Shown here piece after piece: positions 1 through 64,000 of a stretch of 64,000 nucleotides of DNA. Numbering within the stretch: the stretch's first letter is position 1; every line of letters starts with the position of its first letter. A program made the translations under genes and the position numbers. The stretch is taken from the NCBI GenBank assembly GCA_964036195.1, contig OZ038452.1, positions 11,278,704 to 11,342,703 of the forward strand, in the 5' to 3' direction. The stretch is from Sphaerolaimus hirsutus (Eukaryota > Nematoda > Chromadorea > Monhysterida > Sphaerolaimidae). The notes below the pieces were generated by a model. The model did no database searches and was not told where the DNA came from. It saw nothing but the letters and a program-made list of their open reading frames with translations.

Positions 1-624
1 CATGCACTGAGGCACACTGCCTATTTAATTTGCACCTGTGGTTTAGAACCGAAAAATCACTCAAATGTGTCCCCGTCGCTGTATATGTATGTAAAATACA
101 TACATGTAGAGCAGCATTTGGCGCCAATGCCAACGCCAATGGCGCCATGGCGTGGCGCCTACGCAAGCGCCATTCGTTGACCACAGGGGTCAAATTTTAG
201 GGGGGGGGGCGCCGCCCTCCTCCGTTCGCCGGGCTCCGTATACAATCCGCCCCCCCCCCTGCTCAAAAATCCTGGCTACGTCCCTGAATAGAACGGCAGG
301 TTTTGCATATTTTTTGCACCAATGAAAACAATAGAACGGCAACCTCTAATAGAACGGCAGGTAGATATTACGTTGGAAGAGTGCCAAACACACACACATA
401 TATATATATATATATTAAAAATTGAAGGCAAATACGTTCAAGGCATTCAAATATTGACTTTAAATCACACATTGATACTCTGATATTAAAATGTTGCAAG
501 TGGCATAAAAGTAAAGCTGTGTTCTAACGATAAATGTGTGAAAAATAGAACGGCAGCCTCCAAAACAACGCCACCTCCAATACAACAGCAGGTAAAAATG
601 TTGACGAATAGAATGGCGTTCTTC
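1..624. repeat. Repeat-only DNA at the left edge
   Basis: Positions about 115-290 are a GGCGCCATGG-rich fragment ending GGCTACGTCCCTG, the right end of the CAGGGACGTAGCCAGG hAT-like family; its left end is not found. Positions 290-620 hold repeated AATAGAACGGCAGG/CCTCCAATAGAACGG units, the same unit as the element at 61932-62373. A (TA)n tract lies near 398-415. No gene is seen. Confidence 0.6.
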
Positions 625-857
625 TATTGTGCCTACACACACTAGTTTTCACCGTGACCGTGTGAAAACTGAAATTTTTTCAAATTCAAATTAACGAACA
701 CGGTTGAATGATTTAATTTAAAATGAATGAAAGCTAAAATTTAAAAATTTGAAAACTAAAACACATATAGCATACAATAAGAATAGGCTGTATGTCGCCA
801 TGTGGCCATTTCAGTTTCCACATCAGTCACGGTGAAAACTAGCGTGCGTAGGGTCAT
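625..857. mobile_element. Palindromic MITE, TIR GTGCCTACACACACTAG
   Basis: The left end has CTACACACACTAGTTTTCAC and the right end its inverse, AAAACTAGCGTGCGTAGGG, around an AT-rich centre. Same family as 39050-39284, 40556-41354, 45131-45293 and 54663-54912. It sits left of the USP exon at 917. The TSD is not resolved. Confidence 0.75.
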
Positions 858-916
858 TAGATAAGATACAGTAACATCCAACTACAAGACACTCTGCGGT
901 TTCAAAAAGAACATAC

Positions 917-3900
917 TTGAGGTGCTTGCCGTCTTGGCAGGGAGCCAACAGCTCGTCGCACAGCTGCGAGAAGAGCTGGAAAAACTCCTGCATGTCTTGC
1001 TGCTCGTCGTTGAGCTGGAGCAAGCGGACGAAATGCGTCGTGTCGGCGGCGTCCCAGGGCGTGTGCCGCATCTCGGCGAAGAGACGCTGCAGCGCGCGCA
1101 CCACGTTCTCGATGCGCTCGTGCCGCTCGTCGTCCGTGAACTTGTAATTGTACACGGCGTCGCGGATGCGCGCGTCGTGGTAGAAGAGCTGCGTCGCGAA
1201 GCGCCACGTTGAGTGAGCAAACGGTTTCGCCAGTGAGGGAATGCTAGTTTAAAAATCATCATTTTTGGAAACTGGGGACACACATCGCCGGAAATTCTAG
1301 CAAAATATTTAGCAAAAATGGCAATGCGTGCCCAGATAACCGACGATCCGCGCTTAGTGCTTCTTCAAAAAAATTTAGGAGACAAAGCCTCATGAAATTT
1401 TAGCGTTAAAAATGATCGTTGTTTCGAACCGTTGCTTCGAATCTTATCTGGCAAAACGCCAAAAATCGTTATCATCCATTTCTCCTGGATTTCGTTCTTT
1501 GTATTTCCTTTTTTAAACGATGTTTAACGCTTAGCACGACACATGACATTTTACATGGCACTTGATTTTTTCAACTGATTTTTTATTGCAAAAATCTGAA
1601 AATCTGAAAAAATCAAGCGGTGGAAACTGATTTTAATTTTAACAAATCAAAATGAAAAATTTCTGGTATACTTGCACTAGGTACTTTGCAATTTTTTGCA
1701 TGCAAGCGCGCAATTTCCAATACACATTACCACTGGTGGTGTTTTCATGGGTTTTGGAGCATTTTTAGTGTAAAAGATTGCATTTATTCATGGTTCGGTG
1801 TAATAATAAGCCGTGAAATGCTAGTGTAGTATATAAGGCCCCGCACCTGTACGCACAAACGCCCGGCGCGCACAAACGCCTGGCACGCACAAAATGAAAG
1901 TCCGGTACGCACAAACGCCCGGTATGCACAAAACTGTAGCTTTGTGCGTGCCGCACAATGTGCGTGCCAGTCGTTTGTGCGCGCCGGTCATATGTGCGGG
2001 CGGGGCTTATAGTGAGACATAAATGAGTGGGACCAACGTGAGACATAAATGAGTGCGAGGGCAGAGTATCATATCCGCCGAGTATAAATAACATTGCCGC
2101 CAATCTCACTGAGTTTTTGAGTGCATGTTGGGTGCATTCACGTGTAAGTGCGGTGCACATACACGTGTCGCGGCGGGGGGGGCGTGTAAGACATAATTAA
2201 CTGAGACAAATTAGTTGACAATCAAAATTTCGTCAACAGCGAAATCTGTTTTCTACATTCAAATCGCGATTATCAAAAGCTCGCGACTCACGATCCAATA
2301 GCACTCAACGCAGTCAAGACGCGCAGGTGTACTCTTGCCCATGTATACGTGTACTCTTGTAATCCAGGTGCTCATGTATGGGGGGTGCTCATGTATGGGG
2401 GGGTGCTCATGTATGGGGGGGCAAACACAGAGTGGGGGGGGGGCGTGTGATAATCCCATGGCCGGTACGCACAAATGACCGGCGCGCACAAATGACCGGC
2501 GCGCACAAACGACTGGCACGCACAAATACCCGGTACGCACAGAGCATCAGATTTGTGCGCGCCGGGCGTTTGTGCGTGGCGGGCTCAATTTTGTGTGTGC
2601 CGGGCGTTTGTGCGCGCCGGGCGTTTGTGCGTAGGAGGCCTGGCCCGTATATAATACCCAGCCAATGTGCTCCTACATACTTCTACAGTGTGTAGCATCA
2701 CTGACAATGTATTAGCCTTATTTAAGCACTATTCCATGCTCAACTTCACTTGAAGTCACGAACATTCAACAAAAGGCGATATATGTAATAAGTCTACGTA
2801 AAATGGATATTTTTTTGTCAAAAATCACTGCTTATAATACTATCGCATGACTCCATAGTCATAATATGACCACGATAGACATAACAATACATTGTCTGAC
2901 ACTTAAGATACACATATTTGGGGAGTTCCATTCTAAAAAGTTCACAAGCGCCAATTCCAGAAAAATCGAGTTAAGCGTGGATTTGACCTCCACGTATAGT
3001 TTTTCACATTTTAGAAAAAAAATCAGCGTTATAGTCCATTTCGTTCCCGAGATACAGTGGTACCGTTTTTCAGAAAAATCACAATTTTCACATCGAAAGT
3101 GCACATATCCATCTCAGATCCCCTATGAAAAACAGGACTTTCATTTCGTAATTGCACATATCCATCTCGGACCACCGGAGTTCCATTTCATCCAAAAAAT
3201 AGTTTCATTTCCAAAAATGCACGCGTGCTTCGGCGCGGCCGCGAAGAGCTGGCCGGAATTCCCATACAAAAAAAGTTTCATTTCCAAAAATGCATACGTG
3301 AATTTTCAAATCTATTTTGCACTATAAATCAAATATGCGTGCATATATTGATCTGAAAATTTAGGTAGAGGTACTTTTAGACACGGGCTTTGCAGTGATG
3401 TGATTCGTTTTATCCTACGATGCACCGTTAAGAAGTTATTCAACATTTAATTTCAAATGTTCGGATTTGTTCCCAATTTTGGGTGACTTACAAAATCTCA
3501 CATAACTCCCTTAATATTTCCCGGCCAACAAAATTTGTGATTACAAAAATTGTAGAGAAATGTTGGATCTATCTGTGTGGGGCAAGCGTCGTCCCCCAAA
3601 CATAGCGCCGTCGGGCCAGCGTCAAACTTTAAAATGCGATTTTGAAAAATCGAAAAACTTGGATACAGCATTTTTAGAATGAAACTCCCCATTTCTTCTC
3701 TATACCCCAATTTTGGGCGATTAAAAAAATCTGCTTTTAATTTAAAATCGATTTTTTTAAATCGTTTTTTAAAAAAAATATCAAGGCGTTTAAAAAAATT
3801 GATTTTTTTCAACCCTATACCAAAACCAGATAGCCACATATATTTTCGAACCAATACCCAATACACGACCCGAACTTTTGAACCCGATACCCGAACGAAA

Positions 3901-5090
3901 ACGAAATTCCCAACACTACGCTCAAATGCGAAGAGAGACAGTAACGCACCTGCACACACGGGTTGACGTAGCAGCTTTGGCCCATATTGGTCAAGCCCGC
4001 GGGCACACCCTCCTCTCGCCGCTCCATAGTGTTCTTCTCCTTGCCTTTATCAAGCTTGCTTTTCGTTTTGTTCCAGTTGCCAAGGTGGTGCTGGCATAGG
4101 CAGTACGGGTTCGCGTGCGAAACTTTCCTGCGTAGAGACATGACAATCAGCGGATGTGGGCAGAGCAGGGTCTCGAATGGGGGGGGGGGGTCCCCCAAAA
4201 AACCGCCCAGCTATCTAACTACCCCGGAGGCCGCTCAGATATATATATCCGTGAGGCAAATTTTTTTGCTAATACCGACTCACCCCCACCCCCCCAAATC
4301 ACTCAGCCATCTACCTATCTGGAGCGATTTTTGAGAAACTATTCCCAAATTTTCGCTCAAAATCGCTATTTTTCATACCTTTTTATAGATTTTCACCTCC
4401 AAAATACTAGTTTTTGTTCCTATTTACAGTACTATATGCTCTTGTATACCCATTTTGAGCTATTTTACATCTACTTTTAGCGATTTTTCTCCCTTCTACA
4501 CCCTGAAATAACCTATGTATTGAACCACCACAACCCCCACCCCACATTTTTTTCCAGCTATCTATCTCGAAGGCCGCTCAGCTATCTATCCAACCACTCA
4601 GAGGGTCAAAATTCAAGATACCCCTGGGAAGAGACCCGTATTAGAACTTGGCAGCCGGCCAAAATTTCGAATTATCTATGAATATAGAAATAAAATAGGC
4701 TAAGGCTCAAAAATGTTTTAACCATGTATATAAACGAAATTAGGCGATTATGAAGGTGAAAATTGGCAATATATAGAAAATTTGAGGTATTTGGGCACTT
4801 CGAGCGCTTTTATTCTCGTTCGAATAATACTCAACCGGTCACTTGAACCTGACCCGATCCAAATTCGGCGCATTATTTTCGCGGAACTCGTGAAAGTCAT
4901 CCGCATAAGGAAAAACACACCTACTACCAGCTCCCTGCGCACACGTGACCGCCCGGAGCAGACCGCAGCGCTCCGCCATCGGCTGCGAGTTAATCGAAGT
5001 TTACAGAACAGCCGAGACGCGGTTTCAAAGGGTCAAAAAAACAGCAATTCTCACCTCGACGTCGCCGCTTTCCGCAGTTTTCGCTTCCAT
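917..5090 (-). CDS. USP48: USP48-like ubiquitin carboxyl-terminal hydrolase, N-terminal part (gene continues off left edge)
   Basis: Cysteine protease that removes ubiquitin from proteins. Exon 3950-4127 encodes the USP Cys box, AGLTNMGQSCYVN, with the catalytic Cys. It is preceded by NPYCL, like the NPxCL just before the Cys box in USP48. Exon 917 to about 1208 encodes the following helical region (FVRLLQLNDEQQDMQEFFQLF, matching the QQDxQEF motif) and ends at a GTATGT donor. Two short upstream exons are proposed: 5055-5090, starting ATG (MEAKTAESGDVE, donor GTGAGA), and 4921-4982. They join in phase with 3950-4127 (36+62+178 nt = 92 codons), but the 62-nt exon shows no clear similarity. The acceptor of the 917-1208 exon is unresolved: the only nearby AG gives the wrong phase, so a small exon may be missing or the model is off. 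The His box and the rest of the gene lie left of the window. The gene is head-to-head with VPS8. Confidence 0.8.
1260..3949. repeat. USP48 intron filled with fold-back repeats
   Basis: Positions 1555-1830 and 2660-2850 resemble pieces of the TAGGGTTGG hAT-like family. Positions 1833-2010 form a fold-back element (ends TAAGGCCCCGCACC/GTGCGGGCGGGGCTTA, TA on both sides) made of CGCACAAACGCCCGG units. The same unit recurs inverted at 2455-2640. Positions 2850-3330 are a dispersed repeat with a relative at 62400-62935. Positions 3340-3900 are AT-rich with no recognisable feature. Confidence 0.6.
4166..4626. mobile_element. hAT-like element, CTATCTATC family
   Basis: The left end is CAGGGTCTCGAATGG and the right end AAGATACCCCTG. 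Flanks are GGGCAGAG and GGAAGAGA, an imperfect 8-bp repeat. The interior has G/C homopolymers and AGCTATCTATC...GGAGGCCGCTCAG motifs, the signature of this family (44605, 45836, 52641, 33550, 21780). It lies in the USP48 intron upstream of the Cys-box exon. Confidence 0.65.
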
Positions 5091-5152
5091 TTGGCACTAA
5101 ATCACCTTCCCGCGCTGACTCTTTAGATCCTTCTTTACTTCCCGCGAACCGA

Positions 5153-5530
5153 TCCTTTAGAAATTTCAAAACTACGTTTTTTTGAAATAATTTTATTTGG
5201 ATACGTATAGTCAAACAATTCGGTAAGCGGTGTAATAAACGATTTGCCAGAAACTTGGCGTATTTCCTTCCGAGTAAAGACTATTTCCGCTGTTACATGC
5301 TTCCCGTTGTGAAGACATTGATCTCGCACTATAATATTCGCGGTATTGCAAACAAAATGGCGTATCCAAATTGCGCCAATTTGTTACCGTAACCGTCGCA
5401 CGGTGAATCATGTAAGAAAACCCCTTGATAATCAGGTAGGTGCCGTATTTCGAAACGCCTGCATTGACAGCATACGATTTCGCAATCACATTATATTTTC
5501 CTTCCTCAACTAAATCGAAGTTGTAAAAAG
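5153..5530 (-). pseudogene. Unrecognised coding remnant, one reading-frame shift
   Basis: The minus strand reads coding-like sequence (FDLVEEGKYNVIAKSYAVNA, then GVSKYGTYLIIKGF and MIHRATVTVTNWRNLDTP) that continues only after a frame change near 5345 as VRDQCLHNGKHVTAEIVFTRK, then RQVSGKSFITPLTELFDYTYP. The first 40 or so codons are repeated in inverted orientation at about 5946-6050. I do not recognise the family. It could be a transposon-derived or captured host exon. It lies between the two divergent gene starts. Confidence 0.35.
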
Positions 5531-6040
5531 TACTGAACTGTCTTCAAAGCATCAGTAAATATTAAGTAGGGGCATTTACGGGGTATTATATTACGGGGGA
5601 TCGCATCACGTATGAGGCCTTGGGAACTTGCAAATTTTTTTTGACATGGCTATAAATATAAATAAAATAGGGTTAAAATTGTACATAACCGTACATATAT
5701 ACAAACATAGGGATTATGAAGATGAAAATCAGCCTATAGGAACATATTTTAGCGCTTTTAAGCAAAAATTAGGGAAATATCGCTCGGACATGGACGTGGG
5801 TCAAATCGGTTGTGTAAGTTGTCCACTAGAACAAGTCCTCATACGTGATGCGATCCCCCGGTATATAATACCCCGTAAATGCCCCTACTTAATATTTACT
5901 GATGCTTTGAAGTCAGTTCAGTACTTTTTACAACTCCGATTTAGTTGAGGAGGGAAAATATAATGTGATTGCGAAATCGTATGCTGTCAATGCAGGCGTT
6001 TCGAAATACGGCACCTTCCTGATTATCAAGGGGTTTTCTT
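5414..6040. repeat. Long inverted repeat between the USP48 and VPS8 starts
   Basis: Arms 5414-5618 and 5836-6040 are near-identical reverse complements of about 205 bp around a 217-bp spacer. They include GGGGTATTATATTACGGGGG against its inverse and the coding remnant described above. Part of the inner sequence (CGATCCCCCGG...CACGTATGAG) has diverged relatives near 43460-43720, so the core is likely a transposon. The repeat lies 240 bp upstream of the VPS8 ATG. Confidence 0.8.
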
Positions 6041-6279
6041 CTATACAATTTATAACAAGTTTGGATACTTACTGGAAAACATCAAATCGATGAATACTTT
6101 CCGTCAGTTTGAGGCGAAAATCCAACCATACCTATATCAAGCTATGTGAATCCAATCGGATGAAGAATTGCCACAATTATGCCAGCCGCAAAACCATTTC
6201 CGGTGAAGATCTCAGCGGGACAGTACATTAGCAATGTATCCAAATATTGTAAACATACCGCCAGTTTTCGTCCGCCGTG

Positions 6280-9200
6280 ATGTCTTCCAGTTCAGCTTCG
6301 CTTCAGGACGTGGTTGTTCCGGAAAACTACGACCAATTCCAGTCTGAGGTCAGTGCGACCTTGACTTATTGTTTATTGTGTTCCTATTCTGCTCTACACG
6401 AAAAAAAAATGAAACGCGCAGCTGGACGATGAGATTTTGGACGATTTGCAAGAGATTGACCAAGATGCCGCCGTTGATCTGAGCTTGGACAGAATTCTCA
6501 ATGACGTTGGTTATTTTATCTATGTCGATCAGTATATTCACAGTGGAGTTTAGTTATTCCCCATTTTTCAATTATTTGGCACAGTGCCAAAAATGTCCAC
6601 TACGCCTTTCTAAGCAACTAGAGCCAAAAAATTGCCATACAGTCGCTGGACCCGCGGCTGGCGGCAGAGCTGTCCGAGGCGCTCGGCTCCAGCTCCACGT
6701 CGGGCGCGACGACGGTGGACGAGGACAGCGCGGCGCCGAGTAGCAGCTGCAGCGCGACCACGCACAGCAGACTAGACAGCGAGAAAACAGACTGGTTAGC
6801 TAGCAGATTGGTCATTTTCGGCATGTTTCGTAGAGTTCAAACAGGATCGGGATTGCTTTTTTCAATTTTCGGGATCGGGATTTTGAATAAAGTTGTAGTA
6901 TTCGGGGGTCTTCTTTAATTTTTCACAAATCCGCTATGTACACAATTATAAGATCTAAATAAAACACATGGATGCCACAGAAATGATATAAGATGCACAT
7001 TAGAGGTTACCGTTGACATTTCTCAGTGCTAAACATTCATTTCGCAATTTTTTTTTGGATTGGGAACGGGATAAGGCAAAGTTTATTGTTGTTTTTTTTA
7101 ATTTTCGGGATTCGTGATCCCGCTTGAACGCTTATCTTTCTAATCAAAAGCCAAACCAATCCAACTTAAACAGGAAACGGCCTACTGATTTACTGAACCA
7201 GCAACACAAACGCCATCGCTGGGCACAACAGACACAGGCGGCAGCTGCGGCGCGCTCGCTGCGGCTGGACAAGCTCCGCCCAATTTCAGCGCAACTGCAC
7301 AGACTTCAAGAGGACACTGGACACGTTACTTGTATAGCTGTTTGTTGGATTGGGATGTAATGTTTTTATTATTTTTTTTGTTGTGGTTGTTGGCAAGGGT
7401 TTCCTGAATTTTGATCCTCGCAAATCGCTACCCTCTGAGGTATAGATGGCTGAAAATTTACTGTGGGGGGGGGGCTCGAGGGGCACTATATTTTTCAAGG
7501 AAGTTTTCGAAAAAAAACAGGTTAAAACATCGCTAAAACGGGTTAAAACATCACTAAAATAGGTAAAACATAGCTAAAAATAGGTATATTACCATGTATT
7601 TAGCAGAAAATACCGATTTTGAAGGTGAAAATAACATAATTGCGTAAAAGAGAGCAAAAATGTGCCAAACCAAACGCAGGTGCACGACTGGCATGCGAAC
7701 AGCTCAGCGGGCGAGTCGAGCAGCAGCTGCACGTTGGCGTGCGGCACTTCCACCGGCCGCGTGCTCATTTACGATCTGCAGTCGCAGGCGCTCAAATGCT
7801 CGCTCGTAGAGGGCGACGCTGGCCCGTCTGGCAGGAAGTCTAGAAGAAAGCGTTTGTTTTATTGTTGTTGTTTTTTTGCTGCAATTTTTATCCATGAATC
7901 AATTTCGGTTGCGTTACGTCTGCATTGATGTGCATTAGCGATTGCCCGGTCTTTTCAATATTTATTTTGCCTGAAAAACGCAGATGGTTTTCAGAGTTTT
8001 CAGAACTGTTTTCAGGAAAACGGCATCTAAATTTTTCAGTCCTGATTTACAGTGTATTTTGCATTTTTTTGCACGCAGGCGTGCGATTTCACATACAAAT
8101 AAATTTTGGGAGTTGTTTTGACTGGTTTTGCTTCTAAGCATCTCTTCTAGGCTTGAAATTTCAGTAACTGTGTTTTGTGATTAGGGTTGGAGAAAAAAAC
8201 GTTTTTTTTAACTCGATGTTTTTAAAAAACAACGTTTTTTTTTAAAAGCTCCCAGATATGACCTTGTGTCAACATATATAGGTATATCAGACAGTGGCAA
8301 TACTCTGTGATGTTATATATGACCATATAATGGCTGTGGAGTCATGGGATAGCATTATAAGTGTGATTTGTGTCAAAAATATCCATTTTTTGTCAACATG
8401 TTCATATATCGCCTTATAGTCGAATGTTCGTGACTTCAGGTAAAGTTTGGCACGGAATAGTGATCAAACAAGGTTATAAAAGGAGGTTGTTACTTTGGCA
8501 GTGAAGTTACACACTGTGGGGGTACATGGAAGCACATTACCTCAATATTATACAGTACAGCAACATATGACGGCTTATTAACCCATAGTAGCACATAGAA
8601 ATGGATACTTTGATACTAAAAATGCCACAAAACCAATGAAAACAACCACCAATGTCAATTTGTGTGTGAAATTGCGCGCTTGCGCGCAAAAATTTTGCAA
8701 AATACCTAGTGCTTAGTACTAAAAATTTCGGCCGATGTTCAATAAAAAAAACATTTCGGACGTCATGTTTAAAAAAAACGTTTAAAAAACGTTAAAAAAC
8801 ACATCGGCCAACCCTATTTGTGATTAGCATTTTTCGACCCTCTGTATCTCCAAATTTGGCCTCATACCCCACTTTTTAATTTTTATATGAAGCGCTTTTC
8901 TGTGGGTAACCCAAAAGTGTTCCTGAACTCAGATTTGACAGATTTGTGGATCGGCACTTTTAGCTCTTGAGCTCACGCTTTATAAGTACCGGACATTTTG
9001 CCTGCAATTGGAAAAAAGGCTTTTTCAAAGTCTCTCAAGATTCTTTCAAGGGAATCGCTCGCCAACCATGAGCATATGAAGGGTGTGCTTCTAAAAGTAC
9101 CGATCTACAAATTTTTCAAATTTGAGTTAGGACCATTTTTGGGGTCCCCATAAAAATGCGCTTCAAAAATATACATAATATGTGGGCGGTGCGAAATTCA

Positions 9201-12200
9201 ATTTTGATATATTGGGGGTCGAAAAAAGCAAAAAAATCGCAAAATACTGTTTTTGAAATTTTAAAAGTACCGATCTACAAGCTTTTTCAGCTTTTGTGTC
9301 TTTAAAAGTACCGATCTACACACTTTTTTCAAAATTGTTCTTTTAAATGTACCGATCTGCACATTATTTTTTGTGCTTCTAAAAGTACCGATGTCAGATC
9401 GGTGTCCGGTTGCGCAAAAACTCACTTTGTGCCTTTTTATTATGGGTAAAAGTACCGATCTACAGCTTTCTGATTTTGTGCTTTGAAAAATACCGATCTA
9501 CACGCTATTACCAATTTGTTCCTTAAAAAAGTACTGTACTACAAAAATACATTTCCCTAAATTTTATATAGCTAGTGTTATGTGTATAATCAATGATTAT
9601 ACCCATGCATGTGGATACCCAACAATATGGCCAAAATACCCTTACCCAAAATTCCCATACCCAATACCCATGTATGGGTATTGCATGCTCCAAACTTTCA
9701 ATCGCGATTATCTCAAAATCGATTTTTTGTAGATCGGTACTTTTAGAAGCACACCCTTCATATTTCCTCAGGCGCGGACGGCACTCCCCTGGGCCCGGTG
9801 GCGTCGTTGGCGTTCGCGCCGGACGCGGGCCACCCCGGCCGCAAGTTGGCCATCGGGTACGCGCGCGGCCACGTCCAGGTGGTCGATGCGCACAGAGGCA
9901 GGCCGGTCATGACGCTCAGACCGCACCAGGCTCACCAGGCGCGTACTGTATATCCTTAAATAAGTGTCCTGGGGCGTTATTTTTTCTCAGACTGTCGATT
10001 GGGGAGTTATTCGAGGACGTGAGGTTTTTTCTCGTCAGAATATCAAGTAAAATGCATGATCATGTTGTATGAATGTTGTTAAATCAGTTCCATGAACCAT
10101 CATGTCTCAAGTCAAAACACAAATTGCATAATTCATGCAATGAAATGCATAATCAGCTGCAAAAGAATCATGCTTTAAAGGAACACTTAACAAACGTTTT
10201 TTATACATAGACGTAGGGTTGGAAAAAAACGTTTTTTTAACTCGATGTTTTTTTTAAATAAAACAACGTTTTTTTATTTTTTTAAAAGCTCCCAGATATG
10301 TCCTTGTGTCAAGATATATAGGTATATAAGACAGTGGCAATTCTCTGTGATGTTATATATGACCATACAATGACTGTGGAGCCATGGGATAGCATTATAA
10401 GTGGTGATTTGTGTCAAAAATATCCATTTTTTTGTCGGCATGTTCGTATATTGCCTTATGGTCAAATGTTCGTGACTTCCAAGTGAAGTTTGGCATGGAA
10501 TAGTGATCAAACAAGGTTATAAAAGGAGGTTGTTACTTTGGGAGTGAAGTTACACACTGTGGAGGTACATCGGAAGCACATTACTTCAATATTATATACT
10601 ACAGCAACATATGACGGCTTATTCACCCATAGTAGCACATAGAAATGGATGTTTTGATACTAAAAATGCCACAAAACCAATGAAAACAACCACCAATGCC
10701 AATTTAAATAAAAAAACGTTTAAAAAAACATCGGCCAACCCTACATGACTAGGGTGTCAAATTTCCGTTTCCGTTTTCCGTTTCCGCCTTTCCGCAGGAA
10801 AATTTTTTACCTTTCCGTTTTCCGTTTTCCGGCAGCCGAAAAATTTTTACCTTTCCGTTTTCCGTTTTCCGGCAGCCGAAAAATTTTTACCTTTCCGTTT
10901 TCCGTTTTCCGGCAGCTGAAAATTTTTTACCTTTCCGTTTCCGTTTTTCCGGCCCATTTTTCCGTTTTCCGGCTGAAAATTTTTTTACCTTTCCGTTTCC
11001 GTTTTACCAGGCCATTTTTCCATTTTCTGGCTCGATTTTCAGTTTTCTGGCATTTTTCCATTGTTTTTCCAATCTGTATTTATCTTCAATTGGTTCATCC
11101 CATTGTGTTGTTTTTGTCTCTTGGAGCAGCATTGACAACTGGGATTTCAGGGTCAGTGAAACAGGTGCTGTGAACCCAATTGGGTCATATGCTGACACCA
11201 ATAATTTTTTCAAGTTTCATCTGGTTGGTGTTGTGATGCTGTCAATTTGCAATTTTGGTGTTGATATTGCCAGCATGTCCATTCGGTGATTTTATTTCAT
11301 GCCCATTACTGCGACAATTTTATTCACCTTTGGACTCCTGTCGTTTTCTGCTATTTCATTCATGACTGATCTGGAGTTTGACAGCCATTCCCTCATGTTC
11401 ATAGAACATTGGTTGAATAAAGCTTTGACTTTGTAATATAGTTCTAAAGCTTCAACTTCATTCGTGACACTCATGATGAAGTTATCGACGTAAATGTTGT
11501 TTATTATCATTGCCAACTGGTTTTGTTCCCCTTCATTCTGTTTTGTTGTCACAGATCTCAATTATTCCCCTTTTCTAGTTGGTTGTCCAAAACTTTCCGG
11601 TATTGTTCGAATAAGTTTGGATCTTTGTTGAATCTTCTTATCAGTGATTTAAGCCGCACCAAGGCTTCTGCTTTTCCCATGGGCAGGTCACTGATACTCT
11701 CTTTATACGGCCAGTCAATATAGTATTGTTTGTTGTTGTCGTTGAATTTTATGCTATTTATTATCATCTCCTCTGCAATGTTGAATCTTATTATCATCAA
11801 TTGCATAGGAGTCATCAGTGATTCCCACTGCTTCTAGACTGTGAAATTGTCATAGTGTTTCCTTTCCTATGGCCACTATGGCTACTTTTTGATGATTTTT
11901 TGTTGGTTCAGTTAAGATTGAACTACAAGTGAAGTTACAGGCATGATCCATAGTTGCAGAATGTACAGCTACCACAATCAAAGCCAAACAGGCAAACCTG
12001 CATGCAGGTTCTCCTTCTGCAAATTTGTCTATTACTGTGCTAATTTCACTTTATTTTTTTTCCGTTTCCGTGAAAATTTTGCTTTCCGTTTTCCGTTTTC
12101 CGGCATTTCATTTTCCGTTTTCCGTTTTCCGGCCGACAATTTTTTTTTACCTTTCCGTTTTCCGTTTTCCGCTGAGTGAAATTTTTTTACCTTTCCGTTT

Positions 12201-14902
12201 TCCGGCCGACAATTATTTTTTACCTTTCCGTTTTCCGTTTTCCGTAAAGTGAAAAAATTTTACCTTTCCGTTTTCCGTGAAAAAATTTTTTTGACACCCT
12301 ATACATGACGTCTTTCCCACCCATCAAAGAGGGTGGACTTTTTCGAGGATATCTCCCGTGAAGTAAAGGCCTTCATGAATATTTTTTTATAAACTTCTGA
12401 ATTTAATTTGCACTCGTTCACGCACAGGCGGGCCGCGGCGTGACGCAGGTGGCGTGGACGAGCAGCTCGGCGCACCTGCTGTGTCTGGACTCGGGCGGCT
12501 CCCTGTTCCTGGTGCACACCGTCGCCGGGCTCGTCTCCGGCCGCCGCAGCCGGCTGCACTGCGTTTTCAGCGGGTGCCACGGCGAAGCTGTCAGCGTTTG
12601 CCCTCTCGCCTCGGATTGTGCCGCGGTTGGTTCATAGATATCTGTATTTTTCGTGATTTTTTCCCTTGACGCGTTTGACCTTTGTTGCGCATTTTTAAGG
12701 CGACGCCGCATGGAAAGATGAAAGTGTACGTTCAGGCGAATCTCCTAGCCGTGGTCACGCTCACAAAGTACATGGTGCTTACCATTAATGACGATATCAA
12801 TGTATGTTTCCGTTTTATTTTAAGTTTAGTTTATTTCGAAAATTATTTTGAATGGGTTCTTTAATGTTATCAGCATGTGGTTTTGGACATTTTTCAGTTC
12901 AATATTTAAAGCGTATTTAGAAGATTTAACCACCGAACATCTTTTTATCATAAACATTATTATATTGTCATTAAATAGCGTCTGTTTTTTTGTTCCAACT
13001 GAAAAAACTTTCCAATGTTTTCCGGTACCGAAATTATTGAAAAACATCATTTTCACTATTTTCGACGCGCTCAAAACTGTCCATTGTACATGTATAAACA
13101 CAGTGAATTTTTCTTGAACACGCGTCAAATTAATCTCAAATCACCTCGCATCGTCCAGCAAGTGGCCTTCGGGGGTGACCTGCCTCCTGGACGGCCACAC
13201 ACTGCACCGCTGCTCGCGTGGCACTGGTGTCCCATCGAATTTGGCAGTGGCGAGTCTAACAAAGACATCAGCGGTGACGTGAGTGGCGCGGCCGCCTACC
13301 CCGTCCTGTGCGTGTGCAGGGGTACCGTGTTCAAGTTAGTTATCTACCGTATTTGCTTGAATAATTAGCCATTGGATAATTTCCCCTTTTTGAATAATTA
13401 CTCCCTGTAAGATGAGTGAGGAAAAAATGAATTCCCCCGTGAAAAATTCTTCCCTTAAGGTATATGATCAATTTGTTGTGTTCATTTTGAACAAAAGTGG
13501 CATGTTTTCGTGTTAATAAAGCATGCTGTGGAATGACTTGATAGAAACATGCCCGGAAATGTTGACGAAATAGTAATTCCTCCCTTGAATAATCCCCCCC
13601 CCCCCCCGAATAGTCCCGCCTCAAAAAGTCTGACGAAAACGGTTTTTCCCCCAGGTACATTCAATATACCTCCTTGCAGGTTTATAATGGCGCACGCGTT
13701 GGACGATGGCCAATTTTTCCGACAGTTCATACTCAAAACAATAGATCTGGCCTCCGTCGGCGTGTCTTACGTTTTAGCCATGAACTGGCTCGCTGGCAAA
13801 CATCTGATTGTGCTCGACGGCGCAGAAATGTTAGTACGACCATTAGCCCCACCCACACTAGTTGACATCGACACCAAATGTCAACTGGTCCTATCCCAAT
13901 TCAAAGCTTGCGTTTGAACGTCGTTCGTCCGCTCTTCAGCAAGCTTTGAATCGGGATCGGAACAAGTTAATATTTGGTGTCGATGTCAACTAAAGTGTGT
14001 GTGGGCCCATTGTGGCAGTGGAACTAAAGTTGTGTGTGAATTCGAATTCAAGTGAAAATTCGCAGGCTACGATTGGTTCAAATTGATGACAATGAAACTA
14101 CACCGAAGGGCGATGCCTCTACGGAGGAGGTGGTCGATGCATCTCATGTCCAGCTGGTGTATCAAACTGCTGTGTTCAAAGGTGCGTGCAGTACCGTTAT
14201 TTACCACACTATTAATGGTGGAACTTACGTTCTAAGTGCCAAGAGCGCCTTGGCGCTTTTTCATCACTAAGCGTGAAGTTTTTCCTGGCGTATTTATATT
14301 TATGACTAATGAGTGCCAATCAAAATGCTAAAAAATATTAGGCATTTTCGGTTAAAATGCATGAACAAAAGGCAGAACCACAATTCAAAATTCCGTTTTC
14401 ACATGGATTTAGTCGTGGCGTGCAAATTTGTCTGTGGCTACAGCTTGTAGGGTCGCAAAATGTAAATGTCTATTTCAAATTGACCAGATAATTTCGAAAA
14501 TGCAACAATCTGGTGGATAAATTTCGAAAACTAATACAAAAAATTCTTTAAAAATATTCGAAAACTATTTTTGAAGAAAAACACTAGATAGTAATAAAAT
14601 TGAGCTAATGACTACTTGATAACTTCACTACGTACGTCGTCACTATTCTTACCGCCGCGAACTCAGGTTCGACTGCGGGCAGCGGCGTGTCGCCCGCGCT
14701 CAATGCGATGGCGTCGAGCGCGTGCTACCAGTCCGTGTGCTGCAGCGGCGCCATCGGCGGCCGGCGTCAGGTGCTGCTGCTCGGCGATTCGGGCTTGTAC
14801 GCGGTCAGCGCGCGCAGTTGGCTGGAGCGCATCGACGCCTTGCTGCACGCAGACGACTACGTCCACGCTATCAGACTGTCGCTCGCTTTTTACACTGGAC
14901 GG
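6280..14902 (+). CDS. VPS8: VPS8 exons 1-12: acidic N-terminus and beta-propeller
   Basis: Exons: 6280-6348, 6422-6505, 6643-6794, 7174-7339, 7680-7851, 9772-9947, 12428-12625, 12700-12801, 13159-13334, 13680-13829, 14066-14181, 14667-14902. The first three give an acidic, Ser-rich N-terminus with LSLDRILND, matching the short conserved motif before the propeller in animal VPS8. Exon 4 carries LDKLRPISAQL. Exons 5-12 are WD-like blades (ACGTSTGRVLIYD, IGYARGHVQVVD, LDSGGSLFLV, VVTLTKYMVL, PLLAWHW, LIVLDGAE, LLLGDSGLYAV). The exon 6 donor (ACT then GTATAT) is the only phase-compatible one I find, and it falls in a transposon end. The exon 2 donor (GTTGGT) and exon 4 acceptor are weak; they were chosen because phases match. 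Confidence 0.88.
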
Positions 14903-17900
14903 GTGAGTCGACTCGGTTTGTGCGTGGAACCTAGGGTGTCGACAATTTTTTTACGGAAAGCGGCGACAGACATTTTTGTGCACGTGCGGGAAGACGGAAA
15001 CGGCAATTTCTTTACACTCGCCGGAAAACGGAAAAATGAAAGGCCGGAAAACTGAAAATCGAAATTTGTACGGAAACGGAAAAATGGCTGAAATTTTGCT
15101 GGAAACGGAAAAGGTTTGCTGGGAACAGAAATCAAAACTGAATATTTGCTGGAAATGGTAACAAGATTTGCAGAAATTATGTTGGAAACGAAAAACATTC
15201 GCATAAGTGAAAACTCGCATGCATGTTTACCGGTTTCGCTGAAACAGAAAATAGCAAGTTGAGCCTGGAAAGGCAAAATTAGGCAGAAAAACAGAAAATT
15301 TAGCCGGAAAACGGAAAATGAGCAGAAAAAAACAGAAGCGGAAACGGAAAAATTTAGCAGCCGGAAAACTGAAACGGAAAAATTTTACCTACATAAACGG
15401 AAAACGGAAATTTGACACCCTAGTGGAACCTCTTCCCATCGTATTGCAACAAACAATTTTATCAATTGGCGCGCGCGCACAGGAACGGGTGTCTTTGTCA
15501 CCAAATACGGCGCTGTCGGCCGGCGCCAAGTCCAAATCCGTGGTCAACGGCGTCGGCGGCAAGCGGCGCTGGCAGCTGGTCGTCGCTCAGCGCACCGTGG
15601 ATCTCGTGCTGGAGGCGGTTGCGCACTGCGTCGAGTTGCAGCAGCAGTTCGTCGACGCGCACGCGCTCGATGCCGCATTTAAGAGATTGGTGCCGCTGAT
15701 CGTGGACGCGTGCATTTTGTTGCAGCGGTGAGCTTTTTTGGTGGACATTTTTTGCAGATATCACAGCGGCGGATTCTACTTTCCGGTGTGCGTATACTAT
15801 GCAAGCAATCAAAATCAAAGAATGGTAATAGTCTCCACTGAATATACGTTTGATCTAATCACATTGAGCCCTTGATCCATCCACACCTCCACAATTGATA
15901 CCATGAAAAGTGTCGATTAAATCGGCGTAATTAAGATGCGTGCGATGTGGGGATTGTGTAAATGCTATTTCCTATATAATTTTATCAGAAATCGATCACA
16001 TGGATTCAATTTGGTCATCAGACGGAAATCGGCACCAGAAACGTCCCGCGTTTAGAGAGACTTTAGTCCTCATCCTTAAACCCTCCTCGCAAGAATCTTA
16101 AGGAAGCGTCGGCTCCTTGAAACATATTGTATCCGTTCATTCTATCCAGGCACGACATTTTATACGAGGCGGTGTACGAGCGCATCTGCCGGTCGCCGCT
16201 GGCCGTGCGGCTGCTTCTCGAGTGTCTGGAGGACCGGCTGCTCGACGGCTGGCTGCACGACATTCCGCCGCAGCTCGTGCAGGTAAATTGGGATGGCGTT
16301 TGATTTTTTCAACTGATTTTTTATTTTGAACAATCACAGTGGAAAGTGATTTTTTATTATTAAAGGTAGGGTTGGAAAAAACACGTTTTTTAACTCCATG
16401 TTTTTTAAAAAAAACGTTGTTTTTCAAAGCTCCCAGATGTGGCCTTGTGTCAACATATCTATAGGTATATCAGACAATTGGCAATGCTCTGTGATGTTAT
16501 ATATGACCATAGAATGGCTGTGGAGCCATGGGATAGTATTATAAGCGGTGATTTGTGTCAAAAATGTCCATTTTTGTCGATATGTTCATATATCGCCTTA
16601 TAGTCGAATGTTCGTGACTTCAAGTGAAGTTTGGCACGAAATAATGATTAAACAAGGTTATAAAAGGAGGTTGTTACTTTGGGAGCGATGTTACACACTG
16701 TGGAAGTAAATGGAAGCACATTACCTGAATATTATATACTACAGCAACATATTACGGCTTATTAACCCATGGTAGCACATAGAAATGGATGCTTTGATAC
16801 TAAAAATGCAACAACACCAATGAAAACAACCACCAATGTCAAATTGTGTGTGAAATTGCGCGCTTGCGCCCAAATTTTTTGCAAAATACCTAGTGCTTAG
16901 TACTAAAAATTTCGGCCGATGTTTTTTATATAAAAAAAACGTTTCGGACATCGTGTTTAAAAAAAACGTTTGAAAAAAACATCGGCCAACCCTAATCAAA
17001 GGCAAAATTTCTGGTAGATGTGCACTATAAGTATTTTGGATATTTTTGACGATTTTGAAGGAAAAAAAACTATTTTTATTTTTAAATATCCATTTAAAAA
17101 CTGATTTAAAAAAGCAAAGCGTATGGAACAAATTTTATACATTTTTTCAACCGGTTTTTTTTCAAGTTGGTCGGTTTTACGTTGCAAAATTACATTCGTC
17201 TTTGTGCGCATCGCAGGCGTTCGTTCAGCAGCTGGCCGACGACGGGGACTTGCACTCGTTGGAGCAGTGTCTGGTGCGCCTGCCCGTCGACCGCCTCGAC
17301 CTGCACCAAGTGATGACGCTCTGCCGCGCTAACCGCCTCTGGGACGGCATCGCTTACGTTTACAATCGCGCTCTCAACGAATATATCGAGCCGCTGGCGG
17401 TAGGTCTGCTTTCATTTTAATCATTTTTTGACTCTTGATGTTGGGGGGGGGGGTTATACAGAGCCGTCGAACGGGGGGGGGGGGATCTAAAATCTCGCTT
17501 CTGAAACGACGGAATGGAATCATGGTGCTGGCACCATTTGTAGACGCCACGCCATGTTGGGGTTGGCGTTGGCACCAACATTTATTTAGATGGATATGTA
17601 TGTAAAATACACCTAAATATATCGTGCCGGGCATTTGCAGTGGTGTTTATACGCAAAACACAAATGCGACGACGCAAAGCGCGTTTTTATGTACAAAATC
17701 GGCATAAAAAATGCCATTCCTGGCATCTTCCATTTGCCCCTGTTTTATGTAAATCGCGACAACCCATTTCCCAGGATATGTGCGCCGCGCTGGCGAGCAG
17801 CCTAGACAAGTGCGATTCGCTGCTGAGCGACCAGGACATCCTGCTCGGCAACAAGGTGCTGTTGTACGTCAGCTGCTGTCTGTGCGGCACCGCCTACCCC

Positions 17901-20900
17901 ATCGGGTCGCTGCCGGACGAGTCTCGTGCCAGGCAGGTCTCCAGGGAAGTGTACCAGTGGCTCATCGCTCCGAATCGTTAGTGAATTTGGTTGATTAAGG
18001 TTGCGGCGCGTTCTTCGCCCGGTTTCTAGAGTTTTTGAATGTTTTTCGAACTCTTTTACAAAGATTTTGAACGTCAGAATCAGGGAGTCGTTGAAAAAAA
18101 CCAAGTTTTTTTTCGAATTTGAGTGTCGTGTTTCCATGTAAAACAGATGCGTAATTATTACTTTGTGCGCGTCGCAGCTTGGCAAGCCAATGGAATGGTC
18201 ACATCGGACGGGCGAGTTGGCAACGCGCCCGCCGGCACCTACCCCCGCCTGCGTCTGATGCTGCACTTCGACACGAGGGAATTCCTCAACGTGCTGTCGA
18301 TGGCTTTTCACAGCCAAATGTTCGCCGACGACTCTGGGTACGCGTCTTCATTCCAGGGCCGTATCCAGGGGGGGGCGGGGGGGGGGCTGCAGCTAGGGTT
18401 CAAACGATATATCGTATCGAATATCGAATATCGGATATCGACCATTTTTTAATATCGAATATCGAATATCGATATCGAAAATTTTGAAAAAATATCGAAT
18501 ATCGATATCGAAAATTTTGAAAAAATATCGAATATCGATATCGAATATCGACCATTTTTTCGATATATCGAACCTATATTGTGTCCCTAAAATTTTTTTC
18601 ATTTTGAGATATTTATGATTGATCTGATGTGCTTGATCTGATCTGAGAATTGTATAAGTAAAAGTACAGTACTTATAATGTCATTTTTGTTGGAGTGCTA
18701 AATTTGAAGCCAGAAAATGCTGATATTCTATTTTGTTGCAACATGCCCTTAGCAATCAGGTTATCAGTATGAACTGTAATATCTACCAATTGTTATTTGT
18801 CTGATACACATTGATTCATCATGTTGTTTTTCTACATGTTCTACTTTGAGTGATGTAAACCTTGTTAAAATCACTTGTACCATTCACACTTAGCTAAAGA
18901 GATGATTAACCATGCTTGCAACCACATGAAAATACAATATGTCACTTGAAATATGCCTTGCTATACCGAAAGCAAATCGCAATATCGAATATCGAAAATA
19001 TCGAAATATCGAATATCGAATATCGACCATTTTTTAATATCGAATATCGAATATCGATATCGAGGTTCCATATCGTATCGATATCGAATATCGAGTTTCA
19101 GAAAAAAATATCGAATATCGAATATCGATATCGAAAAGTCATATCGTTTGAACCCTAGCTGCAGCCCCCCCCCCCCTTCCCGGGGCGAGACCAGAAAGTG
19201 ACCGGAAAATGCGACTTTTTCAGCTTCAGCGTAAAAAATTTTGCGTGCGAGCGCGCATTCTTCACCAGACATAAAGTATTACCGTCAGATTTGCTCCATG
19301 TGACCGCAAATCATTATAAATACACTGAATGTTGTGCTTTTTGCTGTTTTGTATGCATATTTACATACATATACAGCGTTCCATGGCGCTGACGCCAACG
19401 CCAATGGCGCCATGGCGTGGCGCCTACTAATGGCGTCATTCCGCGACTATGTACCCAAAATTTTAGGGGGGGGCTGAGCCCCCCCCTCGCCGGCCTCCGT
19501 AAACAAGCAGCCACCCCCGCTCAAAAATCCTGGATACGTCCCTGCTTCATTCGGTATATTTTATTTGCACTTCTTCCACTGCGCCACCTGTCCCTCAGTA
19601 GGGTTGGTAACCCGACACGACCCCGATACCCGGACATATTTGTAACCGAAACACGATACCCGAACCCGACTATACTACCGACTCTCTATGGACCTGAAAA
19701 AACGACACGATACCCAACCTCAATACCCGAACCCAATACCCGAACCCGAAAATGTTGAAATTCCCAACCCTATCCCTCAGTCACCGCGCTGCGCGGCAAT
19801 TGTTGGGTCTCTTGGTTGGCATCATGGCTGAGCCGTCGCCCGACAGCTCGCCCGACACGGTCGGGTCACTCGCGCCCGACTGGGCCGGCTGGCAGTGGTG
19901 GCAGTGCGGCGCTCTACTTCAGTTGCTCGCTAGATTGTGCAGCAATTGGTTGGCGCAAGCCGGGCATCAGCCCCTGCCGGTCGATAGTGCGCAACTGAAT
20001 AAGGTGGGTGCTTTTCGATGCGGTCTTGATTTTTTGTTTTGGAGTTGCTGTCTGTCGATAAAGAGTTACCTACTGAAATATTCCACTGCAATTTCTTTCT
20101 TTTCCTCGAGAGTTTGCTGATTCACATCTGTTTGATTCACATTCACATTCCAGAAAGTCTACACATCTGTGGATCGCAACACTAATGTGAAAAGATATGA
20201 AAAAGTTCCATAATTCCGAAATAAAGTTCAATATCTGCAACAAAAAGCAGTTATGTATATTCAATAGTTCGAGTGTACACACAGTGTCGCCAATTTGCAG
20301 GCATTTCGTTTATGTCACTTAAGTGGAATCTCACTTAACATCGCCTCTCAGGTGATCAGCACGTGTCTACTGGGCTCCGGCAACAGTAGCGCCTCGTCGC
20401 AATCGGCGCACGTCTACGAGCAGAGCCTGGTCGAGTTGATCACGTTCGACCAGCGCGCCGCCTGCCCCGACGCCCGCCTGGTGCACTTGGACAGTGTGGC
20501 GAGCCTGGCGGAAAAGTGCGCTCTGTGGCGCGTGCTGCACCTTGTTTATTGGGAGACTGCCAACTGGGCGGAGCTTGTGACCAGCTGTGTTAGAGAAGCT
20601 GTTGAGCGACCGGTCAGTTCGGGTGCTTTGATTTTTTATGTCTATATTCGGCATTCTTCTACAGTTGATAATAGATATACAGACAGACCCCGGATTTGGA
20701 TACATCTTAATTGTTTATGTACATACATCGTGATGAAAAAATGTGCACTCCTATTTTTGGTATGTTTTTAGTTCGCGGGGCACGGTCTCTAACATTGTGA
20801 CCTTGTAGGAGTATTTTTCATTTGTCTTTTTCGGGAAAAGTTTCGAACATTATTCAGCATCGGCATGCTTAGAACTAGGCGATCAGATCACAAAAAGTAG

Positions 20901-23900
20901 ATATCGGTGGCAATATTTTTCTCCTGTTCTCGGCCGCTACTACCATCACTGTCAGTAGAATCCTCGCCCTTGCAATTCTCGCCCAAATAGAAGACCAATT
21001 TCTCTTTGATAACCAATGCGTCCCTATTCGACCGTTGCTGATAATTTTGTCTATTATCGCGCATTGATCTCATTTGAAAGCCTGTGTTTTGAAGCGCCTG
21101 CGGCCCGCCCCTCGTGTTGGCGATGTGCTTTGCGAAACTGCGCCGCGGCGTGAACGAGGCGGCGCGCGTGCGCGATTTATCAATCCCGTTCACCAGGGGG
21201 CAGTCCCAGACCCTGTAAAATGTGAAATGTCACGCAAAGAGTCAAAAGTCATGTAAAATGCCCTGCAAAATGGCAAACGTACGTTTGCAATTTTGCAGGT
21301 CATTTTACGTGACTTTTGACACTTTGCGTGACATTTCACATTTTACAGTGTCTGGGATTGGCACCAGGAGTGATGGGGCTCCGCCTTCCGAATGCTTAGC
21401 GCACGATGTCGCACGCGATGATTTCCGTCGAAAGGACTCTCTGGATGTAATCCATTATGAGAGTGGACTTTTGAAACTTGATGAGAAAAAATGGGGAAAT
21501 TTAGGGGAAGCCTGGGAAATTATTTTGGCACCGTCCTGCTCAAAATTGTCCGTTTTCCATAAATAATCTTTGAAAAATCTAACTCAAATCATGCTTTTCG
21601 ATCTTTTAAAATGAAACAAAAACCTTTCATGTTCTTCATTGGATAGAAAGCAATTTTTTGTTAAACATGCTCAAAATTGCCATCAAACATAGCTACAAAA
21701 ATAGCTACAAATATGCAAAAGGAACATGAATTAGTGGTTTTGAAGATCAAAATTTATAAAAAGGTATGAAAATTAGCGATTTTGTGGAAAATTGGGGTGA
21801 AATATCTCAAAACTAGCTCCGGATAGATAACTGGCCGATTTAGGAGGGGTGGGTCAGGGCATAGTAGCCGAAAAAGTGCCTCTGGGTAGATAGATAGCTG
21901 AGCGGCCTCCGGAATAGATATATAGCTGCGCGGTTTGGAGGGGGGTTACACCCCAACCCCCCTTTCCCACCCATCCTGCAGACCATCCCTTCACTTAAGA
22001 TCATATTTAAAACTGCTCGGCATTAAAAAATTAAAAGTTGGTCCGTTCTCACGCAATTCGCTGAAGGTCATTATTCTGATTATTCTGCTAGTTTCGGTTC
22101 AAGTTCTGAAAAATCAACCGACAATCGACCGTAAAAGTTGCCAGAAGTAACCATTTTGTTCACCGACCTGTTTGCAAATGACATTCTGAGCACGCTCTGA
22201 CTTAGTCGCGCGCCGAGTGAAGCGGAATAACGTCTCACGCGGCCGTGACGACTGCTGATGCGCAGCAACGAGCGGAATCGATTCTGAAGTTGTCGATTGA
22301 CCTGTCTTTTTGTCTTCGCACGGTAACTTGACGTGTAGGACGAGCAGGGACGTAGCCAGGAGTTTTAAGCGGGGGGGGGTCGCCATTTGTAGGCGCCGCG
22401 CCATGGCGTTATAGGCGTTGGGCATGGCGCCAATGTCAAGTATTTAGATATACCTAGGTGTAGGTGATAATAGGAGCCGAATTTAGTCATTTGTAGCGGT
22501 AGTTATACTCCTGAAGTGTAGATAAGAAAAATTGACTATGTGGGGCGGATGCCCCCCCCCCCCTGGCTCCTTGAGGACAAGTAACTCTCTGTCTCTCACC
22601 TGTCTGAGGTCTTTGAACTGTCTAGTGAATAAGAAGTAGATGAGCGGGTTGAGCAGCGAGCTCAGGTTGAACATGTTGTGGCTGATGTCGCGCAGCAAGT
22701 GATACAGTTGCGCGTGCTCGATTATCCACTCCGCTTTGACCATGCGCAAACAAAAGCCGCCTGTATACGTTCGTGGATTGACATGTGCGGGTAGTTTGTG
22801 CAAAACTAGGGATGGAAAAAACGTTGTTTTTCTAATCGAAGTTCCCAAGTATGGTTATGGATCAACATATACAGGTATGTCAGGCAAGTGGCAGTACTTT
22901 GTAAAGGCTAATACAGGCTAATACATTAGACCAACGCTTTAGATTTTGAATAACTTGACACTGGGTTGCCGGATGAAAGTCAAATTGCCGTCGAATATTA
23001 ACAACTAAAAAGGAAAGGTTTCCACAAAATATGGCTGCACAAAGATAGGTTCACTTTGTCACAAGTTATTCATGCAAACGCATAATTGTCATTTTACCAC
23101 CACCTCGTGATAGGGTTCAAATGGGATCGACTTTTCGGGACCGGAATAGGGATCGTGATTGTTTTTTTCAGGGTTTTTTTCAGTTTTTATTTTCGCAGCG
23201 GCATGCCTAAATGCGTGCGCGCGCGCCACTAATCAGCCTTACCGATAAGGAAATCAACAGACGCTTGCGTCATTGGTTGTAATTAGGGTGTCAACCTTCC
23301 ATTTTCCGTTTCCGTTTTTCCGGACCATTTTTCCGTTTTCCGGTCAAGAACCATTTCAGTTTTTCCGGACCATTTTTCCGTTTTCCGGCTAGATCCATTT
23401 CCATTTTTCTGGACCAATTTTCCATTTTCTGGCTAGATTTTCAGTTTTCTGACATCTTCCCATTATCTTTCTGCTGTGTATTTTATCTTATTCCACTGGT
23501 ATTTCTTTCCCACTGGAAGTCCCACTTTCTTTGTAGCAATTTGAAGGCTGAAACAGCTTAGAAGTTGATTATGTTACACCAACTGTCGCCTCAAATTGAT
23601 TATTGTTACACCATTTGATTTTGATGCAGTGATCTTTGTGGCACTATGTGGCATTTCATTGTCTCATATACTCTGCAGACTGCATGCCATGTATTTTTCA
23701 GAAGAAAATGTACCATAATGATACCATCTCAATGAAAGATCACTTGTATCCAACTCAGCCCTGACATTTCGGTTGCATACATTGCAGTCTGCTGAGTGTA
23801 CTCTTATACTGTTTACTGTTATGTTACATCACTGATCCATTTTGCTAAATTCAGAGTATTATTGTTACTTTGATCCTTTTGTAATGATTTTTGCTGGTTC

Positions 23901-26900
23901 AGTTCAGATGCTCAGTACAAGGTACACTGGTACAATCAAAAATTCAAAACTATACAGCTACCACAATCATAGCTAAACAGACAAACCTGCATGCAGGTGT
24001 TTTATGTTAATTTTTCCATTTCTAGCACAATTTTGTTAACTTTTTTCGTTTCCGTGCAAATTTCACTTTCCGTTTTCCGGCATTTCATTTGTCCGTTTTC
24101 CGTTTTCAGGCCGATAAATTCTTTTACCCTTTCCGTTTTCCGTTTTCCGGCAGCTTTCAAATTTTACCCTTTCCGTTTTCCTTTTTCCACAAAATTTTTT
24201 TTTGACACCCTAGTTGTAATGCAAGGTGGTTGTAAAGTGACGATTATTGGTGTGTGCTAGGATAACTCTTGAACCAGTAAAGCGATCGCAGCCATATTTT
24301 GTGGAAAGCTTTCCTATTTAGTTGTAAATGTTCACCTAAAATTTGAGATTTATCCGGCAACCCAGTGTCAAGTTATTCAAAATCTAAAGCATTTGTCTAG
24401 ATTTCCGCACCCTGTACATTGACAGTGTTTCACTAGAAGTGTGTGGGTTTGGATAAAAGGGCAAAAATGTCAAATTAAATTTGTCAGGGGACTTTAAATC
24501 GTTCATGGCTGGCCCATAATCTCCACCCAGCCAACCTGACCCGCCTGCAAACAGCAGTACAATTATCCACAGTCGCAGTTTCACAGTGCGCATTTCCCGC
24601 TGTTCCAATGGACTATACTGGTGATTAGAAGTCTGCAATTTGCGCGCATCTGATTAATTTACAGTCATCGTGAAACTGGATTTTGTTTCATAATAGGTAA
24701 TGGCTCACTGATTTTCTGATTGCTCTGGATCGTCTCAGTTTTCGAACAATCATTGCATTGAAGAAAATCACCGCTATTAGTGGCAGCGCCCACACAAACA
24801 GCGGGTAGAACACCTTGTTCATCTGAAAATTCACAAATTCACACTGTTTTCTGACGTGTGTAGTTTGCTCTATGCCAGGGACATGTCCTGGGGTCTTCCC
24901 ATTGGCTGGACTATATAAACAACAAATATTACCCCTCCCCCCTCTCAAAAACTCCTGGATACGTCCCTGCTCTATGCCAATTTAAAGCTGTGGAAATAAC
25001 GCACGAGCAGCGTGTACCGATAATCGACGATCAAATAGACTTGCAGTCCCACGTTTCCGTCTGCGTCATACACGTAGATATATTCCCAGTACCGGATGGT
25101 GTTCACTGCCGCACTGAGAAGCACTATGCCGCCGATGGCCGTCACCGAGCGACGTTTTTGCGTCGCTGTATTCAGTGGTCTGCAAATCGCCTTGAATCTC
25201 TGCACCGAAACCAGCACGATTATCCATATGGCGGAGTAATTTGCGGCCATTAGAAGTGGATTTAATGTGCGCACCCCGTAGATGACCATGTTGATCAGCT
25301 GGTCGGATATGAGGTTGTAGGCGGTTCTGCGTTGTGAGAGTGTCTAAAGGATTTACCGTATTTCCTCGAAATACCCCCCCCCCTCAATATGGCCAGTATG
25401 AATTGATAACCCCCCCCCCTCGAAATTCTCGCCCCCTTCTGGAATGGGATCGGTTTGCCATTTACCCCTCAAAATTTGCACTATCAAAAAAATTAACCCC
25501 CGGGGGGTATTTCGAGGAAATAGGGTAAACAGAACATTTGACATGCAGTGCTCCGCACTTTGTGCCGCGCGGCCGCGATCTCACCTGTAGAAGCCCTCCA
25601 CGGCGGGCAAAACGAGCACAAAGAATGAACACGACAGTTGCGCAGCGTCCGATACGCTGAGCGCCAGCAAGTAGGGCACCAGGGAGGACCGATTCCCTTC
25701 TATCATCATCCTGGTTAAGGCACAGAATGTCAGCACGTTGGCTAGCAGTCCGCAAAAGATGAGCGCCGACTGCACGTAGACGCCCAAAATGCAGTTTGTC
25801 ATGTCCATCTTAGGCACTCGCAAACACTGAAGTGCCCTGTAGAATATCAAACGTCGTACAAAGTGCCAAAAGTCATGTAAAATGCCCTGGAAGATGGATA
25901 ACTTGTTTTCCATTTTACATGGCATTTTACGCCATTTTTGACACTTCGCGTGACATTTGACATTTCAGGGGGCATTTTACAGGGTCTGGGAGTGGCACCG
26001 GCTGCGCCAGGTGGATGCACACTGCGCTGATCGACGCGCCGCTCTGGTCGATCGGCGATGCCGTTTCGGTTAAGCTCACGTTTTCATGAGACATTCTGCA
26101 AATATGTTTAATCTTGACTCGTCGGTCGATTTAGCATATTATTAGTGTGAACGGTGTATGCAGCATCAACGGTGTTGGCGATTTCCCAATTGGTGAAGTA
26201 ATTTCAAAGCTTCCGCCGTGACTCCCGTAAATATGGCGACTTGAAGCGATAGTGCCATATAGTGCCTAAAATAGTGCCATCCTGTGGGAGATGATTGCAA
26301 GTGCATGGTGCTTTATTTATAAGCGGGCAGTGATATTTATTATTCAAGCGAATAGCGACTGCTCTTCATCTTTATAAAGTAGCCGCGTTTTTACGTCAAT
26401 CATTGGAATGCTCGTGAGGCCGTTGCCGATTCATTGTGATGGAAAGTCGGCAGAAAAATGCAGAGTTGGAAAAACGTATTTACGTTTACCCGAAATACCC
26501 GGTTATTCGGGTATTTATACTTACGTTTACGTTTACGTTTTCCAAAAATACCATTACGTTTTGTTACGTTTTCCTGACCAAAATACCCGGGTACTAGAGA
26601 AAACGTAAAAAAAACTTGTGATCGTTCACACGTGTACATGTTCAAATGGGCTGCACCACCTGCAGCCAACGATATTTTTATGTTTTTGCATAAACGTGAT
26701 ATGTATATGTACAAAAAAGTAGTGTATGAAAAAAGTCACTGCACGCTTACACTTAACATGGCATACTGGGTACATATTCATAAATGTGTTCAAATGCTGA
26801 ACACAGAAACATTTTTGCTTGTTTGTGGAGCCTTGCATTTATCAATTTTTTTGTGATGAGTTCCGACAACACCACCTGCAACAACTGTGAGTAGCACACG

Positions 26901-29900
26901 TTTTAAAACTGGCAGGGCGAGTGCAAGCTCAGGACTCTGTAGGATGACCTGTAAAATGTAAAATTTCATGCAAATGTCAAAACTCATGTAAAATGCCCAG
27001 CAAAATGGCAAAGATTTGGCACCTTCCATGGCATTTTGCATGATTGTAGACACTTTGCATGCCGTTTGACATTTTACAAAGCATTTTACAGAGTCTCAGA
27101 CTCCCCCAGAATCACCAACCAGCGTATTTGGATTTGGCCACACTAACAACAGAAAGTGGTGCAGATGGAGCGATTGACCCATCTAAAGGTGAAAATAATG
27201 GTATTTTCCAAAGCACAATGGCAAATACTGTGTGTAAAATTTTTTACGTTTACGTTTTTTTTACGTATTCCTTGGTATTTTAAAAATACCTTACGTTTTA
27301 GTATTTATACTTTTGATTTGGAAAAGGCATTTACGTTTACGTTTACGTTTTCCAAAAATACCAGTATTTGCACAACTCTGGAAAAATGGCGCCATGGCGC
27401 CATTTTAAAAAGAGCGTTGAGCGCCAGAGGGCAACCGAAAAGGGAGCTATTCCAGCACTACTGATACATTAATATTTATGATTCCTCGTGTTGGGGTTGA
27501 CAAATCAAAATAATATATTTACTTAGTGATATCGCATAATGGGTTGCGGTAAAAGAGATCTCATGAAAGTTGATGTTATTATGCTGGTTTAACTTTTACC
27601 GTAGAAATATTTTAGTGTAAATCACAACGCATTTGAGTTTACTGGAATGAGGAGTCCGTCAACTTCTCCTGACACCGATCAAAAATTATTCATTGCGGTG
27701 AAGTCGAACGTGTTTAAAACAGATGTATGGTTTTTGCAAGTTTCCACTGTAAACTAGTGTGTGGAGACATTTAGGTACCACAGCAAGCTTATTTATTTTC
27801 CTGACAAAACTTGCTATCTCTGGCCAATCGCCAGATTGTGAATAAACAGCATGTACCTATTTCTGTATATGAATAAATTCGCTATATTGCGTGCGGTTGA
27901 GTGATTCCTCCTTCCCTTAACCGTCGTTCATAGCTCAGTACTGTGACGTGATCTTTTGTTGACGTTTTGGGGATATCGTCCTTTACCTGTAATTCTCGGG
28001 ACACTCCCAGACCCTGTAAAAGCTAAAATGTCATGCAAAGTGTCAAAGTTCATGAAAAATGCCCTGCCAAATGGCCATTTTGCAGGGCATTTTCCATGAC
28101 TTTTGACACTTTGCATGACATTTGACATTCTACAGGGCATTTTCCAGGGTCTGGGAGTGGCACCTAGCAAAAAATTCTGGCACTGCAAATCAGCCTCCAG
28201 TATTTTCACGACTTTTGGCGACTTTTTCTATAAAAAGCACTGGCCAACGCTCCAAGCACATGTGAAGGCGACATCATTTGTATTACCATATGAATGGTGT
28301 GGATATGTAAGTGGATGATGTGTTTGGCATGCGCAAACAGGAGGTCAGACATGCAAATAGCATTTTGAATGGCTTGGAAATACATGGTCTTTTAATACGA
28401 CACTGTGTCGCGCCGTGAGTGACTTCAATTAGAATTTGAAATAGTAGCTACACTTTTTCACTTCCATGCCATAACCAGGAAACAGGAGAATAAGACATTT
28501 AGCAGAAGCTTGTGCATGCAAATGCCACAGCGCGAGCCCATCACCAGGGTTGGTTTTATAAAAATTAATTTTAGTAAAATTGTATAAAAATTGTATAAAA
28601 ATTTTATTTTATTTTAATTTTATTCTTGTTTCATTTTATTTTATTTTATTTTATTCCCAAAAGTCATTAATAAAATAAAATGACCCATTTTACAAAAATT
28701 TTACAAAAATTGTACAAAAATTTTACAAAAAATCAGAATCATGCATGCAAGGCCAGAAAAATGTTATAATTAGACCTATACATGAAAAACCTGTGACAAA
28801 TTTTTCCCTTACTTTTCAAAAGTTGCATGCAGTATGTATGTCATGCAAAGTGTGAATTGTGTATCCAAATTTTGTGTTTTTGTATCCATAGTATGTTTTG
28901 TATCCAAATCTTATGTTTTTGTATCCAAATGTTCACATAAGATTTGGATTCAACAACAACATAATTTGGATACAAAACATAAGATTTAGAAATAAAACAT
29001 GAGATTTGGACACAATTTGCTTGACAATTGATACTTTAATTTTTACATGTCATGACAATTTACACTTTACTTCACATTTGTCATGACAATTGACACTTTG
29101 CATGACATTTTACATGACATTTGACACTTTACAATGCTTGGGACTGCCCCCAGATCCGTGAATAAACAGGTACAAACTCAAGCAATGAGATTAAATTTTA
29201 CAAAAAAGATGAATTTTGATACAATTTTACAAAAATATGAATTTTTATACAATTTTACAAAAATTTTACAAAAATTTGAATTTTTATACAATTTTTATTT
29301 TTATTCTGAAATTTTCCATTTTATTTTATTTTATTTTATTCTTGAATATTCCATTTTATTTTTATTTTATTTTTATTTTTTTCTGAGATTTTGCCAACCC
29401 TGCCCATCACACAAATGAGATGAGAATGTCAAAAATGATTCTCATTACTCAGTCAAATTAGTTATTTCTCATCAGGTTATGTATGTGAACACACAAATGC
29501 CACACTGACTTATCGGTTTGAAGGCTGAAAGATTATCTGAGGTGCAATCTTGTTGCTATGGAACGGCATGCACATAAATACACAATCAGATTCCCATAAA
29601 GTTCGAATTTGTACAAATATGTATGTGTAAATTAGAATCTATTCAAATTTAGTACTTGCACTAGCCCTTATTTTGTATTTACGCATAAAGCTTAATGTAC
29701 GTAGCAACGATGTATCGTAAGCAGGTTTTTCAGTGCCTTTATATTGAATTTTATTATGAAACAGAATTAGAAATATAAAATGCTGTACAAATTCTCACGT
29801 CTGTAGACCTGTCGTGCCATAGATAGTGCACCTACGATATGCCACAGACTTACACAAATATTTAGATATGTTTTGTATATTTATATTTTGTAATTTACCT

Positions 29901-32900
29901 ACATATGTCAACAAACACGACAGGAAACACGCCAAGAAAGGTGCCAGATAAGGTCCTGTGTGATCCACTCAAGTCAGCTTTCCGCACGGATGTCCATATC
30001 AGTGTCAGTGATTGACATAGTTCACTGAGTTCCTTTCAACAAAATCTACCATATCTCATCCGAATGAACGTATAATTTATTTTTCTCATTTCATTACTCT
30101 TCCCTGTTCACAATCCGACCCCCCCCCCCCCCGCTCAAAAATCCTGGCTACGCCACTGCTGGGCTCCGTACACAAACAGCTCCCCGTTAAAAAATTCAGG
30201 ATACGTCCCTGTTGAGGGGTTCATTTGGACGGATTTTCAAAAAATGTGCCCAAAAAATTTTTTTGTTCAGAGGAGGTAATTTTCATCGAGCCCTCAACCC
30301 CCACCCCCCCACAAAAAAAATTGTTTAAGCTATCCGTCCGAAGGAGCTATTTACAATCCATGTGAGCTCACATCTATCCGAACTTGGCTATACACCTAAA
30401 TATCTCAGAGCCGCAAATTTACAATACCCCTGATCTTACTAGACATTTCTTTGTGAATTTAGTGCACAATTTTACATGTGACTTTATTCATTGAAATAGA
30501 GTAACCATCCCTGTATAGTATTCGGTTTGGACGGTGTATATATTTATATGTATGTAGTATTTACATATTTGTGGGGTTGAGTGAGGTGGGGGGCTGCCCC
30601 CCGTTGTGAACGGAGTCAACCTTTTGTAAATATGTAGTCCATTTTTGCATGTACTTATTTAGAATTTTAATTAATTATCTATCCCTCTATTGGCAACAAT
30701 TCAGTTGAAATGCATTTGTACCCAAAGATAATGGTAATGGTTGGGCGAAGATACCTTTCCCCCAAATAATCATTCCAGCAAATTACCCCCACCCCGGAGG
30801 GGCTCCAGATATCCCACTGATGTGCAAAGCATACTGTACTCTTTGTACACGTGTGGTATCTAAATATGTACATAAAAATAGAATACATGCTGTGGTTTGA
30901 TATGCTATACCACATCAAACGCAATGTCGACATTCCCCTCTCATGTCAACACGAAGTGTTTATGCTTTTCATGGAAATCTGCGATCGAATCATTTTCTGC
31001 TAATCAACTGCCTGGAGCCACGTGCCTCATTTCAGTGGTCATTAACTTTCTCTTAGGATCTCAACTAGGGGTCAAACGGGACCGCGTTCCCCCGGTCTCG
31101 ACAAAATGTAGAGACTTCATGTTCCTGGTACCAATTCCGTAAAAAGTAAAGTGAAAAGCGAAGTGAAATGACAAGTGGAAAAAATGAATACGTTGAGGAT
31201 GGAGGCTGACTTAGAAAGCGTTGTTTCTGATGACGGTTATGATAGTTTAGTGAGAAACGTGCCAATTTTTCGCTTGCGCCGGAACTTCAGAATAAAAAAC
31301 GTTACCCTATCATAAAATTTTCACTTCACTTTTTGCGGAATTGGTAGCCGAGCCCGGTCTCACAAAAAAAGGTCTCAGAAAGCCAGTCTCGTTTGAACCC
31401 TAATCTCAACTAGAACACAAGCGTGAACTAATTGACTGAATAAACATGAGGTAGGCCCGGGCGGCGAATTGAAACAGTACTGCAGCATTCACGGGTCAAT
31501 TGTGTAACTTGAATATCATTCTATCTGCCCGACGCGTGCCTCTGGGAATCTGCCTTAAGTGATTGAGTGTAATCAAGTTGAAAGCACCATGCTACGGGCG
31601 GAGAAAACAACAACAGCTAAGTGTCAATGCACGCATTAAATTGAGCCGTCGGGGACATTAACAATATAATAGCCCTTGTGGGTGTGCTATTTTTAAATAA
31701 GAAAATAAAACGTTTCAAAAGGGGTTGGGGTTAATTCAAATCTGACTTTTTAATTTCCCAAAAGCGTGTGTAGACAAAAAATAAATGTAAGAAGAAATAT
31801 AAATGGGTATAAATATGAAGTGACACATGCCATGTCTATTGGTTGCATAAATGGTTGTGGAGTCATGCGATAACACTAAATGGTGATTTCTGCAAAGAAA
31901 AAATCCATTTTCTTGTTGACTCGTTATGTACATATTTATATTACCTTTCAACGGACTTAAGTTCAAAAAATAAAATTTGTCTTCGTTTAAAAAAATCGTT
32001 TAACAACTTTATTGGTTGATATTTTGAGAGTGATGTTTCATGTAGCAGACGCCTGTGAAAGCACATAAGCTGGATTTTTATAATGTGGCTTAGTTTATTC
32101 GCGTTTGCTCCAATTTTTGAATGAGACTGCTAATGAATTATCACCATGCATGAGTCTCATCGGATCCTAATCGGCTTATTATCACTCTGTGGCATTCGGA
32201 GATAGAAGATTTGCAACTAAAATATTACAACACCGTTGGAAACAAACTCCACTGTTATGTGAAACTGATGTGTGAAACTGCTGTGTGAAACTGATGCTCG
32301 TGTAAAAAAGTCAAAATACTTGGTGAAATGCAGTTAATTTTTTAAGATTTTCATTTAAAAACTTTTTCACCGAATTATTTTTTAAATTCAGTTTTTTTGA
32401 AACTACAACTGTTTCAATCAGAGAAAAAGAGTCAAGTGAGTGCCATCGGCAGTGCTAAATGAAAGGGGTTGAAAAACACGCCTTCAATGTCGACACAGTT
32501 TTTACGTCGACAGATATGCCGCTGATAATGTCTTTATGCTAATAGAAGTTTACAAATACATCGTTCACACCGGGGAGAAAAGTTCCATCACGTTCTCACA
32601 CCGTTTTTCGCAAACACCGTCCTTCACATTTCGCGCCGCTCTTCGCAATGCACGCTACACCGCTCGCAGGAGCTGCAGTCGGCGGTGACGCACCGCGTGC
32701 GTTCCGTGTACCGCGCCAACGAGCACGCGCCCGCCGAGCAACGACACCAGCTCACCGAGGTCCTACTCAAAGTGCTGCCGGTTTGTGCTTTTTGGCTCGT
32801 TGTATGTACGATGTTTTGGTATGCCCGACGCGAGTGTCAACTGCCGGCACGGGCAAAACTAGTAAATATCGTATTTTTCCGTGTATAAGGCTCCCCCCCA

Positions 32901-35900
32901 CGATCATAGTGCCGGGGCATTATACACTGCAAAAAGTTCCATGCATAATGCCCGGGCACTATGCAATACAGAAAAAAATATTTGTCACTCAAGTCGGATA
33001 AGTCCACAATTTTCGGGACCGAATTTTCACATGATGGCGCCTGTTGCAACAATGTTGCGGCGCACCGCGCGCATCTGGTTCACGCGTCTGGTCTAGTATT
33101 TTCGATTGATGGGACTTTCACCGTGCAATCTGCATTGGCGGTGGCTTTTCTGGTATACAAAGACATCGTCGATTGAAATGCATAGTGCCCGGGCACTATG
33201 CACAGCACTTGGAAAGTGTTTGAAAAAAGCCCCCAAATTTGTATAGTGCCCGGGTCCTTATACACGGAGAAATACGGTAGGCGTCGCAAATCGTCCCACG
33301 AGATTTGTGTGCGGGTTGCCACCACAAAAATCACCAATAACATGTTCTCTGACTAGGAAATACTGAGAGCGGCAGGCGATAAGAAATGGGTGTGCACAGG
33401 AATTTGTCAAAACCTCAATTATGTATTTCTGCCTGATGGGTGCAGAAACACCTTGTCGATATCACAACACCTTCCATGTCTATCTTAATACACGGTATTT
33501 TGCAATTTTTTGCGCGCAAGCGCTTAATTTCACAAATTGCCATTGGTGTTTGTCAGGGGTTGAGTAGGGGGGGTTACCCCCCCCCCCCAAATCCGCCAGC
33601 TATCTATCTATCCCGGAGGCAAAATTTTAGGCTACTATCCCCTAACCCCCCCCCCCCCAATTGGCCAGCTTTCTATCTATCTGTCGCGATTTTACAGAAA
33701 TTTTGCCCCAATTTTCGCTCAAAATCGCTAATTTTCGTACCTTTTTATAGTTTTCACCTACAAAATTCTAATTCATGTTCCGTATTGCCTATTTTCGGCG
33801 ATTTTTTGTACTATATGTACTTACTTACATATTTACCTATTTATAGCTGTTTTTATCCTACTTTGAGCGATTTTTTTCCTTTTGTTCCTTCTATACATCG
33901 GAAAAGCCTATACATTAAACCCCCGCGTACATGGTTCGGCAAAAAGTCGGGACTGGGGCGGTCCCGGTCCCGGTCCCAGTCCCGACATTTGGAAAAAGTC
34001 AGTCCCGGTCCCGACCACCCAGTCCCGGTCCCGGTCCCGGAATATTATAGTGGTCCCGACAAGGGATGAAAAAAACGTCTTTTTCAATGACCTAGCTTTA
34101 AAAAATGACGTTTTTTAATAAAAATTTTTTTTTCAAAAGCACCCAAATATAGTTACAATGTTGTCAACGTATACACGTAAATATGCCAAGCAAATAGCAG
34201 TACTTTTTGATGTTATATATAGCAATATAATGGCGGTGGAGCCATCTGATAGTATTATAAGTGGTGATTTCTGCCCAAAAAAATATTTTGATGTCAACAT
34301 GTTACATAAATATGATGTAAGGTATATTGCTTTTCATCAAATGTTCATCACTTCAAGTGAAGCTGGGCATGGAATAGTGCTTGAAAAATGTTATAAAAAG
34401 ACTAATACATTGGTCATTCAACAGTGGAATTTTTCGTAACAACATTGGCTGGATATTACATACCAATAGGGTTAAAACTTGACCGCGCTCCCCGTACATG
34501 GTTCGGCAAATCCCGGTCCCGATCCCGGACCCGGTCCCAACAATTGAAAAAAGCCAGTCCTGGTCCCGACCACCCAGTCCCGGTCCCGGTCCCGACGTAA
34601 AAATTTCTGGTCCCGGTCCGAAAAACTGGTCCCGTTTGAACCCTATTTTCTACACACATTTGAACGAATCACCGTGAATACAGAAACTGGCTGAATTGGA
34701 CACCGTGGGAGCGGCCGAGCTGCTGCTCGAGTTTGTGCCCGACAAACTGACCGCGCTGCCCGACATGCTGCACGAGCACGCCGACGACACTGCCAAGCAC
34801 GCGGCGCTGGCAAAACTGCTCTTTGCCGTGTTCAAACTCAAGTTGGTATTGCCTCTTGATTGATTGATTTATTGGTATTGGTATTGATTGTATACGGAGC
34901 CCTGCGAACAGGGGGGGAGGTTGTGGCGCTCCTCCCCCAAAAAAATTTGTTCCTGTAATAACGGAATGGGCCATGGCGCTGGCACCATTTGTTGGCGCCA
35001 CGCCATAGCCGTACGCCAACATGTACTGTATGGTGGTTATTGTAACCTAAATTTATGGTACCGGGCACCGCGTTGAGCCCATTTGTACGGGTGGTTAAAC
35101 TTAAATATGAATTTTATATAGCGTGCGGTGCAGAAATGCGGCCACCCTCCTCCCCCGCTCCCCCAGGGTACGTCCTTGGCCCCCACCCCTAAAGCATTCA
35201 CCCTGCAAACAGGGCGGGCGGCAGCGACGCCGGCTCGGCGGCCCTAACCGGCGACACATCGACCGACGGCCAGCTACTGGTCGCGTGTGCTCGAGCCCTG
35301 TGCACACGCTCGCTACACGCGGACGCGCTGCGCCTGGTGCAGCTGTGGTCGCCGCTGCTCGACCAGCCCAACACGTGGCACCAGCTGCTCCAGTGCGCCG
35401 CTGATAATGGCGCCTTGGCGCTGCTCGTCTGGCTGTGCGATTGGCGCGGCGAGTTGCGCATCGCGGCTGAGAAGTTGTTGAAGGTGGGTATTTTTTAGTC
35501 CATTGACTGCGCACATTTCAACGAAATTTACGAGCGCCCCCCTCTCCTAAAATCTGTCCACTAGAATAGCGGAATAGAGTTATGGCGCCATGACGTTGGC
35601 GCCATGACGTTGGCGCCATTGTAGGCGCCTTGCCATGGCGTTGACGCCAATGTCTCCAATATGCCGCAGTTTTATATTGTACTTTTGCACCACATTTTAT
35701 AATTTGACTCCGTATTTTAACCCCTGAAACGTACATAACTATAAGAGATGTTGTATGGTGCGGAATTGCGCGCTTGCGTGCAAAACGTTTTTTGCAAATG
35801 ACCTACAAAATCGGCATTGAAATGTGCCATTTCCGGCATATTTTTTGTCTGGACCGGGAAGGGGGAGCGGACGCCCCCCCCCGCACCCCCCGGGCTACGT

Positions 35901-38900
35901 CCTTGTCTTCAAATTACAACCCTAATTGAATGTGATGCTCCACACTCCATAAGCACATTGGCTGTATTTGTATAAATACTACAATGTCGTATCATGGATT
36001 ATTTTTATGAGAAGCTAGCATCATTCAGAAACAGAATGGAGACTTTGAGACCGGAAGTGCCACAAAACCAATGAAAACAACACGCAATGTTATTTTTATG
36101 TGAAGCTGCGTGCTTGGGCACAAAAATTAATTAATCTAGTGGATCAGTACTGAGAATTTCGGCTTCCATTTTTTCCCAAAAATGGTTTCAATGCTTGCAT
36201 AAAACAGAACGGGGTAAGAAACTTAGACCAGAAAACGTCGAACCCTCCAAATTTTCTAACTCAAACACTGTGGTCCTTGTAGTTACTATGGTTACTTGCG
36301 CTGTTTTTAGTGTAAATTTGTTGCAAACTTCATTTGCAGAGGATAGGCGAATGCGCGCGTAGTTTGCAGCACTACCAGTCCGGCGAACAGAGTGAGGAAG
36401 CTACGCTGGATACTTTGGGTTAGTCGATCCTGTCGACATTCCATATTGCACAAGAGTTCAGCGGGTATACTCGAGGGACCGCATGCTATGCATTTTTCTG
36501 AAGGAAACACCATCATGACGTCATCGTTAACAAAATAAAAATAATTCCAACAAAAAAAACATGACGGGAAAAACATTCCTCGTTTGTACATTCCGTTCCG
36601 GATTCCGCTTTTTTGAAAAATCTTTTTGTGAAAGTGCATACATAAGTATCCAGCTCGCGCGTTATCGACCAAGACATAAATAATTTTGGGCGCATACTTT
36701 GCGGTCCGCCGAGTATACATGACTCCAAAGGTGCGCAAAATTTTGTAAATGATTTGTTTGATGTATGCATTGATGTATAAATATCCCAGTGAGATTACAG
36801 CTTGCATGCGATTCTCAGAAAGTCTAAAAAAGTTATAAATCCGTCAGCGTATTCGCAACGATGAATTTTTTTATCTCGTTTACAAAAATCGCATGCTTTA
36901 TTGTCATTAGCACGCTTCCAACGTGAGATATAAATGCTTGAATAGCCCTCCCCCGTAAAAAGTCACCCTTCTTGAATACCTAATTCCCTCGTGTTAGACG
37001 AGTGAGGAAAAATAATTACCCCTTATGACATATTTCGTGCCTAATTTGAACACAAATAGCATAATACTGTGCTAATAAACTATATTTCGTGAAATTAGTT
37101 GATAGAAACATACTTGATAATTTTGATGAAATAATAATTCATCACCTTGAATAATCCCCTTCAAATCGTTTAGTTATCTCCTCAAAGGAGGCTGACGAAA
37201 GAAATAGTTCCCAGGGGAATTATTCGAGCAACTACGGTATTTGCCAGTGCAGAATATCAAGTCTACCGACTATATACGAATGCGCCATTGTTCAGTGTCG
37301 GCGGCGGGACACGCCGTGGCAGTATGCCAGCGCCGCCGCCAGCTGGCTGACGCGCGCGGCGCGGACTCGGAGCGTAGCGAATCCAATCAGAGCTGCTTGG
37401 AGCTGTTCGACGCGCTGCTCGACATGCCCGCCGAGGTCGTCACCCAGTCTAATGGTCGGTTCTGGGCGTTGTGATTCAGTGTATACTGTATCATACTTCA
37501 GAAGTATGTGGAAACACATTGACTGAATTTACCCCCTTTTTAGTGTCTTTATCCATAATCATTGATATACTCCGGTTACTTTACACCCTGCACGCGTGGT
37601 TCCCGCTGGGAGTGTGCCAACGATGGTTAACGCGTGCAAGTTTCATACAAAGATGACAAAATTGATTGTTCTTATAATGTTATTCATTCACATATTCCCA
37701 TCGATGAATTTTTTTTGGCCATCGCATGATTTATAATCATTGGCACGCTTCCAACACGAGACATAAATCAGTGCGAGGGCAGAGTATCATGTACGCCGAG
37801 TATACTACTGTGTGTGGTGTTATCTGGTGTTATCTCGTGTAACCTTTCTACGCACGTCGCAGTGGCCAAAACGTGCGTGGCGAACACGCTGCAGGCGCTG
37901 GCGAAAATCGTCGACGCGCATCAACTCATGCAGAGGCTTCTTTCCGTGGGTCTTTTCTCTCTCTTCATTTACACGTTTTAAAATCTCCGATCGAAAACGT
38001 TGGCGCGAACGTTGTCTCGCAGTGCTCGTGGTTCTCCCGCGGCACCTACCGGGAGCACTACGCGCTGATATCGGCCATAATCGCCGACTACACGTGGCAC
38101 GGCCACACGCTGCAATCGCTGCTCGCTTGCGTCAGACTAGATACTTGTGCTGGCATAGACACATTGAGAAGGGCCGGCGCAAAGGGCTCTGCGGTCGGAG
38201 AGAATGACAAGTGCCATCTGTGCGCCCGGCATGCCAAAGGGAGAATGCCCGTGTTTCGGTTGGCGGGGGTTTTTATGTTTTATTTTTTAGCCAGAAAATT
38301 TTTAGGCGTTTTTTGCTGGCGTCAGAATGGTTGTTAAGATTAGAGCTACTCGCGCCCGGCTTTTTGGTTTAAAAATTTCCTTGCCGTTAAGAGGGGGTGG
38401 AAGTTTTGCAGTTGCAAACAAAAAAGTTCGCCCTGATTTTGCAAAAAATTCGCGTTTTTCGGTTATTGAAAAAAGTGCAAAAAGAGGGCTGAGCCGGGGA
38501 TTGAACCCGGGACCTCTCGCACCCTAAGCGAGAATCATGCCACTAGACCACTCAGCCGACTGACTCCCGCCTGTCTAAGTCTCTATCTATACGGCGACGT
38601 TTACTCATTCACCGACTGCGTAACTTTCCCATTTTTACACCGCGAGCGGCAATAAAGCGACACGGCCAATCAAGTGCGAAATGAATAAATCAATTCGAAG
38701 TGCACTCAATCCGTTCGTTCGCAGTTGCGGCCACCTGGTGCACTGGGCGTGCGCTCGCAAACGGCCAGACGACAACGCGCTGCGCTGTCCGCTGTGTCGC
38801 GCCGACGGGTCCCATGAGCAACTGCCGCGCGGCGACGTCCACGCCGTAGAGCACGTCGAGCCTGTCCTCGGTGCCCACGAGGTGCTATTGTTTTCGGTTT

Positions 38901-40186
38901 ACTGGGCGCACTTGGTCGCTGGAGACTTGGATATTGTGCGACTTGATTTTAAGCGATTGAATAGTGGCTTATTGACGCTGTGCACACTGATGCACCGAAT
39001 TTGGGAACCTCATAGACTTGTCTGTTTTGAATGCATTTGGGTTAACCAGAATGGCCCTACACACACTAGTCGTCACCGTGACCGATGTGAAAACTGAAAT
39101 GGCAACATCCAGCCTAGTCTGTTTGTATGCTATGTGTGTCTTAGTCTTCAAATTTAAACTTCCATTATTTTAAATTCAACTTTAAATTAAATCAAATCAT
39201 TCAACAGTGTTCATTAATTTGCATTTAAATTTTTTTAGTTTTCACACGAAGTCACGGTGAAAACTAGTGTGTGAAGGCACAATGGGCCCACACACTGGTT
39301 TAAATCAAATTTCGTGTCAACTAAATTTTGGTTAATTATATCATTTCAACTATCCTATCTGATGGAGCGTAGTCAATTTTATATCGTGACACTTAATTTT
39401 CATTGTTTCTGTTCAGTTTCATGCTAAAAAATTTTTTTGTTATTTAGTTGACATTCAGTTGATATCTATTCCCGATGTCAACTAGTGTGTGGGTCCAATG
39501 AGGAATCTACTATCGACAGCTATCCAAAATCATTCTTTTAAACTGTGAAATGTGTTGAAATCAGAGTTACGAGTTTCCTAATGTCGACTGTGTACTAGTT
39601 TTATACCGAAATTTTAAGCTCATAAATAGGCTTTGAACGCATTTTAGTTTACCTGAATAAAATGTATCTGATCTCCATCAAGTTGACGGTCACATTATAC
39701 TGGTAAAATTAAATCTGGGGTCAGTTTCGCAAGTGGAGAAGTGAGAAGTGAAATGGCAAAAGCGAAGTAAAACGGAAAAAGTGAAGTGAAATGGCAAGTA
39801 AATTGGCAAAAGCGAAGTGAAAAAAATAAAAATAAAAAGTAATTTCCTTAGAGTAAAAGTAAAAAAGCGAAGTGAAATGAGAAGTAAAATCGCAAAGTGA
39901 AGAGAAATTATTATTATTTTTTTTTTTACTTCGCTTTTGCCAGTTTACTTCGCTTTTGTCATTTTACCTCTCACTTCTCCACTTGCAGAACTGGCACCAG
40001 ATTAGTGAGTTTACAAAAAAAATTGCCTATTAGTTAGCAATTTCTGTGGCTTACTAAAGTGAAGGGCCAATGTGAGCTGATTCCACATTTCAGGTTTCCC
40101 GCGCCACAAAGTCAAGTGCAGACGCGCCACAGTCGCTCTTCAGTACAGAAAAATTTGCACTGAAACTTGCTCCCGCACGCCGATAG
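6280..40186 (+). CDS. VPS8: VPS8, CORVET complex subunit (28 exons, about 1516 aa)
   Basis: VPS8 is the Rab5-binding subunit of the CORVET tether on early endosomes. It has an N-terminal beta-propeller, a long alpha-solenoid and a C-terminal RING-H2. The 28 exons assigned here are flanked by AG and GT, keep phase throughout and total 4551 nt (1517 codons), with ATG at 6280 and TAG at 40184-40186. Similarity to animal VPS8 is recognisable along the whole length, for example DSGGSLF, HVQLVYQ, RSWLERIDALL, PLIVDACILLQR, LHFDTREFLNVL and CGHLVHWAC. The protein is a little longer than the human one (about 1430 aa). Intron 19 (20613-32669) holds an antisense GPCR gene, and the intron splitting the RING holds an antisense tRNA. 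Many other introns hold MITEs. Exon coordinates are in the three block entries below. Individual small-exon borders (exons 2, 4, 9) are less sure than the gene call. Confidence 0.95.
7360..7650. repeat. Degenerate CTATCTATC-family fragment in VPS8 intron 4
   Basis: The stretch holds a GGGGGGGGGCTCGAGGGGC run followed by GCTAAAAATAGG-type and GATTTTGAAGGTGAAAAT motifs that recur at 4740, 44780 and 46230. Ends are not found. It lies between VPS8 exons 4 and 5. Confidence 0.45.
8182..8816. mobile_element. hAT-like element, TAGGGTTGG family, with perfect 8-bp TSD
   Basis: It begins TAGGGTTGGAGAAAAAAACG and ends ATCGGCCAACCCTA, flanked by TTTGTGAT at 8174-8181 and 8817-8824. At 635 bp it has no coding capacity. 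Relatives: 10214-10743, 16377-16994, 59685-60348 and a truncated copy at 42540-42858. It lies in VPS8 intron 5. Confidence 0.85.
9078..9758. mobile_element. Fold-back element built of AAAGTACCGATCTACA units
   Basis: The ends are TGAAGGGTGTGCTTCTAAAA and its inverse GAAGCACACCCTTCA, each next to TA, so the TSD may be TA. Inside are about eight spaced copies of (A)AAAGTACCGATCTACA, mostly in one orientation, which may be transposase-binding subterminal repeats. It ends 13 bp before VPS8 exon 6. Sequence 8820-9077 upstream has similar character but no clear end. Confidence 0.6.
9944..10070. mobile_element. Truncated TACCGTAT-type element supplying a VPS8 splice donor
   Basis: TACTGTATATCCTTAAATAAG closely matches the end of the element at 51569 (TACCGTATATCCTCGAATAAG), followed by the typical GTTATTTTTTC...GGGGAGTTATTCGAGG text. 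The VPS8 exon 6 donor GTATAT (9948) is within this end. The other terminus is not found. Confidence 0.55.
10214..10743. mobile_element. hAT-like element, TAGGGTTGG family
   Basis: It runs from TAGGGTTGGAAAAAAACG to CATCGGCCAACCCTA. The left flank is CATAGACG. The right flank, read across the neighbouring later insertion, is CATGACG, so the TSD carries a one-base difference. The next element (10750-12301) inserted at its very right end, using TACATGAC as target. Confidence 0.75.
10750..12301. mobile_element. hAT-like element with CCGTTTTCC arrays, carrying a BEL/Pao fragment
   Basis: Ends are TAGGGTGTCAAATTTCCG and TTGACACCCTA, with a perfect 8-bp TSD TACATGAC at 10742-10749 and 12302-12309. 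Both subterminal regions are tandem (CCGTTTTCCGGCxGAAAATTTTTACCTTT) arrays in the same orientation. The middle (about 11050-11820) is the Pao-type pol fragment. Relatives: 14932-15422, 23284-24212, 52311-52487. VPS8 intron 6. Confidence 0.85.
11004..11815 (-). pseudogene. BEL/Pao-type retrotransposon pol fragment, frameshifted and internally deleted
   Basis: Three abutting minus-strand frames carry order-preserved pieces of a Pao-type reverse-transcriptase region: LPMGKAEALVRLKSLIRRF with QYRKVLDNQLEKG, then IYVDNFIMSVTNEVEALELY with MNMREWLSNS, then LVSAYDPIGFTAPVSL and WDEPIEDKY. Frames change near 11560 and 11250. The central palm segment is missing, and no gag, protease, integrase or LTRs are visible. 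It is a dead fragment, entirely inside the hAT-like element at 10750-12301. The call rests on motif order only. Confidence 0.7.
13345..13655. mobile_element. TACCGTATTT-type element in VPS8 intron 9
   Basis: It starts TACCGTATTTGCTTGAATAA 10 bp after the exon 9 donor and holds CCCGTGAAAAATTC/GAATAATCCCCC text in inverse halves. The right end is degraded near 13655, 25 bp before exon 10. It fills almost the whole 345-bp intron. Confidence 0.6.
13842..14014. mobile_element. Palindromic MITE, TIR CACACTAGTTGACATCGACA
   Basis: The left arm CACACTAGTTGACATCGACA and the right arm TGTCGATGTCAACTAAAGTG frame CAAAGCTTG/CAAGCTTTGA, a near-complete palindrome of about 170 bp. Related ends occur at 39284-39505 and 55691-55938. 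It starts 12 bp after the VPS8 exon 10 donor and makes up most of that 236-bp intron. Confidence 0.75.
14932..15422. mobile_element. hAT-like element, TAGGGTGTC family, perfect TSD
   Basis: Ends are TAGGGTGTCGACAATTTTT and TTTGACACCCTA, with TSD GTGGAACC at 14924-14931 and 15423-15430. Inside are CGGAAAACGGAAA arrays, reverse-oriented relative to the 10750 copy. It occupies most of VPS8 intron 12 (14903-15482). Confidence 0.88.
15483..20612 (+). CDS. VPS8: VPS8 exons 13-19: alpha-solenoid
   Basis: Exons: 15483-15727, 16150-16282, 17217-17399, 17775-17976, 18178-18337, 19781-20003, 20352-20612. They encode the helical solenoid with strong landmarks: VPLIVDACILLQR, LLLECLEDRLL, VMTLCRANRLWDGIAYVYNRALNEYIEPL, GNKVLLYVSCCLCGTAYPIG and LHFDTREFLNVLSMAF, each with a counterpart in human VPS8. 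All junction phases agree. The exon 18 acceptor at 19773-19780 is the right-hand copy of an 8-bp target-site duplication made by a hAT-like insertion (see findings). Exon 19 runs into a 12-kb intron. Confidence 0.93.
16377..16994. mobile_element. hAT-like element, TAGGGTTGG family
   Basis: It runs from TAGGGTTGGAAAAAACACG to CATCGGCCAACCCTA. TSD is ATTAAAGG/ATCAAAGG (7 of 8). Internal text matches the 8182 copy closely. It lies in VPS8 intron 14. Confidence 0.82.
17435..17640. repeat. CAGGGACG-family fragment (GGCGTTGGCACC type)
   Basis: G-runs (GGGGGGGGGGTT, CGGGGGGGGGGG), then GGAATGGAATCATGGTGCTGGCACCATTT. This is internal sequence of the GGCGCC-rich hAT-like family seen at 115, 34880 and 35540. 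No ends are visible. VPS8 intron 15. Confidence 0.5.
18354..19544. mobile_element. hAT-like CAGGG element with a nested TAGGGTTCAAACG element
   Basis: Outer ends are CAGGGCCGTATCCAGG and CCTGGATACGTCCCTG; TSD CTTCATTC at 18346-18353 and 19545-19552 is perfect. Nested in it is 18394-19157 (next entry). The right half has the GGCGCCATGGCGT motif. It starts 16 bp after the VPS8 exon 17 donor. Confidence 0.85.
18394..19157. mobile_element. Nested hAT-like element with ATATCGAAT arrays
   Basis: It runs from TAGGGTTCAAACGATAT to ATATCGTTTGAACCCTA, with a perfect 8-bp TSD GCTGCAGC (18386-18393, 19158-19165). Both subterminal regions are dense (GA)ATATCG repeats around a non-repetitive core of about 370 bp without an ORF. 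Relatives by terminus: 31066-31402 and 34469-34645. Confidence 0.88.
19599..19772. mobile_element. Short hAT-like element at the VPS8 exon 18 splice acceptor
   Basis: It starts TAGGGTTGGTAACCCGACAC and ends ATTCCCAACCCTA, with CGATACCCGAACCC repeats inside. The TSD TCCCTCAG (19591-19598 and 19773-19780) is the 3' splice site itself, so each copy ends in AG. The upstream AG keeps the original pyrimidine stretch; the downstream one directly abuts exon 18. Confidence 0.85.
20888..26094 (-). CDS. Class-A (rhodopsin-like) peptide GPCR, nested antisense in VPS8 intron 19
   Basis: Seven-transmembrane receptor, probably for a neuropeptide (FMRFamide/myosuppressin-receptor-like; ligand not determinable). 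Exons in coding order: 25999-26094 (ATG, MSHENVSL, N-glycosylation site), 25585-25826 (TM1-TM2), 25005-25326 (TM3-TM4; DRY replaced by QRF in SVQRFKAICRPL), 24709-24822 (TM5, FYPLFVWALPLIAVIFF), 24527-24632 (TM6; donor could also be at 24536), 22600-22760 (TM7, LSSLLNPLIYFLF), 22168-22326 (basic tail), and 21436 to 20888 (tail end). The tail exon is interrupted by a MITE at 21198-21368. Without that insertion the phases give about 525 aa. The start of the last exon and the TM6 donor are uncertain. A second copy of the same MITE fills intron 1. If neither tail nor frame survives splicing, the gene is a recent pseudogene. Confidence 0.85.
21198..21363. mobile_element. MITE-A copy inside the GPCR tail exon
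   Basis: Near-perfect palindrome. The arms carry CAGTCCCAGACCCTGTAAAA and its inverse ending TCTGGGATTGGCA, around CAAACGTACGTTTG. CCAGG flanks both sides (21193-21197, 21364-21368). The net insertion of 171 bp splits continuous coding sequence (APSLL before, VNGIDKS after). Same family: 25827-25998, 26930-27110, 28001-28164, 56871-57036; diverged: 45935-46158. Confidence 0.85.
21760..21975. repeat. CTATCTATC-family hAT-like fragment
   Basis: TATAAAAAGGTATGAAAATTAGCG, GATAGATAGCTGAGCGGCCTCC and CCCCCCTTTCCCACCC match the right part of the 52641-54214 element. The left end is missing. It lies between GPCR exons 7 and 8. Confidence 0.55.
22345..22573. mobile_element. hAT-like CAGGGACG element filling a GPCR intron
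   Basis: It runs from CAGGGACGTAGCCAGG to CTGGCTCCTTG, flanked by AGGACGAG and AGGACAAG (7 of 8). The GPCR intron 22327-22599 is 273 bp, and this element with its TSD makes up about 245 bp of it. Confidence 0.8.
22807..22925. repeat. Fragment of a TAGGGATGGAAAAAACG hAT-like family
   Basis: TAGGGATGGAAAAAACGTTG then ATGGTTATGGATCAACATATACAGG, matching the start of copies such as 34068 and, more distantly, 8182. The other end is lost. GPCR intron. Confidence 0.5.
22936..24391. mobile_element. Fold-back element with a nested TAGGGTGTC element
   Basis: Inverted arms GCTTTAGATTTTGAATAACT...GACACTGGGTTGCCGGA (left) and their inverse (24350-24391) enclose the hAT-like element 23284-24212. No coding capacity. 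GPCR intron 5. Confidence 0.7.
23284..24212. mobile_element. Nested hAT-like element, TAGGGTGTC family, perfect TSD
   Basis: It runs from TAGGGTGTCAACCTTCC to TTTGACACCCTA. TSD GTTGTAAT at 23276-23283 and 24213-24220. CCGTTTTCCGG arrays at both ends, 550 bp of unrelated AT-rich core, no Pao fragment. Confidence 0.85.
24876..24969. mobile_element. 94-bp hAT-like element, CAGGGACG family, perfect TSD
   Basis: It runs from CAGGGACATGTCCTGG to CCTGGATACGTCCCTG, with CTCTATGC on both sides (24868-24875, 24970-24977). It is the clearest evidence that the widespread CAGGGACGTAGCCAGG ends belong to an 8-bp-TSD transposon. GPCR intron 3. Confidence 0.85.
25354..25527. mobile_element. TACCGTATTT-type MITE in GPCR intron 2
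   Basis: TACCGTATTTCCTCGAAATA with C-runs, then the inverse GTATTTCGAGGAAATAGGGTA. A near-perfect 174-bp fold-back. Confidence 0.75.
25827..25998. mobile_element. MITE-A copy forming GPCR intron 1
   Basis: The coding-strand right end is GGTGCCACTCCCAGACCCTG; the left end is degraded (CAGTGTTTGCGAGTGCC). The spliced segment is 172 bp: donor GTGCCA is the MITE's own end, acceptor CTTCAG is inside its other end. Both sides are phase 0 (HLAQP / CLRVPKMDM). Confidence 0.75.
26461..27380. mobile_element. hAT-like CAGAGTTG element with ACGTTTACGTTT arrays
   Basis: It runs from CAGAGTTGGAAAAACGTATT to TTGCACAACTCTG, with a perfect TSD GAAAAATG (26453-26460, 27381-27388). Subterminal TTTACGTTTACG repeats. 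A MITE-A copy is nested at 26930-27110. A sister element with AAAGCGTAAGCG units is at 40795-41340. Confidence 0.85.
26930..27110. mobile_element. MITE-A copy nested in the CAGAGTTG element
   Basis: CATGCAAATGTCAAAACTCATG... and its inverse around CAAAATGGC. Ends diverged (CAGGACTCTGTAGG / AGTCTCAGACTCCCCC). Confidence 0.7.
28001..28164. mobile_element. MITE-A copy
   Basis: ACACTCCCAGACCCTGTAAAA on the left and CAGGGTCTGGGAGTGGCACC on the right, with the CATGCAAAGTGTCAAAG / CTTTTGACACTTTGCATG arms. Right end same subfamily as the GPCR intron 1 copy. Confidence 0.82.
28545..29402. mobile_element. hAT-like element with TTTTATTTTATT and TTTACAAAAATT arrays
   Basis: It runs from CAGGGTTGGTTTTATAAAA to TTTGCCAACCCTG, with a perfect TSD CCCATCAC (28537-28544, 29403-29410). 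A truncated MITE-A-like piece with TGTATCCAAATCTTATGTTT repeats lies at about 28840-29150. Confidence 0.82.
31066..31402. mobile_element. hAT-like element (TAGGGGTCAAACG) with a nested MITE
   Basis: It runs from TAGGGGTCAAACGGGACC to GTCTCGTTTGAACCCTA, with a perfect TSD ATCTCAAC (31058-31065, 31403-31410). Nested at about 31127-31347 is a fold-back with ends GTACCAATTCCGTAAAAAG / TTTTTGCGGAATTGGTA, related to 39717, 56357 and 62534. Confidence 0.85.
32670..40186 (+). CDS. VPS8: VPS8 exons 20-28: C-terminal solenoid and RING-H2
   Basis: Exons: 32670-32780, 34684-34841, 35213-35483, 36340-36418, 37296-37454, 37863-37945, 38023-38258, 38725-38881, 40094-40186. Exons 20-25 are helical (VGAAELLLEFVPDKL and others). 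Exon 26 ends with the first zinc pair CHLC; exon 27 supplies CGHLVHWAC and CPLC, giving a C-x2-C...C-x-H-x2-H-x2-C...C-x2-C RING-H2. The small last exon encodes SADAPQSLFSTEKFALKLAP, resembling the extreme C-terminus of human VPS8 (SAPAF..IFQNENFQLQL). This is why I end exon 27 at 38881 (GAG, then GTGCTA) and do not follow its open frame to the stop at 39095-39097, which runs into a MITE. Confidence 0.9.
32877..33279. mobile_element. TACCGTATTT-type element with GTGTATAAGG ends
   Basis: TATCGTATTTTTCCGTGTATAAGG and the inverse CCTTATACACGGAGAAATACGGTA. Internally CATAGTGCCCGGGCACTATGC palindromes are repeated about four times. VPS8 intron 20. Confidence 0.72.
33545..34680. repeat. Composite repeat block in VPS8 intron 20
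   Basis: 33547-33925: CTATCTATC-family fragment starting CAGGGGTTGAG. 33935-34060: (GGTCCC)n array introduced by ACATGGTTCGGCAAA. 34066-34445: TAGGGATGG-like fragment. 34469-34645: an element with TAGGGTTAAAACTTGACC / GTCCCGTTTGAACCCTA ends and GGTCCCGGTCCC arrays, the same array as at 33940. The order suggests one (GGTCCC) element was split by later insertion. Confidence 0.5.
34870..35200. repeat. CAGGGACG-family fragment before VPS8 exon 22
   Basis: GGGGGGGAGG..., GCGCTGGCACCATTTGTTGGCGCC, ending CAGGGTACGTCCTTGG near 35163-35178. Together these are internal and terminal pieces of the GGCGCC hAT-like family. Its end lies about 35 bp upstream of the exon 22 acceptor. Confidence 0.5.
35520..36330. 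repeat. VPS8 intron 22: GGCGCC-rich fragment and hAT remnant
   Basis: 35540-35660 repeats TGACGTTGGCGCCAT. 35860-35905 ends CGGGCTACGTCCTTG. 35990-36180 resembles a diverged TAGGGTTGG element (CACAAAACCAATGAAAACAAC). Remainder: no feature seen. Confidence 0.5.
36930..37240. mobile_element. TACCGTATTT-type element in VPS8 intron 23
   Basis: TGAATAGCCCTCCCCC at the left and GGGAATTATTCGAGCAACTACGGTA at the right, with AGACGAGTGAGGAAAAATAA as at 13400, 41690 and 55000. The left terminus is lost. Confidence 0.55.
38486..38557 (-). tRNA. tRNA-Pro (anticodon AGG)
   Basis: The reverse complement folds as a canonical 72-nt cloverleaf. The acceptor stem is GGCTGAG paired with CTCAGCC. The D arm contains GGTCTAGTGGCATGAT, the anticodon stem CTCGC/GCGAG encloses TTAGGGT (anticodon AGG), and the T arm is CCGGGTTCAATCCCCGG. 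The anticodon-arm sequence is typical of eukaryotic tRNA-Pro. It has an internal pol III promoter (A and B boxes) and lies antisense in the VPS8 intron between the two RING-coding exons (38259-38724). Confidence 0.95.
38882..40093. repeat. VPS8 last intron: three palindromic MITEs
   Basis: 39050-39284: CCTACACACACTAG family. 39284-39505: CCCACACACTGG...CAACTAGTGTGTGGG family; the two abut, sharing AATGGG. 39717-40000: fold-back with CTGGGGTCAGTTTCGCAAGTGG and its inverse, interior AAGTGAAATGGCAA units. 39505-39716: no feature. Confidence 0.7.
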
Positions 40187-40555
40187 CGAATTCAAGTGAA
40201 GGTTGAAATGCTTACATGGGATAACCGGTTTATATTTATGATGTGCCATTTTTATAAGTCATGCCTGACGCCTATTGTTTTGTAGATTTCCATATTGTCA
40301 GAATTTTTCTTTGCATGGTGCCTCATTTTGAATCACTGTAAAAATTACAAATTGCCACGAGATTTCGATAACGAATTACATTCTACACGAGAGGAAATCG
40401 GTAACCAGTCATTTTCGATAACTTGGGTAAAACTTGTTGCAATGAGGCGACCATATCACCTTCTTTAGTATTTGTAAGCCCTTCCATGGTACGAGTTTGT
40501 CGCGTTTTCACACAATTTTTCGGCTGTGATATTTATTCACTGGTGGTGTTATGTA

Positions 40556-41354
40556 TTGTGCCTACACACACAAGTTTTCTCCGTGACTTCGTGTGAAAAC
40601 TGAAATTTAAAAAAATGTAAATGAATGAACACGGTTGGATGATTCAATTTCATTTTAATTTGAAGTAAAATTAATGAAAGTTAAAATTTGAAAATTTGAA
40701 AACTAAGACACATATTTATAGCACACAATAAGAGTAGACTGTAAGTCGCCATGTCAGTTTTTACCGATGTCACGGTGAAAACTAGTGTGTGTAGCAGAGT
40801 TGTTAAAATACCGGTATTTTTGGAAAGCGTAAGCGTAAGCGTAAATACACTTTCCAAATTTTAGGTATGGATACTCAAAGCGTAAGGTATTCTTAAAATA
40901 CCTGGGAAAGCGTAAAAAAGCGTAAGCGTAAATTTTTTTAACAGTCTTTGTTCAGAGGATTCTTACAAAATCAAGCTCCCAGCAAAAATTTTTTGACGCC
41001 CATCTGGTAGTCTGCCCTTAGATTCATTCAATTCATTGGCAATTCATTGGCAGAAACACTTAGTCATTACCGCAGGCAGAGTTCACTAAGGAAGAGGCAT
41101 TTCCGCTTTTTCCAGTGCATTATTGCACACACGCAGTCACTTTTTTTGGTACGCAGTATTTTTGGTACTTTTTCAAACGCGTAAATCCGTACTGTGTGAA
41201 AAGCTTTTTACGCTTTTAGTACCCGGGTAATTCGGCCGGGAAAGCGTAATAAAGCGTACGGGTATTTTATGAAAGCGTAAGTATAAATACCCATTTACCC
41301 GGGTATTTCGGGTAAGCGTAAATACGCTTTCGCAACTCTGGTGCGTAGGGCCAT
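40556..41354. mobile_element. CCTACACACAC MITE with a CAGAGTTG hAT-like element in its end
   Basis: The MITE starts GTGCCTACACACACAAG and its right end continues after the insertion as GTGCGTAGGGCCATTG. The inserted element 40795-41340 runs from CAGAGTTGTTAAAATACC to ACGCTTTCGCAACTCTG, with flanks GTGTGTAG and GTGCGTAG (7 of 8) and AAAGCGTAAGCGTAA arrays. Confidence 0.8.
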
Positions 41355-44232
41355 TGAATGCAAATAATCAAACTGATGCATGAATTGAAATATCATATTT
41401 CACATCTTTTTTCGGGCTAGTACTCCAGTGCCTTCATATTCCTTTGAAACACAACTTTCAGTTATTTTCTGTTCGCGTCACCAATTGACATTGTCGTCGC
41501 ATATTCATTTTTTCTGATAAAAATTGACAAAAAAACGCACATGAAATATGGGTGAGTACTGCACACGCGCAAATTCTTTGGTGCGATACGGACGAGATGT
41601 TGTGATAAATACAGTAGTAAAAACGTTGGAAATATAACCGCGTCGTACCGATGTTGAAAATAAGTCCCCGTCTTGAATAATTTCTCGTTAAACTAGTGAG
41701 GAAAGAATAATTCCCCCTTTTGGCATATGATACATTTGCTGTGTCTAATTCGAACAAAAATGCCACGGTCTTTTGTTAATAAAGCATATTTCGTGTATTT
41801 TATAGTTGCATGCTTGAAACTTTTGACGAATGAATAATCCATCCTTTCAAAAAATTTCGTCCTTTAACAGTCCCCCCTCTCAAAAATGTCCGATGGAATA
41901 ACAATCCCAGGGGAATTATTCGAGGAAAGGCGGGCGCGGGACTTACAGCATAATGACAAATAGAAGTGAAATGACAAATTAATAGTCACAAAAACGTTTG
42001 AGTTTGGTATTTCTAAGTTTGCATGACGAAGTTTCTCACCGTTACTAGTGATGGAAATGGGTAAGGAACAATGGCGCGATCTGTAAAATTGCACCGGGCG
42101 CCAAAGGGTGCCAGAAAAAATGGCGCCAAGAAATAACTTCACTAGGTATTTTAGTGTGTATATCATCACAGAAGCATTTATCGAAGAGCTAAGTGTTGTA
42201 TCATTTTTATAATGATGAAAAGCCGTAACAACTCATCTTATCGTTAATGTAATATTAAAATACCCCCAGGAACATTATTATTTTGTCAGCAAACTTTAAG
42301 ACGGTGAACTCAAGGGATTTAATAGTGAGATAGTCAATTTACACATCATGTATTTATCTGCTGTCGCTGTGGTCGGCTAATATTGTTTTGTATTGTATCC
42401 TTTTCATCCAGATGCGGGAGTTATTCGAGGGGGGCAGTTATTTTTTCTTTATTTCGTAAACAGAAGGGAGTTATTCGAGGGGGTGTTATTGAGGGGGTCT
42501 TATTCGAGGATTTTCGGTAGTACTAAAAATAGGTAGCTGAAAATAGGTTAAACACGTGGAAGCACATTGCCTGAATATTATATACTACAGCAACATATGA
42601 TGGCTTATAAACCCATGGTAGCACATAGAAATGGATGCTTTGATACTAAAAATGCCACAAAACCAATGAAAAAAACCAGCAATGTTAATTTGTGTGTGAA
42701 ATTGCGCGCTTGCGCGCAAACATTTAGCAAAAAAATACCTATTGCTTAGTACTAAAAAGTTTGGCCAGTGTTTAAAAAAAACGTTTCAGACCTTGTTTTT
42801 TTATATAAAAAGCAACATTATTTCATAAAAAAAGTTTTAAAAAACATCGGCCAACCCTAGGCTAGACTAGCTTTAGTTTTAGTACTCGTACTACAAAATT
42901 TGAAAAGGTAGCTTCCAAAAATACCAGTATTTTGACAACACTGGTTTCTACCCTTCTCTACTGATTATGTTGGTTGCACTTAAAATGATCAGAATGGTGT
43001 GATACATGAAATCTTACATGTGTGGTTCAGGTGTGATACATGAAATGTTTATACAAATTATACCGGATTTACTCGAAATACCCCTGTGGGCGTGATTGTT
43101 TCAGAGTGAGAATTTTGAGGGGGGGCGGTATTACGAGGGCGGGCGGATTTTATTTTGCCAGAAATTTTTTGAACTTCCAGTACTTTATCCTTCATTACAC
43201 ATCCCGATGGGGATCGGGCTATTTATGACAAATTGGTCCAAGTTATAGGTTACGTATTGTAGAAGTGAAGGTGAAAGCGCTCAAAGTGATCAGAATCGCT
43301 AAAATTAGCCACATTTTGCCCACTCTCATCTTCATAATCGCTATTTTCGTCTATATACATGGTTATATACCTATCTTTAGCTATTTTATTTATAGCGATT
43401 GCGAAATAATTTTTGGCAGGGTTCTTTATGGCACGCTGCTAACTTGTCATACGTGGTATTTCCCCCGATGGAGGATCGGATCACCTATGAGTACTTGGCC
43501 CTCATCCCAGTTACCACTTGCGTATTATACGAATGAGCGTAAAAGCTCTAAGTTAGCTCAAAATCGCTAAAATATGCTCCACTTTGCCAATTTCCACCTT
43601 CATAATCGCTATTTCCGTTTATATACATGGTTATATAGTGTAGTGTTAGCCTATTTTATTCATATTTTTAGCGGATTTCGAAATTTTGGCAGAACTGTCA
43701 AGTCCTCATAAAAATACGTCATGTTTCCCCCGATAGATCCTTTCCCGTAAGATTCTAGTTTCCTCGCAGAGATTGACCCAAGCGCACACGCCCACTTTGA
43801 TACACGGGACAAACGATAATCGAGCGCACGCTGACTGGCAAATTGCGGTGGCAAAACCAGTGGCGACATGGCGCCATTTCCTTACTAAAGCCGCTCAGAA
43901 ATACTGGCTACGTCCCTGGTTTAGGAGGATTGCCAACAACCGACCAAACAACCAAAATATTCGGTCAAAGCGAGCGCATTTATTGCTACGGGGGAAAAGC
44001 AAAATCCAATCATGAGCAATCCAAGCAGGCATAATCCAAACATGTTTTGTGCCCCTCACTGCAGCAATCCAAACAGAAGTTCGGCACAATCCAAGCAAGC
44101 CACATTGGTGTGACTGTTGCTATTATACTTAAATACCTAGGTACAGCGGAAATATTTGGTGTAATATTATTAAAACAGATGCATGTGGGTAAGCTTCAAA
44201 CTTCATTTCCCGTGCCAAATGACAAATGCAAG

Positions 44233-44601
44233 TACCGTATTTCCTCCAAATACCCCCTTGAATTACCCCCCCATCGTAATATCCCCGGGTGTTTTAGAGC
44301 TTGAAAAACCAACGTCCGGAATAAGGTAAATCATGTATGCAAGGTACATGATGTACTTATTGATGTATATTTGCATCGCAGCTACACCTAGACAAGTATG
44401 GGTACCGAATCGCATTGATATGTGTTAATATATACCGTTAGGTCACGTTTAATACCAGTTATGGGTGTGTAAAAGCCCATTCTTTAATGCCACCCTTTGC
44501 GAAAAATTCTGGCGCAATAATAGCACCCCTCGAAATACCCCCCTCAAAATAACCATTCCGAAAAAAGAAACCCCCTGGGAGTATTTCAAGGAAATACGGT
44601 A
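44233..44601. mobile_element. TACCGTATTT-type element
   Basis: TACCGTATTTCCTCCAAATA at the left and GTATTTCAAGGAAATACGGTA at the right. The core is unrelated AT-rich sequence. A hAT-like element inserted 3 bp beyond its right end, so part of the end is copied in that TSD. Confidence 0.72.
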
Positions 44602-44604
44602 ATT

Positions 44605-45082
44605 CAGGGGTCTCCAAGATTTTGGCCCTCGCGGGGGGGGGCTGTATAGATAGCAAATCGCTCCTCCGGAGGGATAGATAGCTGAAAAAAAATTTCTTGG
44701 GGGGAGACTTCTGGGGGGGCTCGCGGGGGCAAAATATAGAGGCTTTTTCAGTGCATAGAAAGCAAAAAGGGGAAAAAATCGCTAAAAACGAGCAAAAAAT
44801 AGGTACATAAACATGTATATAGGCGAAAGCCGCGATTTTGAAGGTGAAAAACTATAAAATGGTATGAAAATTAATGATTTTGAGCGAAAATTGGGACAAA
44901 ATTTCGCAAAAATCGCTCCAGATAGGTAGGTAGCTGAGCGATTTTGGGGGAGGGGCTAAGGGGGTAGTAGCTAAAAAATTTCCTCGGGATAAATAAATAG
45001 CTGAGCGGCCTCCAGGATAGATAGATAGCTGGCGGTATTAGGGATGCAGCCCCCCAGCCCCCCCCCCCCTAGGAGACCCCTG
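44605..45082. mobile_element. hAT-like element, CTATCTATC family, perfect TSD
   Basis: It runs from CAGGGGTCTCCAAGATTTT to TAGGAGACCCCTG. TSD CGGTAATT at 44597-44604 and 45083-45090. Internal GATAGATAGCTGAGCGGCCTCC and GCGATTTTGAAGGTGAAAAA. Best complete example of its family here. Confidence 0.88.
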
Positions 45083-45130
45083 CGGTAATTCATTAAAAAT
45101 ATAGAGAAACTATTACTCAGAAAAAATTTA

Positions 45131-45293
45131 ATGGCCCTACACACACTAGTTTTCACCGTGACCGATGTGAAAACTGAAATGGCGACATGGCGAAATAAAA
45201 TCATTCAACCGTGTTCATTAATGTGCATTTGGCAAAATTTCAGTTTTCACACGAAGTCACGGTGAAAACTAGTGTGTGTGTGTAGGCACAATA
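45131..45293. mobile_element. CCTACACACAC MITE, 163 bp
   Basis: GGCCCTACACACACTAGTTT and AAACTAGTGTGTGTGTGTAGG around GGCGACATGGCG; the most compact copy in this window. Confidence 0.8.
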
Positions 45294-45835
45294 TAAATAT
45301 CCACTCCTGGCTTATCTCTTCGAATTGCTGCATATGAGCGGTTTTATATCAACAAAGCAAATTTAGGGAACAGAGAACAGAACACATGCGGTGTTCATTA
45401 TATTGAGGAAAAGTTGCTAGGGATATGTGCACAGCACTTGGATTTTGCCCTTTTATTTGGTTTTACACGCATACATAAAATACTAACAAGTACTTGTTAT
45501 ACACATGATTCACTGACACACGATACCCGCGAGCACATACCTATCTTACTACCTAAATGTGTATTTTTAGCTAATCACGCGGTAAAACTAATCGGTTAGC
45601 TATTTAAAGTAATATTTATCAAGTACGAAGCGAAGGCTACATACGACGAAAATATAAAAAAAAGTGTTGTCCACGCAAATGACAGTGCAGTACAATTGCC
45701 AATCGAAAGAAGAGACCAGGCACAATCACAAAGAGGCAGAAAAATGCACAATGCCATCAGAGGCTCAAATCTGAGGCCAGTCTGCGTAACAACTAAAATG
45801 TCATGTAAAATAACAAATGATATGCAAAGCAGGGG

Positions 45836-46535
45836 TATCCAAAAAAAAATTACCCTCGCGGGAGCTGGACGGATATTAGCAAATCGCTCCTCTGGAGGGA
45901 TAGATAGCTGAAAATTTTTCTGGGGGGTGGGCTGGGGGCAGTCCCAAGCCCTGTAAAGTGTAAAGTAAAGTGTCAAATGTAAAGTCAAATGCAAAGTAAA
46001 GTGTCAATCAAAACAAAAAAGAAAAGATTTTATTACTGAACTTTGCATGACAATTGACACTTAACTTTGCATTTGTCTTTACATTTGACAGTTTACTTTG
46101 CATTTGACTTTACATTTGACACTTTACTTTACACTTTACAGGGCTTGGGATTGCCACCTGGGGGGGGGGCTCGCGGGGGCAAAATATACAGGCTTTTTCA
46201 ATGCATAGAACGCGGAAAGGGGAAAAATAGCTAAAAATAGGTTAAAAGTAGCCAAAATAGGCTAAAAATTGGTATATAAACGTGTGTACAGGCGAAAGCC
46301 GCGATTTTGAAGGTGAAACCTATAAAATGGTACGAAAATTAACGATTTTGAGCAAAAATAGGGGCAATTTTTTCACAATCGCTCCAGATAGGTAGGTAGC
46401 TGAGCGATTTGGGGGGGGGGGGCTCAGGAGGTAGTAGCCAAATATTTTGCCTCGAGATAGACAGATAGCTGAGCGCGGCGTCTGGGATAGATAGATAGCT
46501 GTCGGATTTGGGGGGCAGCACCCCCCCCTTTGCGA
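45836..46535. mobile_element. CTATCTATC-family hAT-like element with a nested MITE-A relative
   Basis: The left end is CAGGGGTATCCAAAAAAAAA; the right end is lost after CCCCCCCCTTTGCG. Nested 45935-46158: GGGCAGTCCCAAGCCCTGTAAAG and its inverse CTTTACAGGGCTTGGGATTGCC, with CTGG on both sides. Confidence 0.65.
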
Positions 46536-46911
46536 AGTAAAATATAAAACGTCAAATTCCAGTAAAAATAACAGGAAATATCGCCAAGAATTTTATATTT
46601 TATGTGGCATTTTATACATTTTATATGACATTTTACAAGACACTGGCACATTGCCACATGAGCAACGACGTATCTAGGGGGGGCATGGTACCATTCCGCC
46701 ACAGTCACAATTTCAAGGGTGAGTTAGCACCCCTCAGCAAACAAACCCCCCTGGAAACGTTCTTCTTGAAAACTAAAAAATATTGGAAACGTTCCCACAC
46801 CAGAGCCGTATATCGACTACACAAAAAATGAAGTTTTGTTCGTATTGGCCGCTACGTGACTTAAATTCCATTGAAACCCACTAAGAATCACAAAACGCCA
46901 GTCAGAGCCAC

Positions 46912-49900
46912 CTAAGATCGCCTGCCCTTCCCCTCATCGCTACTCAAAATCGGAGAAACGGCGGGTTGCCCGTTTAAAAACATTGACGGAATATCGGCAC
47001 CATAATAAATCTTATTAGTGTTGGCAATGGCCTCGATTCGCTTCAACTCGAGGTATTCAGAGGTCAAGAGCAGTTTGTTCGCCTCGGCAGCCTGTTGCAT
47101 CGAGTAGAGATCGGCATCAGCGGCAGCCCGCACTTTGGCAGTGTGAGATGCGTCTGCGTGGGGCGTCGGAACTAAGATTTACGATGCTTTGAGTGACCGT
47201 TGCAGTAGGGCTGTTTTGAGTTGTGCGCAAACAGTTTGTGGTAGTTTGAAACATTTAATAAAAATTTCAAAAGGAAAATGTTATTACCGTATTTCCTCGA
47301 AATACCCCCTGGCCCCAGATTTAATTGGGCAGACAGATTTCTGCCCTCCGCGCCCGGCACCTGACACGCCCGTCATGCACGCCAGGCAAAATTTTGTAAA
47401 ATGAGATTCAATTGCGCCCTGCATGCCAGGCGCCTGACACGCCCGACGCTCTTGCTAGGCACGCCCTCACGAGTGCCTGACTTGCCTGAAACTTGCAAAA
47501 TGATATTTAATTGTGAGGGCATGCCTGGCAAAATTTAACAGAACATGAAAAATGTGCCCTGCATCCTCAGAGGTGCAGGGCAGGTAACTTTTCATGTTTT
47601 CAGTTTGACTTTTTCCATCGTGTATCCAAATATTTCTATGTATCCAAATCTTATTTGTCATGTATCCAAATCTCATGTTTTTGGTATCCAAATCTTATGT
47701 TTTGTATCCAAAACTTATGTTTGTGTATCCAAATCTTATGTTCATGCCTGTCCTGCCAGGCACCTGACAGCTGCCGCCCGGCACGCAATCAAATCTCGCT
47801 ATGCCTGGCAGTTGGGCGGTGGCTGTCAGGCGCCTGGCATGACGGGCAGGCGGCGCGAGCATGCCTGCCCAATCAAATCTCGAATTGCCACACACGCCCG
47901 TCATGTCCTCCCTCTCAGGGATAATCAGCCCAATTAAATCTGGGGCCAGGTCTGAGCGAGCTTGTAAAAAATACACAACCCCCCCTCGAAACACCCCCAC
48001 ACGAAATGAGTTAGAAACGACGAATAAGCACGGGGAGTTCAAAAAATTCCGATGAAATAATAAACCACCCTCCCCCAGAAATACCCCCTTCCTCGATGAT
48101 CCCTCCCCAATTCACACGGCAAAAATAAACCTCTAAAGTGTCTGAAATAAATAACGTGTCTGAAATAGCTGTAAATATACCCTAAATCCTCGAATAAGAC
48201 CCCAGGCCCCAGATTTAATTGGGCAGACAGATTTCTGCCCTCCGCGCCCGGCACCTGACACGCCCATCATGCACGCCTGGCATAATTTTGTAAAACGAGA
48301 TTCAATTGCGCCCTGCATGCCAGGCGCCTGACACGCCCGACGCGCCTGCCAGGCACGCCCTCATGAGTGCCTGACTTGCCTGAAAATTGCAAAATGAGAT
48401 TTAATTGTGAGGGCATGCCTGGCAAAATTTAACGGCGTATTCCACTTACCATCCCAATGCCAGACCCAAGCGCACACGCCCACTTAGGACATGGGATCTG
48501 CATTATTTTTGCTCCGCCTTAATTGCGCTTGCATTTGAGAGGTCAGCAGCGGCGTGCATCAAGCCCGCTTCTGGTAGGATTATCTTACATTGTCTTTACG
48601 TGAACTTTAGTGTGCAGGCATGATTGAGTGGCATTTACTTTGTGGCATTGTGTACTGTGTATACTCGGCGGACCGCAAAGTATGCGCAGAATCCTACCAT
48701 AAATTGATGAATAAAATCTTGTGATAAATCTCGTAAGTAATTATTCCATAGTAAAAGAGAAATATTATGATGAAAAAACTGTATCATTTTTGGTTCATTA
48801 TTCAGACGTGTTATGGTAGGTTTCCATACTAAGTGTAATGTCATCTGAGTATACTTAATTCAGGGAAATGTATTTGTATATTTATGTGCATTATTATTTA
48901 TGTAAATTACCGTATTTGTAATATTTACTAATTACTCACTGAAAATATATAAATAGGAAAAATGGAAAATTTGGAAAAGCCTATACATATTTATAGCGTG
49001 TGATTCAGTACGCCCCACAAACTGCCACAAGTACACACACAAATAAATGTCACGCCTGTGCCCTCAAAGTTCACGCAAAGACAATGTGAGATAATCCGAC
49101 CGGAATTGGCATAACAAATCGTAATTGCGCGCGTACGCACGTTCAACTTAGGTCGATCTGAATCAATACATAGAAACGTTCCCGGTATCGAGTGCGCGTG
49201 GGTTGGCGTCTGTTTCCATTGGGATGGTAACTACACCCAGCCAATTTAACAGAACATGAAAAATGTGCCCTGCATCCTCAGAGGTGCAGGGCAGGTAACT
49301 TTTCCTGTTTTCAGTTTGACTTTTTCCATAGTCTATCCAAATATTTTTTTGTATCCAAATTTTATTTTTCATGTATCCAAATCTTATGTTTTCGGTATCC
49401 AAATCTTATGTTTTGTATCCAAAACTTATGTTTGTGTATCCAAATCTTATGTTCATGCCTGTCCTGCCAGGCACCTGACAGCTGCCGCCCGGCACGCAAT
49501 TAAATCTCGATCTGCCTGGCAGTCGGGTGGCGGCTGTCAGGCGCCTGGCATGACGGGCGGGCGGCGCGGGCATGCCTGCCCAATCAAATCTCGAATTGCC
49601 AGACACGCCCGTCATGTCCTCCCTCTCAGGGATAATCTGCCCAATTAAATCTGGGGCCAGGGGAGTTATTTTTTCATCAGACGTTTTGGGGGGGGGAGTT
49701 ATTCAAGGGGGGCAGTTATTCAAGGGGGGGGAGTTATTATTTCCTCAGGAAACGTGGACTTGATTCATTGTATGGATGCAGTATGTAAACTCGTTTAATT
49801 AAGGTATTTCACCGTCCAATAACAACATAACAATGTGTATACACTGCATACACATTATGTATCTGCTGTCGCTGTCATAGGCTTCTATTCTTTTATAGTT

Positions 49901-52233
49901 TTGCATTGTATCCTTTTCATCATAGGGAGGATTGTTTGAGAGGGGGGAGTTATTCAAGGGGGGGGAGTTATTTTTTCCTCACCCCGCCAGCAGGGGGGAC
50001 TTATTCAAGGGGGGAGTTATTCGAGGGGGGGATCTTATTCGAGGATTTGCGGTATGTTGACACACAACCATATCTGGAAGCTTATAAAACAATATGTCGT
50101 TAAAAAACGTTTTTCCATCCCTCTGACGAACCTTCAATCTCAGAGATCCTCTTCTGCGACTCTTTCTCCGAGATATGTTGTTCGTAGGATATTTTAGCAA
50201 CCTGCTGCTGTTTTTCCGCCTCTGAAAACACAAAATTTCGTTTTTTTTTACCAGTCAACACCAAAAACGTTTTTCAAAAACATAATTTTTAAAAAGAGCC
50301 TTGCACGCACCGATGACCGCCCTGCGTCTCTCTGTCTCCGCCTCCTTCTCGACCACTTTCTGCCTTTGCGTGGCGATGAGCAGTTTGGTTTTCTCCGCCT
50401 CCATGGCCTCGTAATTGGCGCGAATGGACTCGGGAATCTTGGGCTTGGTCACGCGCACCGCCAACACGGTCAGGCCCGGCGCCATCATGGTCAGTTCGAA
50501 CTGCAGCGCCGTGCGCAGGTTCTCGTCGATTTGGTCTGCGAGGCGTGACGTGATCGAGGGAAGTGGCCATCATAAATTCGCCGAATCCATTTTCAAATGA
50601 ACTCGCAAGTTAATGTGAATGACTTAAACTAATGCAATTGGACATGGAATAGAATTTAATATCAATAGAAAGTATGTTGAATAATTGATAAAAATGGTTT
50701 ATGTTCCAATTCAGAATTCAGACATTGGTAGGATTTCATGAATAGCACTAGCGTACCGCGGGCTTTATAACAGCCAGCACTCAGAAATACAGGCTTGAAC
50801 AAAAGCCTGAAACGAACCGAAAAAGTCGATGTAGACCTCCTGCAGCGTATGTACGCTGCAAAACTGATTAACCTCATGGTGCACCTTATTGAATATGAGC
50901 GGCCTGTCGTAGTCCACCGTGTAGTTGCGTACAATGTCGTACACTGCAGCGGGCGAAATTGAAAATATTTGGCACTATCGGTGCCTAAACTGGCATAAAA
51001 TGAACGCACCGCTACTCGGGGACAGGATGTTGACAACCTCGATCCGGTCGAAATATATCATAACACCACCGCTGGAAAACAATAGTTGTGAATGGGTGGG
51101 TAACTGCGACACACTCGATACCAAACGCAGCTAAAAAAAGCCCACCTTGTTCCACATGGGACATTTTTCACCTCGTCCGTTTGCAGGGTGACCTGCACTG
51201 ACCGGTAGCTGGTGAGCATCGGCATCATCAAGTGGTAGCCAGGCGTGCTCACCGAGCTGAGCAGTGCCCCGCCCTGCGGAAAGGTGAAGCTCGTTTAATG
51301 CATTGTAAAATTTATATAGAAATCTATTAGATAGATGGGACAATGGAACATATGCGAGGGCGGGGGCGGCTTGCGTACCTCCCACACGAAAACAACTTTC
51401 TAGCGATTTAAAAAAAACGGATTAGATGCTGCGCTATTCTTAAGAATCGCTTACAAACCTTACGTTCACCGGAAAATAGAACTAGAGTTAAAAGATATCG
51501 AAAAAATTATCCTGGTAAACGAATATTTATTTATTCAAAACCGATTACAATTGCCGCAACCACGAATTTACCGTATATCCTCGAATAAGTCCCCAGGGTA
51601 GTTATTTTTTCGTCAGCGTTTTGGAGGGGGGAGTTATTCAAGGGGGAGGAGTTATTCAAGGGCGAGAGTTGTTTTCTCCTCACAAAACTTGGACTTGATT
51701 CATTGTATGAATGCATTCTGTCAACTCATGAAATCCAGGTATTGACCAGTTCTACAGAAATAAAAGGTGTGTATGCACCGCAAACACATTATGTATCTGC
51801 TGTCGCTGCCATACATTAACATTCTTTTGTATTATCATCGATCATTTTTGTCAATTTTGTACCATATTTTTCACCCACAGAGGAGAGTTATTCAAGAGAG
51901 GGGAGTTTTTCAAGCGACAGTTATTATTTCGTCAGAGGTTTTGAGGGGAGAGTTATTCGAGGGGGGTCTTATTCGCGGATATACGGTATAGCCACGATAT
52001 TCTCCGTACGATGAGCGACAACAGCTACACAGCACAGGCAAAAAGAAAAAAGAACCTTTACCCGCGGAGCAACACACTTCAAAAAATAAAAGTCCGCAAC
52101 CACCGACCCTGTAATAGACGCCGACGTGTCCCTCGTCGATCTTGTGCAGCGAGAACTGGAACACGGAGCCGAACAGAAGCGCGGCGAGACTCATAGCCAG
52201 CGGCGCCGCGGCCGTCCACCCGTCAGACGGCAT
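46912..52233 (-). CDS. ERLIN: Erlin (ER lipid raft-associated SPFH protein), 7 exons, 332 aa
   Basis: Erlins form large rings in the ER membrane. They recruit RNF170 to degrade activated IP3 receptors and restrain SREBP signalling. Exons in coding order: 52108-52233, 51146-51273, 51010-51071, 50818-50943, 50311-50535, 50132-50221, 46912-47153. They total 999 nt with all phases consistent. The protein starts with a hydrophobic signal anchor (residues about 11-27) followed by [12 protein letters not shown]. The SPFH core is near-identical to vertebrate erlins: [63 protein letters not shown] and [20 protein letters not shown]. The last exon carries [22 protein letters not shown] and [11 protein letters not shown]. 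Length matches vertebrate ERLIN1/2 (about 340-350 aa); I cannot assign it to one paralogue. Intron 6 (47154-50131) is 3 kb of nested repeats. Confidence 0.95.
47154..50131. repeat. Erlin intron 6: TACCGTATTT pieces and two CTGGCCCCAGATTTAAT elements
   Basis: 47299-47951: complete element with CTGGCCCCAGATTTAATTGG and its inverse. 48205-49661: a second, about 95% similar copy split by 48434-49242. Both copies contain TGTATCCAAATCTTATG repeats and lie inside TACCGTATTT-type elements (47286, and 48000-50055 fragments with GAGTTATTCAAGGGGGG). 50090-50122: tail of a TAGGGATGG element ending 9 bp from the exon 6 donor. Confidence 0.68.
48434..49242. mobile_element. 809-bp nested element with 8-bp TSD AATTTAAC
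   Basis: TSD at 48426-48433 and 49243-49250. Ends GGCGTATTCCACTTACC.. and the inverse ..GGTAACTACACCCAGCC share TTACCATCCCAATG internally. The sequence continuity of the split host element across it confirms the borders. No ORF. Confidence 0.8.
51569..51988. mobile_element. TACCGTAT-type element in erlin intron 1
   Basis: TACCGTATATCCTCGAATAAG and CTTATTCGCGGATATACGGTA; interior GGAGTTATTCAAGGGG and CATTATGTATCTGCTGTCGCTG, the latter also at 42355 and 49855. It is a near-complete member of this family. Confidence 0.78.
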
Positions 52234-52310
52234 CGCTAAATGAGGCCGCTGCGAGATTTAATTGGGCCGAGACATTTGTGAAAGGAGAAGGGATACTAAA
52301 TATTCACAAC

Positions 52311-52487
52311 TAGGGTGTCAACAAATTTTTTTTACGGAAAACGGAAACGGAAAATTTTTTGCACTTGCCGGAAAACAGAAACGGAAACGGAAAAATATTT
52401 TCACTTGCCGGAAAACAAAACGGAACGGAAAACGGAAAAAAATTGCCTGCGGAAAGCGGAAACGGAGAACGGAAATTTAACACCCTA
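52311..52487. mobile_element. Short hAT-like element, TAGGGTGTC family
   Basis: It runs from TAGGGTGTCAACAAATTTTT to TTTAACACCCTA, 177 bp of CGGAAAACGGAAA repeats. Flanks TTCACAAC and ATCACGCC match at 6 of 8. It lies 78 bp upstream of the erlin ATG, in the presumed promoter/5'UTR. Confidence 0.72.
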
Positions 52488-52640
52488 ATCACGCCCATTG
52501 GCGGAAAATGATCGAGTATCGCTAGTTGATCAGCTCTCAAGAGTTGATCAATTCTCGTAAATGAAAATTCAAGCGCAGTCAACTATTTAGGTAACTAAAA
52601 TGTCAGTAAACAAGGAGTGCACATGAAATGTCGCTCAGAC

Positions 52641-54214
52641 CAGGTGTCTTCTAGATTTCGACCCTCCGGGGGGTTGGATAGCAAATTGCTCCTCCGGAGG
52701 GATAGATAGATGAAAAAAATGGGGGGGGGGGGGTCACGGGGGTTAGCATTGAAAAAATCTCTGGGAGATTTATATTTAAAAAATCTCAGAAAATCTCAGA
52801 AAATATAAGATTTTCTGAGATTTATATTTTTTCCATGATTTTCCAGAGAGATTTAATTATATTTTCTCCTGATTGAGAAAATCTCAAGAAAATATCTCTA
52901 TATTTGCCCATTTTCACCTTCAAGTTCACTAGTTCATGTGCTTTTTGCCAATTTTCATCTATTTTTAACTATTTATATATTTGCTCATATACCAATTTTT
53001 GGCTATTTTCCCTCTATTTGTAGTTTTTCCTTCCTTTTTCTGTTCTATGGCATGAAAGAGCCAATAAAAAAGTTATCTGAAATACATTTGCTGTACTCTC
53101 AGGATTTCAGGAAGTATACATAAAAGAGAGTACTGGTACACTTTCAGAGGAAATTTAGATGTATTTACTTAGTACTCAAGTATTTGTATTTTTGAGTAAA
53201 TGTAAATATGTTTAACCCCTGGACCATACTGAACCCCTGCAGTCCCATGAAAACCCAGTGCTCAAGTATGGGGCTGTATTGAGGCGCTGAATTGGCGCTG
53301 GGTGTTGCTACTTGTGCAACGGGTAAACTTATGCACTGGGTTCTAGCCATTTTAACAACTAAAGAGTTGACAGCATGTTTTGGAAATATAGTCATCAAAT
53401 TTTGGTGAAAAAGTCATCTGATAAATTATGTGGGGATCATCACATGTGAAAGTAATTTATTCTACTATGAGGAAAAATGTGCCTAAACCATGTTTTTGTT
53501 CATTTTTCAGATACTAAATACATGATAGTACAAAGTTAGCCATCAGAATGCTATTATCATATGAAATTGTGAATGAAAAAGTCAAACAACACATAATGTG
53601 CTTAATTTCTACTATCAATGGTTCAAACACCTTGAAATATTGATTAAATCATACTTTAAGTTGAGAGATTTTATGAGATTTTTTTGAACTGCAAGAGATT
53701 TTCTCAGAGATTTAATTATATTTTCAAAAATGACACAAGAGATTTAATTATATTTTTTGCTTGAGAGATTTTCTGAGATAATATTTAATTATACTTTCTC
53801 AAAATCGGTCGTTTTTTTCAATGCTAACGGGGGTACAATATATAGGCATAGAAGGAAGAAAAGGAAGAAAAATCGCCAAAAGTATGTGAAAATGGGTATA
53901 TAAGCACATATACTACTAAAAATAGGTAGCTGAAAATAGGCAGTTAGACGCATGAACTAGTGATGTTGGAGGTGAAAATCTATAAAAAGGTATGAAAAAT
54001 TGCGATTTTGAGCGAAAATTGGGGTCGTGTTTCTCAAAAATCGCTCCAGATAGGTAGATAGCTGGCCGATTTGGGGGGGGGGGGGGCTTAGGGCATAGTA
54101 GCCCAAAATTTAGCCTCCGGGATAGATAGATAGCTGAGCGGCCCCCAGGATAGATAGATAGCTGGGCGGTTTGGGGGGGTGAACACACCCCCACCCCCCC
54201 CTTTCCTACCCCTG
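52641..54214. mobile_element. hAT-like CTATCTATC element carrying a second hAT-like element
   Basis: Outer ends CAGGTGTCTTCTAGATTT and TTTCCTACCCCTG, perfect TSD GCTCAGAC (52633-52640, 54215-54222). Host interior includes GATAGATAGCTGAGCGGCC. Confidence 0.87.
52744..53826. mobile_element. Nested hAT-like element with TCTCAGAAAATAT arrays
   Basis: It runs from TAGCATTGAAAAAATCTC to TTTTTTTCAATGCTA; TSD ACGGGGGT at 52736-52743 and 53827-53834. Subterminal AAATCTCAGAAAAT/GAGATTTAATTATA repeats, ~700-bp core without ORF. Confidence 0.85.
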
Positions 54215-54662
54215 GCTCAGACGCTTTGTCAACTCGAAGACTTGTCGACTATTTAGCTGACTCAGTATAGCTAGTGACGTTAAATGAATTCTGAAATGAA
54301 ATAGATTAGTATCAGTCTATTAGAGATTCATTTCATTTCAGAACTCATGTGACCAAAAGAAAGTGGCCAAAAAGTGGTTACACATGTATGAATGAGCAGT
54401 TGGCGCCGCTTCGTGCAAACGTTTATAACACGGAACAGAGTAACCGGTGACGTGGCAAATGAGTCATCTGACGCCGCGTCACAATATCAACGTCACTCTT
54501 TTCTGAATAGGTATCTCTTTATTAAATTTTTTGTGAGGCATAACCGAGTCAATTATGAAATGCTGTAGGAAGCGTGATATCGAATAAAATTGCTATGCAA
54601 TGTGGAACCAACGTTAAATGCTAAATATCAGGAAGGTTTAATATCGATACAGTCATTCCCCA

Positions 54663-54912
54663 ATGGCCCTACACACACTAGTTTTCACCGTGACCGATGT
54701 GAAAACTGAAATGGCGACATGGCGACATCCAACCTACTATTCTTCTATGCTATATGTGTTTTAGTTTGAAAATGTTTAAATTTTAACTTTCATTAATATA
54801 AATACCAATTAAAATTAAGTAAGATCATTCAACCGTGTTCATTAATTTGCATTTGAAAAAATTTCAGTTTTCACACGAAGTCACGGTGAAAACTAGTGTG
54901 TGTAGGCACAAT
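54663..54912. mobile_element. CCTACACACAC MITE
   Basis: GGCCCTACACACACTAGTTT to AACTAGTGTGTGTAGGCAC, 250 bp, including GGCGACATGG and ATTCAACCGTGTTCATTAAT shared with the other copies. Confidence 0.8.
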
Positions 54913-55524
54913 ATTACATATAAGTGTTGCAATTTAGAATACAGCCTGATAATACATATACTGTATTAACACGAATAATCCGCATTCTTGAATAATTCCG
55001 CCCTGTTAGACGAGTGATGAAATAACAATTCCCCCTCGAATAGTTCCCACCGTATGATAAATTTATTGGGCGTAATTTGAACAAAAATGGCAAGTTATGT
55101 TTTTGATAAAGCATATTTCATGAAATGAGTCGATATAAATGTTTGAAAATTTTGACGAAAAAATACCCTTGAGTAATTCTCCCCTCGAATAGCGCCAATA
55201 GCGCCAGTGCCAAAATGTTTTGCTGCTCATAACGTGCAGCCATGTTAATGCAGTGATGTGTAAGACGCAAGATTACATCAAATCGAGTCAAGTTTTCTTT
55301 TTTGTGATGTTTTTTTACAGCTGAGAGTTTGGGTTAACAATGGCAAGCCATCTCGAAAAAAGTGCTTAGATTTTTATGGCTGTTGTATAATTCATTTATC
55401 ACTTTAACATTTCCGATTTCTGTGTCTGAGTGTATCATGGGTGGGTCACTTGCACCCTCTCTCGGCTGGTGCGCCCCCCTCCCGATTCGCAGGGATACAT
55501 TCGTCTTCTGTGTGTAGTACACAG

Positions 55525-55667
55525 TAACGATGGCAAACCTCCCAGAAAAAGATATTTCAATTTGTTTCAATTTTAAAGTGTTTTTTCTATATTGAATTTT
55601 CGAATTTTTTCGAAAATCAATTTTCGAATTTCGAATTTAATTTTCGAATCTTTTTTTGCCATCGTTA
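55525..55667. mobile_element. 143-bp hAT-like element with AATTTTCGAATTT arrays
   Basis: It runs from TAACGATGGCAAACC to TTGCCATCGTTA, with a perfect TSD GTACACAG (55517-55524, 55668-55675). Interior almost entirely (A)TTTTCGAA repeats. Confidence 0.83.
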
Positions 55668-56673
55668 GTACACAGATCCAAAGTCCGATCGGCCCTAGAC
55701 ACACTAGTTGACAACGACAGCCAATGTCAACTGGTTCCCATCCCAATTCAAAGCTTGCTAAGGAGTAACACTACCCAGTGTGGTATACGCATATATTTCA
55801 TGCCGGTATGGTACATTGCACATTGACATACCAACAATACAACTTCATTTTCAACAAAATGCAACAGTATGCACTTGAACGTCTCTAGTCGGCTCGTGAG
55901 CAAGCTTTGAATTGGGATGGGAACCATTAGGCCCATTATTTGGGAAAAGTTTTGGATATTCTTGCAATTGCATGGACATGGTTTACAACAGAGGATATAC
56001 TTGAAATTGCATTGACATGGTTTACAACAAGCAACTAAATAGAGGGTTTGTTCTTCCTGGAATACAATTACAGTAACACATTTACTTATGTAAATTATTT
56101 TTACAAGGTCTTTTTACATAAAATAATGATATATTTTTCGAACGTTTTTCGTTGGCGCTTTTTAAAACGCTAGTGCCAAGCGCCAATGGCGCCACAGCAT
56201 CATAGCGCCAGGCGCCAAAAGCGCCATGGTGCTTTTACATCACTAATCATAAGCATTTTGGCACTGAATGACATGAAAATATAATTGAGCAAATTCGTGA
56301 CTAGGTGATGACTAGCGGAACGGAAAGCTATCCTAGAAATAAAACATAACGATTATGTGCCAATTCCGCAAGTGGAGAAGTAAAAAACACATTTGAGAAG
56401 CGAGAAGTAAAATGAGAAGTGAAATGGCAAGCTAAAAGTTAAAAGAAAAGTAAAAAGTTTTTTTCTTATTTCACTTCTCAGTTTTTATTTTACTTCGCTT
56501 TGACTTATTTTACTTCGCTTTGACTTATTTCACTTCCCACTTCTCAAACGGTTTTGTTACTTCTCCACCTTCGAAATTAACCCCAGATAAAATTTAAAGT
56601 TCCTAAACGTAGGCAATCGATCTAAATGTAGCACCAGTGACAATCCACAAAGCAACCCAAGTGCACAACTCCC

Positions 56674-59600
56674 CTAATCAGCTTTGGTCTTCTTGTAGAC
56701 TCCACAAACTACGCCTGGCATGCGGCCAAGTTGCGCGGCGACGGACACGGCCACCGACGCGGCGAGCGCAGCCTCGACCAGCTGGAAGGCGCCCAGCCAG
56801 CCGCTGAGGGCAGCCGCGCACGCAGCCAGCGGCCAGCCGGCCAACACCGCGCCCAGTTGACTGGCCAGGGGGGCAGTCCCAGACCCTGTAAAAAGTCAAA
56901 TGTCATGCAAAGTGTCAAAAGTTATGTAAAATGCCCTGCGAAATAGCGAACATACGTTTGCCACTTTGCAGGGAATTTTACATAACGTTTGACACTCTGC
57001 ATGGCATTTGACATTTTACATGGTCTGGTATTGGCACCAGGGCGACGAGCGCGTGCGAAGTGCCGCTCAAGTGCGCCGGCGCCGCCTCGGTGGCCACCAG
57101 GCCGAAGATGTTCAGGTTGCCGTAGATGACGAACCCCAACAAGAAGGCCGACAATTGCAAGCACGACTGCGAGACGTGAGGGTTAGATAAGTATTTGACA
57201 TGGTACACGTCATAACGTGACCGAGCTTATATCTTTTAAATTGAAGTGCATTAAATTTACACTAGGAAAAATTGGACACAGTATCATCAGTGTTGTGTGA
57301 TATCGAATGTTACCACCGTCAAATAAATATTTTTGAAATTCAAAATTGTTTCTAAAAAATAAAAATGGAGCAAAGACAAATCCGACGAAGATAAAGAAAA
57401 CTGGCGCAGTAACCTGATACAAAATGATATAATGGATCAGTGCCAAGGTAGCGATTGTGTAGACCAGCGAAACACGCATCCTCGGATTTGGGGCATTCTT
57501 GTCTGTCACATCCTGAAATGTACGTTAATTTTGGGTTACACCATAGGCTCGAGCACTACACGCGGGCACGCTCAAAATTTATAAAAGCGTCAGTAACTAT
57601 ACACGTTCTCAATATATTGGCTCATTCAAAGTATAGAAAGCTGAAATAGGAGATAATCGCTAAAATAAGTTGAAAATAATCAAAATAGATAAAAAATAGC
57701 TAAAAATAAATACAAATAAAACCATGTACTTAGCAGTACACAAAACAGTAAACACGACTATATTTGAGGCGTCCAATTCTAAAAGTCGACAAGTCCAAAA
57801 TATGAAAATTTCGAGTTAGGCCCGGAAACGTCATCTGGGGCTACTTCCGCACATTTTTCATCATTTTCCATAAATTTTTTGACCTCACATGCCCATATGG
57901 CATAGTGCCAATTTGACATTTTTGGGGAAAAATGCAAAAAATTTGGGCAAGAAGTCGACAACTCCACTTAGTTTTGGGCTAAAAGGCGACAAGTCCATCC
58001 TCCGCTTCCTTTTTTATGTGAAAAAAACGCAAGAAATGTGATAAGTCCACTATGGGCACCGATTTCTAAAAGCCGACAAGTACATAAATTTCCCATAAGG
58101 GAGGTGCAACGCGGGCGGGAACAAAAATGAACTTGCCTGCAAGAAGGTACCAAGTCCATTTCCCTCCCAAAAACAGTTTTGCTCTGACCGAATGGAATTT
58201 TATGGACACCCCATTTTTCACATATACGTTGGGATTAGGGGCTGAAAATTTGACACTTTATTGTCAACATATGGAACTTAATGGAAAGCATGAGAGAGCC
58301 AAATTGGACACGCACCACGGGCCTGGAATTGGGTCTGAAACTTAAAATGCGATTTACTCAAAATCACATTTTGTGGACTTGTCGACTTTTATAATTAGAC
58401 GCCTCATTTGTAGAAGTCGATCTTTCACCAATCCTAGTCCCACAGCCGGTTCTTCTTTCTTATGCACGTAAACCAACATGGCTGGCCATCATCCAATCCG
58501 TCAAATAGCCAGTAAAAACACAAGTGATGAATCCACCAGTTTCAAACGCGCCCATGAATGCAGCACTCGCGACTGGCGACAAGTGTTTCTCTCCAACGAG
58601 CAAAAGTTGAGCCCAATTTTCCACGGCCGTTTTGCATGTGTAACTGATTAGATAATTGACACTCAAAAGCCACAGCAGGGGACTTCCTAGTAATTCTGCC
58701 CACCCGCTCAAATTACTGTCATCGGGAGATTTCGAATGTTCTGAAACGGAAATGAAAAATCTAATTATCAAAGCTGATTGATTTTTTTAAATAAATTTTT
58801 CAACTTTTTTTTAAAACTAGAAAAAAAATTTTTACCAAGAGTCTCCGAGATTTTGACACTCCTTGGGACTGAAAAAAAATCCATTTTTAAACACCTTAAT
58901 TGAAAAAAATCAATTTAAGAAAAAATCTTTTTATTTATTCATTAAAATCAGATTTTTTAAATCGTCCAAAATGGGGGTATAGAGAAAAATTATGTGTTTG
59001 TTGAGTGTCAGACAATGTATTGTACTCTGTTGTGGTCATATTTATAATGACTGTGGAGTCATGGGATAGCACTATAAGTAGTCATATTCTTTCAAAAATA
59101 TCAATTTTTGGTTGACTTATTACATAAATCACCTTTTATCGAACATTCATGACTTCAAGTGAAGTTCAGCATGGAATAGTGCTTAAATAAGGTTGTCAGA
59201 GAAGGCTAATACAGTGATGTTACTTACACACTGTAGAAGTATGTGGGAGCACACTGGCTAAATATTTTTTACTACACTAGCATATTACAACTTATTATTA
59301 TATGGTAGCATAAATAAATGGAAGCTTTAACACTTAAAATGCTTCAAAACCCATGAAAACACCACCAATGGTAATGTGCATGAGAAATTGCGTGCTTGCA
59401 AAATACCTAGTGCAAGTCTACCAGAAATTTTGCATATTGATTTTTATAATTATAATCAGTTTCCACCCTGTAATTTTTTTATTAAAAAATCAGTTAAAAA
59501 AATCAAGTGCCAACCCTATGGATGGGCGAGATAGATGGGCGATTTCAGTGGGTAACCCCCTCCCTTTGAAGACCGTCAGATGTTACAAAATGGATACTAG

Positions 59601-61843
59601 GAAAATTATGTTTTTTTAAAAATCGAATTCTAAGTTTCGTGTTAAGATTTTTGCCAAACGGAGTGTGAAACGTGGAGACGGAATTAGGGTTGGCCGATGT
59701 TTTTTTTTAAACGTTTTTTTTTTTTTTTAAACGTTGTTTTTTTTAAAAAAACATGACGTCCGAAATGTTTTTTTTTTTAAAAAAACATCGGCCGAAATTT
59801 TTAGTACTGAGCACTAGGTATTTTGCAAAATTTTTGCGCGCAAGCGCGCAATTTCACACACAAATTGACATTGGTGGTTGTTTTCATTGGTTTTGTTGCA
59901 TCTTTAGTATCAAAACATCCATTTCTATGTGCTACCATGGGTGAATAAGCCGACATATGTTGCTGTAATATATAATATTGAGGTAATGTGCTTCCATGTA
60001 CCTCCACAGTGTGTAACTTCACTCCCAAAGTAACAACCTCCTTTTATAACCTTGTTTGATCACCATTCCGTGCCAAACTTTACCTGATGTCACGAACATT
60101 CGACTATAAGGCGATATACGAACGATATGTCGACGAAAAATGGATATTTTTGACACAAATCACCACTTATAATGCTATCCCATGGCTCCACAGCCATTAT
60201 ATGGTCATATTTAACATCACAGAGTATTGCCAGTGTCTGATATACCTATATATGTTGACACTAGGTCATATCTGGGAGCTTTAAAAAAAAAAACGTTTTT
60301 TTTTTTTAAAACATCGAGTTAAAAAAAAACGTTTTTTTTCCAACCCTAGACGGAATACAAACCAGTTCTGGTGTCTTGCATAGGTTTATCTCGAACATTA
60401 ACTGCTTCGAAGCCAGCCTCAACGGGTGTATTGTGCACAATGAAGTAAAATGCCACTGCAAATAATATGCTGCAGCCGCCTGCGAAAACATTAATACCCG
60501 CAATTTGACAAACAAAAGAAATTAGGCACTAAGCTAAAGAACAAAAGAGTGAGCAATACATAATACAGGGGTGGGCATCTTCAGTTACCGCTGGAAAAAC
60601 GCGATAGCTTGAGCTACGGTTGAGCTATCACAGTGAAATTTTAACACAATAGAGTAGACTCCATAGGACACCTATTCTGAAGTTTGCAACCCAAACGGCC
60701 ACATTTTGGGTGAGTAGTGGAACACACCGTTTTTAGTGTAATTTTGTGACTAGGCGTCACCCATAGGATAAATCGAGGGTGGCATTTGAGGGGGGGGGTC
60801 ACCGGTCTTTGGTGTTGTCCCATTCTGTTGTACATTGGCCGATTTGGATGCCCTTTGAGTATGTTGGGGTTTGGCCGTTTGGGGTTTGGGTCCACAACTC
60901 ACCCAAAATGTGGCCGTTTGGGTTGCAAACTTCAGAATAGGTGTCCTATGGAGTCTACTCTATTGTGCTAAAATTTCACTGCGATAGCTCAACCGTAGCT
61001 CAAGCTATCGCGTTTTTCCAGCGGTAACTGAAAATGCCCATCCCTGTACTAAGAACCAGTGGCAGAGCCGTAGCCAGGATTTTTGAGCGGGGGGACGGAT
61101 TGCCTAGCTCGGGAAGGGGGCGGCCGCACCCCCCTGGCTACGTCCTTGACCAGTGGCATCATCAGCCACGCGTAATAGCACAAAGCTCACCGGTGGCAAA
61201 GAAGAAATAACGCCAATTGGTGAAAAAGACTGCGAGTACAATGGGACCCACAAAGCCAGCCACGTTGCTCGCACCCGATGCAAGTGACCAAAACGTGCCA
61301 AGACGTGCCGGTGTATACCACTGTGTTTTATAGAGTTTTGAAAAACACATTGAAGTGTCAATGTAGAAGGCACCGATGCGCAACGCCACAAAAAAACACA
61401 CCGATCTCAAAAGTTTGGCTGTAGCGGGCCACCCTGCACCCTGCGCGATGCCATTAACGAACCACAGCGCTCCGTAAGTCACGACACCCGATGGCACAAT
61501 GCCAAAAAACAAAACTGCAGCGCCGGCAGCCGTCAGGCCCACGGAAAACATGGCAGTTGCGCTAACTTGATCACTGAAAACACCCAAAATGAACTTGGCT
61601 AATGTTAGTGCTATGTTCTGCATCGATACCACGACGCCTGAGTGTTTCATGATGGTCAAATAGAATATTAGCTCTGTGCCAATTAGACAAAATTAGCTAA
61701 CCCATGTCCTGCTCGCCAAGTATCCCCTCACGGCTGATTTGCGGGATTACAAATGAGAAATTCTTTCGACAAACCACGTATAGAGTGTAGCCGAAGAATA
61801 ATAGCACGAAAACCGCGCACTGCCGCCGCACGAGACCGTCCAT
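56674..61843 (-). CDS. SLC37A4: SLC37A4-like glucose-6-phosphate transporter (MFS), coding exon interrupted by a MITE
   Basis: ER antiporter exchanging glucose-6-phosphate for phosphate. Exons in coding order: 61702-61843, 61402-61637, 61191-61320, 60363-60479, 58478-58740, 57414-57512, and 57166 to 56674. The last is broken by a 172-bp insertion (56871-57042). With that insertion set aside the exons total 1308 nt (435 aa), close to human SLC37A4 (429 aa). Landmarks: GYTLYVVCRKNFSFVIP, FILGVFSDQVSA, GALWFVNGIAQGAGWP, LGTFWSLASGASNVAGFVGPI and HLSGTSHALVAL, all matching the family's MFS signatures. Intron 2 (61321-61401) is 81 bp, a multiple of three with no in-frame stop. Either the MITE is removed by unusual splicing or the C-terminal ~60 residues are lost. 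A hAT-like element ends 4 bp from the donor of exon 4. Confidence 0.9.
56871..57036. mobile_element. MITE-A copy inside the SLC37A4 last coding exon
   Basis: GGGCAGTCCCAGACCCTGTA to GTCTGGTATTGGCA; arms pair across CATACGTTTG. CCAGGG on both sides (56865-56870, 57037-57042). Net insertion 172 bp; dropping element plus one flank copy restores an uninterrupted frame (HALVAL, then ASQLGAVLAG), equal in length to the human segment. Confidence 0.88.
57762..58403. mobile_element. Fold-back element with AAAAGTCGACAAGTCC units
   Basis: Ends TTGAGGCGTCCAATTCTAAA and ATAATTAGACGCCTCA; internal repeats of (TA)AAAGTCGACAAGTCCA in varying degeneracy. The design resembles 9078-9758. TSD unclear. SLC37A4 intron 5. 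Confidence 0.62.
58800..59520. repeat. Diverged TAGGGTTGG-related element in SLC37A4 intron 4
   Basis: GGAGTCATGGGATAGCACTATAAG, ATTCATGACTTCAAGTGAAG and AATGGAAGCTTTAACACTTAAAA match internal segments of the 8182 family; ends read AAATCAGTTAAAAAAATCAAG. It is an older subfamily, also seen at 1555-1830 and 16310. Confidence 0.5.
59685..60348. mobile_element. hAT-like element, TAGGGTTGG family, perfect TSD
   Basis: Reverse orientation: TAGGGTTGGCCGATG to TTTTTTCCAACCCTA, with TSD GACGGAAT (59677-59684, 60349-60356). It ends 4 bp from the SLC37A4 exon 4 donor (60361-60362). Confidence 0.88.
60566..61048. mobile_element. Long-arm fold-back element (CAGGGGTGGGCATC)
   Basis: Arms 60566-60718 and 60895-61048 are near-perfect inverse copies of about 150 bp, including AGTTACCGCTGGAAAAACGC and GCAACCCAAACGGCCACATT. 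Ends CAGGGGTGGGCA / TGCCCATCCCTG look hAT-like but the flanks do not match. SLC37A4 intron 3. Confidence 0.8.
61063..61148. mobile_element. 86-bp hAT-like element, CAGGGACG family, perfect TSD
   Basis: It runs from CAGAGCCGTAGCCAGG to CTGGCTACGTCCTTG, with ACCAGTGG at 61055-61062 and 61149-61156. SLC37A4 intron 3, about 35 bp from exon 3. Confidence 0.83.
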
Positions 61844-61931
61844 CCTGCCCGTTCAATTACTTTTTTACTTTCCGAGTAATTTCATTTGGATACACTTCCG
61901 AATAAGATAAGGGATTCATTCTTCAAGTGAA

Positions 61932-62373
61932 TACCGTATTTCTTCTAATAGAACGGCATACCTCCAATAGAACGGCACCTCCAATAGAACGGCAGGTTTT
62001 TTTCTCACTTTTTTTGCATTCACTAATTAAATAGAACGGCAGCCTCCAATAGAACGGCAGGTTTTTTTCTCACTTTTTTTGCATTCACTAAATAAATAGA
62101 ACGGCAGCCTCCACTCCAATAGAACGGCAGGTAGAAATTACGTTGGAAGACTGTCAGAACACACAAATATTAGAAAAATAAGTGGTGAAAACATCCAAGG
62201 TGTTCAGAACTATGATTTAGAATTATTTTCACATTTAGTTTTGTTTGAATTGATGCTCTTATAGTAAAATGTTGTTCGTTTTTCATTAAAAACACACTGT
62301 TCAAATGAAAAATGTCTGAAAGATATTGGTGACAAAAATAGAACGGCGCTCCTCTATTAGAAGAAATACGGCA
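61932..62373. mobile_element. TACCGTATTT-type element with AATAGAACGGC units
   Basis: TACCGTATTTCTTCTAATAG and CTATTAGAAGAAATACGGCA; left half holds four CCTCCAATAGAACGGCAGG units. Same unit fills 290-620. It sits just upstream of the SLC37A4 start. Confidence 0.75.
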
Positions 62374-62389
62374 AGCGCCAAAAAAAAAC

Positions 62390-63117
62390 GAAAAATTGAC
62401 TGTGGAGTTGACATCGGCATACAGAGTTTTGCTAGATCAGTAAAAAATGTGCAGAATCGTCCATGCGGTTCCCGGTATACATCGGTACCGGTTTTCAGAA
62501 AATTCACAAATTTCATATAGAAAGTGTACGAGTCCACCAGTGGTGCCAGTTCCGCAAATTGAGAAGTGAGAAGTAAAATGGCAGCAATGCTTTGGCAAAA
62601 TGGCAAAAACGACATGAATTGAGAAGTAAAATGGCAAAAGCGACGAGAAATTTACTTTTTTTTGTTATTTTTTACTTCGCTTTTGCCAATTTATCTGCCA
62701 ATTCACTTCACTTTTGTTACTTAACTTCGCTTTTGCCATTTTACTTCTCACTTCTCATTTTGCGGAACTGCCACCAGGAATAACGAAATCTTCAGGTCGA
62801 ACATGCATAAGTCTCTCGCAGACAACAGGAGTTTCATTCCAACAGTGCACAAGTCAAAAACATTGTTTCATTTCCAAAACTGTATACAGAATACAGTGTT
62901 CATTTCAAAAGCTGTTCACCATTGTGTAAATTATTGTTTTGTTTACATAAATTTTCTATATTCTGTATAGGTATAGTATTTGTATTTATCTGCCTAATCA
63001 TATTGATGATTGAAAAATGCATTCAAGATTATTGTGAAGCTAAGTTTTAAAAAGGTGTAAAAGAAGACTGAAATGTAATTAGGTAAAAATAATCAGGTAA
63101 AGATCTGCAAAATGTAT
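62390..63117. repeat. Dispersed repeat with a nested fold-back MITE
   Basis: 62400-62533 and 62779-62935 correspond to the repeat at 2850-3330 (GTTCCCGGTATACATCGGTACC; GTTTCATTTCCAAAA). 62534-62778 is a fold-back with GGTGCCAGTTCCGCAAATTG / TTTTGCGGAACTGCCACC. 62936-63117: no feature. Confidence 0.6.
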
Positions 63118-63215
63118 CTACAGGCAAGCGTCCTTGCAGCCTTTCTCCGAGTTGAAGTTGTTGCTGGTTTGCAGGTCGCACCCGCCCGACCAGAATGAGC
63201 CGCATGACCGCCGCG
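63118..63215 (-). CDS. Last exon of a Kunitz/BPTI-domain protein (rest off right edge)
   Basis: An AG acceptor (CACTGCAG) precedes a 98-nt exon that ends in TAG. It encodes CGSFWSGGC, then NNFNSEKGCKDACL at the very C-terminus. The pattern C-x-F-x2-GGC-x(n)-NNF-x-SE-x2-C-x3-C is the second half of a Kunitz domain, supplying its last four cysteines including the terminal pair. The family comprises secreted serine-protease inhibitors and related small secreted proteins; function cannot be narrowed from half a domain. The first half, with the reactive-site loop, must be upstream to the right. I found no convincing partner exon in 63216-64000. Confidence 0.7.
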
Positions 63216-64000
63216 CTGCAGTGAAACAATTGCTGCATGACTAATGTTGCCAAAATTTCAAAATGGCAAATGTACAAAACATTTGGATACCATAGGTGGG
63301 TATCCTGGGGGGTTGGCTACACATGCCCGGGATGACCGCCCCTTGAGTTGCTATGTGCATATTTTGAGTGAGTAGTAAAAATTTTGCCCAATTTCTTCAT
63401 GTTTCAGAATAGTTGGGACTACTTTGCTTATTTTGGGCTGTATCGATCATAATTTATAGTGTGTATCCAATTCTGACATTCATTTTAATTAAGTTTTTCA
63501 ATATTGGGACTGCCTGCCTGCATCACCACACTGTGTGCATGGCAAGGAATGTTTTTGCATGAACAGCAGATTGTTATGCATGTGTGTGGACAATGGTCCT
63601 GCGCACACTAGTGTTCACATGAAATTTCGAAAACTCATAAATGAGCTTTGAACATGTTTGAGTTTTCCACAATGAGTCATTTTTAATGTCCGTCAACTGT
63701 AGTTGACAGCCACCTCATTGTGGTAAACTCAAATGCATTCTAGACTGATTTGTGAGTTTTCGAAATTTTGTGTGAAAACTAGTGTGCACAGGCACAATGT
63801 GGCATGCTTTTGTTTCAGCTGCAGTTTTTCATCCATTGCGAGCCACTGGTAAATGGGGGTTGTCACACCTGTCAGTGGGGCTATTTGGTGTGTGAATTTC
63901 AGATGTCAGCTTTGCTCTATTGGCAATAAAACTTGGCTCAACTGTGAATATGTAATGTGCAAATATTTTGTAAGGAAAGAAGATGGAAGTTTGCAGTGCT
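63216..64000. repeat. Right edge: one palindromic MITE, otherwise unrecognised
   Basis: 63591-63799 has CGCACACTAGTGTTCACATG and AAAACTAGTGTGCACAGGCAC with inverse AACTCATAAATGAGCTTTGAA / CTGATTTGTGAGTTTTCG arms; ends like the CACACTAG families. It should belong to an intron of the Kunitz gene. Confidence 0.55.

Follow-up and report, generated by a model that had tools for sequence, protein, structure and literature searches.

MITE-A, a family of near-palindromic hairpin elements of about 190 bp, very probably acts as an introner in Sphaerolaimus hirsutus. It would be a non-autonomous DNA transposon that duplicates CWG at its target, and the copy within a putative GPCR gene is included in this reading. 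The window analysed here is a stretch of 64,000 nucleotides (contig OZ038452.1, positions 11,278,704 to 11,342,703), and the searches were extended to the whole genome (348 Mb in 762 contigs). The first-pass annotation of the window had proposed MITE-A as an intron-generating family. The coding context of the copies, their strand bias and the conserved proteins restored by their removal all support this proposal at the level of sequence. We infer that MITE-A is removed by the spliceosome and, from predicted RNA folds, that its hairpin has a role in the removal.

Structure and proposed origin of MITE-A

A 48-base pattern of the MITE-A arm, allowing up to three mismatches, matches 2697 places in forward and 2601 in reverse orientation (5,298 genome-wide), and the reversed pattern used as a control matches none in the genome. 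As each copy carries two arms, the genome should hold some 2,650 to 5,300 copies. The element ends were defined from an alignment of 25 copies, of which 20 came from elsewhere in the genome and five from the window. MITE-A starts with GGTGCCAnTCCCAGACCCTGTAAAATG and ends with CATTTTACAGGGTCTGGGACTGCCCCC. Since the two ends differ (GTGCCA versus GGGGCA), the element has an orientation. Insertions are found at CCWGG and are flanked by a 3-bp duplication of CWG. Among 81 distinct copies, 32 carry CAG on both sides and 22 carry CTG on both sides (54 concordant) and eight are discordant for A or T. These counts are inflated, as the adjustment of element bounds by 1-2 nt used a score that favours matching CWG. 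One strand reads CAG/GTGCCA...TGCCCCCAG/G (slashes mark junctions), with the GT provided by the element and the AG by the duplication. For one copy, in an AMPK-gamma gene, a paralogous empty site was found.

Target duplications of 5'-CWG-3' are the hallmark of the NuwaI group of PHIS (Harbinger-related) transposons, which occurs mainly in animals (PMC4482050). MITE-A shares these duplications, and unlike NuwaI it is too short to encode a transposase. Its sequence suggests a fold-back MITE of the NuwaI group with an origin in the PHIS/Harbinger superfamily. The Harbinger domain DDE_Tnp_4 has 163 matches genome-wide, mostly with very similar scores, for example at C7:12423491-12424123, at L113:1-1100 and at 39050, 45130 and 54662 in the window. 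The 3' side of the domain was readable in a single copy (L113), which holds no MITE-A end there, and no transposase with MITE-A-type ends (GTGCCAnTCCCAGACCC) was found. The 3' side of L113 instead holds ACTAGTGTGCGCGGGGCC, the reverse complement of which resembles repeats of the window holding GGCCCTACACACACTAG. Related hairpin repeats, whose ends resemble GTGCCAGTTC(C/T)GCAA, lie at 39715-39997, 56355-56530 and 62541-62777 of the window and are likely a second family of the same transposon type as MITE-A. Telomere-type arrays, sought as five TTAGGG or six TTAGG units, gave no exact match.

Coding context of MITE-A copies

A copy was counted as coding if both 99-bp flanks, after removal of one duplicate of the CWG, scored as coding in one continuous frame. 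The codon model combined the codon usage of 19 GPCR exon pieces with general amino-acid frequencies. The threshold of -2.7 is the 95% quantile of random window positions, so that 5% of these pass. The model replaced a test of ORF length, which separated in-frame from shifted joins weakly (60-61 versus 44-47 of 81 with both arms of at least 25 aa). The sample favours copies with intact arms. It comprises 20 of 40 scored hits (L009-L028) together with the first 30 and a further 40 of the 100 exact-arm places listed (L029-L058 and L059-L098), where second arms and some clustered places were skipped. These 90 loci yielded 81 distinct elements, as some loci held two and some none and copies with the same left flank were collapsed. 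Six elements without a GT start were dropped, and 19 elements from 20 left-CTG loci as well as five from eight left-CAG loci (20 intended) were added.

The first-pass annotation had suggested checking whether element ends fall at splice sites more often than expected throughout the genome. The nearest equivalent on our sample speaks for such a coincidence, as 44 of 99 GT-starting copies are coding with the frame kept, compared to 36 of 202 random CCWGG sites (Fisher 1.8e-6). Random CCWGG sites are the fairer control because CCWGG itself is commoner in exons. The coding copies are strongly oriented, with 40 in sense (GTGCCA first) and four in antisense (binomial 1.7e-8). Coding DNA often scores high in antisense as well under the codon model, and one of the four antisense-scored copies (L011) is in sense by trypsin homology. 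Phases 0, 1 and 2 are found in 24, 3 and 13 of the sense coding copies. CCWGG sites fall into the same phases at 12:1:6 in the training exons and at 20:7:12 once the flanks of coding copies are added. The scarcity of phase 1 had raised the idea of a 21-residue insertion left by an internal donor and an internal acceptor. This idea was rejected because CCWGG shares the skew and conserved proteins leave no room for such an insertion.

Cutting at the element ends restores a range of conserved proteins. The alpha-tubulin join (L014, NNYA/RGHYT) aligns without a gap to PDB chains (E 6.7e-46), and its flanks are nearly identical to PDB tubulins. Alpha-tubulin, AMPK-gamma and SLC37A4 are the three cases in which a gap-free junction was established residue by residue; the others were judged by profile ranges. 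Profile matches span the junction in a RhoGAP (L050) and in the ligand-binding domain of a nicotinic receptor (L094). A trypsin is restored at L011, a second trypsin with the element at another position at L018, and a DUF4590 protein at L023. Two junctions about 1 kb apart (L135 and L136) match successive stretches of the chondroitin GalNAc-transferase profile and probably belong to a single chondroitin synthase gene that holds both MITE-A copies. Pfam searches at E <=0.1 gave no match for four of ten joins in one set, including SLC37A4, which matches by PDB sequence, and for five of ten joins in another set. Several of the remaining matches in these two sets are at chance level. Among individual readings, a patched-like protein at L062 was not confirmed in the Pfam search, and a UDP-glucuronosyltransferase at L069 is weak (E 0.002). 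At L082 (C6:19927322-19928369), a membrane-protein-like antisense frame would require an intron with GG...AG ends; the sense frame scores better in the codon model, and the aquaporin-like antisense reading has no Pfam match.

A second sample was drawn starting from genes rather than from elements. Thirty loci around 7tm_1 exons hold 13 elements, of which 12 were scored and eight lie above -2.7. All eight are in sense, and seven are distinct (L099 is L009 again). Four of five joins tested match 7tm_1, and all four matches span the junction. The codon scores of this set are not fully independent, as the model was trained on exons of the same loci, in contrast to the Pfam matches, which are independent. 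The copy found twice (L009/L099, C3:19415727-19415914) lies in the TM1 region of a GPCR, and its right end is CCG, neither AG nor TG, with an intact joined frame.

The GPCR copy and other copies in the window

Putative coding exon 1 of the GPCR gene (MSHENVSLTETASPIDQSGASISAVCIHLAQP, 25999..26094, minus strand) was placed by translation with hand-counted coordinates. It is separated from the next exon by one MITE-A, as the first-pass annotation had it, and the donor GTGCCA is indeed formed by the initial six bases of the element in the 25-row alignment. The acceptor had been placed at CTTCAG, which gives an intron at 25827..25998 on the minus strand. This acceptor inside the element is possible and in frame, but the MITE-A end lies 18 nt later, at CCTAAG/ATG. 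The 14 bases that follow CTTCAG, TGTTTGCGAGTGCC, align with the MITE-A 3' end (consensus GGTCTGGGACTGCC). As the bases following CTTCAG align with the element 3' end, the residues CLRVPK added by this acceptor would be derived from the element. CTTCAG probably falls 18 nt short of the acceptor, and by the alignment the intron is best placed at 25809..25998 (minus strand, 190 nt), reading CCG/GTGCCACTCCC...GAGTGCCTAAG/ATGGAC. Phase 0, as originally proposed for this junction, is kept with the last intron base at either 25827 or 25809 and is broken by the stronger-looking acceptor TTCTACAG (25837). Exon 2 (MDMTNCILGVYVQSALIF..., 25585..25808, minus strand) ends at TACAG/GTGAGA, a 3' boundary set by eye. 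It is followed by intron 2 (25327..25584, minus strand), an ordinary GT...AG intron that is not a MITE-A, also drawn by eye with an acceptor chosen by frame (CAACGCAG/AACCGC).

The flanks of the GPCR copy have codon scores of 11.9 (exon 1) and 7.4 and thereby rate as coding in the joined frame. The hairpin of the copy has a predicted RNA fold of -79.3 kcal/mol (z -8.0). The flanking trinucleotides are CCG and AAG, with no clean CWG pair. The copy is likely a single MITE-A intron that has aged and now ends in AAG. If exon 1 is coding, the protein would join ...CIHLAQP to MDMTNC (or to CLRVPKMDMTNC). Translation could instead start at ATGGACATG, which would leave this MITE-A in the 5' UTR or upstream; the family might then still be an introner. 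We consider such a start unlikely, although several observations favour it. ATG GAC ATG follows directly on the 3' side of the element, the duplication is degenerate, and exon 1 has no homology support. The identity of the gene is itself weak, with 7tm_1 matches (exon 3 at E 1.3e-4, a model joined by hand at 3.3e-4) that both fall below the curated cut-off. Against an upstream position, exon 1 is open in frame, scores well in the codon model and has the right phase at the donor. MITE-A copies also lie in coding-looking sequence of other GPCR genes, including N-terminal and TM1 regions (L099 and L111).

The claim of three coding insertions within 36 kb holds in part. It stands for SLC37A4 and likely for the GPCR copy, and is not confirmed for the copy near the GPCR 3' end, which had been assigned to a tail exon. 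The SLC37A4 insertion (56869..57037, minus strand, 169 bp) is in phase 0 and reads GCCCTG/GTGCCA...CCCCC CTG/GCCAGT, that is with GT...TG ends. The tail-exon copy (21197..21364, minus strand) has CTG on both sides, and its sense frame is open across the junction. The codon model gives this sense frame no support (best scores 2.7 and -6.9), and the antisense frame would just pass (9.9 and -2.1). In both of these copies the duplication is CTG and not CAG. A further copy lies at 27998..28163 on the plus strand (core 28005-28156, ends extended by 7 nt). A degraded copy was recovered by alignment at 26934..27110 on the plus strand, being too degraded for the element finder.

AG ends, TG ends and the hairpin

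The right-hand duplication ends in AG in 54 of the 99 copies, in TG in 35 and otherwise in ten. Among the 44 coding copies, 14 have CTG at the 3' end, so that the intron would run GT...TG. The first-pass annotation had overlooked these CTG ends, including that of SLC37A4, and with them that many copies would end in TG. According to the GT-AG rule, TG-ended copies should not be spliced. The coding rate of TG-ended copies (14 of 35) is nevertheless close to that of AG-ended copies (29 of 54; p 0.28). Coding TG copies are also as diverged from the consensus as AG copies, with mean identities of 88.6% (13 measured) and 89.3%, respectively, and values for non-coding copies of 88.8% (AG) and 88.6% (TG). 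TG-ended copies with conserved flanks are found in AMPK-gamma (STKL/VVFDT, gap-free), SLC37A4 (ALVAL/ASQLG) and the chondroitin transferase (L136). SLC37A4 was found as a single gene in the genome, both pieces flanking the insertion are free of stops, and two of ten upstream open frames tested match the transporter family. AMPK-gamma has a paralogue without the insertion, in which the uninterrupted ACCAAGTTGGTC matches the joined ACCAAGCTGGTC. A dN of 0.16 versus a dS of 0.89 over 56 codons speaks for constraint on this pair, although, with an uninterrupted paralogue present, the interrupted copy does not have to be functional.

AG is favoured at the MITE-A 3' end. Genome-wide, right ends are CAG in 549 and CTG in 341 cases, compared to 705 and 554 at left ends (p 0.009). 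Among GT-starting copies, 11 of the 40 with CTG on the left have CAG on the right, and 1 of the 37 with CAG on the left has CTG on the right (p 0.0035). In the gene-first sample of 30 7tm_1 loci, none of the eight coding copies ends in TG and seven of eight end in AG. The simplest reading is that TG functions less well than AG and that T-to-A changes are retained.

We suggest the following mechanism for the creation of these introns. MITE-A inserts at CCWGG and duplicates CWG, and a sense transcript reads CWG/GTGCCA...TGCCCC CWG/G. The element provides the 5' GT, and the right-hand copy of the duplication the 3' end. Removal from GT to WG would restore the original coding sequence in any phase. 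In the RNA, the hairpin might pair the internal ACAG sites and draw the ends together, which could explain the choice of a weak terminal acceptor. The first exposed dinucleotide, AG or TG, would then serve as the acceptor. The hidden internal AGs may still serve U2AF early, with the hairpin presenting the element end for the second step. It is conceivable, if somewhat short of an even chance, that hundreds of GT...TG introns born from MITE-A are routinely spliced in this animal, with the hairpin hiding internal AGs and TG slowly mutating to AG.

Predicted folds are consistent with such a role of the hairpin. The hairpin of the alpha-tubulin copy has a z of -16.8. Across 157 internal ACAG sites in the 99 copies, mean predicted pairing is 0.96, compared to 0.51 for the terminal pair. 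A generic splice-site model finds the terminal acceptor weak and the internal TTTTACAG stronger. An internal ACAG lies 18-20 nt before the end in six of the seven CTG-ended copies listed and, by alignment, in the seventh (L020). All 15 distinct copies examined offer other in-frame GT-AG pairs, some of which outscore the element ends. Most of these pairs would add or remove residues, but a few hardly alter the length, L094 by one residue and L136 by none (six residues exchanged). Because plain consensus prefers internal sites and other in-frame pairs exist, structure must do real work in the proposed model.

These stronger internal sites also speak for a rival route, in which an internal ACAG would be spliced to an internal or exonic donor and the protein would keep changed residues. 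A published introner lengthens the transcript by 12 bp (PMC9860276), and other in-frame pairs are available. We still regard this route as improbable. The internal sites at the usual 19 and 31 nt do not keep the frame when paired with the GTGCCA donor (L138 is an exception) and are predicted to be 96% paired. Internal splicing would also place inserts in the tubulin, the CBS domain and the transporter, all of which show no gap at the join if the cut is made at the element ends. Another route is hairpin-dependent removal in which the terminal dinucleotides are irrelevant, with the nonconventional introns of euglenids as a cited parallel (PMC4770533). The long predicted hairpin draws the ends near each other and CTG is tolerated in coding sequence, as such a route would predict. 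However, a near-symmetrical hairpin should work in both strands, yet coding copies are GT-first at 40:4. The preference for AG at the 3' end speaks against this route as well, and we consider it highly improbable.

The coding copies could also be unspliced. MITE-A might simply prefer GC-rich exons, and the insertions might be disruptive and represent dying or polymorphic alleles. CCWGG is often coding anyway, as seen at the 36 of 202 random sites, and the 3' AG is missing in 15 of the 44 coding copies. Disruptive insertions would not explain the 40:4 strand bias, and coding copies are no younger than others as judged by identity to the consensus. The single SLC37A4 gene, with its stop-free flanks and family matches upstream, and the near-identity of the tubulin flanks to PDB tubulins also argue against unspliced insertions, which makes this explanation very improbable. 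Removal at the element ends remains our preferred reading.

MITE-A shares much with the introners of a survey that recovered them in 175 of 3,325 genomes (Gozashti et al. 2022 PNAS, PMC9860276). Those introners, too, are non-autonomous DNA elements, many of them with TIRs and target duplications, and give rise to introns at many new positions. Their splice sites may be split between element and duplication, and mRNA length mostly remains unchanged. The evidence for MITE-A is of the same kind, with many unrelated coding positions, element ends that coincide with the ends of the putative introns as judged by protein continuity, and signs of transposition in the sequence. Unlike the introners of that survey, MITE-A brings the 5' GT itself and draws its 3' end from the CWG duplication, in which an A or T in the middle gives AG or TG. 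A search of the open-access literature, which leaves subscription journals and preprints mostly outside, returned no report combining introners with Harbinger or NuwaI with introns. Non-canonical introns of the larvacean Fritillaria borealis are reportedly linked to MITEs. This species likewise carries non-GT/AG introns at genome scale, with less than 10% of introns being GT/AG (PMC13326754), compared to GT-AG at the one ordinary intron read here. The GA- and GG-donor introns of the copepod Eurytemora affinis are another case of many recent animal introns that break the GT-AG rule (PMC5714493). In that species it is the donor side that departs from the rule, with acceptors nearly unchanged, whereas MITE-A keeps a 5' GT and deviates at the 3' end. 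TG 3' splice sites in humans are described as rare, verified in 36 genes and used only as alternatives to AG, and U2 introns ending in TG need an AG within 28 nt (PMC2374985). In MITE-A an internal AG precedes the end by about 19 nt, and in many copies TG would be the site at which cutting restores the protein.

Reports of introners in animals are rare, and MITE-A is a large family. Among animals and land plants, the survey gives two groups only, both animals, with copepods named (PMC9860276). As MITE-A is large, with ends and sites still readable, and lies in deeply conserved genes, the birth of introns should be traceable copy by copy. Whether the duplicated base is A or T depends on the chance of insertion, which provides a natural paired experiment of AG versus TG in many places. 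It becomes testable how far the spliceosome accepts a 3' end other than AG if the ends are held together by RNA structure, and whether selection improves new introns after their birth. The chondroitin transferase locus with L135 and L136 (C1:5419834-5421498) carries one AG-ended and one TG-ended copy and forms a natural paired test of its own.
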